A DNA stretch of 41,412 bases. Source: an uncultured Oscillospiraceae bacterium (GTDB lineage Bacteria; Bacillota; Clostridia; Oscillospirales; Oscillospiraceae). The translations under genes were made by a program, and so were the position numbers. Under the pieces are notes generated by a model. That model was not told the origin of the DNA. It worked only from the letters and a program-made list of their open reading frames with translations, and did not search any database. Location: positions 1 to 41,412 of the forward strand of contig CALXDC010000023.1 in the NCBI GenBank assembly GCA_944386975.1. Reading direction: 5' to 3'. The number at the start of each line of letters is the position of its first letter. Position 1 is the stretch's first letter. Shown here one piece after another: positions 1 through 41,412 of the stretch.

Positions 1-695
1 TCGTGGCAGCCGCAGGTGCACTCGGGGCCGTGGTCGTGGTGGTGCGCATGCGCGTGGGCGTGACGGGCCTCCTCCAGAAGCTCCTCCTCCAGCTCCCCCT
101 TCCGATCCATGGCGGAGAGAATCTGCTCTCCGCTGAGCTGGTCCCAGGGGGTGGTGATAATGGGGGCCTTGGGGTTCTTCTCCCGCAGCATGGCCACGGC
201 AGCCTCCAGCTTCTCCCCGTCCATCTTCTGGGTGCGGCTGAGAACGATGGTGCCGGCATGCTCCACCTGGTTGTTGTAAAACTCCCCGAAGTTCTTCATA
301 TAGACCTTGCACTTGGTGCCGTCGGCCACGGTGATGGCGCTGCCGAGGGCCATGTCCGGCTCCCTTACCGCCACATCGGCCACCGCCTTCAGCACATCGG
401 ACAGCTTGCCCACGCCGGAGGGCTCGATAAGGATGCGGTCGGGATGGAACTGCTCCATCACCTGGTGCAGCGCCTTACCGAAGTCCCCCACCAGGGAACA
501 GCAGATGCAGCCGGAGTTCATCTCGCTGATCTGGATGCCTGCGTCCTTGAGGAAGCCTCCGTCGATGCCGATCTCTCCAAACTCATTTTCGATCAGCACG
601 ATCTGCTCCCCCTTGAGGGCCTCCTCCAGCAGCTTTTTGATCAGGGAGGTTTTTCCCGCCCCCAGGAACCCGGAGATCACGTCTACTTTTGTCAT
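1..695 (-). CDS. CobW/P47K-family GTPase, C-terminus off the left edge
   Basis: G3E-family GTPase of the CobW/HypB/UreG type. Members load or handle metal cofactors for metalloenzymes; the client here is unknown. Seen: start ATG at 695, Walker A GFLGAGKT at residues 9-16, the switch I Glu segment ENEFGEIGID, the family metal-binding motif GCICC, and a GTP-specificity-like TQKMD. The visible C-terminus turns His/Cys rich (HAHAHHHDHG followed by CTCGC), as in metal-binding CobW tails. The protein is incomplete: about 231 residues are visible and the stop lies outside the window. It diverges from the ThrE pair across about 250 bp. The window holds a second, distinct CobW gene (24141-24737), which suggests several metallochaperones in this genome. 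Confidence 0.88.
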   Translation of the reverse strand, partial: MTKVDVISGFLGAGKTSLIKKLLEEALKGEQIVLIENEFGEIGIDGGFLKDAGIQISEMNSGCICCSLVGDFGKALHQVMEQFHPDRILIEPSGVGKLSDVLKAVADVAVREPDMALGSAITVADGTKCKVYMKNFGEFYNNQVEHAGTIVLSRTQKMDGEKLEAAVAMLREKNPKAPIITTPWDQLSGEQILSAMDRKGELEEELLEEARHAHAHAHHHDHGPECTCGCH

Positions 696-871
696 GAATA
701 CGCCTCATTTCATTATTTTCTGCAGTATATCCTACACCATTTTTTTAAAATTGCAAGAGGATTCCGCCCTGCGCCGCAAAATTTCCCCCACTCCTCCAAT
801 CGAGACGCACCATATTCCAAATTCCAGGTGGAATTTCCCCAAATTTTCCCCGTTTTTTCCAACAAAAGCGG

Positions 872-901
872 TTGCGAAACCGCCCTTCCCTGTGCTATAC
901 T
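872..901 (+). promoter_or_regulatory. Promoter candidate for the ThrE pair
   Basis: TTGCGA (872-877), 18-bp spacer, TATACT (896-901) with an extended -10 TGC just before it. It sits 41 bp ahead of the ATG at 942 and an AGGAGG at 930-935. Found by eye only. Confidence 0.55.
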
Positions 902-941
902 CTCTCGGGATTCTTCCCCAGTACACTACAGGAGGTACGCC

Positions 942-1721
942 ATGTGTCCCCATCCTGACCGCCAGTCGGTGGACTACGCCAATGAATATCTCAGCAATGC
1001 CCTGTCCATCGGAGAGCAGATGCTCCGCTCCGGCGCGGAGGTGAGCCGGGTGGAGGACAGCATCCGCCGCATCTGCACCGCCTACGGCGCGGAGCGGGTG
1101 GACGTGTTCACCATCACCTCCTCCATCGTGGTCACCATCTCCGGCAAGACCTTCGGCACCGTCACCCAGACCCGGCGGATCTCCGGGCTGCAGTTCGACC
1201 TGAGACGGCTGGAGCGGCTCAACGAGCTGTCCCGGCTCATCGCCCAGCACCTGCCCCCCATGGAAAAGGTGGAGGAGGCTCTGGAGCGCATCCGCACCAC
1301 CCCCGGCCACAGCTTTCCCGCCCAGCTTGGCATCTGGGCCCTGATCTCCGCCTCCTTCACCCTCTTCTTCGGCGGCTCCTGGCTGGACGCCGTGGCCTCC
1401 GCCCTTATCGGCGTCCTCCTCAAATACGCCGACCGGGGACTCAAGTGGCTGGAGCTCAACGGCTTTCTCGCCGCCCTTCTCTGCTCCGGCTTCGGCGGGC
1501 TTCTGTCCTTCCTGGCGGTCCAGTGGGGATTCGGAGACTCGGTGGAGAAAATCAACATCGGCAACATCATGCTGCTGATCCCCGGCATCATGCTCACCAA
1601 CTCCCTGCGGGATCTCTTCAACGGGGACACCATCTCCGGCCTTCTCCGTTTTCTGGAGGCAGTGCTGCTGTCCATGACCATCGCCGCCGGCTTTGTGGCG
1701 GCCTCTGTGATCGGGGGGTGA
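942..1721 (+). CDS. Threonine/serine exporter family protein, ThrE N-terminal half (DUF1212, YjjP-like)
   Basis: A 259-aa protein matching the N-terminal half of ThrE-type amino-acid exporters. Seen: the family-like opening (ANEYLSNALSIGEQMLRSGAEVSRVEDSI), a cytoplasmic first part of about 125 residues, then roughly four to five membrane segments from residue 125 on, including the stretch LIPGIMLTNSLRDLF typical of the family. The start is set by AGGAGG at 930-935; the same frame stays open far upstream, but that stretch is antisense to the CobW gene. The next gene begins 4 bp after the stop and encodes the other half, so the two should form one two-component exporter. Transport of Thr/Ser is inferred from family; related pairs move dicarboxylates. 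Confidence 0.85.
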   Translation: MCPHPDRQSVDYANEYLSNALSIGEQMLRSGAEVSRVEDSIRRICTAYGAERVDVFTITSSIVVTISGKTFGTVTQTRRISGLQFDLRRLERLNELSRLIAQHLPPMEKVEEALERIRTTPGHSFPAQLGIWALISASFTLFFGGSWLDAVASALIGVLLKYADRGLKWLELNGFLAALLCSGFGGLLSFLAVQWGFGDSVEKINIGNIMLLIPGIMLTNSLRDLFNGDTISGLLRFLEAVLLSMTIAAGFVAASVIGG

Positions 1722-1725
1722 ACGC

Positions 1726-2172
1726 ATGACCATTCTCATTCAGCTCGTCACCGCCTTCGCCGGCTCCCTGGGCTTCGCCCTCCTCTTCAACATCCGCCGG
1801 GACCGGCTCTTCCCCGCCGCCATGGGGGGATTGCTGGCCTGGGGGGTCTACCTTCTCATCGGCCCTCTGGTGGCCTGGGACGTGCCCCGGTTCTTCATCG
1901 CCTCCCTGGCCCTGACCCTCTACGCCGAGATCATGGCCCGGATGAAAAAATCCCCCGCCACCGTGTTCCTGGTATCCGCCTCCATCCCCCTGATCCCCGG
2001 CGGCTCTCTCTACACCACCATGCAGTACGCCGTCAGCGCCCAGTGGGAGGCCTTCACCACCCAGGGCATGAATACCCTCCTCCTGGCGGGGGCCATTGCC
2101 GGAGGGATGCTGTGCATGATGGCCATTCTCCATGTATGCCACCGGCTCTATCTGCTGGTCCGGCAGGCATAA
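1726..2172 (+). CDS. Threonine/serine exporter family protein, ThrE C-terminal half (DUF3815, YjjB-like)
   Basis: A 148-aa membrane protein with about four hydrophobic helices. It has the YjjB-type segments: a first helix LVTAFAGSLGFALLFNI and the proline/glycine-rich loop SIPLIPGGSLYTTM, which mirrors the LIPG loop of the upstream partner. It starts 4 bp after the partner's stop, so the two are co-transcribed and probably translationally coupled. It corresponds to the C-terminal half of fused ThrE proteins. The substrate cannot be told from sequence. Confidence 0.83.
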   Translation: MTILIQLVTAFAGSLGFALLFNIRRDRLFPAAMGGLLAWGVYLLIGPLVAWDVPRFFIASLALTLYAEIMARMKKSPATVFLVSASIPLIPGGSLYTTMQYAVSAQWEAFTTQGMNTLLLAGAIAGGMLCMMAILHVCHRLYLLVRQA

Positions 2173-2211
2173 GAAAGTCTCACACGGACAGGAAAAACAG
2201 ACGTTTGTTTC

Positions 2212-2240
2212 TTGCTTTTCCCCTCCGCCTCCTCTATAAT
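2212..2240 (+). promoter_or_regulatory. Promoter candidate for the PfkB kinase
   Basis: TTGCTT (2212-2217), 17-bp spacer, perfect TATAAT (2235-2240). The start codon lies 29 bp downstream, preceded by ACAGGAGGT. A good sigma-A type match. Confidence 0.7.
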
Positions 2241-2269
2241 GGTGCAAACAACCCACAGGAGGTCTCAGT

Positions 2270-3232
2270 ATGCCTTACGATGTTACCGCCATCGGCGAGC
2301 TGCTCATCGACTTTGCCACCAAGGGCAGCAACGACGCCGGTTACCCCGTGATGGAAGCCAATCCCGGCGGCGCGCCGGGGAATTTTCTGGCCGCCCTCAC
2401 CGCCTATGGCCAGCGCACCGCCTTCCTGGGCAAGGTGGGAGACGACGCCTTCGGCCATCTCCTTCTGAACACTCTCTCCGCCGCCGGCATCGAGACCCGG
2501 GGCATCGTGACGGACCCCTCCGTCTTTACCACCCTGGCCTTCGTCACCTTCTCCCCGGAGGGGGACCGGTCCTTCAGCTTCGCCCGAAAGCCCGGGGCTG
2601 ACACCTGCCTCACCTTCGAGGAGCTGGACCTCTCCCTCATCGACGAGAGCCGCCTGTTCCACTTCGGCACGCTCAGCCTCACCGGCGAGCCGGTCCGCAC
2701 CGCCACCCAGAAGGCGGTGGCCTACGCCAAAGAGCGGAGCAAGACCATCACCTTCGACCCCAACCTCCGCCTCCCCCTGTGGGAGAGTGAAACGGCTGCC
2801 AGGGAGCAGATTCTCTGGGGGCTCCATCAGGCGGACGTGGTGAAGATCAGTGACAACGAGGTGGAGTTTCTCTGGGGCTGCGGAGAGGAGGAGGGAGGAC
2901 GCCGTCTGCTGGAGGAATTCGGCGTGAAACTGGCCATGGTGACCTTAGGACCCAAGGGCTGCTACCTCACCAACGGCAAATACGCCGTCCACGCCCCCTG
3001 CCCCCCGGCCAACACCATCGATACCACCGGCGCCGGGGATATCTTCGGCGGCAGCGCCGTCAGCCGCTTTTTGGAGATCGGCAAGGAGCCGGAGGACCTC
3101 ACCGATGCGGACCTCATGGACATCGCCGCCTTTGCCTCCATGGCCTCCAGCCTCTCCACGGAGAAGCGGGGCGGCATCCCCGCCATCGTCCCTCTGGAGA
3201 CGGTCCGGGCCGCCCTGGCCAAGCAGGCATAA
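2270..3232 (+). CDS. PfkB-family carbohydrate kinase, probable fructokinase
   Basis: Cytosolic ATP-dependent sugar kinase of the ribokinase/PfkB family, 320 aa, a normal length. Seen: the N-terminal sugar-binding signature NPGGAPGNFLAAL (second Gly-Gly motif), TFDPNLRLPLW mid-protein, and the C-terminal signature DTTGAGDIFGGS, whose Asp (about residue 257) is the catalytic base. The NPGGAP(A/G)N form and overall pattern are most like fructokinases (fructose to fructose-6-phosphate), but 2-keto-3-deoxygluconate or other sugar kinases cannot be excluded. It has its own promoter and a strong terminator, so it is monocistronic. No sugar transporter or hydrolase adjoins it. Confidence 0.85.
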   Translation: MPYDVTAIGELLIDFATKGSNDAGYPVMEANPGGAPGNFLAALTAYGQRTAFLGKVGDDAFGHLLLNTLSAAGIETRGIVTDPSVFTTLAFVTFSPEGDRSFSFARKPGADTCLTFEELDLSLIDESRLFHFGTLSLTGEPVRTATQKAVAYAKERSKTITFDPNLRLPLWESETAAREQILWGLHQADVVKISDNEVEFLWGCGEEEGGRRLLEEFGVKLAMVTLGPKGCYLTNGKYAVHAPCPPANTIDTTGAGDIFGGSAVSRFLEIGKEPEDLTDADLMDIAAFASMASSLSTEKRGGIPAIVPLETVRAALAKQA

Positions 3233-3250
3233 CGAAATTCCTGAACAAGA

Positions 3251-3290
3251 AAGAAGTCCCGGCGGAGCGCTCCGCCGGGGCTTCTTTTCT
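3251..3290 (+). terminator. Rho-independent terminator after the PfkB kinase
   Basis: GAAG-CCCGGCGGA stem with a short GCGC apex and its complement, then CTTCTTTTCT. A near-perfect stem of more than 12 bp, 20 bp after the stop codon. Confidence 0.88.
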
Positions 3291-3350
3291 CCCAGCCTCT
3301 GTAATGGTATTTTACTTTACTCCTATGCGCGTCGGTTTTTCTTTCAGATG

Positions 3351-3379
3351 TTGACATAACCTTGGGATTAGCGTATAGT
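3351..3379 (+). promoter_or_regulatory. Sigma-A promoter of the SLH/GH18 gene
   Basis: Consensus TTGACA (3351-3356), 17-bp spacer, TATAGT (3374-3379). Transcription should begin near 3386. This places the in-frame ATG at 3382 outside the message and supports the start at 3418. Confidence 0.8.
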
Positions 3380-3417
3380 AAATGGTACCAATTGACAGGG
3401 AAAGGGGCGTTTTTGTC

Positions 3418-5118
3418 ATGTCGCGTCGTTCACTGGGTTCCATTTTCATCGCGCTCTGCCTGACGCTGGCCCTCAGCGCCAGTCTGGCCCCCGGGGCTAT
3501 GGCCGACGGGGCTTACTCCGACGTGCCCGCCGGCCACTGGGCCAACGGAGAGATCCAGCGAGCCACCGCCGCCGGTCTCTTCACCGGCTACCCCGACGGC
3601 ACCTTCGGCCTGGGGAAGAGTCTGAAGCGGTCGGAGTTCGCCGTGGCCCTGTGCCGCTTCTTCGGCTGGGAGCCGGAGACCGGCGCCGCCTCCTCCTTCT
3701 CCGACTGCACCAACGCCTATTACATTCCCTATATCGAGGCCCTCCTCACCCACGGCGCGGTGGACGGCGGCGGAGCCTTCCGCCCCTCCGACCCCATTAC
3801 CCGGGGGGAGATGGCGGAGATGATGGTGCGAGGCCTGGGGTACCGGTCCCTGGCGGATGCTGCCGTGGCAAATCAGGAGAAAAATCCCTTTATCGACGTA
3901 TCTTATGACGACCCCGGCGCCGGATACATCCTGGTGGCCTATGCCCTGGGCATCCTCCAGGGCAATGGGGACGGCACCTTCCGCCCCGACGGCACCGCCA
4001 CCCGGGAGCAGGCCGCCGCCCTGCTGGTGCGGACCTACGACCGCTACACCAGCGCCCTCAGCTGGGTCCACGGCTTCTATGCCCTATCCTCCTATAGTAA
4101 GATCGACCTCACCGGGGAGATGGACGCGGTATCCGTAGGCTGGTCCCGTCTGGAGGTGGGAAGCGACGGCGTCCCCTACCTGCTGACGGAGCGCACCGGG
4201 GACAACAGCTGGGCCGTCCCCGACGGATCGGAGCTGGCCACCGGCTACTTCGCAGACCACCATGTCCCCTGCAACCTCAGCGTGTTCACCTCCACCTACG
4301 ACAGTCTCACCCTCTCCGACGGCACTGAAACCAGCGATCTGGCCGCTATTTTGTCCACGGACGAGAGCCGGACCCAGGCCGCCCGGGCCATCGCCGACGG
4401 GGCCGGGGACTACGCCGGGGTCACCATCGACTTTGAAGGTCTTCGGAACCGCAGCGGCATGAAGGACGCCTTCGTGGACTTCCTGGAAACGCTGCGGGGG
4501 CTTCTCCGGGAGGATCAGCTCCTCTACGTCTGCGTCTCCGACGACACCTGGTATGACGGCTATGACTACCGCGCCATCGGGGAGGTGGCGGACAAGGTGA
4601 TTCTTATGGCACACGACTACGACTTCACCATCCCCGACTACTACGTGGGCAGAGATGCTCTGGAAAATCCCAATCCCTCTGCCGGCCTCACCGACGTGTT
4701 CGGAGCCCTGGCCGCTCTCACCGACCCGGACACCGGCCTGCAGGATCTCAGCAAGGCGGCATTGGCGGTGTCCATCGACTCCTCCGGCTATCAGGTGGAT
4801 GAAAATGGTGCCATCGCCTCCACCGACCGCTTCGCTCCCGCCCCCTCCACCCTGGTCAAGCGGCTGCAGCAGCAGTCGGCAGTGATGGGCTGGGACGACG
4901 AAGACAAGGTCCCCTACGTCACCTACACCATCGAGGACGGCACCCGGTACACCGTTTGGTATGAGGACGCCCGGTCCGTCACGGAGAAGATCCGCCTGGC
5001 CCGGATGTTCGGCATCGACGGTCTCTCCCTGTGGTATGTGGGCAGCATCCCCACCTATGAGGAGGAGGGGCTCCACTACAACGTGTGGCAGGCAGTGCTG
5101 GACCAGCGGGAGAGCTGA
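3418..5118 (+). CDS. SLH-domain cell-surface protein with GH18 glycosyl hydrolase domain
   Basis: Secreted surface enzyme, 566 aa. Seen: a signal peptide (MSRRS, a hydrophobic core, then APGAMADG), three S-layer homology repeats at about residues 29-82, 90-150 and 160-215 (YSDVPAGHWA..., YIPYIEALL..., FIDVSYDD...), then a catalytic domain at about 225-560. The domain has the GH18 signature strand ending in TIDFEGL, with the likely acid/base Glu near residue 340, and the late strand GIDGLSLWYVG. SLH repeats tether proteins to pyruvylated wall polymer. The GH18 part resembles YaaH/YdhD-type wall or spore-cortex glucosidases rather than secreted chitinases, so a cell-wall role is likely (inference). 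Start 3418 is chosen because the promoter excludes 3382 and AGGGAAAGGGG lies just upstream. Confidence 0.85.
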   Translation: MSRRSLGSIFIALCLTLALSASLAPGAMADGAYSDVPAGHWANGEIQRATAAGLFTGYPDGTFGLGKSLKRSEFAVALCRFFGWEPETGAASSFSDCTNAYYIPYIEALLTHGAVDGGGAFRPSDPITRGEMAEMMVRGLGYRSLADAAVANQEKNPFIDVSYDDPGAGYILVAYALGILQGNGDGTFRPDGTATREQAAALLVRTYDRYTSALSWVHGFYALSSYSKIDLTGEMDAVSVGWSRLEVGSDGVPYLLTERTGDNSWAVPDGSELATGYFADHHVPCNLSVFTSTYDSLTLSDGTETSDLAAILSTDESRTQAARAIADGAGDYAGVTIDFEGLRNRSGMKDAFVDFLETLRGLLREDQLLYVCVSDDTWYDGYDYRAIGEVADKVILMAHDYDFTIPDYYVGRDALENPNPSAGLTDVFGALAALTDPDTGLQDLSKAALAVSIDSSGYQVDENGAIASTDRFAPAPSTLVKRLQQQSAVMGWDDEDKVPYVTYTIEDGTRYTVWYEDARSVTEKIRLARMFGIDGLSLWYVGSIPTYEEEGLHYNVWQAVLDQRES

Positions 5119-5149
5119 ACCGGGATTGTCGGTTTGTTTCGAAGAACAC

Positions 5150-5185
5150 GAAAGCGGATCTGCTGTTGCAGATCCGCTTTTCTTT
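5150..5185 (+). terminator. Terminator after the SLH/GH18 gene
   Basis: AAAGCGGATCTGC, loop TGTT, GCAGATCCGCTTT, then TCTTT. A perfect 13-bp stem. The A-rich left side means it can also stop the convergent gene at 5222-5722. Confidence 0.9.
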
Positions 5186-5221
5186 ATATCGCAAAGGCAC
5201 GCAAGTGGTTTTCCTTTTCAC

Positions 5222-5722
5222 CTAATCCCGCAGCATCCACCGGTAAGCCTGACTGGTGGTCCACATGTCGAGGCACAGAAAGCACCCGGCTCCCGCCTGG
5301 GCCATACCCAAAGCCAGGGCCCACCGGGTCCCCTCCTGCCGCATCAGCGTCAGCATGAGAAGGCCGTTGACCAGCAGCACCACGCCGATGCCCACCAGCC
5401 AGTCCGCCCGGCGGTGGAACCGCTCCCAGCGCACCGCCAGAGCCCGCCGTGCCTCCTCGTCCAGCTCCGGGGCGCCGTCTCCGGTCCGCCCTGCCAGCAG
5501 CGACGCCGCCAGCAGCAGCGCCAGTCCCCACAGGCCGCCGTATACCGCCGCACCCCACTGCACCGGCCAGAACAGCAGCGCCGCGCCGCCGATCACCAAG
5601 GCCGCCGCCACCGAGAGCCGCCGCCCTCTCCCCCGCCGCAGCCGCAGCCGCTCCTGGGCCCCTTCCAGGCCCATCCGCTGGGCCGGTGCTATGCCGCTCT
5701 GCTGTTGTCCGCCGTCAGGCAT
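5222..5722 (-). CDS. Hypothetical four-helix membrane protein
   Basis: A 166-aa protein not recognised. From the start (MPDGG) it has a short polar, arginine-rich cytoplasmic stretch (residues 1-38), two adjacent hydrophobic helices (about 39-60 and 62-80), a charged linker with PELDEEARRAL, then two more helices (about 110-130 and 134-155). The start is supported by AAAGGAGGAAG just upstream. It resembles the many small SdpI/DUF3784-like membrane proteins of Firmicutes, but no diagnostic motif is visible. It is convergent with the SLH gene and stands alone. Confidence 0.65.
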   Translation of the reverse strand: MPDGGQQQSGIAPAQRMGLEGAQERLRLRRGRGRRLSVAAALVIGGAALLFWPVQWGAAVYGGLWGLALLLAASLLAGRTGDGAPELDEEARRALAVRWERFHRRADWLVGIGVVLLVNGLLMLTLMRQEGTRWALALGMAQAGAGCFLCLDMWTTSQAYRWMLRD

Positions 5723-6103
5723 ATCATCTTCCTCCTTTTGTCCGCTATCCGTTCACAGCCGTCCGTTTGGCGCTGCTATTCTTTTGCAGTGTTACATTGT
5801 ACCACGGATACACCGGTTTTTCCAGTCTTGTTTCCGTTAAAATGCAGATTTTTCGCTTTCTTCGGCGTTTTCCCGGAAAATGCTCCGAGTCATGGTGAAT
5901 ATAGCAAAATTTCTCCAGGAAGCGTTGTACCTCCTTGAACCTGAAATCTGTCTGCCGCCTCTCTCTCTTTTTCTTGCATTTATTAAATTAATGTGTTATC
6001 CTTGTGTCATAAATGGCGAATTTTGTAAGTCGTTGTTGCTTCTGTTGTGTTGTGCGGCGGGCAAGGAACCTGCCGAAACTGTGGATAAAGAGGTTTTCTC
6101 CCT
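5723..6103. other. Intergenic region between divergent genes, 381 bp
   Basis: No gene found. The middle is AT-rich. A weak plus-strand promoter guess is TTGCAT (5974-5979), 17 bp, TATCCT (5997-6002), placing a leader of about 100 nt before the gene at 6104. A short imperfect GC hairpin (GGCGGG...CCTGCC) lies at about 6057-6076. No riboswitch signature was recognised, including the c-di-GMP classes. Confidence 0.4.
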
Positions 6104-6697
6104 ATGGCTTCGCTTGTTTTGGGCCTGCTCGGTTTTCTGGCCTATCTGCTCTATGACGTCAACAGCGTCACCAAAAAGAATCCCCTGGCACACAGTTTGT
6201 TTGCCGTGGGCAGCGCCCTGCTGCTGGCGGCCACCGTGTGGGATCTCGCCGCCGCGTGGCGTGCGGGGGCTCTCCGTTCGCCGGGCAGCTGGCTGCTGGC
6301 GGTCTGCGCCATCGCCTTCGGCTGTCTGCTTCTCTACACGCTCTTTTTTTCGCTGCCTTTTGACGAAACCTACCGCAGCCAGAACGCCCCCCGCCGGGTT
6401 TATGACCGGGGGATGTACGCCCTGTGCCGTCATCCCGGCGTGCTGTGGTTCTTTTTGTTTTATCTCTGCCTGGGGTTGGCCTGCCTGCCCGGACGGCTGC
6501 TGGTCCACGGCATGCTCTTCTCCTTGTGCAACCTCCTGTACGTCCTCTTCCAGGACCGCTGGACCTTCCCCCGGACCTTCCCCGACTACCCCGACTACCG
6601 CCGCGCCGTTCCCTTCCTCCTGCCCACGATCCGGAGCCTTCGGACCGCATGGCTGACCCGGCGCTGCGCCGCAGACAAAGGAGGCGCCGCCTCATGA
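6104..6697 (+). CDS. Isoprenylcysteine-carboxyl-methyltransferase-like (ICMT/PEMT superfamily) membrane protein
   Basis: A 197-aa integral membrane protein with about five hydrophobic helices. The part from residue 95 on has the layout of the ICMT/PEMT-type membrane methyltransferases: YDRGMYALCRHPGVLWFF carries the R-H-P element, and a C-terminal helix is followed by a charged segment (DRWTFPRTFPDYPDYRR) where family members bind the cofactor. The expected catalytic/cofactor residues are only partly recognisable, so methyl transfer from SAM is a family-based guess. The ATG of the next gene overlaps this stop (ATGA at 6694-6697), meaning tight coupling to a GH3-family gene. It is the first gene of a three-gene operon ending with a c-di-GMP protein. 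Confidence 0.65.
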   Translation: MASLVLGLLGFLAYLLYDVNSVTKKNPLAHSLFAVGSALLLAATVWDLAAAWRAGALRSPGSWLLAVCAIAFGCLLLYTLFFSLPFDETYRSQNAPRRVYDRGMYALCRHPGVLWFFLFYLCLGLACLPGRLLVHGMLFSLCNLLYVLFQDRWTFPRTFPDYPDYRRAVPFLLPTIRSLRTAWLTRRCAADKGGAAS

Positions 6698-8343
6698 GAT
6701 TCCAGGAAAAGATGCGGGAATACTCCAAGGAGGAGCTGTGGCGAGAGTACTGCGGGTTTTTGGACCTGTCCCTGTCGGAGTACATGACCATTCAGCGGCG
6801 GCTGCTGCTGGAGCAGATGGAGCTGTGGTCCTCCTGCGCCCTGGGCCAGACCTTTTTGAAGGGCCGCTGCCCCCACACGGTGGAGGAGTTCCGGGAGATG
6901 GTGCCCCTCACCACCTATGACGACTACGCCGCCACACTGCTCAGCAAGCAGGCCAGCGACCTGCCGGCGGAGCCGGTTTTGTGGATTCAGACCACCTGGG
7001 AGGGGGGCATCCATCCCCTGAAGGTGGCCCCTTATACCAGGAGCATGCTGGACACCTACAAGCGCAACGTGATGGCCTGCTTCATGATGGCCACCAGCAA
7101 GTGCAAGGGGGATTTCGACATCTCCGTCACCGACCACATGCTCTATGCACTGGCCCCCCTGCCCTATGCCACCGGCCTTCTTCCCCTCCTGCTCAAGGAC
7201 GAGATCGACGTGGATTTCCTGCCCCCGGTGAAGGATGCGGCCAGCATGAGCTTCAAGGAGCGCAATATCGCCGGCTTCAAGCTGGGCATGCGCCACGGCA
7301 TCGAGTACGTCTTCGGCCTGGGCAGCGTCACCTACTACGTCAGCCGCAGTCTCTCCGCCCTGCAGAAAAGCGCCGGCGGCAGTTCCCTGGCCAGCAAGCT
7401 CACCTCCATCTCCCCCACCCGGCTGCTGCGGTATCTCTCCGCCATGCGCAAGTGCAAGAAGGAGGGCCGGGAGCTGCTGCCCAGGGATCTGTTCCAGCTG
7501 AAGGGCATCATGTGCGCCGGCACCGACAACAACTGCTACAAGGACGATTTGGAGCGGCTGTGGGGCGTGCGGCCCATGGAGATCTTTGCAGGCACCGAGC
7601 CCACCTGCATCGGCACGGAAACCTGGAGTCGGGAGGGCATGTACTTCTTCCCCGACGCCTGCTTCTATGAGTTCATCCCCCCGCGGGAGATGGAGCGCAG
7701 CATGGCCGATCCCACCTACCAGCCCCGGACGGTGCTGATGGACGAGGTGGTGCCCGGCAGCACCTATGAGATCGTGCTCACCGTCTTCAAGGGCGGCGCC
7801 TTCGCCCGCTACCGGGTGGGGGATCTCTACCGCTGCACCGGCATCGGCAACCGCAGCGAGCAGATTCAGCTGCCCCGCTTCGCCTACGTGGACCGGGTGC
7901 CCTCCATCATCGATATCGCCGGGTTTACCCGAATCTCGGAGAACTCCATCCGCCACGCCATTGAGCTGTCCGGCCTTCAGGTCCACCAGTGGACGGCGAA
8001 AAAGGAGTATTCTCCGGAGAACCGTCCTCTGATGCACCTCTACGTGGAGCTGAGCCCCCAGGTCCTCACCACCTCCGCCATCAGCGCCCAGATCCTCCGG
8101 GAGCATCTGAGCGTTTATTTCAAATATGTGGACCACGATTACCAGGATCTCAAGAAGATCCTGGGCATCGATCCGCTGAAGATCACCATTCTCAAGTGCG
8201 GCACCTTTGACAGCTATGCCCAGCGCTTCGGCCGATCCGTCCGCCGGATGAACCCGGAGAGCTGTGAGGTGGCGGATCTGATGTCCTGTCAAACCCAACT
8301 CTACCATCCGCGAAGGGAGGGCAGCCGATATGACAGGGTATAG
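6694..8343 (+). CDS. GH3 auxin-responsive-promoter family protein (adenylate-forming superfamily)
   Basis: A 549-aa protein of the GH3 family. Plant GH3 enzymes adenylate carboxylic acids and couple them to amino acids; bacterial members are uncharacterised. Seen: LSLSEYMTIQRRLLLEQMELW near the N-terminus, FREMVPLTTYDDYAATL (typical GH3 opening), an acyl-binding core, FAGTEPTCIGTETW in the place of the adenosine motif, and a well-kept FARYRVGDLYRC (the YRxGD nucleotide-hinge motif). Oddity: the phosphate-binding loop, usually SSGTSxG-like, reads TTWEGG here, so ATP chemistry may be altered. The start ATG overlaps the stop upstream and is preceded by AAAGGAGG (6677-6684). The longer open frame upstream is a shadow. 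The stop overlaps the next gene by 14 bp. Confidence 0.85.
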   Translation: MRFQEKMREYSKEELWREYCGFLDLSLSEYMTIQRRLLLEQMELWSSCALGQTFLKGRCPHTVEEFREMVPLTTYDDYAATLLSKQASDLPAEPVLWIQTTWEGGIHPLKVAPYTRSMLDTYKRNVMACFMMATSKCKGDFDISVTDHMLYALAPLPYATGLLPLLLKDEIDVDFLPPVKDAASMSFKERNIAGFKLGMRHGIEYVFGLGSVTYYVSRSLSALQKSAGGSSLASKLTSISPTRLLRYLSAMRKCKKEGRELLPRDLFQLKGIMCAGTDNNCYKDDLERLWGVRPMEIFAGTEPTCIGTETWSREGMYFFPDACFYEFIPPREMERSMADPTYQPRTVLMDEVVPGSTYEIVLTVFKGGAFARYRVGDLYRCTGIGNRSEQIQLPRFAYVDRVPSIIDIAGFTRISENSIRHAIELSGLQVHQWTAKKEYSPENRPLMHLYVELSPQVLTTSAISAQILREHLSVYFKYVDHDYQDLKKILGIDPLKITILKCGTFDSYAQRFGRSVRRMNPESCEVADLMSCQTQLYHPRREGSRYDRV

Positions 8344-10867
8344 CTGGATCTCCGTCACCGCCCTTTTCTGCTACTTCTTTCTGTTCCTCACCTTCCTGGC
8401 CGCCAGGAAGACCAAAAAGGTCATCAAGACCTTTATGCTGCTGCAGATTGTCATGCTGCTGTGGAGCGGCGGTTCCTTCGCCATGCGCTCCCAGTTCTGG
8501 CCGTCGGTAGATTTCTGGCACCATATCTCCCTGGCGGGCCTCTTTCTGATGCTGCCGGCCTACTACGCCTTTATCCTGGACTTTCTGGAGGACAAGCGGA
8601 CGGTCTCCCGCCATGCGTGGGAGGTGGTCTTCGTAGCGGCCCTCCTGCTCAACTACTTCACCGGCTTTCTCATCTCCACCCCCACGGTGGTGCAGCAGGG
8701 GGGAGAGACCCAGTTCCTCTATGAGTTCAGCTGGACCACCTACCTCTTCCTGATCCCGGTGGTCCTCCAGCTGCTCCAGCTGGTGGCGGTGATCCTCCGC
8801 TACTGCAAGGGGGACGCCGGCATCTTCCTCCAGCTCAAGCCCATCATCCTGGGCATGACCATTCTGCTGGCGGGCAATGTGGCCTGCACCCTCCCCGTGT
8901 TCCGGGGCTTTCCCCTGGACATCGCCTCCGGCATCGTCAATGCCCTGCTGCTGTTTTACGCCCTCTACCGCAAGCGCCTGTTCCGCATGACGCTGCTGGT
9001 GTCCCGGGGCAACTGCTATGCCGTGGCCCTCTTGATCTGCGTGGTGGTGTTCTCCAACTTCGTCATGCCTGTCCAGCGCTTCCTCACCGAGCGCCTGGGG
9101 CTGGCCTCCTCCTACGCCGTCATCACCATCGCCATGGGCATGATGCTGGTCACCTTCCTCCTCTATTCCGTGATGAAGGCCTTCCTGGACAGCCTCTTCG
9201 TCCGGGAGGAGCAGGCCCAGAACGAGATGCTCAGCACCTTCAGCCGCAACGTGGCCCGGGTGCTCAACATGAACGAGATTCTCCAGGAGCTGGCGGACGT
9301 GATCACCTCCGCCATCGGCGTCCACCGGATGTTCTTCTTCATCCGGGGGGAGGACGATCACTTCCGGGTGAGCCTCACCGGCAGTCCCCTGGACGAGCGG
9401 AGCATCACCATGGCCCCGGATCACCCGCTGATTCACTATCTCCGGGACCGGGGGGACTGCCTTCTGCTGAAGGACTTCTCCCGCACCGTCACCTACCGCT
9501 CCCTCTGGGAGGAGGAGAAGCGGCTGTTCGGCGCCTGGAATATCGAGTGCTTCGTCCCCCTGATGGCGGACCAGGAGCTCATCGGCATCGTGATGCTCTC
9601 CGGCAAGGAGCGGGGCGGCGGCTTCAAGCCCGACGATCTCAGCTTCCTTCAGTCCGCCACCTCCGTGTGCGCCATCGCGGTGAAGAACGCTCAGCTCTAC
9701 GAGAAAGCCTATCAGGAGGCCCGGAAGGACGAGCTCACGGGCCTTGTCAACCGCAAGTACTTCTACGAGATTCTCAACCAGGAGTTTGAAAAGGCCAAGG
9801 ACACCTCCCTGGCCCTGGTAATCCTCAACGTGGACGACTTCAAGCTCTACAACCAGCTCTACGGCGCCAAGGAGGGGGACCGGGCCCTCCAGCGCATCGC
9901 CGCCATCATGCAGGCCACCATCAGCGATCACGGCTATGTGGCCCGCATCAGCGGCAAGGAGTTCGGCCTCATCCTCCCCGGCTACGACATCTACTCCGCC
10001 AAGCTCCTGGCGGAGAACATCGCCGAGCAGGTCCGCACCCTCAACCACGCCCAGGACGGCTACCGGCTGGGCCAGCTGACCATGAGCGTGGGCGTGTGCG
10101 CCTCCCCCTACATGGCGGCCTCGGTGCCGGAGCTCATCAACAACACCGACATGGCGGTGTACAGCGTCAAGCGCTCCGGGAAGAACGCGGTGCTGATGTA
10201 CTCCGAGGAGGTGGAGCAGAAGGAGGAGCAGCGCAAGAGCGGCAAGCACCAGAGCGGCTACAACACCTACGCCTCCACCATCTACGCCCTCACCGCCGCC
10301 ATCGACACCAAGGACCACTACACCTTCAACCACTCCCAGAACGTGGCCTACTACGCCTCGGAGCTGGCCAAGGCCTGCGGCATGCCCCAGGATTTTGTGG
10401 AGATTGTCAGGGAGGCGGGACTCCTCCACGACATCGGCAAAATCGGCATCCGGGAGGACATCCTCAACAAGCCCGGCAAGCTCAACGACGAGGAGTACGA
10501 GGTGATGAAGGGCCATGTGGAGAACGCAGTGGGCATCATCCGCTACCTGCCTTCCCTGGACTACGTCATTCCCGCCGTCATCTCCCACCACGAGCGCTAC
10601 GACGGCTACGGCTATCCCCGGAAGCTGAAGGGGGAGGATATCCCCATCATGGGACGGATTCTCTGTATTGCCGACGCCTTCGACGCCATGACCTCCGTGC
10701 GCAGCTACAAGAAGTCCTTCCCGGTGGAGCGGGCCATTCAGGTGCTGCTGGAGGAGGCGGGCAGGCAGTTTGACCCCAGGCTGGTGCCTATCTTTGTGGA
10801 GCTGGTCCAGAGCGGGACCATCGAGCTGAAGGTGCAGACCGAATTCTCCACCCCGCGCCAGGCATAA
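8330..10867 (+). CDS. Membrane protein with GAF, degenerate GGDEF and HD-GYP domains (c-di-GMP phosphodiesterase)
   Basis: An 845-aa sensor-effector. Domains by eye: seven to eight membrane helices (about residues 1-285) like a histidine-kinase 7TM sensor, a GAF domain (about 300-450), a GGDEF domain beginning DELTGLVNRKYF (about 467), and a C-terminal HD-GYP domain (about 640-830). The GGDEF active site reads SGKEF at about 541-545, so cyclase activity is unlikely; such domains often bind GTP as regulators. The HD-GYP part looks intact: HDIGKIGI near 700 and HHERYDGYGYP near 753. It should hydrolyse c-di-GMP to pGpG/GMP in response to a membrane or GAF signal. The ATG overlaps the GH3 gene by 14 bp, so the sensor is translationally tied to that enzyme. 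Confidence 0.9.
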   Translation: MTGYSWISVTALFCYFFLFLTFLAARKTKKVIKTFMLLQIVMLLWSGGSFAMRSQFWPSVDFWHHISLAGLFLMLPAYYAFILDFLEDKRTVSRHAWEVVFVAALLLNYFTGFLISTPTVVQQGGETQFLYEFSWTTYLFLIPVVLQLLQLVAVILRYCKGDAGIFLQLKPIILGMTILLAGNVACTLPVFRGFPLDIASGIVNALLLFYALYRKRLFRMTLLVSRGNCYAVALLICVVVFSNFVMPVQRFLTERLGLASSYAVITIAMGMMLVTFLLYSVMKAFLDSLFVREEQAQNEMLSTFSRNVARVLNMNEILQELADVITSAIGVHRMFFFIRGEDDHFRVSLTGSPLDERSITMAPDHPLIHYLRDRGDCLLLKDFSRTVTYRSLWEEEKRLFGAWNIECFVPLMADQELIGIVMLSGKERGGGFKPDDLSFLQSATSVCAIAVKNAQLYEKAYQEARKDELTGLVNRKYFYEILNQEFEKAKDTSLALVILNVDDFKLYNQLYGAKEGDRALQRIAAIMQATISDHGYVARISGKEFGLILPGYDIYSAKLLAENIAEQVRTLNHAQDGYRLGQLTMSVGVCASPYMAASVPELINNTDMAVYSVKRSGKNAVLMYSEEVEQKEEQRKSGKHQSGYNTYASTIYALTAAIDTKDHYTFNHSQNVAYYASELAKACGMPQDFVEIVREAGLLHDIGKIGIREDILNKPGKLNDEEYEVMKGHVENAVGIIRYLPSLDYVIPAVISHHERYDGYGYPRKLKGEDIPIMGRILCIADAFDAMTSVRSYKKSFPVERAIQVLLEEAGRQFDPRLVPIFVELVQSGTIELKVQTEFSTPRQA

Positions 10868-10890
10868 CCCCTCCCAAGCCAAAAAAGCGA

Positions 10891-10930
10891 ACCGCCGCAG
10901 AAGCAATGGGCTCCTGCGGCGGTTTTTTTG
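10891..10930 (+). terminator. Terminator of the GH3/HD-GYP operon
   Basis: ACCGCCGCAG with complement CTGCGGCGGT around an AGC/GCT inner pair, followed by seven T. It lies 24 bp after the stop. The A-run on the left (10881-10886) allows it to serve the convergent DUF3786 gene too. Confidence 0.92.
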
Positions 10931-11533
10931 TCATAACTGCTGCGACAGACGATCCAGCAGGGCGGACATAATGTACCAGGCGGTCTCGTAGCGGACAAAG
11001 GACAGGGTGTTCCGGTCCCAGAGGATTCGCAGCTGAGGCGGGAACTCCTCGTCCCCCTCCCAGAACTGAAAGACCACCGGCAGGAAGGGAAACACCTCCA
11101 GCACATAGCCCACATCTCCCACCGGAAAGGGGACGCCCCCCATCTTCCGGCAGGCCGCCGCCAGCGCCTCCGTCTTTCCGGAGAAGCGGCCCTCGTAGGG
11201 GGCGTACAACGCATCCTCCCCCACACCGGGATGGTGGAGCCCCAGGTCGTTGATGGTCCGCCACTGGCCGGACAGCACGCCGGGCTCCTCCCGGCACAGG
11301 GCGTCGAAAATGGAGAGATAGGCGTTGAAATCCGCCTCCACGCCCTCCTCCGCCAGGAGAATCTCACCGGTCGCGGTGGAGATCCGGTAGGGCCGGCGGA
11401 AAAAGGACACCATCAGCCACTCCCCCTCCCGCCGGAGGTGAAAGCGCTCGGCAATCTCCCCGGCGTTCCACTGGAGAAACCGCTCCCGGGCGGCGGCAAT
11501 CTGCAGATCGTAATTGGAGGTCCGCTCTCCCAT
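10931..11533 (-). CDS. DUF3786 domain-containing protein
   Basis: A 200-aa soluble protein. The C-terminal half fits DUF3786: VEADFNAYLSIFDALC, then the conserved FPFLPVVFQFWEGDEEFPPQL and a terminal helix ETAWYIMSALLDRL. Function is unknown; relatives often sit near corrinoid or Fe-S metabolism genes in anaerobes. Start ATG 11533 is chosen over an in-frame start 15 bp upstream because GGGAGG lies directly before it and it begins 3 bp after the stop of the GntR gene. It is therefore the last gene of the synthase-gntR-DUF3786 operon. No membrane segment or signal peptide. Confidence 0.78.
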   Translation of the reverse strand: MGERTSNYDLQIAAARERFLQWNAGEIAERFHLRREGEWLMVSFFRRPYRISTATGEILLAEEGVEADFNAYLSIFDALCREEPGVLSGQWRTINDLGLHHPGVGEDALYAPYEGRFSGKTEALAAACRKMGGVPFPVGDVGYVLEVFPFLPVVFQFWEGDEEFPPQLRILWDRNTLSFVRYETAWYIMSALLDRLSQQL

Positions 11534-11535
11534 AG

Positions 11536-12195
11536 CTATCCCTCCCAACCGCCGGCAACCGTGTTAAGAATATTCTCCCGGGCCGCACGGACATGGCGAA
11601 CCGCCAACTCCTCCGCTTTCCCGGCGTCTCCCGCCACCAGCGCCCTGAAAATGTCCCGATGCTCCTGGGAGGAGGCGTGGGCCCGCTGGTTGATGGATAC
11701 CGACTGACGACGGTGGCGCTGGAGCTTCTTGTTCAGCGTCACCAGCTCCTTCTCAAACACCCGGCTGCCGCAGGCGGAGTAGATGGCCTCGTGAAAGCGG
11801 CTGTCCGACTCCAGAATCCGGTCCGGCATCTGCCGGTCCACATAGAACTCCTGCAGCGTGACGATTTCATCCAGCTCCTGGAGCTGCTGGCGGGTGATGT
11901 GGGCGCAGCAGCGGGCCGTGGCCAGCCCCTCCAGCCGCTCCCGGATATCCAGAATGTCCATCAAATCCTCCGGCGTGATGCCCACCACTACAATGCTCTT
12001 GCCCCGGCTCTCCACCAGGTCGTCCTGCTCCAACCGGCGCAGAGCCTCCCGCACCGGGGTGCGGCTCACCTTCAGCCGGTCGCTGAGCTTCAGCTCCGTG
12101 AGGATATCTCCCCGCCGGTACACCCCGCCGAGGATGTCCCGCTCCACCTGCTCATAGACTATATCCGCTAAAGAAGTGACCTTTGTGACGGCCAT
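11536..12195 (-). CDS. GntR-family transcriptional regulator, FCD type (FadR subfamily)
   Basis: A 219-aa DNA-binding regulator. Seen: winged helix at about residues 8-70 with the GntR signature (LSDRLKVSRTPVREALRRLEQDDLV), then an all-helical FCD ligand-binding domain at about 75-210 with metal-binding type positions (LDIRERLEGLA, DSRFHEAIYSACGS, EHRDIFRAL..D). FCD domains bind small carboxylates such as citrate or gluconate. The start is ATG 12195 (MAVTKV) after GAGAGGTG; the longer frame is antisense overhang. It begins 11 bp after the stop of the synthase gene, whose promoter carries a GntR-style palindrome, so it very likely regulates its own operon (inference). Confidence 0.88.
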   Translation of the reverse strand: MAVTKVTSLADIVYEQVERDILGGVYRRGDILTELKLSDRLKVSRTPVREALRRLEQDDLVESRGKSIVVVGITPEDLMDILDIRERLEGLATARCCAHITRQQLQELDEIVTLQEFYVDRQMPDRILESDSRFHEAIYSACGSRVFEKELVTLNKKLQRHRRQSVSINQRAHASSQEHRDIFRALVAGDAGKAEELAVRHVRAARENILNTVAGGWEG

Positions 12196-12205
12196 GGAGC
12201 ACCTC

Positions 12206-13579
12206 TCAACAGTGGAAGCGGCCCGGGGCCAACTCCTCAATTTTCTCCTCCAGCTCACCCCGTCCCAGAGTGCTCTGGCGGCCATTCTCATATTCCTCGT
12301 CCACCCAGGCCTTCAGCGCCGCCACCAGAGGATCGCTCTTGGCCACGGCGGCGTCGCCGGTGAGGTCGTAGTTCTCGTTGATCCAGTAGGCGATGCCGGC
12401 AAGGCCGGAGGTCTTGCTGATCATCACCGAGGCGGGCCGGTTGAGGAGCTTCTTGGTGTCGAAGATGTTGTAGATCTCCTCGTCCTTCAAAAGGCCGTCG
12501 GCGTGGATGCCCGCCCGGGTCACGTTGAAGTTCCGGCCCACAAAGGGGGCGTTGTCCGGAATCTGATAGCCGATGGAGCGGCGGAAATAGGTAGCGATGT
12601 CGGTGATGGCGGTGGTATCCATGCCGTCCAGGGTGCCCCGGAGGCCGGCGTACTGGAAGACCATGGACTCCAGGGGGATGTTCCCCGTCCGCTCGCCGAT
12701 GCCCAGGAGGGTGCAGTTGACGGCGCTGGCGCCGTACATCCAGGCGTGGCCGGCATTGGCGGTGGCCAGATAGAAGTCGTTGTGGCCGTGCCACTCCAGG
12801 CACTGGCTGGGCACGTCGGCATAGTGCCGCAGGCCGTAGACGATACCGGGCACGCACCGGGGCAGCGTGGAACCGCCGTAGGGCACGCCGAGACCCAGGG
12901 TGTCGCAGGCCCGGATCTTCACCGGAATTCCCGCCTCCCGGGACAGGGCCTGAAGGGCGTTGACGAAGGGCACCACAAAGCCGTAGAAGTCCGCACGGGT
13001 GATGTCCTCCAGGTGGCAGCGGGGAATGACCCCGGCGCTGAAGGCCTCCTTCACCGTGGCCAGATAGGTGTCCAGGGCCTGGCGGCGGGTCATGTGCAGC
13101 TTCTTGAAAATGTGGTAGTCCGAGCAGCTGACCAGAATGCCCGTCTCCGGAATGCCCATGTCCGCCACCAGCTTGAAGTCCTGGGGCGTGGCCCGGATCC
13201 AGGAGGTGATCTCCGGGAAGCGGAGTCCCAGCTCCCGGCAGCGGTCCAGGGCCTCCCGGTCCTTCTTGCTATAGATAAAGAACTCCGTCTGGCGGATGAC
13301 CCCCTTGGGGCCGCTGAGACGGCTCATCAGCTTGTAGAGCTCCACAATCTGCTCCACGGAAAAGGGTTCCATGGACTGCTGCCCATCCCGGAAGGTGGTG
13401 TCGGTGATCCAGATCTCCTCCGGCATGCTCATGGGCACCCGGCGGTGGTTGAAGGGGATCTTGGGGGCGTCTTCATAGTTAAATGCGTCCCGGTACAAAA
13501 CCGGCTCCGCCACATCCTGCAGCTGATACTTGTAGGACTTCTGCTCCAGCAGGTGAGAAGAATTGGACAGTTCAAGCAT
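12206..13579 (-). CDS. Re-citrate synthase / homocitrate-synthase-family enzyme (HMGL-like TIM barrel)
   Basis: A 457-aa enzyme that condenses an acyl-CoA with a 2-oxo acid. Seen: the metal/substrate motif DTTFRDGQQ (about residues 62-70), the second motif EWHGHNDF with metal-binding histidines, NCTLLGIGERTGN, and a C-terminal region with NVTRAGIHADGLLKDEEIYN. The N-terminal extension of about 50 residues and the motifs IRQTEFFIYSKKDRE and ITSWIRAT are, as I recall, those of the clostridial Re-citrate synthase (C. kluyveri type) rather than LeuA or NifV, so acetyl-CoA + oxaloacetate to citrate is the favoured reaction. Homocitrate synthase is the alternative. The start at 13579 follows GGAGGTG. 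It is the first gene of an operon with a GntR regulator. Confidence 0.82.
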   Translation of the reverse strand: MLELSNSSHLLEQKSYKYQLQDVAEPVLYRDAFNYEDAPKIPFNHRRVPMSMPEEIWITDTTFRDGQQSMEPFSVEQIVELYKLMSRLSGPKGVIRQTEFFIYSKKDREALDRCRELGLRFPEITSWIRATPQDFKLVADMGIPETGILVSCSDYHIFKKLHMTRRQALDTYLATVKEAFSAGVIPRCHLEDITRADFYGFVVPFVNALQALSREAGIPVKIRACDTLGLGVPYGGSTLPRCVPGIVYGLRHYADVPSQCLEWHGHNDFYLATANAGHAWMYGASAVNCTLLGIGERTGNIPLESMVFQYAGLRGTLDGMDTTAITDIATYFRRSIGYQIPDNAPFVGRNFNVTRAGIHADGLLKDEEIYNIFDTKKLLNRPASVMISKTSGLAGIAYWINENYDLTGDAAVAKSDPLVAALKAWVDEEYENGRQSTLGRGELEEKIEELAPGRFHC

Positions 13580-13586
13580 GGAAAAG

Positions 13587-13626
13587 CACCTCCGTGTATA
13601 ATTGTATACAATAATACACGGAGGTG
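13587..13626. promoter_or_regulatory. 40-bp near-perfect palindrome, GntR operator candidate
   Basis: Centre at 13606/13607 on ATTGTATACAAT. The two 20-bp arms match except at one position pair. TTGTATACAA-type cores are typical GntR/FCD operators. The palindrome overlaps the -10 box, the transcription start and the ribosome binding site (GGAGGTG) of the synthase gene. The regulator encoded two genes down is the obvious ligand. Confidence 0.8.
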
Positions 13627-13639
13627 TCCCTCTTGTCAA
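13611..13639 (-). promoter_or_regulatory. Sigma-A promoter of the synthase-gntR-DUF3786 operon
   Basis: On the minus strand: TTGACA (13639-13634), 17-bp spacer, TATTAT (13616-13611). Start of transcription would be near 13604, inside the palindrome. Confidence 0.8.
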
Positions 13640-13650
13640 CCCTTTTTGCC

Positions 13651-13671
13651 AAAAATTCCACAGGAATTTTT
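13651..13671 (-). terminator. Small AT-rich terminator between the 6S-like RNA and the synthase promoter
   Basis: AAAAATTCC, loop ACA, GGAATTTTT: a 9-bp perfect stem with T-runs on either strand. Only minus-strand units (the RNA, and DUF1292 above it) run into it, so it probably ends one of these. Confidence 0.6.
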
Positions 13672-13689
13672 CATCTGTCCTCCATAGAA

Positions 13690-13900
13690 AGACAAGAACT
13701 CCCCGCGTTGGCCGTGCGTACCTCGTTATAACCTGCACCAAAGTGACAGGTGGGTCGCCTCCAACGGGCTTTATCGCTTCCAACTTCCAACCGCAGACAG
13801 CAGTCGGGAGGCCTGCGAACCACACGTTGATCCGGCATCCCGTATAACGAAATGTGGGTTAAAAAAAGATACGTCACGCACCACGCAGGGAGAACTGAAC
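13690..13900 (-). ncRNA. ssrS: Probable 6S RNA (RNA polymerase-binding), ends approximate
   Basis: A non-coding stretch that folds as one long interrupted rod. Closing helices: CTCCC (13699-13703) with GGGAG (13888-13892), plus GCGT/ACGC and GTGCGT/ACGCAC. An 8-bp helix TCGTTATA/TATAACGA follows, then a central bubble, then GTGGTTCGC with GCGACCCAC (8 of 9 paired) leading to the apical stem. Read on the minus strand, the 3' side of the bubble holds a small hairpin (CCTG...CAGG) just after GCGACCCA and before a TTATAAC. This is the same layout as E. coli 6S RNA, where a hairpin follows GCGACGACACATTCA. Length of about 200 nt fits. 6S RNA mimics an open promoter and binds housekeeping RNA polymerase. 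Strand choice rests on this layout and on the terminator downstream; no clear promoter was found. Confidence 0.68.
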
Positions 13901-13987
13901 GAAATCCCGCCTGGGGCTATGAAATTTACAGTTCTATTATGGGAACCTTTTGGGGAAAATATCGTCTAAACCGGAGGATGGGAAAAA

Positions 13988-14281
13988 TTACTCCTCCCCG
14001 TCCTCGTCCTGGAACAACCGCTCCATGAAGAGATCGTACATCTCCTGCAGCTCCTCGTCGGAATCCAGGGTGGAGAGCAGCTCCTCGCCGTTCTCCTCAA
14101 TGGACTTGAGAATGATGAGACCGTACTCCTCGTCGTCCTCGCTGGCGCCCTCCTCCACGGTGGGGAAAAAGGCCATGTACGTCACGCCGTTGTGTTCCAT
14201 GGCGTCCATATACTCCAGCTCAATATCGTTGCCGTCCTCGTCGGTGATGGTGATAAAGTCAGGCCCAAAGGCTTCGCTCAT
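13988..14281 (-). CDS. DUF1292 domain-containing protein (YrzB-like)
   Basis: A 97-aa, very acidic protein of the DUF1292 family, widespread in Firmicutes and often next to DNA-maintenance genes. Seen: FITITDEDGNDIELEYMDAMEHNGVTYM, the family pattern, followed by a Glu/Asp-rich C-terminal helix (EENGEELLSTLDSDEELQEMYDLF). Function is unknown. ATG 14281 is preferred over an upstream GTG at 14290 because AAGGGGGG sits 8 bp before it. It is monocistronic and convergent with nothing; the 6S-like RNA follows on the same strand. Confidence 0.85.
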   Translation of the reverse strand: MSEAFGPDFITITDEDGNDIELEYMDAMEHNGVTYMAFFPTVEEGASEDDEEYGLIILKSIEENGEELLSTLDSDEELQEMYDLFMERLFQDEDGEE

Positions 14282-14385
14282 ATCGCGCACCCCCCTTCCG
14301 TGTCTCTATTGTAGCGTGCTTCTTGGAAAATTGCAAGTCCCCCCGACCATGAAATTCCATATCCCTCTTTCAGCAAAATTGGGCC

Positions 14386-14414
14386 TTTTCATACGGCGTG
14401 AGCTGTGGTAAAAT
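14386..14414 (+). promoter_or_regulatory. Promoter candidate for PBP1A
   Basis: TTTTCA (14386-14391), 17 bp, TAAAAT (14409-14414). A second -10-like TATAAT lies at 14419-14424. The gene starts at 14507 after AAGGAGG. Confidence 0.5.
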
Positions 14415-14506
14415 ATTTTATAATTGCGACCTGAAGACGGAAATGGAGCGCCGTCCTCAGGGTGTTTTAGAAGTGGGAAGATTACGAAAAGAAGGAGGCT
14501 TCCGTT

Positions 14507-17215
14507 ATGGAGAATCATCAGGGCCGGCGGGTCGAGCACAGGCAGACCCCGCCCCCGTCCCAGAACCGGACGCGCCGTAAAAAACGAAATCCGCGCCGCA
14601 CCGCAGCCACGGTGTTGAAGGTGTTGGGCACCCTGTGCCTCATCGGCGTCCTGTCCATCGGCATCTTTGCCTGGATCTTCATGCAGTATGTGAAGACCAC
14701 CCTGGCGCCGGACCTCAACATCGACTTGGACGACTTCACCATGAACCTCTCCTCCGTGATCCTCTATGAGGACGAAAACGGAGAGTGGCAGGAGCTGGAG
14801 ACCCTGTTCGGCACGGAGAACCGGATCTGGGTGGACTTTGACGACATCCCCCAGTACGCCTGGCAGGCCGCCGTGGCCATTGAGGACGAGCGCTTCTTCG
14901 AGCACAACGGCGTGGACTGGAAACGCACCGCCGGCGCGGTGGTGAACATGTTCTTCGGCATGAGGAACACCTTCGGCGGCTCCACCATCACCCAGCAGGT
15001 GATCAAGAACCTGACAGAGGACGACTCCACCACCGTCAAGCGGAAGGTGACGGAGATTTTCCGGGCCCTGGAGCTGGAGAAGAACCCTGAATACGACAAG
15101 TACGACATCCTGGAGGTTTACCTCAACAAGGTCTATTTCGGCTCCAGCGCCTACGGCATCGGCGCCGCCGCCAAGACCTACTTCGGCAAGGAAGTCCAGG
15201 AGCTGAGCCTGGCCGAGTGCGCCAGCATCATCGCCATCACCAACAACCCCTCCAAGTATAACCCCCTCCGCTCCTCCTTCATCATCTCCCACGACACCGG
15301 AGAAAAGGACGAGAACGGGGAGATCATCTATGAGGACTGGACCTGCACCCAGTGGAACAAGTACCGCCAGGAGTTGATCCTCTCCAAGATGCTGGAGCTG
15401 GGCATGATCGGCCAGGAGGAGTACGACCAGGCCGTGGCGGAGAAGCTCATTTTTGTGGGCACCCCGGAGTATGAGGCTCTCCACGGCACGGACACCGTGG
15501 AGGAGGAGGCCACCGACAACGGCGCCTGGTCCTACTTTGTAGATCTGGTGTTTGAGGACGTGAAGAACGCCCTCATGGACGAGTTCGGCTACTCCGCCGA
15601 GACTGCTGTGGACCTCATCTACAATGCCGGCTACCGGATCTATGCCACCATCGACCCGGACATCCAGAAGATTGCCGAGAGCGTCTATGAGGATGTGAGC
15701 AACCTCAACTATCAGGCCCCCAACGGGGACCAGATGCAGTCGGGCATCACCATCATGGACCCCTACAACGGCTATGTGGTGGCCTCGGTGGGTGGCATCG
15801 GGGAGAAGACCGGCAAGCGGACCCTCAGCTACGCCACCGCCAAGCGGCCCTGCGGCTCCGCCATCAAGCCCCTGTCGGTGTACGGCCCCGCCATTGAAAA
15901 CGGGGTCATCACCCCCGCCTCCGTCTACGACGACTATCCCCTGAAGCTCAACGACCGGGGCACCGGCGGTTACCCCAAGAACGACCCCTCCCGCTACCGG
16001 GGCCTGGTGACCCTCAGCACGGCGGTGAAGTACTCCGTCAACACCGTGGCGGTGCGGGTGATTCAGGAGCTGGGCTACGCCACCAGCTACGACTACATGG
16101 TCAACAAGCTGAACTTCGACCTGGATCCCAAGGATCTGGCGGAGGCGCCCCTGGCCATGGGTGGCTTCACCTACGGCGTCAGCACCCAGGAGATGGCGGC
16201 GGGCTACTGCGCCTTCATCAACGACGGCATCTACACCGTGCCCCGGTCCTTCATCCGCATCGAGGACGACAACGGCAACGTGATTTTGGACAACGAGGCG
16301 GAGAGCTGGGTGGCCTTCAGCGACACCACCGCCTACCAGATCAACACCCTTCTCAAAGAGGTCATGCGCAGCGGCACCGGCACCCTGGCCCAGATCAGCG
16401 GCATGACCACCGCCGGTAAGACCGGTACCACCAGCGACAACTACGACCGCTACTTCGTGGGCTACACCCCCTATTACTGTGCCGCAGTGTGGGTGGGCTA
16501 CGGCTATAACCGCACCGTGGTGGTGAACGGAGGCAACCCGGCCGCCATTTTGTGGTACAAGGTCATGAGCCAGGTCCACGAGGGGCTGGAGAACAAGGAC
16601 TTCAACACCCCCTCCAGCGGACTGGAGCGGGTGACGGTATGCACCAAGAGCGGTCTGAAGCCCGGGGACGGCTGTCCCACCCAGACGGTGTATGTCACCG
16701 CCGGCAACGCCCCCACCGAGACCTGTACCATGCATGCCACCGTGGAGGTCTGCACCGAAAGCGGCCAGCTGGCCGGAGAGTTCTGCCCGGCGGAGTGCCG
16801 GGAGACCCGCACGGTCTGCACCTATGACCGCCAGGTGGTCTACCTGCCCACCGGCGCCACCACCATCGACCCGGAAACCGGCGAGGAGGTGGTGACGGGC
16901 ACGCCCATCACCGCCGAGGACAGCGGCGAGCTTCTCTCCTCCCTCCAGGCCGGCGGCACCTGCTCCGTCCATACGGAGCCTGTCCTCGATCCCAACGACC
17001 CCATGAATCCCGACAACCCCGATTATGATCCCTTCTTCCCCGGCGGCGGCACCACGCCTGAGGATCCCAGCCAGCCGGAGGAGCCCGGAAGCAGCGACGA
17101 AGAACCCGGAGGCGAAACGCCCGTTCCTCCTGAGGAGCCGGATGAGCCCACACCGCCGGAGGAGTCCGGCGGCGACAATCTGGGAGATTGGCTGGGCGGC
17201 CTGCTGGGCGGCTGA
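14507..17215 (+). CDS. Penicillin-binding protein 1A, bifunctional transglycosylase/transpeptidase
   Basis: Class A PBP, 902 aa, that polymerises and cross-links peptidoglycan outside the membrane. Seen: a short basic cytoplasmic tail, one membrane anchor (about residues 36-62), a GT51 domain with EDERFFEHNGVD (catalytic Glu near 126) and GGSTITQQ, then a transpeptidase domain with the S-x-x-K motif in GSAIKP (Ser near 451), SVN near 510 and KTGTTS near 638. After about residue 700 come a Cys-containing segment (CTKSGLKPGDGCP, CTMHATVEVC, a PASTA-less extension typical of clostridial PBP1A) and a Pro/Glu/Asp-rich tail ending LGDWLGGLLGG. Start at 14507 follows GAAGGAGG. Monocistronic with its own terminator. 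Confidence 0.95.
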   Translation: MENHQGRRVEHRQTPPPSQNRTRRKKRNPRRTAATVLKVLGTLCLIGVLSIGIFAWIFMQYVKTTLAPDLNIDLDDFTMNLSSVILYEDENGEWQELETLFGTENRIWVDFDDIPQYAWQAAVAIEDERFFEHNGVDWKRTAGAVVNMFFGMRNTFGGSTITQQVIKNLTEDDSTTVKRKVTEIFRALELEKNPEYDKYDILEVYLNKVYFGSSAYGIGAAAKTYFGKEVQELSLAECASIIAITNNPSKYNPLRSSFIISHDTGEKDENGEIIYEDWTCTQWNKYRQELILSKMLELGMIGQEEYDQAVAEKLIFVGTPEYEALHGTDTVEEEATDNGAWSYFVDLVFEDVKNALMDEFGYSAETAVDLIYNAGYRIYATIDPDIQKIAESVYEDVSNLNYQAPNGDQMQSGITIMDPYNGYVVASVGGIGEKTGKRTLSYATAKRPCGSAIKPLSVYGPAIENGVITPASVYDDYPLKLNDRGTGGYPKNDPSRYRGLVTLSTAVKYSVNTVAVRVIQELGYATSYDYMVNKLNFDLDPKDLAEAPLAMGGFTYGVSTQEMAAGYCAFINDGIYTVPRSFIRIEDDNGNVILDNEAESWVAFSDTTAYQINTLLKEVMRSGTGTLAQISGMTTAGKTGTTSDNYDRYFVGYTPYYCAAVWVGYGYNRTVVVNGGNPAAILWYKVMSQVHEGLENKDFNTPSSGLERVTVCTKSGLKPGDGCPTQTVYVTAGNAPTETCTMHATVEVCTESGQLAGEFCPAECRETRTVCTYDRQVVYLPTGATTIDPETGEEVVTGTPITAEDSGELLSSLQAGGTCSVHTEPVLDPNDPMNPDNPDYDPFFPGGGTTPEDPSQPEEPGSSDEEPGGETPVPPEEPDEPTPPEESGGDNLGDWLGGLLGG

Positions 17216-17232
17216 CCCCTTTTCCTGCGCCC

Positions 17233-17266
17233 GCCGGGGCGGTCTTCGGACCGTCCCGGCAGTTTT
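17233..17266 (+). terminator. Terminator after PBP1A
   Basis: GCCGGGGCGGTC, loop TTCG, GACCGTCCCGGC with one G-T pair, then AGTTTTTT. A 12-bp stem with a stable UUCG loop. Confidence 0.92.
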
Positions 17267-17337
17267 TTGCTGTCGTCCCGGAAACGGAGAAAACAGAAAA
17301 TAAATTGTGAACAATCCCCTGTCTTCCACTTTTTTTC

Positions 17338-17366
17338 TTGCAGTTCGAAGATTTTTATTGTATACT
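17338..17366 (+). promoter_or_regulatory. Promoter of the PpiC foldase gene
   Basis: TTGCAG (17338-17343), 17-bp spacer, TATACT (17361-17366), followed by TGTTGTGG. Confidence 0.7.
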
Positions 17367-17446
17367 GTTGTGGTGTTTTGGGAATCCGGGGCGCTTTCCC
17401 CCGCCCAAACGGTAAGAAGAAGATAACGTGAAAGGATTTGAATGTC

Positions 17447-18976
17447 ATGAGTGCATCCCGAGAGCGCAAGAAGCGCCAAGAATATCTCGCCGGCGGCGGC
17501 GTGGACAAGAAGGCCGCCCGGGAGGCGGAGAAAAAAGCCGCCGAGCGCAGAAGCAATCTCTTTTACGGCGCCATCGCCGCGCTATTCGTCATCGTGACCG
17601 TGGCGCTGCTGGTAATCAACAGCGGCATTCTCAAGCGCAGCGCCACCGCCGTCACCGTGGGCGACGACACCTACACCGCCGCCGATCTGAGCTACTACTA
17701 CATGGCGGCCTACAACAATCTGGCCAACAGCGATTACGGCTACATGCTCTCCTATATGCTGGACGACAGCCAGCCCTTCTCCAGCCAGGCCGCCTGGGGT
17801 TCCACTGAGGAAGACGCCCAGACCTGGGATGAGTACTTCAAGGAGCAGGCGGTGGAGCTGATGCGCTTTGTCACCGCCGCCAACGCCGCCGCCAAGGAGG
17901 AGGGCTTCCAGCTCAGCGAGGAGGACGAGCAGGAGATCGCCGCCGCCATCCAGGAGATGAAGGACACTGCCAAGAGCAACGGCATGTCCTATAAGAACTA
18001 CCTCTCCGCCATTTACGGCAACCTGATGACCACCGGCATCTTTGAGGAGGACGTGCGGGAATACTACACCGCCAGCGCCTACAGGGACGCCTATCTCAGC
18101 TCCCTCACCTACACCGACGAGGATCTTGAGGCTGCCTATGCGGAGGATCCCGACGCCTATGACAAGGTGAGCTATCAGCTGGTGACCATCGACGGCGCCG
18201 CCCCCTCCACTGAGGACGAGGAGGGCAACGCGGTGGAGCCCACCGAGGAGGAGAGCGCCGCCGCCTGGGAGGAGGCCAAGCGCACCGCCCAGCTGATTCT
18301 GGACGCCTACGACTCCGGCGAGAGTCTGGAGACTGCGGCGGAGGACTTTGACACCGCCACCTACTCCTCCTCCGATGCCGCCACCAGCTCCTCCACCGCC
18401 CAGTATGTTCAGTGGTGCTTCGAGGAGGGCCGCCAGGTGGGCGACGACGCCGTTTTGGAGGATGAGGACAATAGCAAGGTCTATGTGGTGACCCTGGTGG
18501 ACCGCTACCGGGTGGAGACCAAGACCGTCAACATCCGCCACATCCTGGTCACCGACGCCAACGTGGAAACCGACGATGAGACGGAGGCCACCGACGAGCA
18601 GATCAAAGCCAAGGCGGAGGAGATTCTCGCCATGTGGGACGGCACCGAGGACGGCTTTGCCCAGCTGGCCAAGGAGTATAGCCAGGACGGCAACGCCTCT
18701 TCCGGCGGCATCTATGAGGATGTGTCCGTGGGCGACATGGTGGATACGTTCAACGACTGGATCTTTGACGACGCCCGCCAGAGCGGCGACACCGGCATTG
18801 TGAAGAGCGACTACGGCTATCACATCATCTACTTCATCAGCGACGGCCCCGCCACTTGGAAGGTGTCTGCGGAGAACACGCTGAAGAGCGATGCCCTCAC
18901 CGCCTGGCAGGAGTCCCTGGTGGAGCCCTATGAGGCGGTTACCGACGAGAAGGGCATGGGCTACGTCACCCGGTAA
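17447..18976 (+). CDS. Membrane-anchored PpiC-type peptidyl-prolyl isomerase (SurA/PrsA-like foldase)
   Basis: A 509-aa extracytoplasmic folding factor. Seen: a basic N-terminus (SASRERKKRQEYL), a single membrane anchor at about residues 36-60, a long helical chaperone region, and a parvulin domain at about 360-465 beginning VNIRHILVT and ending SDYGYHIIYF. The order is that of SurA/PrsA-like proteins, which isomerise proline bonds and help secreted proteins fold. No lipobox Cys follows the hydrophobic helix, so it is an uncleaved anchor rather than a PrsA lipoprotein. The parvulin core is shorter than usual around the GG-D region (DGNASSGG). Start ATG 17447 has AAAGGA 10 bp before it; an in-frame TTG lies 9 bp upstream. 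It has its own promoter and terminator. Confidence 0.85.
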   Translation: MSASRERKKRQEYLAGGGVDKKAAREAEKKAAERRSNLFYGAIAALFVIVTVALLVINSGILKRSATAVTVGDDTYTAADLSYYYMAAYNNLANSDYGYMLSYMLDDSQPFSSQAAWGSTEEDAQTWDEYFKEQAVELMRFVTAANAAAKEEGFQLSEEDEQEIAAAIQEMKDTAKSNGMSYKNYLSAIYGNLMTTGIFEEDVREYYTASAYRDAYLSSLTYTDEDLEAAYAEDPDAYDKVSYQLVTIDGAAPSTEDEEGNAVEPTEEESAAAWEEAKRTAQLILDAYDSGESLETAAEDFDTATYSSSDAATSSSTAQYVQWCFEEGRQVGDDAVLEDEDNSKVYVVTLVDRYRVETKTVNIRHILVTDANVETDDETEATDEQIKAKAEEILAMWDGTEDGFAQLAKEYSQDGNASSGGIYEDVSVGDMVDTFNDWIFDDARQSGDTGIVKSDYGYHIIYFISDGPATWKVSAENTLKSDALTAWQESLVEPYEAVTDEKGMGYVTR

Positions 18977-18999
18977 CCTCCATCCTTACCGCATACCAA

Positions 19000-19033
19000 G
19001 CCGGTCCCGCAGACGCGGGACCGGCCCTTTTTA
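19000..19033 (+). terminator. Terminator after the PpiC foldase gene
   Basis: GCCGGTCCCGC, loop AGAC, GCGGGACCGGC, then CCTTTTT. A perfect 11-bp stem. The ribosome binding site of the next gene begins right after the T-run. Confidence 0.9.
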
Positions 19034-19044
19034 GGAGAGAGCCT

Positions 19045-19764
19045 ATGAACGAACGATTCTTGCGCAGCGAGATGCTGCTGGGCGAGGCCGCCATGGCGCG
19101 CCTTGCCGAAAGCCACGTGTGCGTGGTGGGTCTGGGCGGCGTGGGGGGCTTTGCCGTGGAGGCCCTGGCCCGGTCCGGAGTGGGAGAGCTGACATTGGTG
19201 GACCAGGATGTCTACGGTCTCAGCAACTGCAATCGTCAGATCGGCGCCCTCCAGTCCACCCTGGGCCGGAGCAAGGCGGAGGTGCTGGCCCAGCGGGTGC
19301 AGGACATCCACCCCGGCTGCGCCGTTCATCCCGTGATGGGCACCTACTGCGCCCAGGACCGGGATCGGTTTTTCGGCCCCTACGACTATCTGGTGGACGC
19401 CATCGACCTGGTGTCCTGCAAGGTGGACCTCATCTGCACCGCCCTGGAGCGGGGCATTCCTGTGATCTCCGCCCTGGGTACCGGCAACAAGCTGGACGCC
19501 TCCCGGCTGGAGGTGACGGACCTGAGCAAGACCAAAGGCTGCCCCCTGGCCCGGGTGATGCGCCGGGAGCTGGGCCGTCGGAACATCCGGCACCTGAAGG
19601 TGGTCTACAGCAGCGAGGAGCCCTGCCCCTGCAGCCAGCCGGAGACGCCGCCTCCCGGGCGGCGGAGCGTGCCGGGCAGCCTCATCTGGGTGCCGGCAGC
19701 GGCGGGACTGCTGCTGGGAGGCGCCGTGGTAATGGATTTGATCAAGGAGGAAGTGCAACCATGA
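19045..19764 (+). CDS. tcdA: tRNA threonylcarbamoyladenosine dehydratase (TcdA/YrvM, ThiF/E1-like)
   Basis: A 239-aa E1-like enzyme that ATP-dependently cyclises t6A37 of ANN-decoding tRNAs to ct6A. Seen: the nucleotide-binding GLGGVGG at residues 29-35, VDQDVYGLSNCNRQIGAL with the Asp and Asn-Arg-Gln triad of the family, DYLVDAIDLVSCKVDL, and KTKGCPLARVMRRELGR, with the C-terminal CPCSQPE element. These fit TcdA rather than MoeB or ThiF, which need a sulfur-carrier partner; none is nearby. RBS AGGAGAG precedes the ATG by 9 bp. Its TGA overlaps the ATG of the DUF554 gene. Confidence 0.88.
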   Translation: MNERFLRSEMLLGEAAMARLAESHVCVVGLGGVGGFAVEALARSGVGELTLVDQDVYGLSNCNRQIGALQSTLGRSKAEVLAQRVQDIHPGCAVHPVMGTYCAQDRDRFFGPYDYLVDAIDLVSCKVDLICTALERGIPVISALGTGNKLDASRLEVTDLSKTKGCPLARVMRRELGRRNIRHLKVVYSSEEPCPCSQPETPPPGRRSVPGSLIWVPAAAGLLLGGAVVMDLIKEEVQP

Positions 19765-20459
19765 TACTGCTTGGGACCATAGTCAATGTGATCGGCGTGC
19801 TGGCGGGAGGCGGAGGGGGTCTGCTGCTCCACCGCCTGCTCCACAAGGGTATCCCGGACCGGTTCAGCGACCGGATCATGAAGGGGATCGGCCTGTGCAC
19901 CGTCTACATCGCCGCCTCCTCCCTGCTGGATGGCAGCAAGACCCTGGTGACCATCCTGTCCATGGTCCTGGGGGCCGTGGTGGGGGAGCTCATCGACCTG
20001 GACGGAAAGATCCAGAAGATCAGCCGGGCCGTGGAGAAGCGGTTTTCCGGCGGCGGCACCGGGGACAACTTCTCCCGGAGCCTCCTCTCCGCCACGCTGC
20101 TCTTCTGCGTAGGCACCATGGCCATCCAGGGCTCTCTGGACTCCGGCCTCACCGGGGACCACAGCATTTTGCTGTCCAAGTCCATGATGGACACCATCGC
20201 CGCCCTGATCTTTGCCTCCTCCTTAGGGATGGGGGTGCTGTTCTCCACGGTGCCTCTTTTCCTCTACCAGGGAGGCATCACCCTGCTGGCGGTAGCCGCC
20301 CGCCCTTATCTCACCGCCGAGGTGATCGCGGAGATGAACACGGTGGGGTCCCTGCTGCTGCTGGGGCTGAGTCTGGATCTTCTGGATATCAAGCACCTGA
20401 AGCTGATGAACTACATCCCCGCCATGTTCTTCCCCATTCTGCTCACCCGGTTCTTCTGA
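19761..20459 (+). CDS. DUF554 family membrane protein (YdfK-like)
   Basis: A 232-aa integral membrane protein of the DUF554 family, with about six to seven helices. Seen: MILLGTIVNVIGVLAGGGGG at the start, the conserved KGIGLCTVYIA and GAVVGELIDLDGKI segments, and CVGTMAIQGSLDSGLTGD, where the GxMAxxGSxxxGLxGD pattern is the family hallmark. Function is unknown; it is often suggested to be a transporter. It overlaps tcdA by 4 bp (ATGA), has AAGGAGGAAG upstream, and ends at a strong convergent terminator. Confidence 0.9.
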   Translation: MILLGTIVNVIGVLAGGGGGLLLHRLLHKGIPDRFSDRIMKGIGLCTVYIAASSLLDGSKTLVTILSMVLGAVVGELIDLDGKIQKISRAVEKRFSGGGTGDNFSRSLLSATLLFCVGTMAIQGSLDSGLTGDHSILLSKSMMDTIAALIFASSLGMGVLFSTVPLFLYQGGITLLAVAARPYLTAEVIAEMNTVGSLLLLGLSLDLLDIKHLKLMNYIPAMFFPILLTRFF

Positions 20460-20480
20460 TTCGCCTGAGCCGGACAGGAC

Positions 20481-20528
20481 AAAAGGAGCGCACCGCTTTT
20501 GAAGACGGTGCGCTCCTTTTCTTTTTTC
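20481..20528. terminator. Bidirectional terminator between DUF554 and TetR genes
   Basis: AAAAGGAGCGCACCG, 10-nt loop, CGGTGCGCTCCTTTT, then CTTTTTT. A perfect 15-bp stem with T-runs for both strands between convergent genes. Confidence 0.93.
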
Positions 20529-20540
20529 TGCCCTTCTCCC

Positions 20541-21191
20541 TCAGGGGAGAAACCGGAACTGAGAGATCTCGATCTCCTCCAGAAGACGGTCCGCCTTCCG
20601 GATATTCTCCTCCAGGACCTCCTCCCGCACCCCCGCCAGACGCAGGGCGATGGTGCCGGTGAAATAGAACAGCCGCTTGCTCTCCACCGGGTCGTACTCC
20701 CGGAGATACACCCGGACCAGCTCCCGGTGGGCTCCGTACTGGGCCACGATGTACTTCCGGTACACCTCCGGAGGCAGGTCGATGCCGAACTCCTTGATGC
20801 AGCCCAGAAGGTAGGTGTCCACGATCTCCGTCAGCCGGGGGGAGAGCAGGCCGTTGTCCACCATGTACCGGTAGACCTCCACGCTGCGGGGGTCCCGGTA
20901 AATGCCCATCTGCTGGATCTGCTGCATCAACAGGTGACCCTGCAGGATGTTGTCCAGCCGCTGTCCCACCTGCTCCTCCACAAACCGGAGAATACCGGTG
21001 ATGTAGTCCTCATGGATCTGCAGCAGCAGGGCGTCCTTTTTGAAGTAGTAGTTCACCAGACTCTGGGGCACCTCCGCCGCCTCGGCAATCATGGCGATGG
21101 TGGTCTTCTTGTACCCGGCCCGATAAAAGCAGAGCTTCGCCGCCTGCAAAATCCGGTTCCGGCTCTCCAGCCCCGTCTTATAGTGGATCAT
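20541..21191 (-). CDS. TetR/AcrR-family transcriptional regulator
   Basis: A 216-aa repressor-type protein. Seen: N-terminal TetR helix-turn-helix at about residues 8-55 (RILQAAKLCFYRAGYKKTTIAMIAEAAEVPQSLVNYYF, the family's signature), then a divergent all-helical ligand domain. Start ATG 21191 follows AAAGGGGGCG. It has its own promoter with an overlapping inverted repeat (21221-21255), pointing to autoregulation. It lies just downstream of the GPH transporter gene on the same strand and may control the UROD/GPH cluster, but that link is positional only. Confidence 0.88.
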   Translation of the reverse strand: MIHYKTGLESRNRILQAAKLCFYRAGYKKTTIAMIAEAAEVPQSLVNYYFKKDALLLQIHEDYITGILRFVEEQVGQRLDNILQGHLLMQQIQQMGIYRDPRSVEVYRYMVDNGLLSPRLTEIVDTYLLGCIKEFGIDLPPEVYRKYIVAQYGAHRELVRVYLREYDPVESKRLFYFTGTIALRLAGVREEVLEENIRKADRLLEEIEISQFRFLP

Positions 21192-21220
21192 GGCACGCCC
21201 CCTTTCCCCGGCTCTTTTCT

Positions 21221-21255
21221 ATTGCAATTGTAATATGGATGGGCTTCCGACACAA
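21221..21255 (-). promoter_or_regulatory. TetR promoter with inverted-repeat operator candidate
   Basis: Minus strand TTGTGT (21255-21250), 17 bp, TACAAT (21232-21227). The -10 box lies in ATTGCAATTGTAAT (21221-21234), a near-perfect 14-bp palindrome that would block the promoter when bound. Confidence 0.6.
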
Positions 21256-21284
21256 GCCGTTTTTTTCGTGCGGCAGGGGGACTC

Positions 21285-22670
21285 TCAGCGCTCCCGCCTG
21301 GCGGCCAGGGCGCTTCGGACCTCGTCCATCTTCTTGTCGCTGAGGTTGTAGAGGAGCATCAGCACAATGGCCAGCACCGCAAGACCGATGGGCAGGGCCA
21401 GGCAGATGAAGTTGATGCCCTCGATGACCTTGGCGGTGGGCTCCACCTTGGAGTCGTAGCCGATGAGGGCCATGCCGAAGCCGGCGATGCCGGTGCTGCA
21501 GATGGCCGCTACCTTGATGGACAGCTGATACATGGAGAAGTAAATGGCCCGGGCGTTCACCCCATACTTGACTTCACCGTAATCCACCACGTCGGTGTAC
21601 ATGGCGGTGGTGATGGTGGCGCCGAAGGAGTAGCCCACAAAGCCCACCACCAGGGCGCCCACCATGATGAGGGTGGTGTCCTTGAACATGGCCGCCAACA
21701 CAAAGCTGAGTCCCAGCAGCACCAGGCCCGCAATGTACACGCTGCGCTTGGAGAGGAACCGGGTGAGAACGGGAATCAGCAGAGCGCCCACCAGCATGGC
21801 GATGGAGGTGGTGCCGAAGAGCATGGGCGCCGCGTTCATGTCCCTGGCCACATAGGTAAAGAAGTAGGGGAAGATGGAGAGGGTCACCAGATAAGCAAGC
21901 AGCCGCACCACATCGGCGCCGAAGAGGCAGAGGAGGGGCCGGTTGGTGAGGATCAGGCGGACGCTCTCCTTCCCGGTGATGGCCTTGGGCTTGGGGCCGC
22001 CGGGGGCGGCGGGGGCCACGGCGTCCCGCTTGCCCACGGCAAAGGCCAGATTCACATAGCCCGCCACCAGGATCACGCTGGTGACCACGGCGGTGAGGAA
22101 GTAGCCCTGGGCGGTCTGCTGGTCGGAGTGGCCGAAGAAGTAGATCATGGGCAGCAGCAGATAGCCCGCCAGGATCTTACCGATGGAGCCGCCCATGTTC
22201 CGCAGGGTGGAGAGATTCACCCGCTCTCTGGGGTCCGTGGTCAGGAAGGAATTGAGGGAGGTGAAGGCGGTGTAGACCAGATTGGTGGAGGCGCAGAACA
22301 GGGCGTAAACCAGGCAGGCCGCCACCGCCTTGGCCACCACCGGCCCGGAGGCTCCATTCCAGTAGATGAAGATGAGCACGTTGAACACCAGGGTCAGAAC
22401 GGAGCCCACCACCAGCCAGGGGCGGAATTTGCCCCACCTCAGGTTGGCCCGCTCGATGATGCCGCCGGTGACCGGCACGCTGAGGGCGTCCAGAATGCGG
22501 CCGAAAAACAGGATGGAGGCCACAATGGTGGTGGGGAAAAAGGCGATGTCCGTCAGGAAAAACTGGGCGTAGGTGTTGCTGAGGGTGACCATGAGGCTGA
22601 AGGTCACGTCGGCAAAGGAGTAGGACGCCTTCAGATAGACCGGCAGCCTGGTGTTGGTTTGGTTGGACAC
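21285..22670 (-). CDS. GPH-family (MelB/XylP-like) sugar:cation symporter, MFS superfamily
   Basis: A 461-aa transporter with about 12 membrane helices. Seen: the first helix SYSFADVTFSLMVTLSNTYAQFF, the GPH signature FGRILDALSVPVTGGIIERANLRWGKFRPWLV (Asp and RWGKFRPW, the cation/sugar motif region), a charged central loop (GPKPKAITGKESVRLIL), and a C-terminal SDKKMDEVRSAL tail common to the family. GPH carriers import glycosides, pentosides or hexuronides with Na+ or H+; some carry small carboxylated or methylated compounds. The start is GTG 22670 with GGAGGTAC before it. It is the last gene of the UROD/CobW cluster, 32 bp after a UROD gene, so it likely imports that cluster's substrate. Confidence 0.88.
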   Translation of the reverse strand: MSNQTNTRLPVYLKASYSFADVTFSLMVTLSNTYAQFFLTDIAFFPTTIVASILFFGRILDALSVPVTGGIIERANLRWGKFRPWLVVGSVLTLVFNVLIFIYWNGASGPVVAKAVAACLVYALFCASTNLVYTAFTSLNSFLTTDPRERVNLSTLRNMGGSIGKILAGYLLLPMIYFFGHSDQQTAQGYFLTAVVTSVILVAGYVNLAFAVGKRDAVAPAAPGGPKPKAITGKESVRLILTNRPLLCLFGADVVRLLAYLVTLSIFPYFFTYVARDMNAAPMLFGTTSIAMLVGALLIPVLTRFLSKRSVYIAGLVLLGLSFVLAAMFKDTTLIMVGALVVGFVGYSFGATITTAMYTDVVDYGEVKYGVNARAIYFSMYQLSIKVAAICSTGIAGFGMALIGYDSKVEPTAKVIEGINFICLALPIGLAVLAIVLMLLYNLSDKKMDEVRSALAARRER

Positions 22671-22702
22671 GTCGAGTACCTCCTTATTTTATTGTCGTCG
22701 GT

Positions 22703-23704
22703 TCACTTGGCGCCCAGACGCTGCAGCTCCGCCTGGCGCAGCCGGCCCATCTCCTGGATCATGGGTAGGAAGCCCTCCAGCATCTCCCGGGGGTCCAGAG
22801 TGGGCTTCATGATGTAGCCGGAGAAGGCGTAGCCCTGGTAGGGGCCATAGGTCTCCACGCAGCGGCGGACCTCCTCATAGTAGATCTCCGGGTCGGCGTC
22901 GGGATAGCCGGGACGGCCGGAGGTGTCGTAGCCGCCGATGAAGCTGAAGCGATCGCCGTACTTCTTGAGAAGGCCCACGATGTCGTTCATAGGCTGGATG
23001 GAGGACCAGCCGGCGGCGCCGATCTCGATGATGTCCTCCACGATCTCCTCCCCCTTGCCGCACAGGTGGTACACCGGGATGATGCCCATGTCCCGCAGGG
23101 CCTTGTAGAGCCGCTGGTGGTGGGGCTTGATGAGGGTGCGGAAGGTGGCGGGGGACATGAAGAGACCCCGGGCGGTGGCCACGTCGTCAAAGTAGGTGAA
23201 GGTGTCGGGCTTGTAATACTTGGCCACCTTTTCGGCGTACTTGATCTTGAAGTCGGTGATGGCGGTGAAGAGGTCGTTCACCGCCTCCGGCTCCTCGATC
23301 ATGGCGATGAGGGCCTCCTCGATGCCCATGAGGGCCCCCAGCCGCTCAAAGACGCCGTTGCCGTTGCTGTAGTCGAAGACCTTCTCCTCCCGGCTGAAGG
23401 GGGCGGTCTCCACCCGGGCCCGCTCCTCCCAGTCCACGCTGTCCAGATCCGGGAAGACGACCTGCTCCTTCCACTTGGTGATGTCCGTCAGCACATACTC
23501 GTTGGGAGCGGGGATGGGGGCGCCGCCGGCGGACCGGGGCGTCACCCAGCGCACGCCGAAGGCGTCATAGCCTCCCTTGGTCGGGTCCCCCTTCTCCAGG
23601 GGATCAAAGACGCCGAAGCCCTTCTGATCCAGGAAGGTGCTGGGCACATACTCCGTGGGCTTGTGGTTGTACATGTTGAGAAGATTCTCTCTGGGCGTCA
23701 GCAT
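22703..23704 (-). CDS. Uroporphyrinogen-decarboxylase-family protein, likely corrinoid-linked methyltransferase (second copy)
   Basis: A 333-aa TIM-barrel protein of the UROD superfamily. True heme-pathway UroD is unlikely: the N-terminal LRQAGR motif is absent and the context is catabolic. Seen: an MtaA/MtbA-like Zn-site element YHLCG at about residues 212-216, IIEIGAAGWSSIQP, and FIGGYDTSGRPGYP. In the MtaA/MtbA group Zn is held by HxC plus a late Cys; here the expected late position reads FSGY, so the third ligand is not obvious. Likely role: methyl transfer between a corrinoid protein and an acceptor or substrate (inference). The start follows GGAGGT. It sits 50 bp after the poly-His gene and 32 bp before the GPH carrier. 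Confidence 0.82.
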   Translation of the reverse strand: MLTPRENLLNMYNHKPTEYVPSTFLDQKGFGVFDPLEKGDPTKGGYDAFGVRWVTPRSAGGAPIPAPNEYVLTDITKWKEQVVFPDLDSVDWEERARVETAPFSREEKVFDYSNGNGVFERLGALMGIEEALIAMIEEPEAVNDLFTAITDFKIKYAEKVAKYYKPDTFTYFDDVATARGLFMSPATFRTLIKPHHQRLYKALRDMGIIPVYHLCGKGEEIVEDIIEIGAAGWSSIQPMNDIVGLLKKYGDRFSFIGGYDTSGRPGYPDADPEIYYEEVRRCVETYGPYQGYAFSGYIMKPTLDPREMLEGFLPMIQEMGRLRQAELQRLGAK

Positions 23705-23754
23705 AGTGCTACCTCCTATATGTTTTATCCATTGTTTTGTCCGTTTGGAACGCT

Positions 23755-24144
23755 TCAGGCAAACAGCCGCCGGAAAATGGGCTCCAGGTCCGTCTCCGGC
23801 TGGTGCAGGGAAATGAGATTCACCACGGCAGTCCAGGCTCCCCGGACCTCCGGCCCCTCCAGGGCCGCCGCGTCGCAGACCCCCGCCCGGGTCACCGACA
23901 GGGTGCATCGGGTCTCCCCGCAGGAGAGGAGAGCCTTTACGTGGCCCAAAACCATCCCCTCCACCGCCACCGCGGCGGCCAGGTCCAGAAGGACTGCCCG
24001 GCCCCGGGCGAGGGCCTCCTCCCGGTCCATCTCCCCGCCGGCCATGTCGCCGGTGCGGCTGAGAACCAGGGCGCTGTCCACCACCTCCTCCCCGTGGTGG
24101 TGGTGGTGATGGTGGTGGTGGTCATGCTCGTGGTCGTGATTCAT
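23755..24144 (-). CDS. Small poly-histidine protein coupled to CobW
   Basis: A 129-aa protein not recognised as a family. It opens with a remarkable metal-binding head: MNHDHEHD followed by nine consecutive His. The rest is a compact alpha/beta-looking domain with Cys in LLSCGETRCTLS and AGVCDAAA and a C-terminal helix. Start ATG 24144 overlaps the CobW stop (ATGA), so the two proteins are made together. Since CobW GTPases deliver metals, a metal store or receiver (Zn, Co or Ni) for the adjacent UROD proteins is a fair inference. The longer open frame upstream of 24144 overlaps CobW and was not used. Confidence 0.75.
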   Translation of the reverse strand: MNHDHEHDHHHHHHHHHGEEVVDSALVLSRTGDMAGGEMDREEALARGRAVLLDLAAAVAVEGMVLGHVKALLSCGETRCTLSVTRAGVCDAAALEGPEVRGAWTAVVNLISLHQPETDLEPIFRRLFA

Positions 24145-24737
24145 ACGGTTCCCCCCTTCCAGACCGCCTCCAGCCGCCGCCACAGCCCTGTCTCCCCCGG
24201 GGCCGCGATCGGCAGCACCGGTGCGCCGGGACAGTAGGCGCTGATCTGGGCCAGGGTCTCCTCCGTGGGAGGCGCGATGTCCGTCTTGTTCAGCAGCACC
24301 ACATCCGCGTCCCCCAGCTGGCTGCGGATCACCGTCTCGCAGGCCCGCACCAGCACCGGCCACCGGGCCGCGTCCGCCACCGCCAGGGTGTGGACGGCGG
24401 GAGGCGGACCGTCGTAATCCTCGAAGGCCGCCCGCATGTCCTCCATGAGGGCCAGCCCCGTCAGCTCCACCAGGACCCAGTCCGGGTGGAGGGTGTCCTC
24501 GATCTCCTTCACCGCGTCCAGAAAGACGCCGGAGATCTGGCAGCAGACGCAGCCGCCGAAGAGAGGGGTGATGTGGACCCCGGCGCCGCTGAGGGTCTTG
24601 TCGTCGATGCCGGTGGTCCCGATCTCATTTTCAATCACCGCCGCCGTGAGGCCGAGGCCGTCCATCTCCCGCAGCAGCCCGTTGAGTACGGTGGTCTTCC
24701 CGCCGCCGAGAAAGCCGCCGATGAGCAGAATGTCCAA
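24141..24737 (-). CDS. CobW/P47K-family GTPase, short form
   Basis: A 198-aa G3E GTPase. Seen: Walker A GGFLGGGKTT near residues 7-16, ENEIGTTGIDD (switch region), the metal-binding GGCVCC, VLVELTGLA, and the specificity motif NKTD. It ends soon after the GTPase domain and lacks the C-terminal CobW_C domain of long members such as YjiA. The start is TTG 24737, after GGGAGGTGA with about 7 bp spacing; no in-frame ATG fits as well. It begins 7 bp after the stop of the first UROD gene and overlaps the poly-His gene. Its place between two UROD genes suggests it loads Zn or reactivates/loads a corrinoid for them (inference). Confidence 0.88.
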   Translation of the reverse strand: MDILLIGGFLGGGKTTVLNGLLREMDGLGLTAAVIENEIGTTGIDDKTLSGAGVHITPLFGGCVCCQISGVFLDAVKEIEDTLHPDWVLVELTGLALMEDMRAAFEDYDGPPPAVHTLAVADAARWPVLVRACETVIRSQLGDADVVLLNKTDIAPPTEETLAQISAYCPGAPVLPIAAPGETGLWRRLEAVWKGGTV

Positions 24738-24743
24738 TGCGCC

Positions 24744-25829
24744 TCACCTCCCCAGCAGCTTCCGGCTCTCCTCATAGATCACGTCGGTGTAGAGGGTGGG
24801 GGCCGCCCAGCTGGCGGACAGCACCGGCTTTTCCTCCATGTGGGGGCCGTACTTCGCCACAAACCGCTTGGCCGACGCCACCACCTCCGCCTCGGGGGTG
24901 AGGGGGCTGATGTCCTTGATATCCGCGTTGATGCCGAACATAATCTTGTCGCCGTAGCCCTCGTAGAGGGAATCGACGTCGCAGATGTTCTGGGGGGTCC
25001 ACATGTCCACGCCCGTCTCCACGATGCCCTCAATGAGCCGATCGTTCTTTCCGCAGGAGTGGAGCTCCACCAGGATGCCCCGCTTGTGGCAGGACTCCAC
25101 CACCCGGCGGATGTAGGGCACGATCATCTCCCGGTAGGTCCCCGGGGAGAAGAAGGAGTCCCGCTGGGTGCCCGCATCGTCGTGGAAGCAGATGCAGTCA
25201 ATGTCGTACCACTTCTTCAGCCGCTCCAGAAGGGCGTCGTAGAAGTCCGCCAGCTCCCCGAAAAACTCGTGGATGGCGTCGGTCTGGTCCTCGTCGATCA
25301 GGGCCACAGCGGCCTCCTCAAAGTCCATGAAGGAGATGAGCCGCTCGAAAAAGCCGGTGAAAAACCAGTACTGGGTGGTCAGGTCCTTGGTGAGATAGGT
25401 CCGGTTCTTCTCCGCGCTGCCCGCCCAGTCCCAGCTGTCCGGGTCGGGGAAGCGGACGAAGGCCCGCCAGTCGTTCATGTCCTTCAGAAGAGGACGGCCC
25501 TGGGCGGGCATGGAGCCCCCCGCCAGCTCCTCGTAAACCCAGGGGATGCCGAAGTAGTCGGGACCGCCGTAGTCTTTCGGGTCGAAGGGCGCATACTCCA
25601 GCACCAGCCCCTTGGCCACCGGGTCCGGCAGGGCGCTGGGGAGGAAGCAGATCATGTCGCCGTATTTGGGAATCCACAGAGGTCCCTCCCGGCGAAGGGC
25701 CCGGAGCAGGTTCTCCCGCTGGGTGATAGGGGTGTTGTAGTACCGCTTGGCGGTGGGCAGACGGGGGTGGATGGGGGTGAACTCCAGGTCGTAGCGGAGC
25801 TCCTCCCGGCTGAAGGCTGGTGCGGACAT
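24744..25829 (-). CDS. Uroporphyrinogen-decarboxylase-family protein, likely corrinoid-linked methyltransferase (first copy)
   Basis: A 361-aa TIM-barrel protein of the UROD superfamily and the first gene of the cluster. Seen: PITQRENLLRALRREGPLWIP near the N-terminus (the usual opening of MtaA/MtbA-like members), CICFHDDAGTQRDSFFSPGTYREMIVP mid-protein, and the Zn-type motif LHSCG at about residues 256-260. The late Cys of MtbA-type Zn sites is not seen (the region reads LSASWAAP). It is clearly diverged from the other UROD copy, so the pair may do two half-reactions or form a heterodimer (inference). Start ATG 25829 follows AAAGGAG. The message probably has a leader of up to about 170 nt. 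Confidence 0.82.
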   Translation of the reverse strand: MSAPAFSREELRYDLEFTPIHPRLPTAKRYYNTPITQRENLLRALRREGPLWIPKYGDMICFLPSALPDPVAKGLVLEYAPFDPKDYGGPDYFGIPWVYEELAGGSMPAQGRPLLKDMNDWRAFVRFPDPDSWDWAGSAEKNRTYLTKDLTTQYWFFTGFFERLISFMDFEEAAVALIDEDQTDAIHEFFGELADFYDALLERLKKWYDIDCICFHDDAGTQRDSFFSPGTYREMIVPYIRRVVESCHKRGILVELHSCGKNDRLIEGIVETGVDMWTPQNICDVDSLYEGYGDKIMFGINADIKDISPLTPEAEVVASAKRFVAKYGPHMEEKPVLSASWAAPTLYTDVIYEESRKLLGR

Positions 25830-25933
25830 GGGGCGTTCTCCTTTCTGCCGAAGGGCGGTCCCTCCGGTCTTTTGATGGGGGCGTCAGTTTTTTCTTTGAA
25901 TTTTGTATGAATCTTAGATTATTCAAGGTTTCC

Positions 25934-25962
25934 TTGACTTTGCCTTCTGGAGTTTGTAAAAT
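25934..25962 (+). promoter_or_regulatory. Promoter candidate for the PucR-type regulator
   Basis: TTGACT (25934-25939), 17-bp spacer, TAAAAT (25957-25962), giving a leader of about 245 nt before the start at 26214. Confidence 0.6.
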
Positions 25963-25998
25963 AGAACTAAGAACAGGAGATGAGGAACCATTCTCTCT

Positions 25999-26017
25999 TG
26001 TATAATTTGATTATACA
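25999..26017. promoter_or_regulatory. Inverted-repeat operator candidate between UROD cluster and PucR gene
   Basis: TGTATAAT, TTG, ATTATACA: perfect 8-bp arms. Each arm contains a TATAAT, so the minus-strand copy (26015-26010) could be the -10 of the UROD operon. It lies downstream of the plus-strand promoter. A second repeat, GCGCAACA (26050-26057) with TGTTGCGC (26080-26087), is nearby. Confidence 0.55.
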
Positions 26018-26213
26018 GGAGGAAATGCGCCGGGAGAAGCCTGAGAAGTGCGCAACATTTCTTCCCCGCCGCCCACAGTTGTTGCGCGGGCCCTCCCCCG
26101 CCGCCTGATTTCCTCCCTCCTTCCCCGCCGTCTCCCCGCCGGTTGGGGAGAGCGCGTCAAAGTGTGCAGTTCGTCGGAAAAAATGGTCGGTTTGTTGCGT
26201 AAGGAGGCCCGCC

Positions 26214-27728
26214 ATGTTTATCACCTCTCAGATGGTCTTTCACCTGCTCTCCCGGCGGTACCCGGTGTACCCCTGGGAGGGCGCCTCCGGCGGCGTTCCC
26301 GTCCGGATGGTCCAGCTCTACCGGGGACAGGCTCTGGAGCGGGAGCGGCTGTACCTGCTGGACGAGCTGACGGACTTCTCCTCCGTCCCCGCCGGGGAGG
26401 GCTGCGCCTTTCTCATTCTCTCCGGCGCCCCCATGAAGCTGCCGGAAACCTTCCGGGGCTCGGACGCCGCCTTTCTCCCCGAGGGGGTGGGCAAGCTGGA
26501 TCTCTTCGACGAGGTGAACGCCCTGCTGGCGGCCCTTGCCCAGTGGGATCTGGACCTGCGGGACGCCTGTGCCCGGGGCGCTCTGCCCCAGGCGCTCATG
26601 GAGCTGGGGGAACAGTTTCTGGAGGTCCCCCTGGTACTCTACGACGGGGAGCGCCGCCTGACCTGCGGAGCCGGAGACCGCATCGCCGGGGACGCCTACG
26701 ACCTCTTTCTGGATGCGGGTTACCGGCTCCACCCCGGCAGCGAGGCGGTGTTTCTCTACCCCTGGGAGGGAGGAGAGGGACAAACCCTCTGTAAAAATAT
26801 CCTTCTGGACGGAGAAGCCGCGGCCGTGTTTCTGGCACTTTTCGGCCGGGAGATGGTCCCCGCCGGAGAACGGGATCTCTTCGCCCATCTGGCCCGATAT
26901 GTGGCCGCCGCCTATCTCAGCGACGTGGGCTGCGGCCGTGTCTGCCGGAAGAACGACCAGCAGCACAAGGCTCTCTCCCGCATTCTCTACCGGGAGAACT
27001 ATCGGGCGACCCCGGAGGACCGGACCGCCCTGGCCCGGTACGACTGGCGGGAGGACCACGAATACCTGGTGGTGTTTCTGCAGCCCATCTGGCAGGCGGG
27101 CTCCGTGCTGGACGGATCCTATCTCCGCTGCAGGCTGGAGGGGGATTGGCCCGAATCCTGCGTGCTGCCCGACGGCAAGGACTTCGCCTGGGTCCTCAAC
27201 CTGACCCGGGGCGGCGTCCAGCCCCCCGCGGTGCGGGAGTATCTCACCGCCTTCATCCGGGAGCACATGCTCCGGGCGGGACTCAGCAACCCCATGGCCG
27301 GATTGTCGGGCCTTGCCAACCTCTACCAGCAGTCCTGCGCCGTGCTGTCCATTGGCCTTCGGAAAAACCCCCAGCGGTGGCTCTTTTCCTTTGGGGACTA
27401 CCTGCTGGACTACATCTTTGAGAAGTTTTCCTGTGAGCTGTCGGCGGAGCAGGCCATCCACCGGGGGGTCTACCGGCTGATGGCCTACGACGCGGAGAAC
27501 GCCACCGACTACATTGAGACGCTGAAAACCTACATCGCCCACCAGTTCAACGCCTCCCTGGCCGCCGAGGAGCTGTTTGTCCACCGCTCCACCTTTCTGC
27601 GGCGGCTCCACCGGATCGAAGAGGTGGGAGGGCTTCATCTCGACGACCCCGACGAGATCCTTCATATCATGATCTCCCTCCGGCTCTGCCAGCTGCTGTC
27701 CCCCCGCCAGGCCCGGAGCGTATCGTAG
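26214..27728 (+). CDS. PucR/CdaR-family transcriptional regulator
   Basis: A 504-aa regulator. Seen: a variable N-terminal sensor region (about 1-290) and a C-terminal PucR-type helix-turn-helix at about 435-495 (ATDYIETLKTYIAHQFNASLAAEELFVHRSTFLRRLHRI and ILHIMISLRLC), the pattern that defines the family. Between them lies a GGDEF-like CdaR domain without catalytic motifs. PucR proteins usually activate catabolic genes on sensing the substrate. It is transcribed away from the UROD/CobW/GPH operon with an inverted repeat between, so it is the likely activator of that operon. ATG 26214 follows AAGGAGG. Confidence 0.82.
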   Translation: MFITSQMVFHLLSRRYPVYPWEGASGGVPVRMVQLYRGQALERERLYLLDELTDFSSVPAGEGCAFLILSGAPMKLPETFRGSDAAFLPEGVGKLDLFDEVNALLAALAQWDLDLRDACARGALPQALMELGEQFLEVPLVLYDGERRLTCGAGDRIAGDAYDLFLDAGYRLHPGSEAVFLYPWEGGEGQTLCKNILLDGEAAAVFLALFGREMVPAGERDLFAHLARYVAAAYLSDVGCGRVCRKNDQQHKALSRILYRENYRATPEDRTALARYDWREDHEYLVVFLQPIWQAGSVLDGSYLRCRLEGDWPESCVLPDGKDFAWVLNLTRGGVQPPAVREYLTAFIREHMLRAGLSNPMAGLSGLANLYQQSCAVLSIGLRKNPQRWLFSFGDYLLDYIFEKFSCELSAEQAIHRGVYRLMAYDAENATDYIETLKTYIAHQFNASLAAEELFVHRSTFLRRLHRIEEVGGLHLDDPDEILHIMISLRLCQLLSPRQARSVS

Positions 27729-27803
27729 CCTCCGCCGTCCACACCAGGCAAAGTGGTTTCCCCCCGGCTTTGTCCGCCGGGTGCGCTGCCAGCGGGAGAT
27801 ATG

Positions 27804-27843
27804 GAAAAAACACCCCGGCAGTCCCTTTGTGGGACCGCCGGGG
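27804..27843 (-). terminator. Terminator of the 27857-28426 gene
   Basis: CCCCGGC-GTCCC stem with one bulge pair around TTTG. On the minus strand it is followed by TGTTTTTT (A-run at 27805-27810 on the plus strand). It lies 14 bp beyond the stop codon. Confidence 0.85.
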
Positions 27844-27856
27844 CGGGAAGGGCTGT

Positions 27857-28426
27857 TCAGGTATCCTCGTCCTCCGGGCAGTAGGTGGGCCGTACCCAGG
27901 AGAGGGCGTTGTACTCCTCACAGGTGACCTGCAGAGCCGGGTCCTTCTGCAGGGCCTGCAGGCTGGAGGTCTTTACCTCAACCCCGACGTAGATCCTGGT
28001 TGATCCCCAGCCCTCCCGATAATCTCCCAGGAGATGCCCGGCGGTGACGTCCTCGTCAGCGGAGAAGCCGCCGCTATGGAAGCGGATCTCCACGGTTTCG
28101 CCGCTGGTGAGCAGGACGGTGATGCAGTAGTAACCCTCTCCACCCAGACCATCCTGGACCCTCACAGGGCCGGTGAGGCGCAGGGTCTCCATCATCGGAC
28201 GGAAGGGGTTCTCCTCACCGGGAATGTCGGAGAACACCAGGTATCTGACGCCTGGCGGTGAGGCCTCACAGGCCACCGCCTCCACCTCGGACCAGCGGAA
28301 GGATGTGCGCTCCTCTGCCTCGTCCCGCATGCGCCAGCCAGGCAGATAGAAGGTCAGCCCCATGTAGAGCAAAAAGAGGAAAATCAGAGCGATTACGGTG
28401 ATCCAGAGAATTTTGTTCGTTTTCAT
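27857..28426 (-). CDS. Hypothetical protein with N-terminal membrane anchor
   Basis: A 189-aa protein not recognised. Residues 1-26 form a short basic start (MKTNK) and one strong hydrophobic helix; the rest is an extracytoplasmic domain rich in strands, with two Cys in the C-terminal third. There is no lipobox, so it is probably an uncleaved anchor. Start ATG 28426 is chosen for AAAGGGGGTCG upstream; the frame extends 33 bp further but without a binding site. It is monocistronic, with a clear terminator. Composition matches the core genes, so it probably belongs to the chromosome rather than to the element on its right. Confidence 0.65.
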   Translation of the reverse strand: MKTNKILWITVIALIFLFLLYMGLTFYLPGWRMRDEAEERTSFRWSEVEAVACEASPPGVRYLVFSDIPGEENPFRPMMETLRLTGPVRVQDGLGGEGYYCITVLLTSGETVEIRFHSGGFSADEDVTAGHLLGDYREGWGSTRIYVGVEVKTSSLQALQKDPALQVTCEEYNALSWVRPTYCPEDEDT

Positions 28427-28764
28427 GCTGTCGACCCCCTTTGTAAAATAGAATATCACCCATCTTCCTGGTTAAATGATACCATACAAATGATAATTTG
28501 AAAAGAATAATTGGGAAATTTGCTCAATATAAATCCATCCCCGGGAACGGCAGGACCGCTCCCGGGGATGGAACGTGTTTTCCCTTGCACCGGGTATCGT
28601 CCGGCGGCTGCGGCCCAGGAGCAGACGCATCCGTCAGGGCCGGGGACACCCGGACCCGTATCATCGTCCTGCCCGCCGAGTAGACGGTCAAACACCCCTC
28701 CGCTTCAAACAGGCTGAAAAAATCGATATTTTCAATGGTTGAGGCAGCAGCAGGAGAACTGGCA

Positions 28765-28960
28765 AACCGGCCTTCTGGCCGGCGGCGCATTTGCGCCGTA
28801 CGAGCGTTTTACCGTAGGCAAAATCTCGGCGGACTGCCGCCGCAGCGGCGTTTCGGAGCGCAACCGCCCGCAGGGCGGCTCTTAGCGCGGAGATGGCGAA
28901 TTCACTTCGCCCGAGCATTTCCATCACCGGAGGGTGGAGCCGCCTTGCGGGCGGCGGAAC
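28765..28960. repeat. Mosaic of short GC-rich hairpins, interspersed-repeat candidate
   Basis: Consecutive small palindromes: CGGCGCA/TGCGCCG, GCCGC/GCGGC, CCGCCC/GGGCGG, GGCGAA/TTCGCC and GCCGCC/GGGCGGC, each with a 2-5 nt loop. They are separated by non-repetitive spacers of 10-40 nt and end at the terminator at 28963. The layout is that of REP/BIME-like intergenic repeats. Whether it recurs in the genome cannot be seen from one window. Confidence 0.55.
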
Positions 28961-28962
28961 CC

Positions 28963-29005
28963 AAAAAAGAAAGACATCTGCTTTCAGCAGATGTCTTTCT
29001 TTTTT
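28963..29005. terminator. Perfect 20-bp bidirectional terminator
   Basis: Arms 28963-28982 and 28986-29005, loop TTC. Six A at the left and six T at the right make it work on both strands. It stands alone, far from any stop codon. Confidence 0.85.
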
Positions 29006-29181
29006 GGAATGTGTTGATAAAAAAGATACACCCTCCAAAGCCTTGCGGCGCAATGGATTGCGAAGTTGTCACATCAACGGTTCCGCTTTTTTGTCAAAAT
29101 GAGGGTAGGCAATTCGAACCCCCGTCCCTGTCAGTGAGCGATTTCAGTTGAGATACTTCTGTTCCAAGAAATCTGAGTACA

Positions 29182-29730
29182 TTATCTTGCCGTGTCTCCG
29201 CGTTTCTTTTTCTTCTCAGCTTTGTCTACCTGCTGCATATCCGGGAAAAAATAACTGGCCATCTTGCGCATACCATCAAAATCCGTATCGTCGGGGCAAA
29301 TCACCGAAATCAGCATTGCGTCGGAGATCCTTTTCCCACCGACATTGCGGTACAATTCGATTGTGCTGCCCCAGTAGCCATCGCTGCCAGTATGGATCTC
29401 GTCCGAACGGTCATCAATGGAGAGGAGATAGCTGGCCGTGTCTACACCTATCGCTTTCTCCTTTGCCTTCTGGGAATTGTACATCATCCCATCCAGATAT
29501 GTTTCCATGGCTTTGGCCGGAGCCAGGAACAGTTCCATGTTCCGCTCCATAAAGCCTTCCACTTCTTTGCTTTCCCGTTCCTGCAGCACCAGACGGGCTT
29601 CAAAATGCTCGGGTGGCTGATAGTCAACCACGAGGCTCTGCAGCTTTCTCCCTTTGAACTGTTCAAAATAGAGCGGGTCCCCAAAGACAATATGTTTGGG
29701 GCATGGAATCTTGTAAGTCTCTTTTCTCAT
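29182..29730 (-). CDS. Hypothetical protein, mobile-element cargo
   Basis: A 182-aa soluble protein, not recognised. Seen: a conserved-looking opening KETYKIPCPKHIVFGDPLYFE, an acidic middle, a GSDGYWGSTIELYRN segment, and a Lys-rich C-terminus (DKAEKKKKRGD). No signal peptide or membrane helix. Start ATG 29730 has GAGAGG 9 bp upstream; an in-frame TTG lies 6 bp earlier. Its base composition is lower in GC than genes to the left. It is the leftmost gene of the element and lies beyond the terminator of the metallophosphoesterase, so it should have its own promoter. Confidence 0.7.
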   Translation of the reverse strand: MRKETYKIPCPKHIVFGDPLYFEQFKGRKLQSLVVDYQPPEHFEARLVLQERESKEVEGFMERNMELFLAPAKAMETYLDGMMYNSQKAKEKAIGVDTASYLLSIDDRSDEIHTGSDGYWGSTIELYRNVGGKRISDAMLISVICPDDTDFDGMRKMASYFFPDMQQVDKAEKKKKRGDTAR

Positions 29731-29762
29731 TGTCAAATACCTCTCTTATCATAATTTAAGAT

Positions 29763-29806
29763 AAAACAGGAGGCCGGCGCTTCAGCTGCCCCGGCCTCCT
29801 GTTTTG
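29763..29806. terminator. Terminator between the metallophosphoesterase and the 29182 gene
   Basis: AAAACAGGAGGCCGG, loop of about 14 nt, CCGGCCTCCTGTTTT. A perfect 15-bp stem usable on both strands; on the minus strand it ends the metallophosphoesterase gene. Confidence 0.9.
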
Positions 29807-29832
29807 TCTTATATCTGTCAAGTTTGCCTGCC

Positions 29833-30582
29833 TCATTTCAGCCGTAGAATCTGTTGATATAACAGGACGTGTTTCTGACGAAGCACCAGATTGCTATGGT
29901 AGTGCCCGAAGAAGTGATATTTAAACTGGCACCGCTGGCAGACTTCTTCCAGGAAATCTGTCAGGGCATCCGGTGTAGAACGCTCTCGGAGCAGCTCATT
30001 CTGAATGCTGGTGGGGGCGCAGTGGGTGATGATGTAGTCCACCTTCCAACCACCCCGGTCCAAATTGCTTCTGGCCTCCTCGTACTCCTCCTTGTCGGGG
30101 AGCTCCTCCTTCCACCAGGAGCGGTGGTTCACCCGGAACAGCGCCCCTTGGGTGTTCAGTCTCTGGAATTTCTTTAGGAACAGCGGATCGTCCGGTTCCA
30201 GGATACCGTCCTGGATATCGTGGCTGCTGGCTCCGCCCATGGTGAAGATGCGCTTCCCACCCAGCTCAAACACCTGGCCCCGTTCCAGCATGAGCACCGA
30301 TGGGCGGATGGGCCGCACCTTTCCGCCATGCCATTTCTCCAACGGATAAGTACGCAGGGCATCGTAGTTCTCATGGTTGCCGGGGACGAAGGCCGTGGTA
30401 AAGGGCCGCTGTTCCAGGAAGTCCAAACCATCGTTATCCCGCTTGTCTCCGTACCACACTCCTCCAAAGTCTCCGCACACCAGGACAATGTCCTTCTTGG
30501 TCATCGTCTCCTGCTCATAGAAGGATTCCGGGAGAAACCGTCTGAAATCTCCGTGCGTGTCGCCTGTCAAATATATCGCCAT
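29833..30582 (-). CDS. Metallophosphoesterase (calcineurin-like)
   Basis: A 249-aa cytosolic dimetal phosphoesterase. All family blocks are visible: GDTHGD (residues 7-12), VCGDFGG, PGNHEN, ITHCAPT and a final GHYHSN. These bind two metals (Mn/Fe/Zn). The family covers protein phosphatases, nucleotide phosphodiesterases and nucleases; the substrate cannot be told. The start follows AAGGAGC. It lies 27 bp downstream of the last recombinase gene on the same strand and could be read from that operon. Such genes are frequent cargo in clostridial integrative elements. Confidence 0.87.
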   Translation of the reverse strand: MAIYLTGDTHGDFRRFLPESFYEQETMTKKDIVLVCGDFGGVWYGDKRDNDGLDFLEQRPFTTAFVPGNHENYDALRTYPLEKWHGGKVRPIRPSVLMLERGQVFELGGKRIFTMGGASSHDIQDGILEPDDPLFLKKFQRLNTQGALFRVNHRSWWKEELPDKEEYEEARSNLDRGGWKVDYIITHCAPTSIQNELLRERSTPDALTDFLEEVCQRCQFKYHFFGHYHSNLVLRQKHVLLYQQILRLK

Positions 30583-30609
30583 AATAGTAAGCTCCTTTTC
30601 CTGCTTTGT

Positions 30610-32247
30610 TCAACGCAGCTTTTTATCGATCTCCAGCCCTGGATACCTGAACTTGATGCGGATGGTCTCGGCATCCAGCACCGTGATCTTCTCAATCGCC
30701 ATGCGGACCTGCTCATCCTGATACTCGGTGTTAACCTCCAGCCGGGCCATCCACGCTCTCAGCTCCGCCATGCGGGACGCCTGGTTGGCGCTGCGGACGG
30801 CATCCTGCTCCAGGGCGCTGATTTGCTCCTGAATGGTCTGCTTCTCGTCTACAAGGGCCTTGAGCTGGGAAGTCAGAGCAGTGTCATCCATGTGTTCCAG
30901 TACCTGATCCAACAACAGGGCTTGCTGAGCGTTGACGTCCTTCAGCCTCTGCCGCAGGGTGATGAGGCTGGTCCCATCAGACTCCCCGCCGCTCCAGGCC
31001 ATGGCAGCGAACTCCAGCATGTCGGACTTGACTTCCGTTCCGGCCTGGGCAAATTCGTTGATGGCCTCCAAAATGGCCTGATGGAGCTTCTCCTCAGCCA
31101 GCGTGGGGGAACTGTGGCAGTATTTCGTCCCAAACTCCAGCCGGGAGACGCACCGCCACACGATACGCTTTTTCCCGTTCCGCGCCCAGGTCACCCGTTT
31201 GTAGGGGGAACCGCACTCGCCGCATACCAACAGTTCCGTCAGGGCGTACTTGGCGGAATATTTGCCCAGTTCCGTCTTACCTGACTTCTGTAATACCTTC
31301 CGCTTGCTGGACCTTCGGGTCATCTCCTCCTGTACTCGATAAAACATATCCTTGGGGATGATCGCAGGGTGATTATTCTCCACATAGCTCTGCAGCCGCT
31401 CCCCATTGTTCTTCTTCACCTGTTTGCTGATACAGTCAGTAATGTAGGTTTTGCCCAGCAGAGCGTCACCAATGTACCGCTCATTGGTAAGAATATTGTG
31501 GATCACCTGATAGGACCACCGCTGAATGGCTTGGGCAGTCGGAACATGGTCCGCCTCCAGCTCCTGCTGGATCTGAGACAGGCTGCACCCGTCCAGGTAC
31601 CTGCGGTAAATTCGCCGCACCGTCTCCGCTTCCTCCGGCACGATCTCCGGCCTGCTGTCCTCTCCCTTGCGGTAACCCAGCAGCTTTTTGTACTGGAAGG
31701 TGACCTTGCCCGCTTTTATGCTTTTCTCTTTTCCCCAACTCACGTTTTTGCTGAGGGATTCACTCTCTGCCTGGGCGAAGCCGCTGAACAGGGTAATGAG
31801 GAACTCGCTGGACTCGGTAAGGGTATTGATGTTCTCCTTCTCGAAGATGACGCCGATCCCGCGCCCCTTCAGCATCCGCACGGTGTCCAGACAATCAACG
31901 GTATTCCGGGCGAACCGGGAGAGGGATTTGGCCAGGATTAGGTCAATCCTGCCTCGCTTGCAGGCGGCGATCATCTTGTTGAACTCTGCCCGTTTCTTCA
32001 TGCTGGTGCCGGAGAGCCCCTTGTCCGCAAAGATTCCGGCCAGCTCCCAGTCAGGATTGTCCTGGATCTTCTGGGTGTAGTATTCCTTCTGGGCCTCATA
32101 GCTGGTGAGCTGCTCCTCGCTGTCGGTGCTGACCCGGCAGTAGGCGGCCACCCGCTGGCGGCCCTGCCTGGGTCCTCTGTGCCCTCCTGTTGGGGGGCTT
32201 TTTGTGGCGGGGATGACCCTCACCCGTCGTTCCAATCCCTGTTCCAT
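30610..32247 (-). CDS. Large serine recombinase (complete), site-specific integrase candidate
   Basis: A 545-aa recombinase with all three parts: resolvase catalytic domain with YCRVSTD (nucleophile Ser near residue 40) and KSLSRFARNT, a recombinase DNA-binding domain (about 200-310), and a zinc-ribbon domain (CGECGSPYKR with later Cys) followed by a long coiled-coil (about 400-500). This is the layout of integrases of Tn4451/TndX- and phiC31-like elements, which excise and integrate via a covalent 5'-phosphoserine. Start ATG 32247 follows AAAGGACAGG. It is the last of four recombinase genes in tandem, lying 24 bp after the catalytic-domain-less one. Confidence 0.92.
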   Translation of the reverse strand: MEQGLERRVRVIPATKSPPTGGHRGPRQGRQRVAAYCRVSTDSEEQLTSYEAQKEYYTQKIQDNPDWELAGIFADKGLSGTSMKKRAEFNKMIAACKRGRIDLILAKSLSRFARNTVDCLDTVRMLKGRGIGVIFEKENINTLTESSEFLITLFSGFAQAESESLSKNVSWGKEKSIKAGKVTFQYKKLLGYRKGEDSRPEIVPEEAETVRRIYRRYLDGCSLSQIQQELEADHVPTAQAIQRWSYQVIHNILTNERYIGDALLGKTYITDCISKQVKKNNGERLQSYVENNHPAIIPKDMFYRVQEEMTRRSSKRKVLQKSGKTELGKYSAKYALTELLVCGECGSPYKRVTWARNGKKRIVWRCVSRLEFGTKYCHSSPTLAEEKLHQAILEAINEFAQAGTEVKSDMLEFAAMAWSGGESDGTSLITLRQRLKDVNAQQALLLDQVLEHMDDTALTSQLKALVDEKQTIQEQISALEQDAVRSANQASRMAELRAWMARLEVNTEYQDEQVRMAIEKITVLDAETIRIKFRYPGLEIDKKLR

Positions 32248-32271
32248 TTCCTGTCCTTTCCCGGTGGTGGT

Positions 32272-33051
32272 CTATTGGAAGGTGACCGCCACCGTATTGT
32301 CTGCCGATATGGTGATAGAAGAGATCGTCTGTCGGATGCGGTTGAGATCCACGTCCAGTGGGCAGTCTGCATTCTCACATGAAATTGCCGCGGGGCAGCA
32401 GTCGTACCGGGCCGAGGCGCCTTGCAGAATCAGGGAGACGATCTCCTCCGGTGATTCCGGGCGCTCCAGAGCACGGTTGATGGCATTGGTCAGGCGAATG
32501 ACCTCCCCGGAGGGCTGGTACGGCTCCTGGCCGGGCGCTTTGTGCTCTGCCCACTGCCGGGCTACCTCATCCAGCAGCTCGGCATCCGCAATGGTGACCA
32601 CAGCAGCGCAGTGAGCGCATTTGAGATACAGCGTATCCACCCTGCGTCCCTTCCCGGCCAGCCGGTGCAACTCCCCGCCGCATTGGGCACAGCGCATACA
32701 GTCCTTCAGCCGAAGGGCTGGACGGTCCGGCCTGGGGTCGTATCCGGCTGTTTTCTCTTGGATCATCGTCTGGACGGTCTTGAACACCTCGCTGTCAACG
32801 ATGGCCGGATAATCGTCCCTGCCAATGTAGCGGGGATTTTCCAGCAGGCGCTTGACCTTGTGCTTGTTCCATTCGGGCCTTGCTTGGCTATATGGAATAT
32901 GTTCTTCGTTCAAGGTGTCTGAGATCTTCTGATAGGACAGGCCGGCAGTGTAGAGGGAGAACATCCTCACCACCACAGCAGCATCTTCCGGGACCACAGT
33001 CAGGTCTCCATTCTGGATCTGATAGCCATATAACAAGGTCCGGTTTCTCAT
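32272..33051 (-). CDS. Recombinase-domain protein lacking the catalytic domain
   Basis: A 259-aa protein that aligns by eye with the middle and C-terminal parts of large serine recombinases only: a recombinase domain (GYQIQNGDLTVVPEDAAVVVRMFSLYTAGLSYQKISDTLN, then NPRYIGRDDYPAIVDSEVF) and a zinc ribbon (CMRCAQCGG, LKCAHC). No resolvase catalytic domain precedes it: its ATG overlaps the stop of the upstream recombinase (ATGA), so this is a designed gene boundary and not a fresh truncation. It may act as a directionality or accessory DNA-binding subunit (inference). Confidence 0.82.
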   Translation of the reverse strand: MRNRTLLYGYQIQNGDLTVVPEDAAVVVRMFSLYTAGLSYQKISDTLNEEHIPYSQARPEWNKHKVKRLLENPRYIGRDDYPAIVDSEVFKTVQTMIQEKTAGYDPRPDRPALRLKDCMRCAQCGGELHRLAGKGRRVDTLYLKCAHCAAVVTIADAELLDEVARQWAEHKAPGQEPYQPSGEVIRLTNAINRALERPESPEEIVSLILQGASARYDCCPAAISCENADCPLDVDLNRIRQTISSITISADNTVAVTFQ

Positions 33052-34601
33052 CTGACTTCCTCCAGCAATTCAGTCAACTCCAGACCGCCCCACAGCCGGA
33101 AGCGGATACGGGTCCGGGACTCCACAATGATCCGATCCACCAGCATGCTGAACAGCTCCTCATCGAAGCCCTCCAGTCGTTCTGGGCCCTGCTGTACGGC
33201 CTCTGCCATCTGGCGCAGGGTCTCCACCGCTTCCTCGATGTCATCGCTCTTGAGCAGCCTGCGGCGTTCCGCCCGAAGCTGCGTCAATTTGGCGTTGATG
33301 GCGCTCTGCTTGGCCGCACCGGCTTCCGCGTCCAGCAGTCCGGCGCTCTGGAGCTTGCTGATGTTATGGCTCTGCTCGGCGGCCTGGGCGATGGCCTGAT
33401 TGACCGCCAGCATGGCGGGGTTCTCCCGCAGAAGGGCGGTCCGCAGGTCGTCCAACTGCTCCAGCATGGGCCGCAGGACAATCCCTTCATTTTGCTTCAG
33501 CCTGTTGTACATCCGCACAAAGGCCGCATAGATCTCATGTTCTGGAATTCTACCCATTGGGCAGTTTGACGCACCTTTGTCGTGTTTCCTGCAGGTCCAT
33601 ACTACACGGCCACTCCGTCCCTCCCGGCGGGCGAAGGGGGTGCCGCACACTCCACATATAATTTTCCGTGACAGCAGATAGGGCTGGCATGACAGTCCCC
33701 TATGGCTGGATTTGCGCCGGAGCAGTTCCTGTGTTTTTTCAAATACCTCTCTTGTAATAATGGCGGGGTGCGTGTCCTCAGTGTAGTATTGGTCCCGTTC
33801 TCCGTGGTTTCGCTGCCTTACAAAAGGGAAGCCGGAGGTGAAGGTTTTCTGAGTGAGGGTATCGCCCATGTATTTCTCATTGGTTAATACATAGAGAACC
33901 GTACTGTGCTGCCAGTAGGGCGTTTTGTCTGTCGTGGGGAACTCCTTTTTTGTCATCTCCGCCGCGATCCACTCCAGGCTTCTCCCATTGAGATAGGACT
34001 GGAACATCCAGCGTACCTGTTCGGCTTCCTCCGAGACGATCTCCAGGTCCTTTCCGTCCACCAGACGGTATCCGAAAGGGGCGGAGCAGGTAATGAATTC
34101 TCCCCGCTCCATCCGCTTCTGGTAGCTCATCTGCTGGTTCTGGGAGATGGAGATGGACTCCTGCTGGGCCAAAGAACCGGAAACGCTCACCATCAATTCT
34201 GTGGTGAGCGTTCCAGTGTCAATGTTCTCTTTTTCGAAGTAGACGGATACCCCCAGCCTGGACAGCTCCCGCAGAGAAGCAAGGCAGTCACGGGTGTTGC
34301 GGGCGAAGCGGGAGATGGACTTGACCAGTACCTTGTCGATCCTGCCTTTGCGGCAGTCGGCCAGCATACGGTTGAAATCCTCCCGCTTGTCCATCCTGGT
34401 GCCAGTCAGCCCCTCATCGGCGTACACGTCCACCAGTTCCCAACCTGCATGTCCGTTGATCTGCTCCGTGTACTCCTTGATTTGAGCGGCGTAGGAATGA
34501 AGTTGGTCCGTAGAATCAGAGCTGACCCGGCAGTATGCCGCCACCCGCAGGATGTCCGGCTGTACCGCCTTGGGCGGGATCACCGTCACATTTGATGCCA
34601 T
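33048..34601 (-). CDS. Large serine recombinase (complete), second copy
   Basis: A 517-aa recombinase. Catalytic domain with YCRVSSD (Ser near residue 27), KSISRFARNT and the usual FEKENIDT, recombinase domain (about 185-300), zinc ribbon (CGVCGTPFARR, later Cys in CRKHDKGASNC), and a C-terminal coiled coil. ATG 34601 is preferred, with GAGAGGAG upstream, over a longer frame reading back into the neighbouring gene. It is only distantly similar to the 545-aa recombinase, so the two are not a recent duplication. The stop overlaps the next gene. Confidence 0.91.
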   Translation of the reverse strand: MASNVTVIPPKAVQPDILRVAAYCRVSSDSTDQLHSYAAQIKEYTEQINGHAGWELVDVYADEGLTGTRMDKREDFNRMLADCRKGRIDKVLVKSISRFARNTRDCLASLRELSRLGVSVYFEKENIDTGTLTTELMVSVSGSLAQQESISISQNQQMSYQKRMERGEFITCSAPFGYRLVDGKDLEIVSEEAEQVRWMFQSYLNGRSLEWIAAEMTKKEFPTTDKTPYWQHSTVLYVLTNEKYMGDTLTQKTFTSGFPFVRQRNHGERDQYYTEDTHPAIITREVFEKTQELLRRKSSHRGLSCQPYLLSRKIICGVCGTPFARREGRSGRVVWTCRKHDKGASNCPMGRIPEHEIYAAFVRMYNRLKQNEGIVLRPMLEQLDDLRTALLRENPAMLAVNQAIAQAAEQSHNISKLQSAGLLDAEAGAAKQSAINAKLTQLRAERRRLLKSDDIEEAVETLRQMAEAVQQGPERLEGFDEELFSMLVDRIIVESRTRIRFRLWGGLELTELLEEVR

Positions 34602-34629
34602 GCTGTCAGCTCCTCTCCATTTCGTGTTG

Positions 34630-35004
34630 TCACTCCGTAATTCCGTCCTCGCTGGTGTCGATGTTCTCCTGCTCGAAGCGGACGGATACCCCAAGGGCAG
34701 TCAGCTCCCGCAGGAGCTCCTGGCAGTCCTGGATGTTCCTCGACAATCGGGATACGGACCTGACCAGGATCTTGTCGATCTTCCCGGCCCGGCACTCTCT
34801 CAGCATACGGGTAAGCTCTTTCTGCTTTCGCATCCGGTTTCCGCTTGGGGCCACGTCCACATAGACTCCCGCCAGTTCCCAGTCCTCATGACCCTCCACT
34901 TGGGCTCTGAGGGCTCTGACCTGCGTGTCCAGAGCGGCTTGGTCGAAGTTACCCACCCGGCCATATACCGCCACACGTAGCGGGGGTCTTTCTGTTCCAT
35001 TCAT
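34630..35004 (-). CDS. Lone resolvase catalytic domain without its serine
   Basis: A 124-aa protein made of the N-terminal resolvase domain alone. It keeps the fold motifs (RVAVYGRVGNFDQ, WELAGVYVDVAPSGNRM, DKILVRSVSRLSRNIQD, VRFEQENIDT), but the nucleophile position reads Gly 18 (YGRVG instead of YCRVS), so it cannot cut DNA. The gene ends cleanly 28 bp before the next recombinase and has a ribosome binding site (AAAGGACGG), which argues for a retained role, perhaps as a subunit in the synaptic complex or a dominant-negative regulator (inference). It could also be a decaying gene. Confidence 0.8.
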   Translation of the reverse strand: MNGTERPPLRVAVYGRVGNFDQAALDTQVRALRAQVEGHEDWELAGVYVDVAPSGNRMRKQKELTRMLRECRAGKIDKILVRSVSRLSRNIQDCQELLRELTALGVSVRFEQENIDTSEDGITE

Positions 35005-35069
35005 GGGGCTTCCGTCCTTTCTTCGTTTTTGGCAACGACAACACTACCACACCTTGTCCGAAATAGCTA

Positions 35070-35222
35070 TCACAATTCCCGAACAGTTACCGGGCGGTAC
35101 TTTTCTGCCGCCAGGCGATGGATGACGTCAGCCTCCTCCTCCGTCACAAAGCCGGCCTCCCGCATCCGGACCAGAATGCCAAGGGCAATCTGGTACTGCA
35201 GCTCCGTCCTGGCATTGATCAT
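35070..35222 (-). CDS. SHOCT-domain-like small protein
   Basis: A 50-aa protein. Most of it is one short helical-hairpin domain: TELQYQIALGILVRMREAGFVTEEEADVI, matching the SHOCT (short C-terminal domain) pattern of I/L-x-x-L-x-x-G-x-I/V-T-x-E-E. Such miniproteins are often found beside serine-recombinase genes in clostridial elements (from memory). Its ATG overlaps the stop of the DinG-like helicase (ATGA at 35219-35222), so it is translated with it. Role unknown. Confidence 0.8.
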   Translation of the reverse strand: MINARTELQYQIALGILVRMREAGFVTEEEADVIHRLAAEKYRPVTVREL

Positions 35223-37153
35223 GACGCTGCACCCTCCTGGAAGTAAGGTTCCGCCTTAACGGCTCGAATGAACTGCTCCACCTCTGTCAAACTGTCCGTG
35301 ACCGGCATCTCCGGCAGGGCGGCAATCACATCCATAAAATAGCGGTTGCCCTGGGCGGCCCGCTCATCCAGGATGGCCACCACGCAGGTGTCCGTCTCCG
35401 TGCGGATGGCACGGCCAAAGCCCTGCTTCAGCTTGATCTGCATCTCCGGTACTACCACCGCCCTCAGGAAGGCGCGGAGCGTGGGGTGATTCTCCCGCTC
35501 CTTTTCTTTTCGGGCATCAGGAAGAGGAAACGGCAGCCTGGGGATGATGAGCAGGGACACGCAGTCGCCTGGGAAGTCAAAACCCTCCCAGGCCGCGCCG
35601 GTGGCCAGCAGGACGCTGCCGGGGCTGGCCTTAAACTGCTCCATGGTACGCGCGCTGTTTCGCCCCAGCGTAAACAGAGGGTAGTTTAGTGTCTTTCTCC
35701 GCAGCCGCTCCTTCACAGCGGACATGGCAGCGTAAGAGGTGAACAATGCCAGGGTGTGACCGTGGGCTACGTCCAGCAGGGCAAGGATCTCATCCGTCAG
35801 TTGGTCGAAGTAATCCTTGTCCCCCTGGTTGGGAGGGATGTGAGGGAGATACAGCAGGCAGTTCCTGCTGTAATCGAACGGGGATGGCGCGACGAACTCA
35901 CGCACGCGGCCATCCGCCAGCAGACCGGTCTCTTCTTTGAAGTGCCGGAAGTCCTGACCAACGGCCAGTGTGCCGGAGGCCAGGATTGTTGGTTTGTTCT
36001 GCCGCCAGAGCGTCTGGCGGAACTGGGTGGTCAGGTCGGCGGAGGAGGCACACAGCATGGAGCCGCCCCGCTCATCCTCCGCTGTATAGAACACCAGATC
36101 AGGCTCCTGTCTGCTGAACAGCTCCGACTTGCTGGACACCTGCTCCAGCTGCTTGCGGGTGCTGGGCGTCAGGAAATCGCTGAGCTGCCGGCGGATCGCC
36201 GGGAGCGCCCGATTTGGCCCTGCCAGCAGGCCGGCGAAATGAGCGAAAGAGCGATCCGTGTCCCACGGCCTTGACAGCTCCTTCAGCAGAGGCTCTGCCG
36301 CGGACGCCAGGGTCTCGGAAGCCAGCAGATATCGCTCCCGGCGCAGGCTGTGGATCAGGTCCCGGAGTTCTTCCGCCATGAGTGTGACGCCGAACATCTG
36401 CCGGGCGGTCTCCGCCAGCTTGTGGGCCTCGTCAATGATAAGCCCACTGTATTCCGGAAAGATAGGCCGCTTTCCTGTGCTGCGGTGGATCGCGTCCGCC
36501 AGGAGCAGGTTGTGGTTGCAGATTTGAAATTGGTACCTGTCTGAGTCACACACTTCCACGAAGCAGAGATACCGGCAATCATCCTGACGGCAGTCGCACA
36601 CATGTGGAACGCATACGCGCTCCCGGTCATAGCTGCTGAGGTGAGGCGCCATGTCCAAGTCCAGGTGGTCCCGCAGAGACAACAGGGCTTCACACGCCTT
36701 TGGGTTCTTCCGCTCCAGATTGACAGCCTGCAGCCGCTGTTTCAAGCGCGCATCACATACATAGTGGGCCTTGCCCTTGCGGATGATGGCGCGCAGCGGG
36801 GCCCGCAGCATACCGTCTGCCAGCAGGAGCTTGGAGAGGAAGGGCAGGTAGTCGTTCAGCACCGCGTCCTGGAGGGCGATGCTGGAGGTAGAGACCAGAA
36901 GTGGACGAGGTGCCAGGCCCTGTGTGGACCGGTAACGGTGGAATGCCGTCCCGGCCACCAGGTAGGCATAAGTTTTGCCGATTCCGGTTCCCGCGTCACA
37001 AAGGGCGATGCCGCCCTCCAGCATGGCGTCCAGCATCTGGTGGCTCAAGGCCATCTGTGCCGGGCGCTCGGCCATCCCCTGGGCGGGGAGCAGGTCTCTG
37101 AAAACATGGTCGATCTCGTTATGGGCATTTTGCCTGTTATCCTTGTTATTCAT
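35219..37153 (-). CDS. DinG/XPD-like superfamily 2 helicase with Fe-S-type cysteines
   Basis: A 644-aa ATP-dependent DNA helicase. Seen: Walker A DAGTGIGKT (residues 53-61), a cysteine-rich insert (Cys at about 133, 181, 186, 188, 193, 197) where DinG/XPD holds a 4Fe-4S cluster, DEAH at 241-244, and C-terminal helicase motifs (GSVLLATGAAWEGFDFPGD, QGFGRAIRTETD). Six cysteines exceed the four needed. DinG enzymes unwind 5'-3' and resolve R-loops or collapsed forks; mobile-element versions may aid replication or transfer. ATG 37153 is favoured since AAGGGGA sits 9 bp before it; ATG 37174 is possible. It heads the SHOCT-recombinase gene string. Confidence 0.88.
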   Translation of the reverse strand: MNNKDNRQNAHNEIDHVFRDLLPAQGMAERPAQMALSHQMLDAMLEGGIALCDAGTGIGKTYAYLVAGTAFHRYRSTQGLAPRPLLVSTSSIALQDAVLNDYLPFLSKLLLADGMLRAPLRAIIRKGKAHYVCDARLKQRLQAVNLERKNPKACEALLSLRDHLDLDMAPHLSSYDRERVCVPHVCDCRQDDCRYLCFVEVCDSDRYQFQICNHNLLLADAIHRSTGKRPIFPEYSGLIIDEAHKLAETARQMFGVTLMAEELRDLIHSLRRERYLLASETLASAAEPLLKELSRPWDTDRSFAHFAGLLAGPNRALPAIRRQLSDFLTPSTRKQLEQVSSKSELFSRQEPDLVFYTAEDERGGSMLCASSADLTTQFRQTLWRQNKPTILASGTLAVGQDFRHFKEETGLLADGRVREFVAPSPFDYSRNCLLYLPHIPPNQGDKDYFDQLTDEILALLDVAHGHTLALFTSYAAMSAVKERLRRKTLNYPLFTLGRNSARTMEQFKASPGSVLLATGAAWEGFDFPGDCVSLLIIPRLPFPLPDARKEKERENHPTLRAFLRAVVVPEMQIKLKQGFGRAIRTETDTCVVAILDERAAQGNRYFMDVIAALPEMPVTDSLTEVEQFIRAVKAEPYFQEGAAS

Positions 37154-37533
37154 CCTAAAATGTCCCCTTATCATGTAAGTTTTCTTTCATTCTCATCGTA
37201 TTTGCAGCTCGCACCCCGATGAGTTGGGAACAGCACGGACAAGGTTTGGCAGACCTTCACAGGCATACTCCCAGGGTCTCTACTGCTTTCAACCCTGGGA
37301 ATACATGGCGGCCTTGCCGGGGCCGCCCCGCATTGGCGGGATCGCTCACCGGAGGGGATGTCCCCTCCGGGTCCTGGCGCGCACGATGCGTGTGTCTGTG
37401 CTGTGATCCGTACTGCTGGTATTCACTTATCAAAGAGCACACCGCCATATTTCTGGCTGGTACCCTTAGTTTAGTGAATCCGGCAGCCATTTTTTAGAGA
37501 GCAATGGACACATCTCCGTGACCATTGGACACA
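37154..37533. other. Hairpin-rich non-coding region
   Basis: No gene found. Contains tandem stem-loops: 9-bp arms 37269-37277/37292-37300, 7-bp 37307-37313/37321-37327, a short CCGC/GCGG, and a perfect 10-bp with 2-nt loop at 37349-37370. To the right are two direct copies of TGGACACAT (37505-37513 and 37526-37534), 21 bp apart. Could be an origin of transfer or single-strand origin, or the structured leader of the helicase message. Confidence 0.45.
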
Positions 37534-37884
37534 TTAGAGCTGCGACTCCAGGATGGACAACTTTTGGATCAGCTCCCGGATCTCCCGCTTGAGCGGCCCG
37601 CTCTCCGGGGTCTTCCCCAGGATCAGGTGATCCAGGGAGGTACCGAACACCGATGCCAGCGCAATAAACATATCGACAGAGCACCCCTTTTTCCCGGCCT
37701 CGATCCGGCTCAGAAAACTGCGGTCAATGCCCAGTAAGTCTGCCAGCGCCTCCTGTGTATAACCGGAAGCCTTGCGGAGCTGTTGTATTCGTTTCCCACA
37801 GGTCACCGTGTCATAGTACAGCTTTGACTCCTGCACACTTTTTTCAGTAGCTGCTTTTGAGGTGGTGGTATGTAGTTTTTTCAT
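37534..37884 (-). CDS. XRE-family HTH transcriptional regulator
   Basis: A 116-aa DNA-binding protein. Seen: a polar N-terminus of about 28 residues, a Cro/CI-type HTH at about 30-88 (GKRIQQLRKASGYTQEALADLLGIDRSFLSRIEAGKKG), and a short C-terminal helix (REIRELIQKLSILESQL) that may dimerise. Start ATG 37884 has GGAGATC upstream, but that site lies inside a long inverted repeat (37889-37930). It is a monocistronic unit between the terminator at 38012 and the hairpin-rich region. Likely controls the helicase/recombinase genes or itself (inference). Confidence 0.85.
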   Translation of the reverse strand: MKKLHTTTSKAATEKSVQESKLYYDTVTCGKRIQQLRKASGYTQEALADLLGIDRSFLSRIEAGKKGCSVDMFIALASVFGTSLDHLILGKTPESGPLKREIRELIQKLSILESQL

Positions 37885-37888
37885 GTTT

Positions 37889-37930
37889 TGATCTCCAATC
37901 TCAGTTTTTTAGAGCTGAAATTGGAGATCA
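37889..37930 (-). promoter_or_regulatory. Inverted repeat covering the ribosome binding site of the XRE gene
   Basis: Perfect 11-bp arms TGATCTCCAAT (37889-37899) and ATTGGAGATCA (37920-37930), extended inward by TCAG/CTGA after one mismatch. In the message the 3' arm contains GGAGATCA, the ribosome binding site of the gene starting at 37884. As RNA it would hide the site; as DNA it could be the XRE operator. Confidence 0.6.
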
Positions 37931-38011
37931 CGGATATTTTGCTGTATAGGTCTGCCAGTGCCGTCTCTGCATTGTCGCCCTTTCCGCTTTTCAGCGGGCG
38001 GAAAGGACAAC

Positions 38012-38058
38012 AAAAAAGGGAGCCTTACGCATAGCTGAAAAGCTACTTGTAAGGCTCC
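38012..38058 (-). terminator. Terminator of the XRE-ImmA-zinc ribbon operon
   Basis: GGAGCCTTAC with GTAAGGCTCC, and inside it TAGCT, loop GAAA, AGCTA. On the minus strand six T follow (A-run 38012-38017). It lies about 110 bp after the zinc ribbon gene. The open frame crossing it (37909-38157) is rejected for this reason. Confidence 0.8.
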
Positions 38059-38170
38059 GAACGCATAGTATCCCGCACTGGCGGGTGGTTGGTGCGCTTG
38101 ACAAAGTGTAGTCAAGTGAGGGAGGGGCAGCAGGCGGTGATCCGGTCTGCTGTCCACTGCTGCTCAATAT

Positions 38171-38359
38171 TCAACTCTTTGGGAATGTGATGCCGATTTG
38201 CGCCCCACACTTGGGGCATTTGGCAAACCACTGGGCCTTGGCCGACTGCCTGGGCCCGTACAAATTCAGGCAGGATGGGTCTGTCCCGCTGGCCGCGTCA
38301 ATGATTCTGCCTTTATGGCAGACCGGGCAGCGCAGTGTCTGCGTCTCTTTTCCTTTCAT
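38171..38359 (-). CDS. Small zinc-ribbon protein
   Basis: A 62-aa protein with two CPxC knuckles: CPVCHKGRI at residues 11-19 and CPKCGAQIG at 48-56, which together should hold one Zn. It resembles small zinc-ribbon ORFs found in clostridial conjugative elements; role unknown. ATG 38359 is chosen as it follows GAGGTGCC; the longer frame upstream lacks a binding site and overlaps immA. It lies 46 bp after immA on the same strand, so it is probably the third gene of that operon. Confidence 0.75.
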   Translation of the reverse strand: MKGKETQTLRCPVCHKGRIIDAASGTDPSCLNLYGPRQSAKAQWFAKCPKCGAQIGITFPKS

Positions 38360-38405
38360 AGGCACCTCGGTGTTCTCTTTTTTGTGAACAAGCTGATAAA
38401 AATTT

Positions 38406-39008
38406 TTACAGTAGATTGTGATGCTCCAGTCGGATGCGCATGGCCTGTTTAGATACCCCAAACAGGCAGGCCATATCGGCCACCAGGGTCCGGCGGTCAC
38501 GCCCAGGCCGGAGCTGATAAAAGGCGCGTTTGACCTGTGCCATGGGCATGAGGATCGCAGAACCCAGCAGATTGGCTTGAAACTCCATGTCGGTCTCCTC
38601 CGCTGTGAGCATCAGCGCCGCGCTCTCCCCGGTACCCAAGTAGAGCTTTTTATGCAAACACCAGTGGGCCAACTCATGGGCACAGGTAAAGCGAAAGCGG
38701 CCCGTATTGGCTTCTTCTCCGCAAAGGGACGCGTCTATCAGGATCGTGCCTGCCCGCACCGGAAACAGAATATACTCATGCAGCTCCATATCGTAGACCG
38801 CCTCCAGGCCATCGTCAAAAATGGTCTTCCCCAAAATGCGGCCGTTTTTTCGGAGGTATTGGTACTCCAGCGAAAGGCCGTTGGCTTCGATCAGATCCTC
38901 GATGGGGATAGCGGCAGGCTTGCCATAGTAGAGTTTGGGATCATAGGCGGTCAGCACACGGCGGGCAATATTCTCAATTGCGTACTCACTGTAAAACAGT
39001 TTCGCCAT
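38406..39008 (-). CDS. ImmA/IrrE-family metallopeptidase
   Basis: A 200-aa protein with the zinc-protease motif HELAHW at residues 111-116 inside FTCAHELAHWCLH, and a downstream Glu in EFQANLLGSAILMP, typical of the COG2856 family. In ICEBs1 and related elements ImmA cuts the XRE repressor ImmR to induce excision on DNA damage. Here the gene lies 15 bp after an XRE repressor gene, the same arrangement. The last third (TLVADMACLFGVSKQAMRIRLEHHNLL) is the usual helical end with a HTH look. Start ATG 39008. Cleavage of the neighbour is inferred from context. Confidence 0.9.
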   Translation of the reverse strand: MAKLFYSEYAIENIARRVLTAYDPKLYYGKPAAIPIEDLIEANGLSLEYQYLRKNGRILGKTIFDDGLEAVYDMELHEYILFPVRAGTILIDASLCGEEANTGRFRFTCAHELAHWCLHKKLYLGTGESAALMLTAEETDMEFQANLLGSAILMPMAQVKRAFYQLRPGRDRRTLVADMACLFGVSKQAMRIRLEHHNLL

Positions 39009-39023
39009 AGCTGCTTCCTCCCG

Positions 39024-39395
39024 TCATGTAGGTTTCCTTTTCGTCAGCCTGTCTATAAATTCCTGCCACTCCGCGTCTGTGGCGTCCACCTCTTTGGCCG
39101 TGCGGAGCGCCGCTCGAACAATGTCCCGCTCCATGATGTACTCGGGGAGATCCGAGGATACACGCTGGGCTTTCGACTTCGCCGCCAGATCCAGCATCTC
39201 CTCATAGCTTGCCTTATCCAGCATCAATTCTTTCGCCAGTTTTTCTAAATACTCCTGTGTGGGAGCTGCCCGCCGGTCCGTTTCGATATTGCTCATATAA
39301 ACTGGAGATATTCCCAACGCTGCCGCCAAGCCCCGGAGCGTCATGCCCCTGGCTTGCCGGTGCTGCCGTACAAAGCTCCCAAAGGTCTGTTCCAT
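39024..39395 (-). CDS. XRE-family HTH repressor (ImmR-like)
   Basis: A 123-aa DNA-binding protein. HTH at about residues 6-62 (FVRQHRQARGMTLRGLAAALGISPVYMSNIETDRRAAP), then a helical tail. With the ImmA-type protease just downstream it forms an ImmR/ImmA-like pair that would keep the mobile element silent. ATG 39395 follows GGGGTGAC; the longer frame begins inside the promoter. The promoter (39442-39470) contains an AACAAATGTT palindrome, a candidate autoregulatory site. Confidence 0.86.
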   Translation of the reverse strand: MEQTFGSFVRQHRQARGMTLRGLAAALGISPVYMSNIETDRRAAPTQEYLEKLAKELMLDKASYEEMLDLAAKSKAQRVSSDLPEYIMERDIVRAALRTAKEVDATDAEWQEFIDRLTKRKPT

Positions 39396-39441
39396 GCTGT
39401 CACCCCATTCTTTGTTCTCATTCTTGGAAACTAACAACGCC

Positions 39442-39470
39442 AGTATATCAAACATTTGTTCTATTATCAA
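39442..39470 (-). promoter_or_regulatory. Promoter of the XRE-ImmA operon
   Basis: Minus strand TTGATA (39470-39465), 17-bp spacer, TATACT (39447-39442). The spacer holds AACAAATGTT, a palindrome that suits a Cro/CI-type repressor. Confidence 0.72.
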
Positions 39471-39475
39471 GGTGT

Positions 39476-39507
39476 AAAAAGGGAGGTGTCCTCATTTGGG
39501 AACACCT
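39476..39507 (-). terminator. Terminator after the WYL regulator gene
   Basis: AGGTGT with ACACCT plus one further pair around a mismatch; on the minus strand CCC and five T follow. It lies 10 bp after the WYL gene's stop. Confidence 0.65.
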
Positions 39508-39516
39508 ACCGAATTT

Positions 39517-40476
39517 TTATTGCAGCCATGCCGCCATTTCCCGCATTTCCTGCAGGACATTGTCTGGTCCGGTGATCTGAATCCTTCCGCCAAAGGTAAA
39601 TACCCAGGCGAAAAAGGGCGGACTGGGCGCTACCTCCACCACGGCGCGGAAGTGTCCGCCGTCTGCTGTCTCGGTATGTACGGCCTCTCCAAATCGGTCC
39701 ACCACACTGCGCATCATGCTGTTCTCGCAGAGAAGTTCCACTGTCTGAAGGTCGTCTGGATACATGCCAAACACCTTCTGGACATAGGCCGAGGGGTCAA
39801 AGCTGCCTTGCGGCACGGCAGGCTCATCCGTCTGCAAGACGCTCACCATACGGTCTACCCGAAACTGGCCCAGTTTTCCATGCTTCTCAGACCAGCCCAC
39901 GGCATAATAGAAATCCCGGTTCCAGATCAGGGCATAGGGACTGAACCGGTATCGGAATCCATTATGCTTGAGGACCTTTTCTTTGTTCGGCGTATACTCA
40001 TAATATTGAAAGGTGATCTTCCGGCGTTCCTGAATAGCAGTCTGAATCACGTCCACGCTGTAATAGACGGTCTCATTCTGGGGCTTCGCCATCCCGTCCA
40101 TATAAATGGGCTCGTTCAGCTGATCCGCTTGGGCACGGCTGGTAAGCTGGCCCAGCTTCCGAATCAGGGCGCCGCTCTTCTTTTTGGTAATAAAATGGGA
40201 GGACTCCACCGCATTTGCCAGCAGTTTCAGCTCTGGAAGCTCGAACAGGCGTGCTCCAACCGCATAGCGGTTCTGTGTGCTCTTGTCGCAGAGGATGTCA
40301 ACGCCCGCTTCGGTCAGTACGGCGATATCGTTGTAGACGCTTTTCCGTCCCGCTTCGATCCCTTTGCCCTTCCAATAGGCGAGAATGTCCTGCGCGGAGA
40401 CAGGATGGGATTCGTCTGTCTCCTTATACAGGTATTCCAGAAGATATAAAATGCGTTTCTGCGTCTCATTTTTCAT
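39517..40476 (-). CDS. WYL-domain transcriptional regulator
   Basis: A 319-aa regulator. Seen: N-terminal winged HTH (about residues 5-65; SAQDILAYWKGKGIEAGRKSVYNDIAVL), a WYL domain (about 140-225; ERRKITFQYYEYT, FRYRFSPYALIWNRDFYYAVGW) and a C-terminal WCX-like domain (about 235-319). WYL domains bind nucleic acid or nucleotide ligands, and WYL regulators such as BrxR and CapW silence phage-defence genes. Here it lies 23 bp after an ADP-ribosyltransferase-like gene on the same strand, so it is a candidate regulator of that toxin-like protein (inference). Many elements also carry WYL proteins without a defence role. Confidence 0.88.
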   Translation of the reverse strand: MKNETQKRILYLLEYLYKETDESHPVSAQDILAYWKGKGIEAGRKSVYNDIAVLTEAGVDILCDKSTQNRYAVGARLFELPELKLLANAVESSHFITKKKSGALIRKLGQLTSRAQADQLNEPIYMDGMAKPQNETVYYSVDVIQTAIQERRKITFQYYEYTPNKEKVLKHNGFRYRFSPYALIWNRDFYYAVGWSEKHGKLGQFRVDRMVSVLQTDEPAVPQGSFDPSAYVQKVFGMYPDDLQTVELLCENSMMRSVVDRFGEAVHTETADGGHFRAVVEVAPSPPFFAWVFTFGGRIQITGPDNVLQEMREMAAWLQ

Positions 40477-40499
40477 GTGATCGCTCCAAATTCATATAA

Positions 40500-41078
40500 T
40501 TAGGCGATGATACAATACGACAGTGGCGATAATTTTTTGAGTTTAATATTATGTGCAAATAGCACTTCATATTCACGTCTGTCAGGGTTTACTTCAGGAA
40601 CATATCGCCCATGTGAGCCTTCCGGGGCGAGGATCGTGATAAGGAATCGCCCGTTCTTAATGTCTCCCATTGCATAATCTTCCTTCAATAAGGTTGTACT
40701 CCAAAAAATAGGAACTGTATAAATCCTGTCAAATATTGTCCCGACAAAGATATGTAGAAGTTCTTTCAAACTGACAAATCTATAGGTTACGATGGAATTT
40801 GGTAGGCTATCGGAGAGAAGCATATCCTGTAGTCCTTTAACTGTTGTACGCTTTGTAACGCCCTGCATCAGTGAGGCATTCATATTTTTATAGAGAGCGC
40901 CTTTATAATCATTTAATGGGGAGTTACTATTGAAATATGAATATTTTTTTACGTATTCTTCTGAATAGCATGAAACAGCCCATGCATCAACCTCTTCTGG
41001 CGAATAAAACTCCTTGATGTTCGCCCAATCAACAGACGGTAGTTTTTTCTGCGCTTTATCAATTAAATGCTGATCCAA
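40500..41078 (-). CDS. ADP-ribosyltransferase-like protein (R-S-E class, VIP2/C3-type fold)
   Basis: A 192-aa protein with the key elements of R-S-E ADP-ribosyltransferases in order: a helical LNDYKGALYKNMNASLMQG (about 55-73), YRFVS with Arg 100, a STS-like FWSTT with Ser 127, and the ExE motif REYEVLF with Glu 169 and Glu 171. ExE enzymes transfer ADP-ribose from NAD+ usually to arginine. There is no signal peptide or second domain, so it should act inside the cell. The start is TTG 41078 with AGAGGTGA upstream. The gene is clearly AT-richer than its neighbours, a sign of separate transfer. The WYL gene follows by 23 bp. Not verified by structure or database. Confidence 0.75.
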   Translation of the reverse strand: MDQHLIDKAQKKLPSVDWANIKEFYSPEEVDAWAVSCYSEEYVKKYSYFNSNSPLNDYKGALYKNMNASLMQGVTKRTTVKGLQDMLLSDSLPNSIVTYRFVSLKELLHIFVGTIFDRIYTVPIFWSTTLLKEDYAMGDIKNGRFLITILAPEGSHGRYVPEVNPDRREYEVLFAHNIKLKKLSPLSYCIIA

Positions 41079-41286
41079 TGTATAGTCACCTCTATTCGTA
41101 TTCGAAAACCGGGCATATCATTGCATCTCAATACCAAATACGCCGCCCAGTCAAGGCACCGTTACTGGATGCTCCGAGCAAAAGTCTAGAGCACCCGCGA
41201 GGGAAGATGGAGCGTATTGGGACTTTGCCTTACCAGCCGCGCCCTTTGCCTGTGATTTGGATGGAGACTTTCAGCGTCTTGCCGCT

Positions 41287-41412
41287 TCAGGCCGCTTCCA
41301 CCCTTTGTAAGTCCGTAATCGGGTAACGCAGCACGTTATTTTTCAGGATTACTGCAGAGCCGTGCTCGTTCAGCAGCCAACCTGCCCTGGAAAAATTCTG
41401 ATTGGCCTCTGT
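41287..41412 (-). CDS. C-terminal fragment of an unidentified protein, runs off the right edge
   Basis: An open frame of 41 codons ends at TGA 41289-41287 and is open to the window edge. Its end reads GWLLNEHGSAVILKNNVLRYPITDLQRVEAA. The composition looks coding, and it lies on the same strand as the rest of the element, 208 bp before the ADP-ribosyltransferase start. The family is not recognised; nothing more can be said from 41 residues. The 208-bp gap holds a weak hairpin (about 41164-41194) and no clear promoter. Confidence 0.5.
   Translation of the reverse strand, partial: TEANQNFSRAGWLLNEHGSAVILKNNVLRYPITDLQRVEAA

Follow-up and report, generated by a model that had tools for sequence, protein, structure and literature searches.

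ADP-ribosyltransferases (ARTs) of the phage Alt/VIP2 clade modify proteins of the host, RNA polymerase among them, as portions of two papers relate (PMC9503650; PMC5512222). WYL-domain regulators are linked to defence: in sections of PMC9122588, CapW is a WYL repressor that binds the promoter of a CBASS operon, and CapW and BrxR both control defence systems. Parts of PMC9503650 describe WYL factors that occur with ADP-ribosylglycohydrolase systems and regulate them; such systems are predicted to act against ADP-ribosylation by viruses. An operon of an ART and a WYL gene is not described in these portions of PMC9503650, PMC5512222 and PMC9122588, and among the papers listed for WYL with ADP-ribosyltransferase or with ImmA and serine recombinases no title or abstract opening names such a pair.

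At one end of the window, the 41,412-nucleotide stretch of Oscillospiraceae DNA analysed here, an ART gene is followed by a WYL gene on the minus strand after a gap of 23 bp (40477–40499). The first-pass annotation had noted this arrangement correctly and had proposed that the two genes form a defence or addiction module. The features of the region are:

41287–41412, minus strand: C-terminal piece of a Phd/YefM-like antitoxin frame, similar to loci L131 and L133, cut by the contig end
40500–41078, minus strand: standalone ADP-ribosyltransferase, PF03496 (Alt/VIP2, R-S-E type), 192 aa, TTG start, Pfam 3.5e-10
40477–40519, minus strand: inferred left border zone of the element, projected by homology from the copies in genomes G291 and G206
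39517–40476, minus strand: WYL-WCX regulator, edge gene of the element (Pfam WYL PF13280 1.7e-12, WCX PF25583 1.3e-6)
39024–39395, minus strand: Xre-type HTH regulator, 123 aa, weakly CapH-like (Pfam HTH_31 3.9e-12; PADLOC capH 3.3e-8)
38406–39008, minus strand: ImmA/IrrE-like metallopeptidase (M78), CapP-like (Pfam 2.1e-13; PADLOC capP 1.5e-18)
38171–38500, minus strand: small Cys-rich (zinc-ribbon-like) ORF (tblastn to L042–L044; Pfam all below cut-off)
37534–37884, minus strand: second HTH regulator (Pfam HTH_3 1.8e-15)
35219–37174, minus strand: DinG/YoaA-type helicase (NCBIfam YoaA 5.3e-95, below cut-off; 60% identical in L042–L044)
33048–34694, minus strand: large serine recombinase (Pfam Resolvase 1.5e-31, Recombinase 6.1e-23)
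32272–33051, minus strand: recombinase-like protein lacking the resolvase catalytic domain (Pfam Recombinase 1.1e-16, no Resolvase match)
30610–32247, minus strand: large serine recombinase (Pfam Resolvase 2.9e-34)
29833–30582, minus strand: metallophosphoesterase, last gene of the shared block (Pfam Metallophos 1.8e-12)

The ART gene begins 334 bp from the contig end, so that its upstream context is short. A ribosome-site-like AGAGGTG lies 8 nt before the TTG codon, and the frame spans 205 aa from stop to stop. Residues 48–181 of the protein (P0001) match the ADP-ribosyltransferase exoenzyme family PF03496 at 40 bits; the curated cut-off is 23.4 bits, and the match is therefore not due to chance. 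R100, S127-T128-T129 and E169-Y-E171 lie at the positions first assigned to them, and the Pfam match agrees with that motif reading. The conservation of R100, S127 and E171, on which the reading depended, held up in nine, eight and nine of nine aligned sequences (the window sequence counted); E169 is kept in eight, and the exception, in genome G546, has Q and Y in place of S127 and E169. No hydrophobic signal-like stretch is visible by eye at the N-terminus, in line with the earlier view that the protein has no secretion signal. The gene is also AT-rich, as had been observed: its GC content is 38.5%, whereas the WYL gene has 53.6%, the upstream 334 bp have 51.8% and window positions 1–27700 have 62.4%. 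We read the protein as a mono-ADP-ribosyltransferase of the R-S-E (Alt/VIP2) type that is complete in itself and apparently stays in the cytosol.

As a single sequence, the ART matches solved ART structures weakly, with a best value of 0.0033 (Lmo0066). With a profile of four members and a threshold of 0.01, 31 different solved sequences are retrieved; Lmo0066 is again the best (5.7e-12), followed by binary-toxin and Vip2-type enzymes. These sequence profiles are the basis of the predicted fold. NCBIfam gave no match for either the ART or the WYL protein. We rejected three other identities for the ART: a secreted toxin, given the N-terminus inspected by eye; a fragment of a larger polymorphic toxin, given its own ribosome site and start and a stop-to-stop frame of only 205 aa; and a phage head-packaged enzyme, since a scan of 20 window proteins showed no head genes.

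Relatives of the ART are few and scattered. PF03496 is found in nine of 300 genomes of the window's family and in 20 genomes of its class, the window's own included in both counts. Searching plasmids with P0001 alone returned two Lactococcus plasmid records at 26.6% identity. The Lactococcus ART, used as query, returned six plasmid records, two of them its own; the others include pGL5 (76.5%), a Clostridioides plasmid (32%) and Thermoanaerobacterium in two records. The four-ART profile identified six genomes of the class besides the window's own, among which G369 and G546 were examined. P0001 had no match in phage records or in the genome-contig and viral-contig collections, the alignment of four ARTs had none in those two collections, and P0005 had none in phage records and viral contigs. 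The presence of relatives on Lactococcus and Clostridioides plasmids fits an ART that travels on mobile DNA.

The neighbours of these relatives differ from one context to the next. On the Lactococcus plasmids an ArsC/Spx-like gene precedes the ART and a recombinase gene lies within a few genes after it; on the Clostridioides plasmid a Fic gene precedes it. The Thermoanaerobacterium plasmid carries a DEAD/DEAH helicase before the ART, which is split across two annotated frames, and a Rad52-like gene after it. In G294 (L112, 8143–10115) the ART adjoins an ADP-ribosylglycohydrolase gene, and a phage capsid gene lies at a distance of a few kb. G369 has, within a few kb, a Mob_Pre gene and a protein of YhcG type that matches the PADLOC candidate PDC-S02 (1e-98). 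In G546 (L121, 7593–9981) a NOV_C-like gene, the ART with the changed S and first E, and a KAP ATPase form a tight run, a possible defence operon; the KAP protein matches the PADLOC candidate-defence family PDC-S20 at 7.9e-176. Mobile DNA recurs in most of the seven contexts, G546 apart. Given the two ART relatives beside candidate-defence proteins, and the CRISPR-associated and defence-like links of the WYL family, the ART alone may have a defence role. It would be a bolder and rather improbable step to regard the standalone Alt/VIP2-type ARTs that Firmicutes carry on plasmids and in integrated elements as an unrecognised class of intracellular conflict effector, with an element insertion in the window newly placing the ART and the WYL gene in one transcript.

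The WYL gene has a different association. As had been surmised, it lies in a mobile setting, here a serine-recombinase element that also encodes Xre and ImmA-like proteins, to which CapH and CapP appear to be distant relatives. Stretches related to the small Cys-rich ORF occur in three other elements (L042–L044). The protein at 32272–33051 sits between two full serine recombinases and has weak zinc-ribbon matches; an uninterrupted frame like it, of similar length, is found in L042, L043, L044, L051 and L080, and the protein is possibly an accessory DNA-binding subunit. A short ORF (34630–35004) encodes a resolvase N-terminal domain only (Pfam 1.5e-20) and overlaps the start of the next recombinase gene.

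Homologous copies suggest where this element ends. Between the copies in G291 and G206, a block of 10,512 bp is 96.2% identical; in both genomes it opens 43 bp ahead of the WYL start codon and closes 2 bp beyond the metallophosphoesterase stop, with different flanks on either side. The window copy is more distant, about 67–77% identical to these two copies where stretches align. Projected onto the window, the border zone takes in the ART stop codon and about the last six ART codons, which would put the element's left border at the ART 3' end. DNA upstream of the WYL gene was compared in 12 of the 17 WYL loci described below. In L041 a frame of Rhs-like repeats (identified by eye) stops 57 bp short of the WYL gene. 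L050 and L052 have 90% identity as far as 169 bp ahead of that gene, and 69% from 11 bp ahead of it onwards. Only two 7-mers are common to the two element ends in the window, which is about the chance expectation and gives no attachment-site repeat; an empty site was not found.

We next consider whether the ART and WYL families are linked elsewhere. The WYL family is common, matching 201 of 300 family genomes at 1e-30, and neighbourhoods were taken from the 17 closest of the 200 other genomes; among these, L047 stops just after the WYL gene and L054 starts 233 bp before it. A relative of this ART was found in none of the 17 loci by tblastn with the single sequence P0001, a search that distant ARTs would escape, and none of the 17 genomes is among the nine PF03496-positive genomes of the same 300. 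Conversely, the WYL family was found in none of 16 ART loci (four plasmid, 12 genome, the latter including G369, G546, G371 and G634, which are four of the other 19 PF03496-positive class genomes) with an HMM at E up to 1; the flanks covered reached about 10 kb at most and were far smaller at some loci where the contig or record ended. This HMM, built from 14 proteins, recovers the WYL gene in 17 of 17 WYL loci, 13 of which were sequence sources.

Within the WYL loci, Xre and ImmA-like genes lie downstream of the WYL gene in eight of 17 (L041–L044, L050–L053). L042, L043 and L044 also carry a DinG-type helicase and recombinases, and L051 has recombinases with no helicase match. The Xre and ImmA pair was not seen in the other nine (L045–L049, L054–L057), of which L047, L049 and L054 are cut by contig ends; in L049 and L055 there is only a weak match to ImmA. 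When 129 genomes were searched, ten matched, and in one of them (G724) DNA like the Xre/ImmA part lies about 33 kb from DNA like the WYL gene, on opposite strands. The WYL-Xre-ImmA order is therefore frequent among close relatives and not fixed, and not every WYL gene of the family is tied to the block. Two more distant WYL relatives have other company. In L056 (4510–9555) one directly follows proteins with SspB- and SspC-like PADLOC matches, so parts of the family do adjoin defence-like genes. L057 (3980–7444) encodes, about 1.9 kb upstream of the other relative, a helicase-like protein of 1154 aa that PADLOC matches strongly both to a possible alternative Cas3 (1.8e-217) and to DpdF.

Several observations separate the WYL gene from the ART: the G291/G206 block ends 43 bp before the WYL gene with unrelated flanks, linkage is absent in 17 WYL and 16 ART loci, the GC content steps from 38.5% to 53.6% between the two genes, and the edges in L041, L050 and L052 fall close to the WYL gene. 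Furthermore, the ART has the shortest tail of the nine aligned sequences, with 21 residues after E171 compared with 29–107 in its eight relatives, which argues for an insertion at its 3' end. Based on these observations, we consider it probable that a standalone Alt/VIP2-type ART travelling on mobile DNA had an unrelated, WYL-led serine-recombinase element inserted at or in its 3' end, and that the WYL protein is not its dedicated partner. The adjacency is most likely accidental, and a new two-gene module is not supported.

If the insertion clipped the ART, the gene may be a decaying remnant that no longer folds or works. This is compatible with the insertion reading and does not compete with it for likelihood; we regard it as a possible but somewhat doubtful outcome. 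The short tail lies at the projected element edge, and the 334 bp upstream look like shreds of other mobile genes. The Phd/YefM-like piece there, which would be the antitoxin if the ART were the toxin of a type II toxin-antitoxin pair, has 41 codons, ends 208 bp upstream of the ART and has no Pfam match. In L131 and L133 the corresponding antitoxin is followed by a Fic/Doc-like gene (Pfam checked for L133 alone), and the L133 antitoxin matches PF02604 at 2.6e-6, just under the cut-off. In addition, a 35-bp stretch upstream of the ART resembles, in three genomes, a gene that by eye looks TraG/VirD4-like. We infer that these 334 bp are mobile-gene debris. Window positions 41079–41412 have no match in plasmids, phages or ten other genomes of the genus, and short weak matches in six of 129 other genomes of the family draw. 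The stretch from the ART to the contig end showed no sigma-70-like promoter, and the region's three promoter-like sites do not exceed the number expected by chance. Against decay, the ART retains the full catalytic set, an uninterrupted frame and a recognisable ribosome site. A possible assembly chimera at the contig edge counts against the insertion reading itself.

A second alternative is that the ART is recent cargo of a composite element, in which the WYL protein, with Xre and ImmA, now controls it within one mobile unit, although the pair is not ancient. The shared strand, the 23-bp gap and the lack of a terminator-like site between the two genes fit such a unit, and other copies of the element indicate that extra genes can ride with it. 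A contig of genome G302 (C13, L080) is 99.5% identical to window positions 28899–34247 over 5.3 kb, whereas its flank nearby (27784–28531) is 92% identical, suggesting recent transfer of the element. This near-identity passes the shared block on the side away from the WYL gene, reaching 28899, about 930 bp past the phosphoesterase. The window's transferable unit may thus exceed the shared block, and the ART could be inside a composite unit; the G302 copy is cut by the contig end before the WYL gene. On the WYL side, L042 and L043 are 91% identical over about 1.2 kb upstream of the WYL gene, so genes beyond the edge can travel along. The end of the G302 near-identity coincides with an interspersed modular repeat at 28719–29007. 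The wider stretch 27729–29200 has at least 32 matches in the window's own genome, self included, and matches in all ten other genomes of the genus; among the matches listed, nearly all are to 28719–29007. DNA of window positions 37900–41412 gave short matches, at 67–71% identity, in two of six other genomes of the genus. Set against the composite unit are the end of the G291/G206 homology 43 bp before the WYL gene, the 17 WYL loci, none with a relative of this ART, and the unmatched 41079–41412 in the ten other genus genomes. We therefore find it unlikely.

The original proposal, a dedicated defence or addiction module in which the WYL protein represses or senses and the ART kills or blocks infection, is in our judgement highly improbable: the genes are adjacent, the WYL protein matches PADLOC CRISPR-associated WYL models (1.7e-30) and WYL regulators do control defence and ADP-ribosylglycohydrolase systems, but the pair does not recur in any of the 17 or 16 loci, the WYL gene marks the edge of a different block and no PADLOC model matches the ART. 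The suggested tie to defence stands in part, through the WYL protein, its more distant relatives and the two ART relatives beside candidate-defence proteins; in the PADLOC scan, which took in five proteins of the region, zero families matched the ART at E up to 1.

Returning to the insertion of a WYL-led element beside a mobile ART, we suggest how the parts would act. With NAD+ as its substrate, the ART would modify some bacterial protein, and the most likely setting is a conflict of mobile elements with one another or with their host. The WYL-led element would have entered at or in the ART 3' end, as its homologous copies imply, and the WYL protein, the Xre repressor and the ImmA-like peptidase would probably form its induction switch. 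DNA damage or single-stranded DNA would be sensed, the peptidase would remove the repressor and the excision genes would be expressed. We take the Xre/ImmA-like pair to be of the ImmR/ImmA and CapH/CapP type of switch. The short gap, the shared strand and the lack of a terminator-like site allow co-transcription of the two genes, and read-through from the ART into the WYL gene may occur as a by-product of the insertion.

This analysis removes from consideration a two-gene defence module that was plausible but is probably a mistake, and indicates that an element with a regulator as its edge gene can mimic an operon. It also draws attention to scattered standalone ARTs, with putative bacterial targets, borne by plasmids and elements in Firmicutes. 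The closest described counterparts are the ARTs of Lactococcus garvieae pLG1074-optrA and pGL5 and of the Clostridioides plasmid. Like the window ART, they are single-domain proteins of 190–240 aa on mobile DNA with the catalytic-Arg, STx and ExE motifs; they differ in being 24–29% identical to it, in having 17–18 more residues after the last catalytic Glu, and in having ArsC/Spx-like or Fic genes, and no WYL gene, as neighbours. ARTs of the phage Alt/VIP2 (R-S-E) clade share the R, S, E active site, and Alt, whose target is host RNA polymerase, is likewise borne by a mobile element, a phage; unlike phage Alt, the window ART has no phage head genes in the 20 window proteins scanned and no match in phage records. 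The window WYL protein has the WYL-then-WCX order of CapW and BrxR, but it lies at the edge of a serine-recombinase element, whereas CapW regulates a CBASS operon. Like elements of cassette (Ccr) type, the window element has large serine recombinases; their best NCBIfam matches are CcrB and CcrC, far below the curated cut-offs (127.6 bits at best, compared with 900 for CcrB). With ImmR/ImmA-regulated elements it has the Xre and ImmA-like pair in common. It differs from both the Ccr-type and the ImmR/ImmA elements in its three recombinase genes, one of them lacking a catalytic domain, and in carrying a DinG-type helicase and the WYL regulator.
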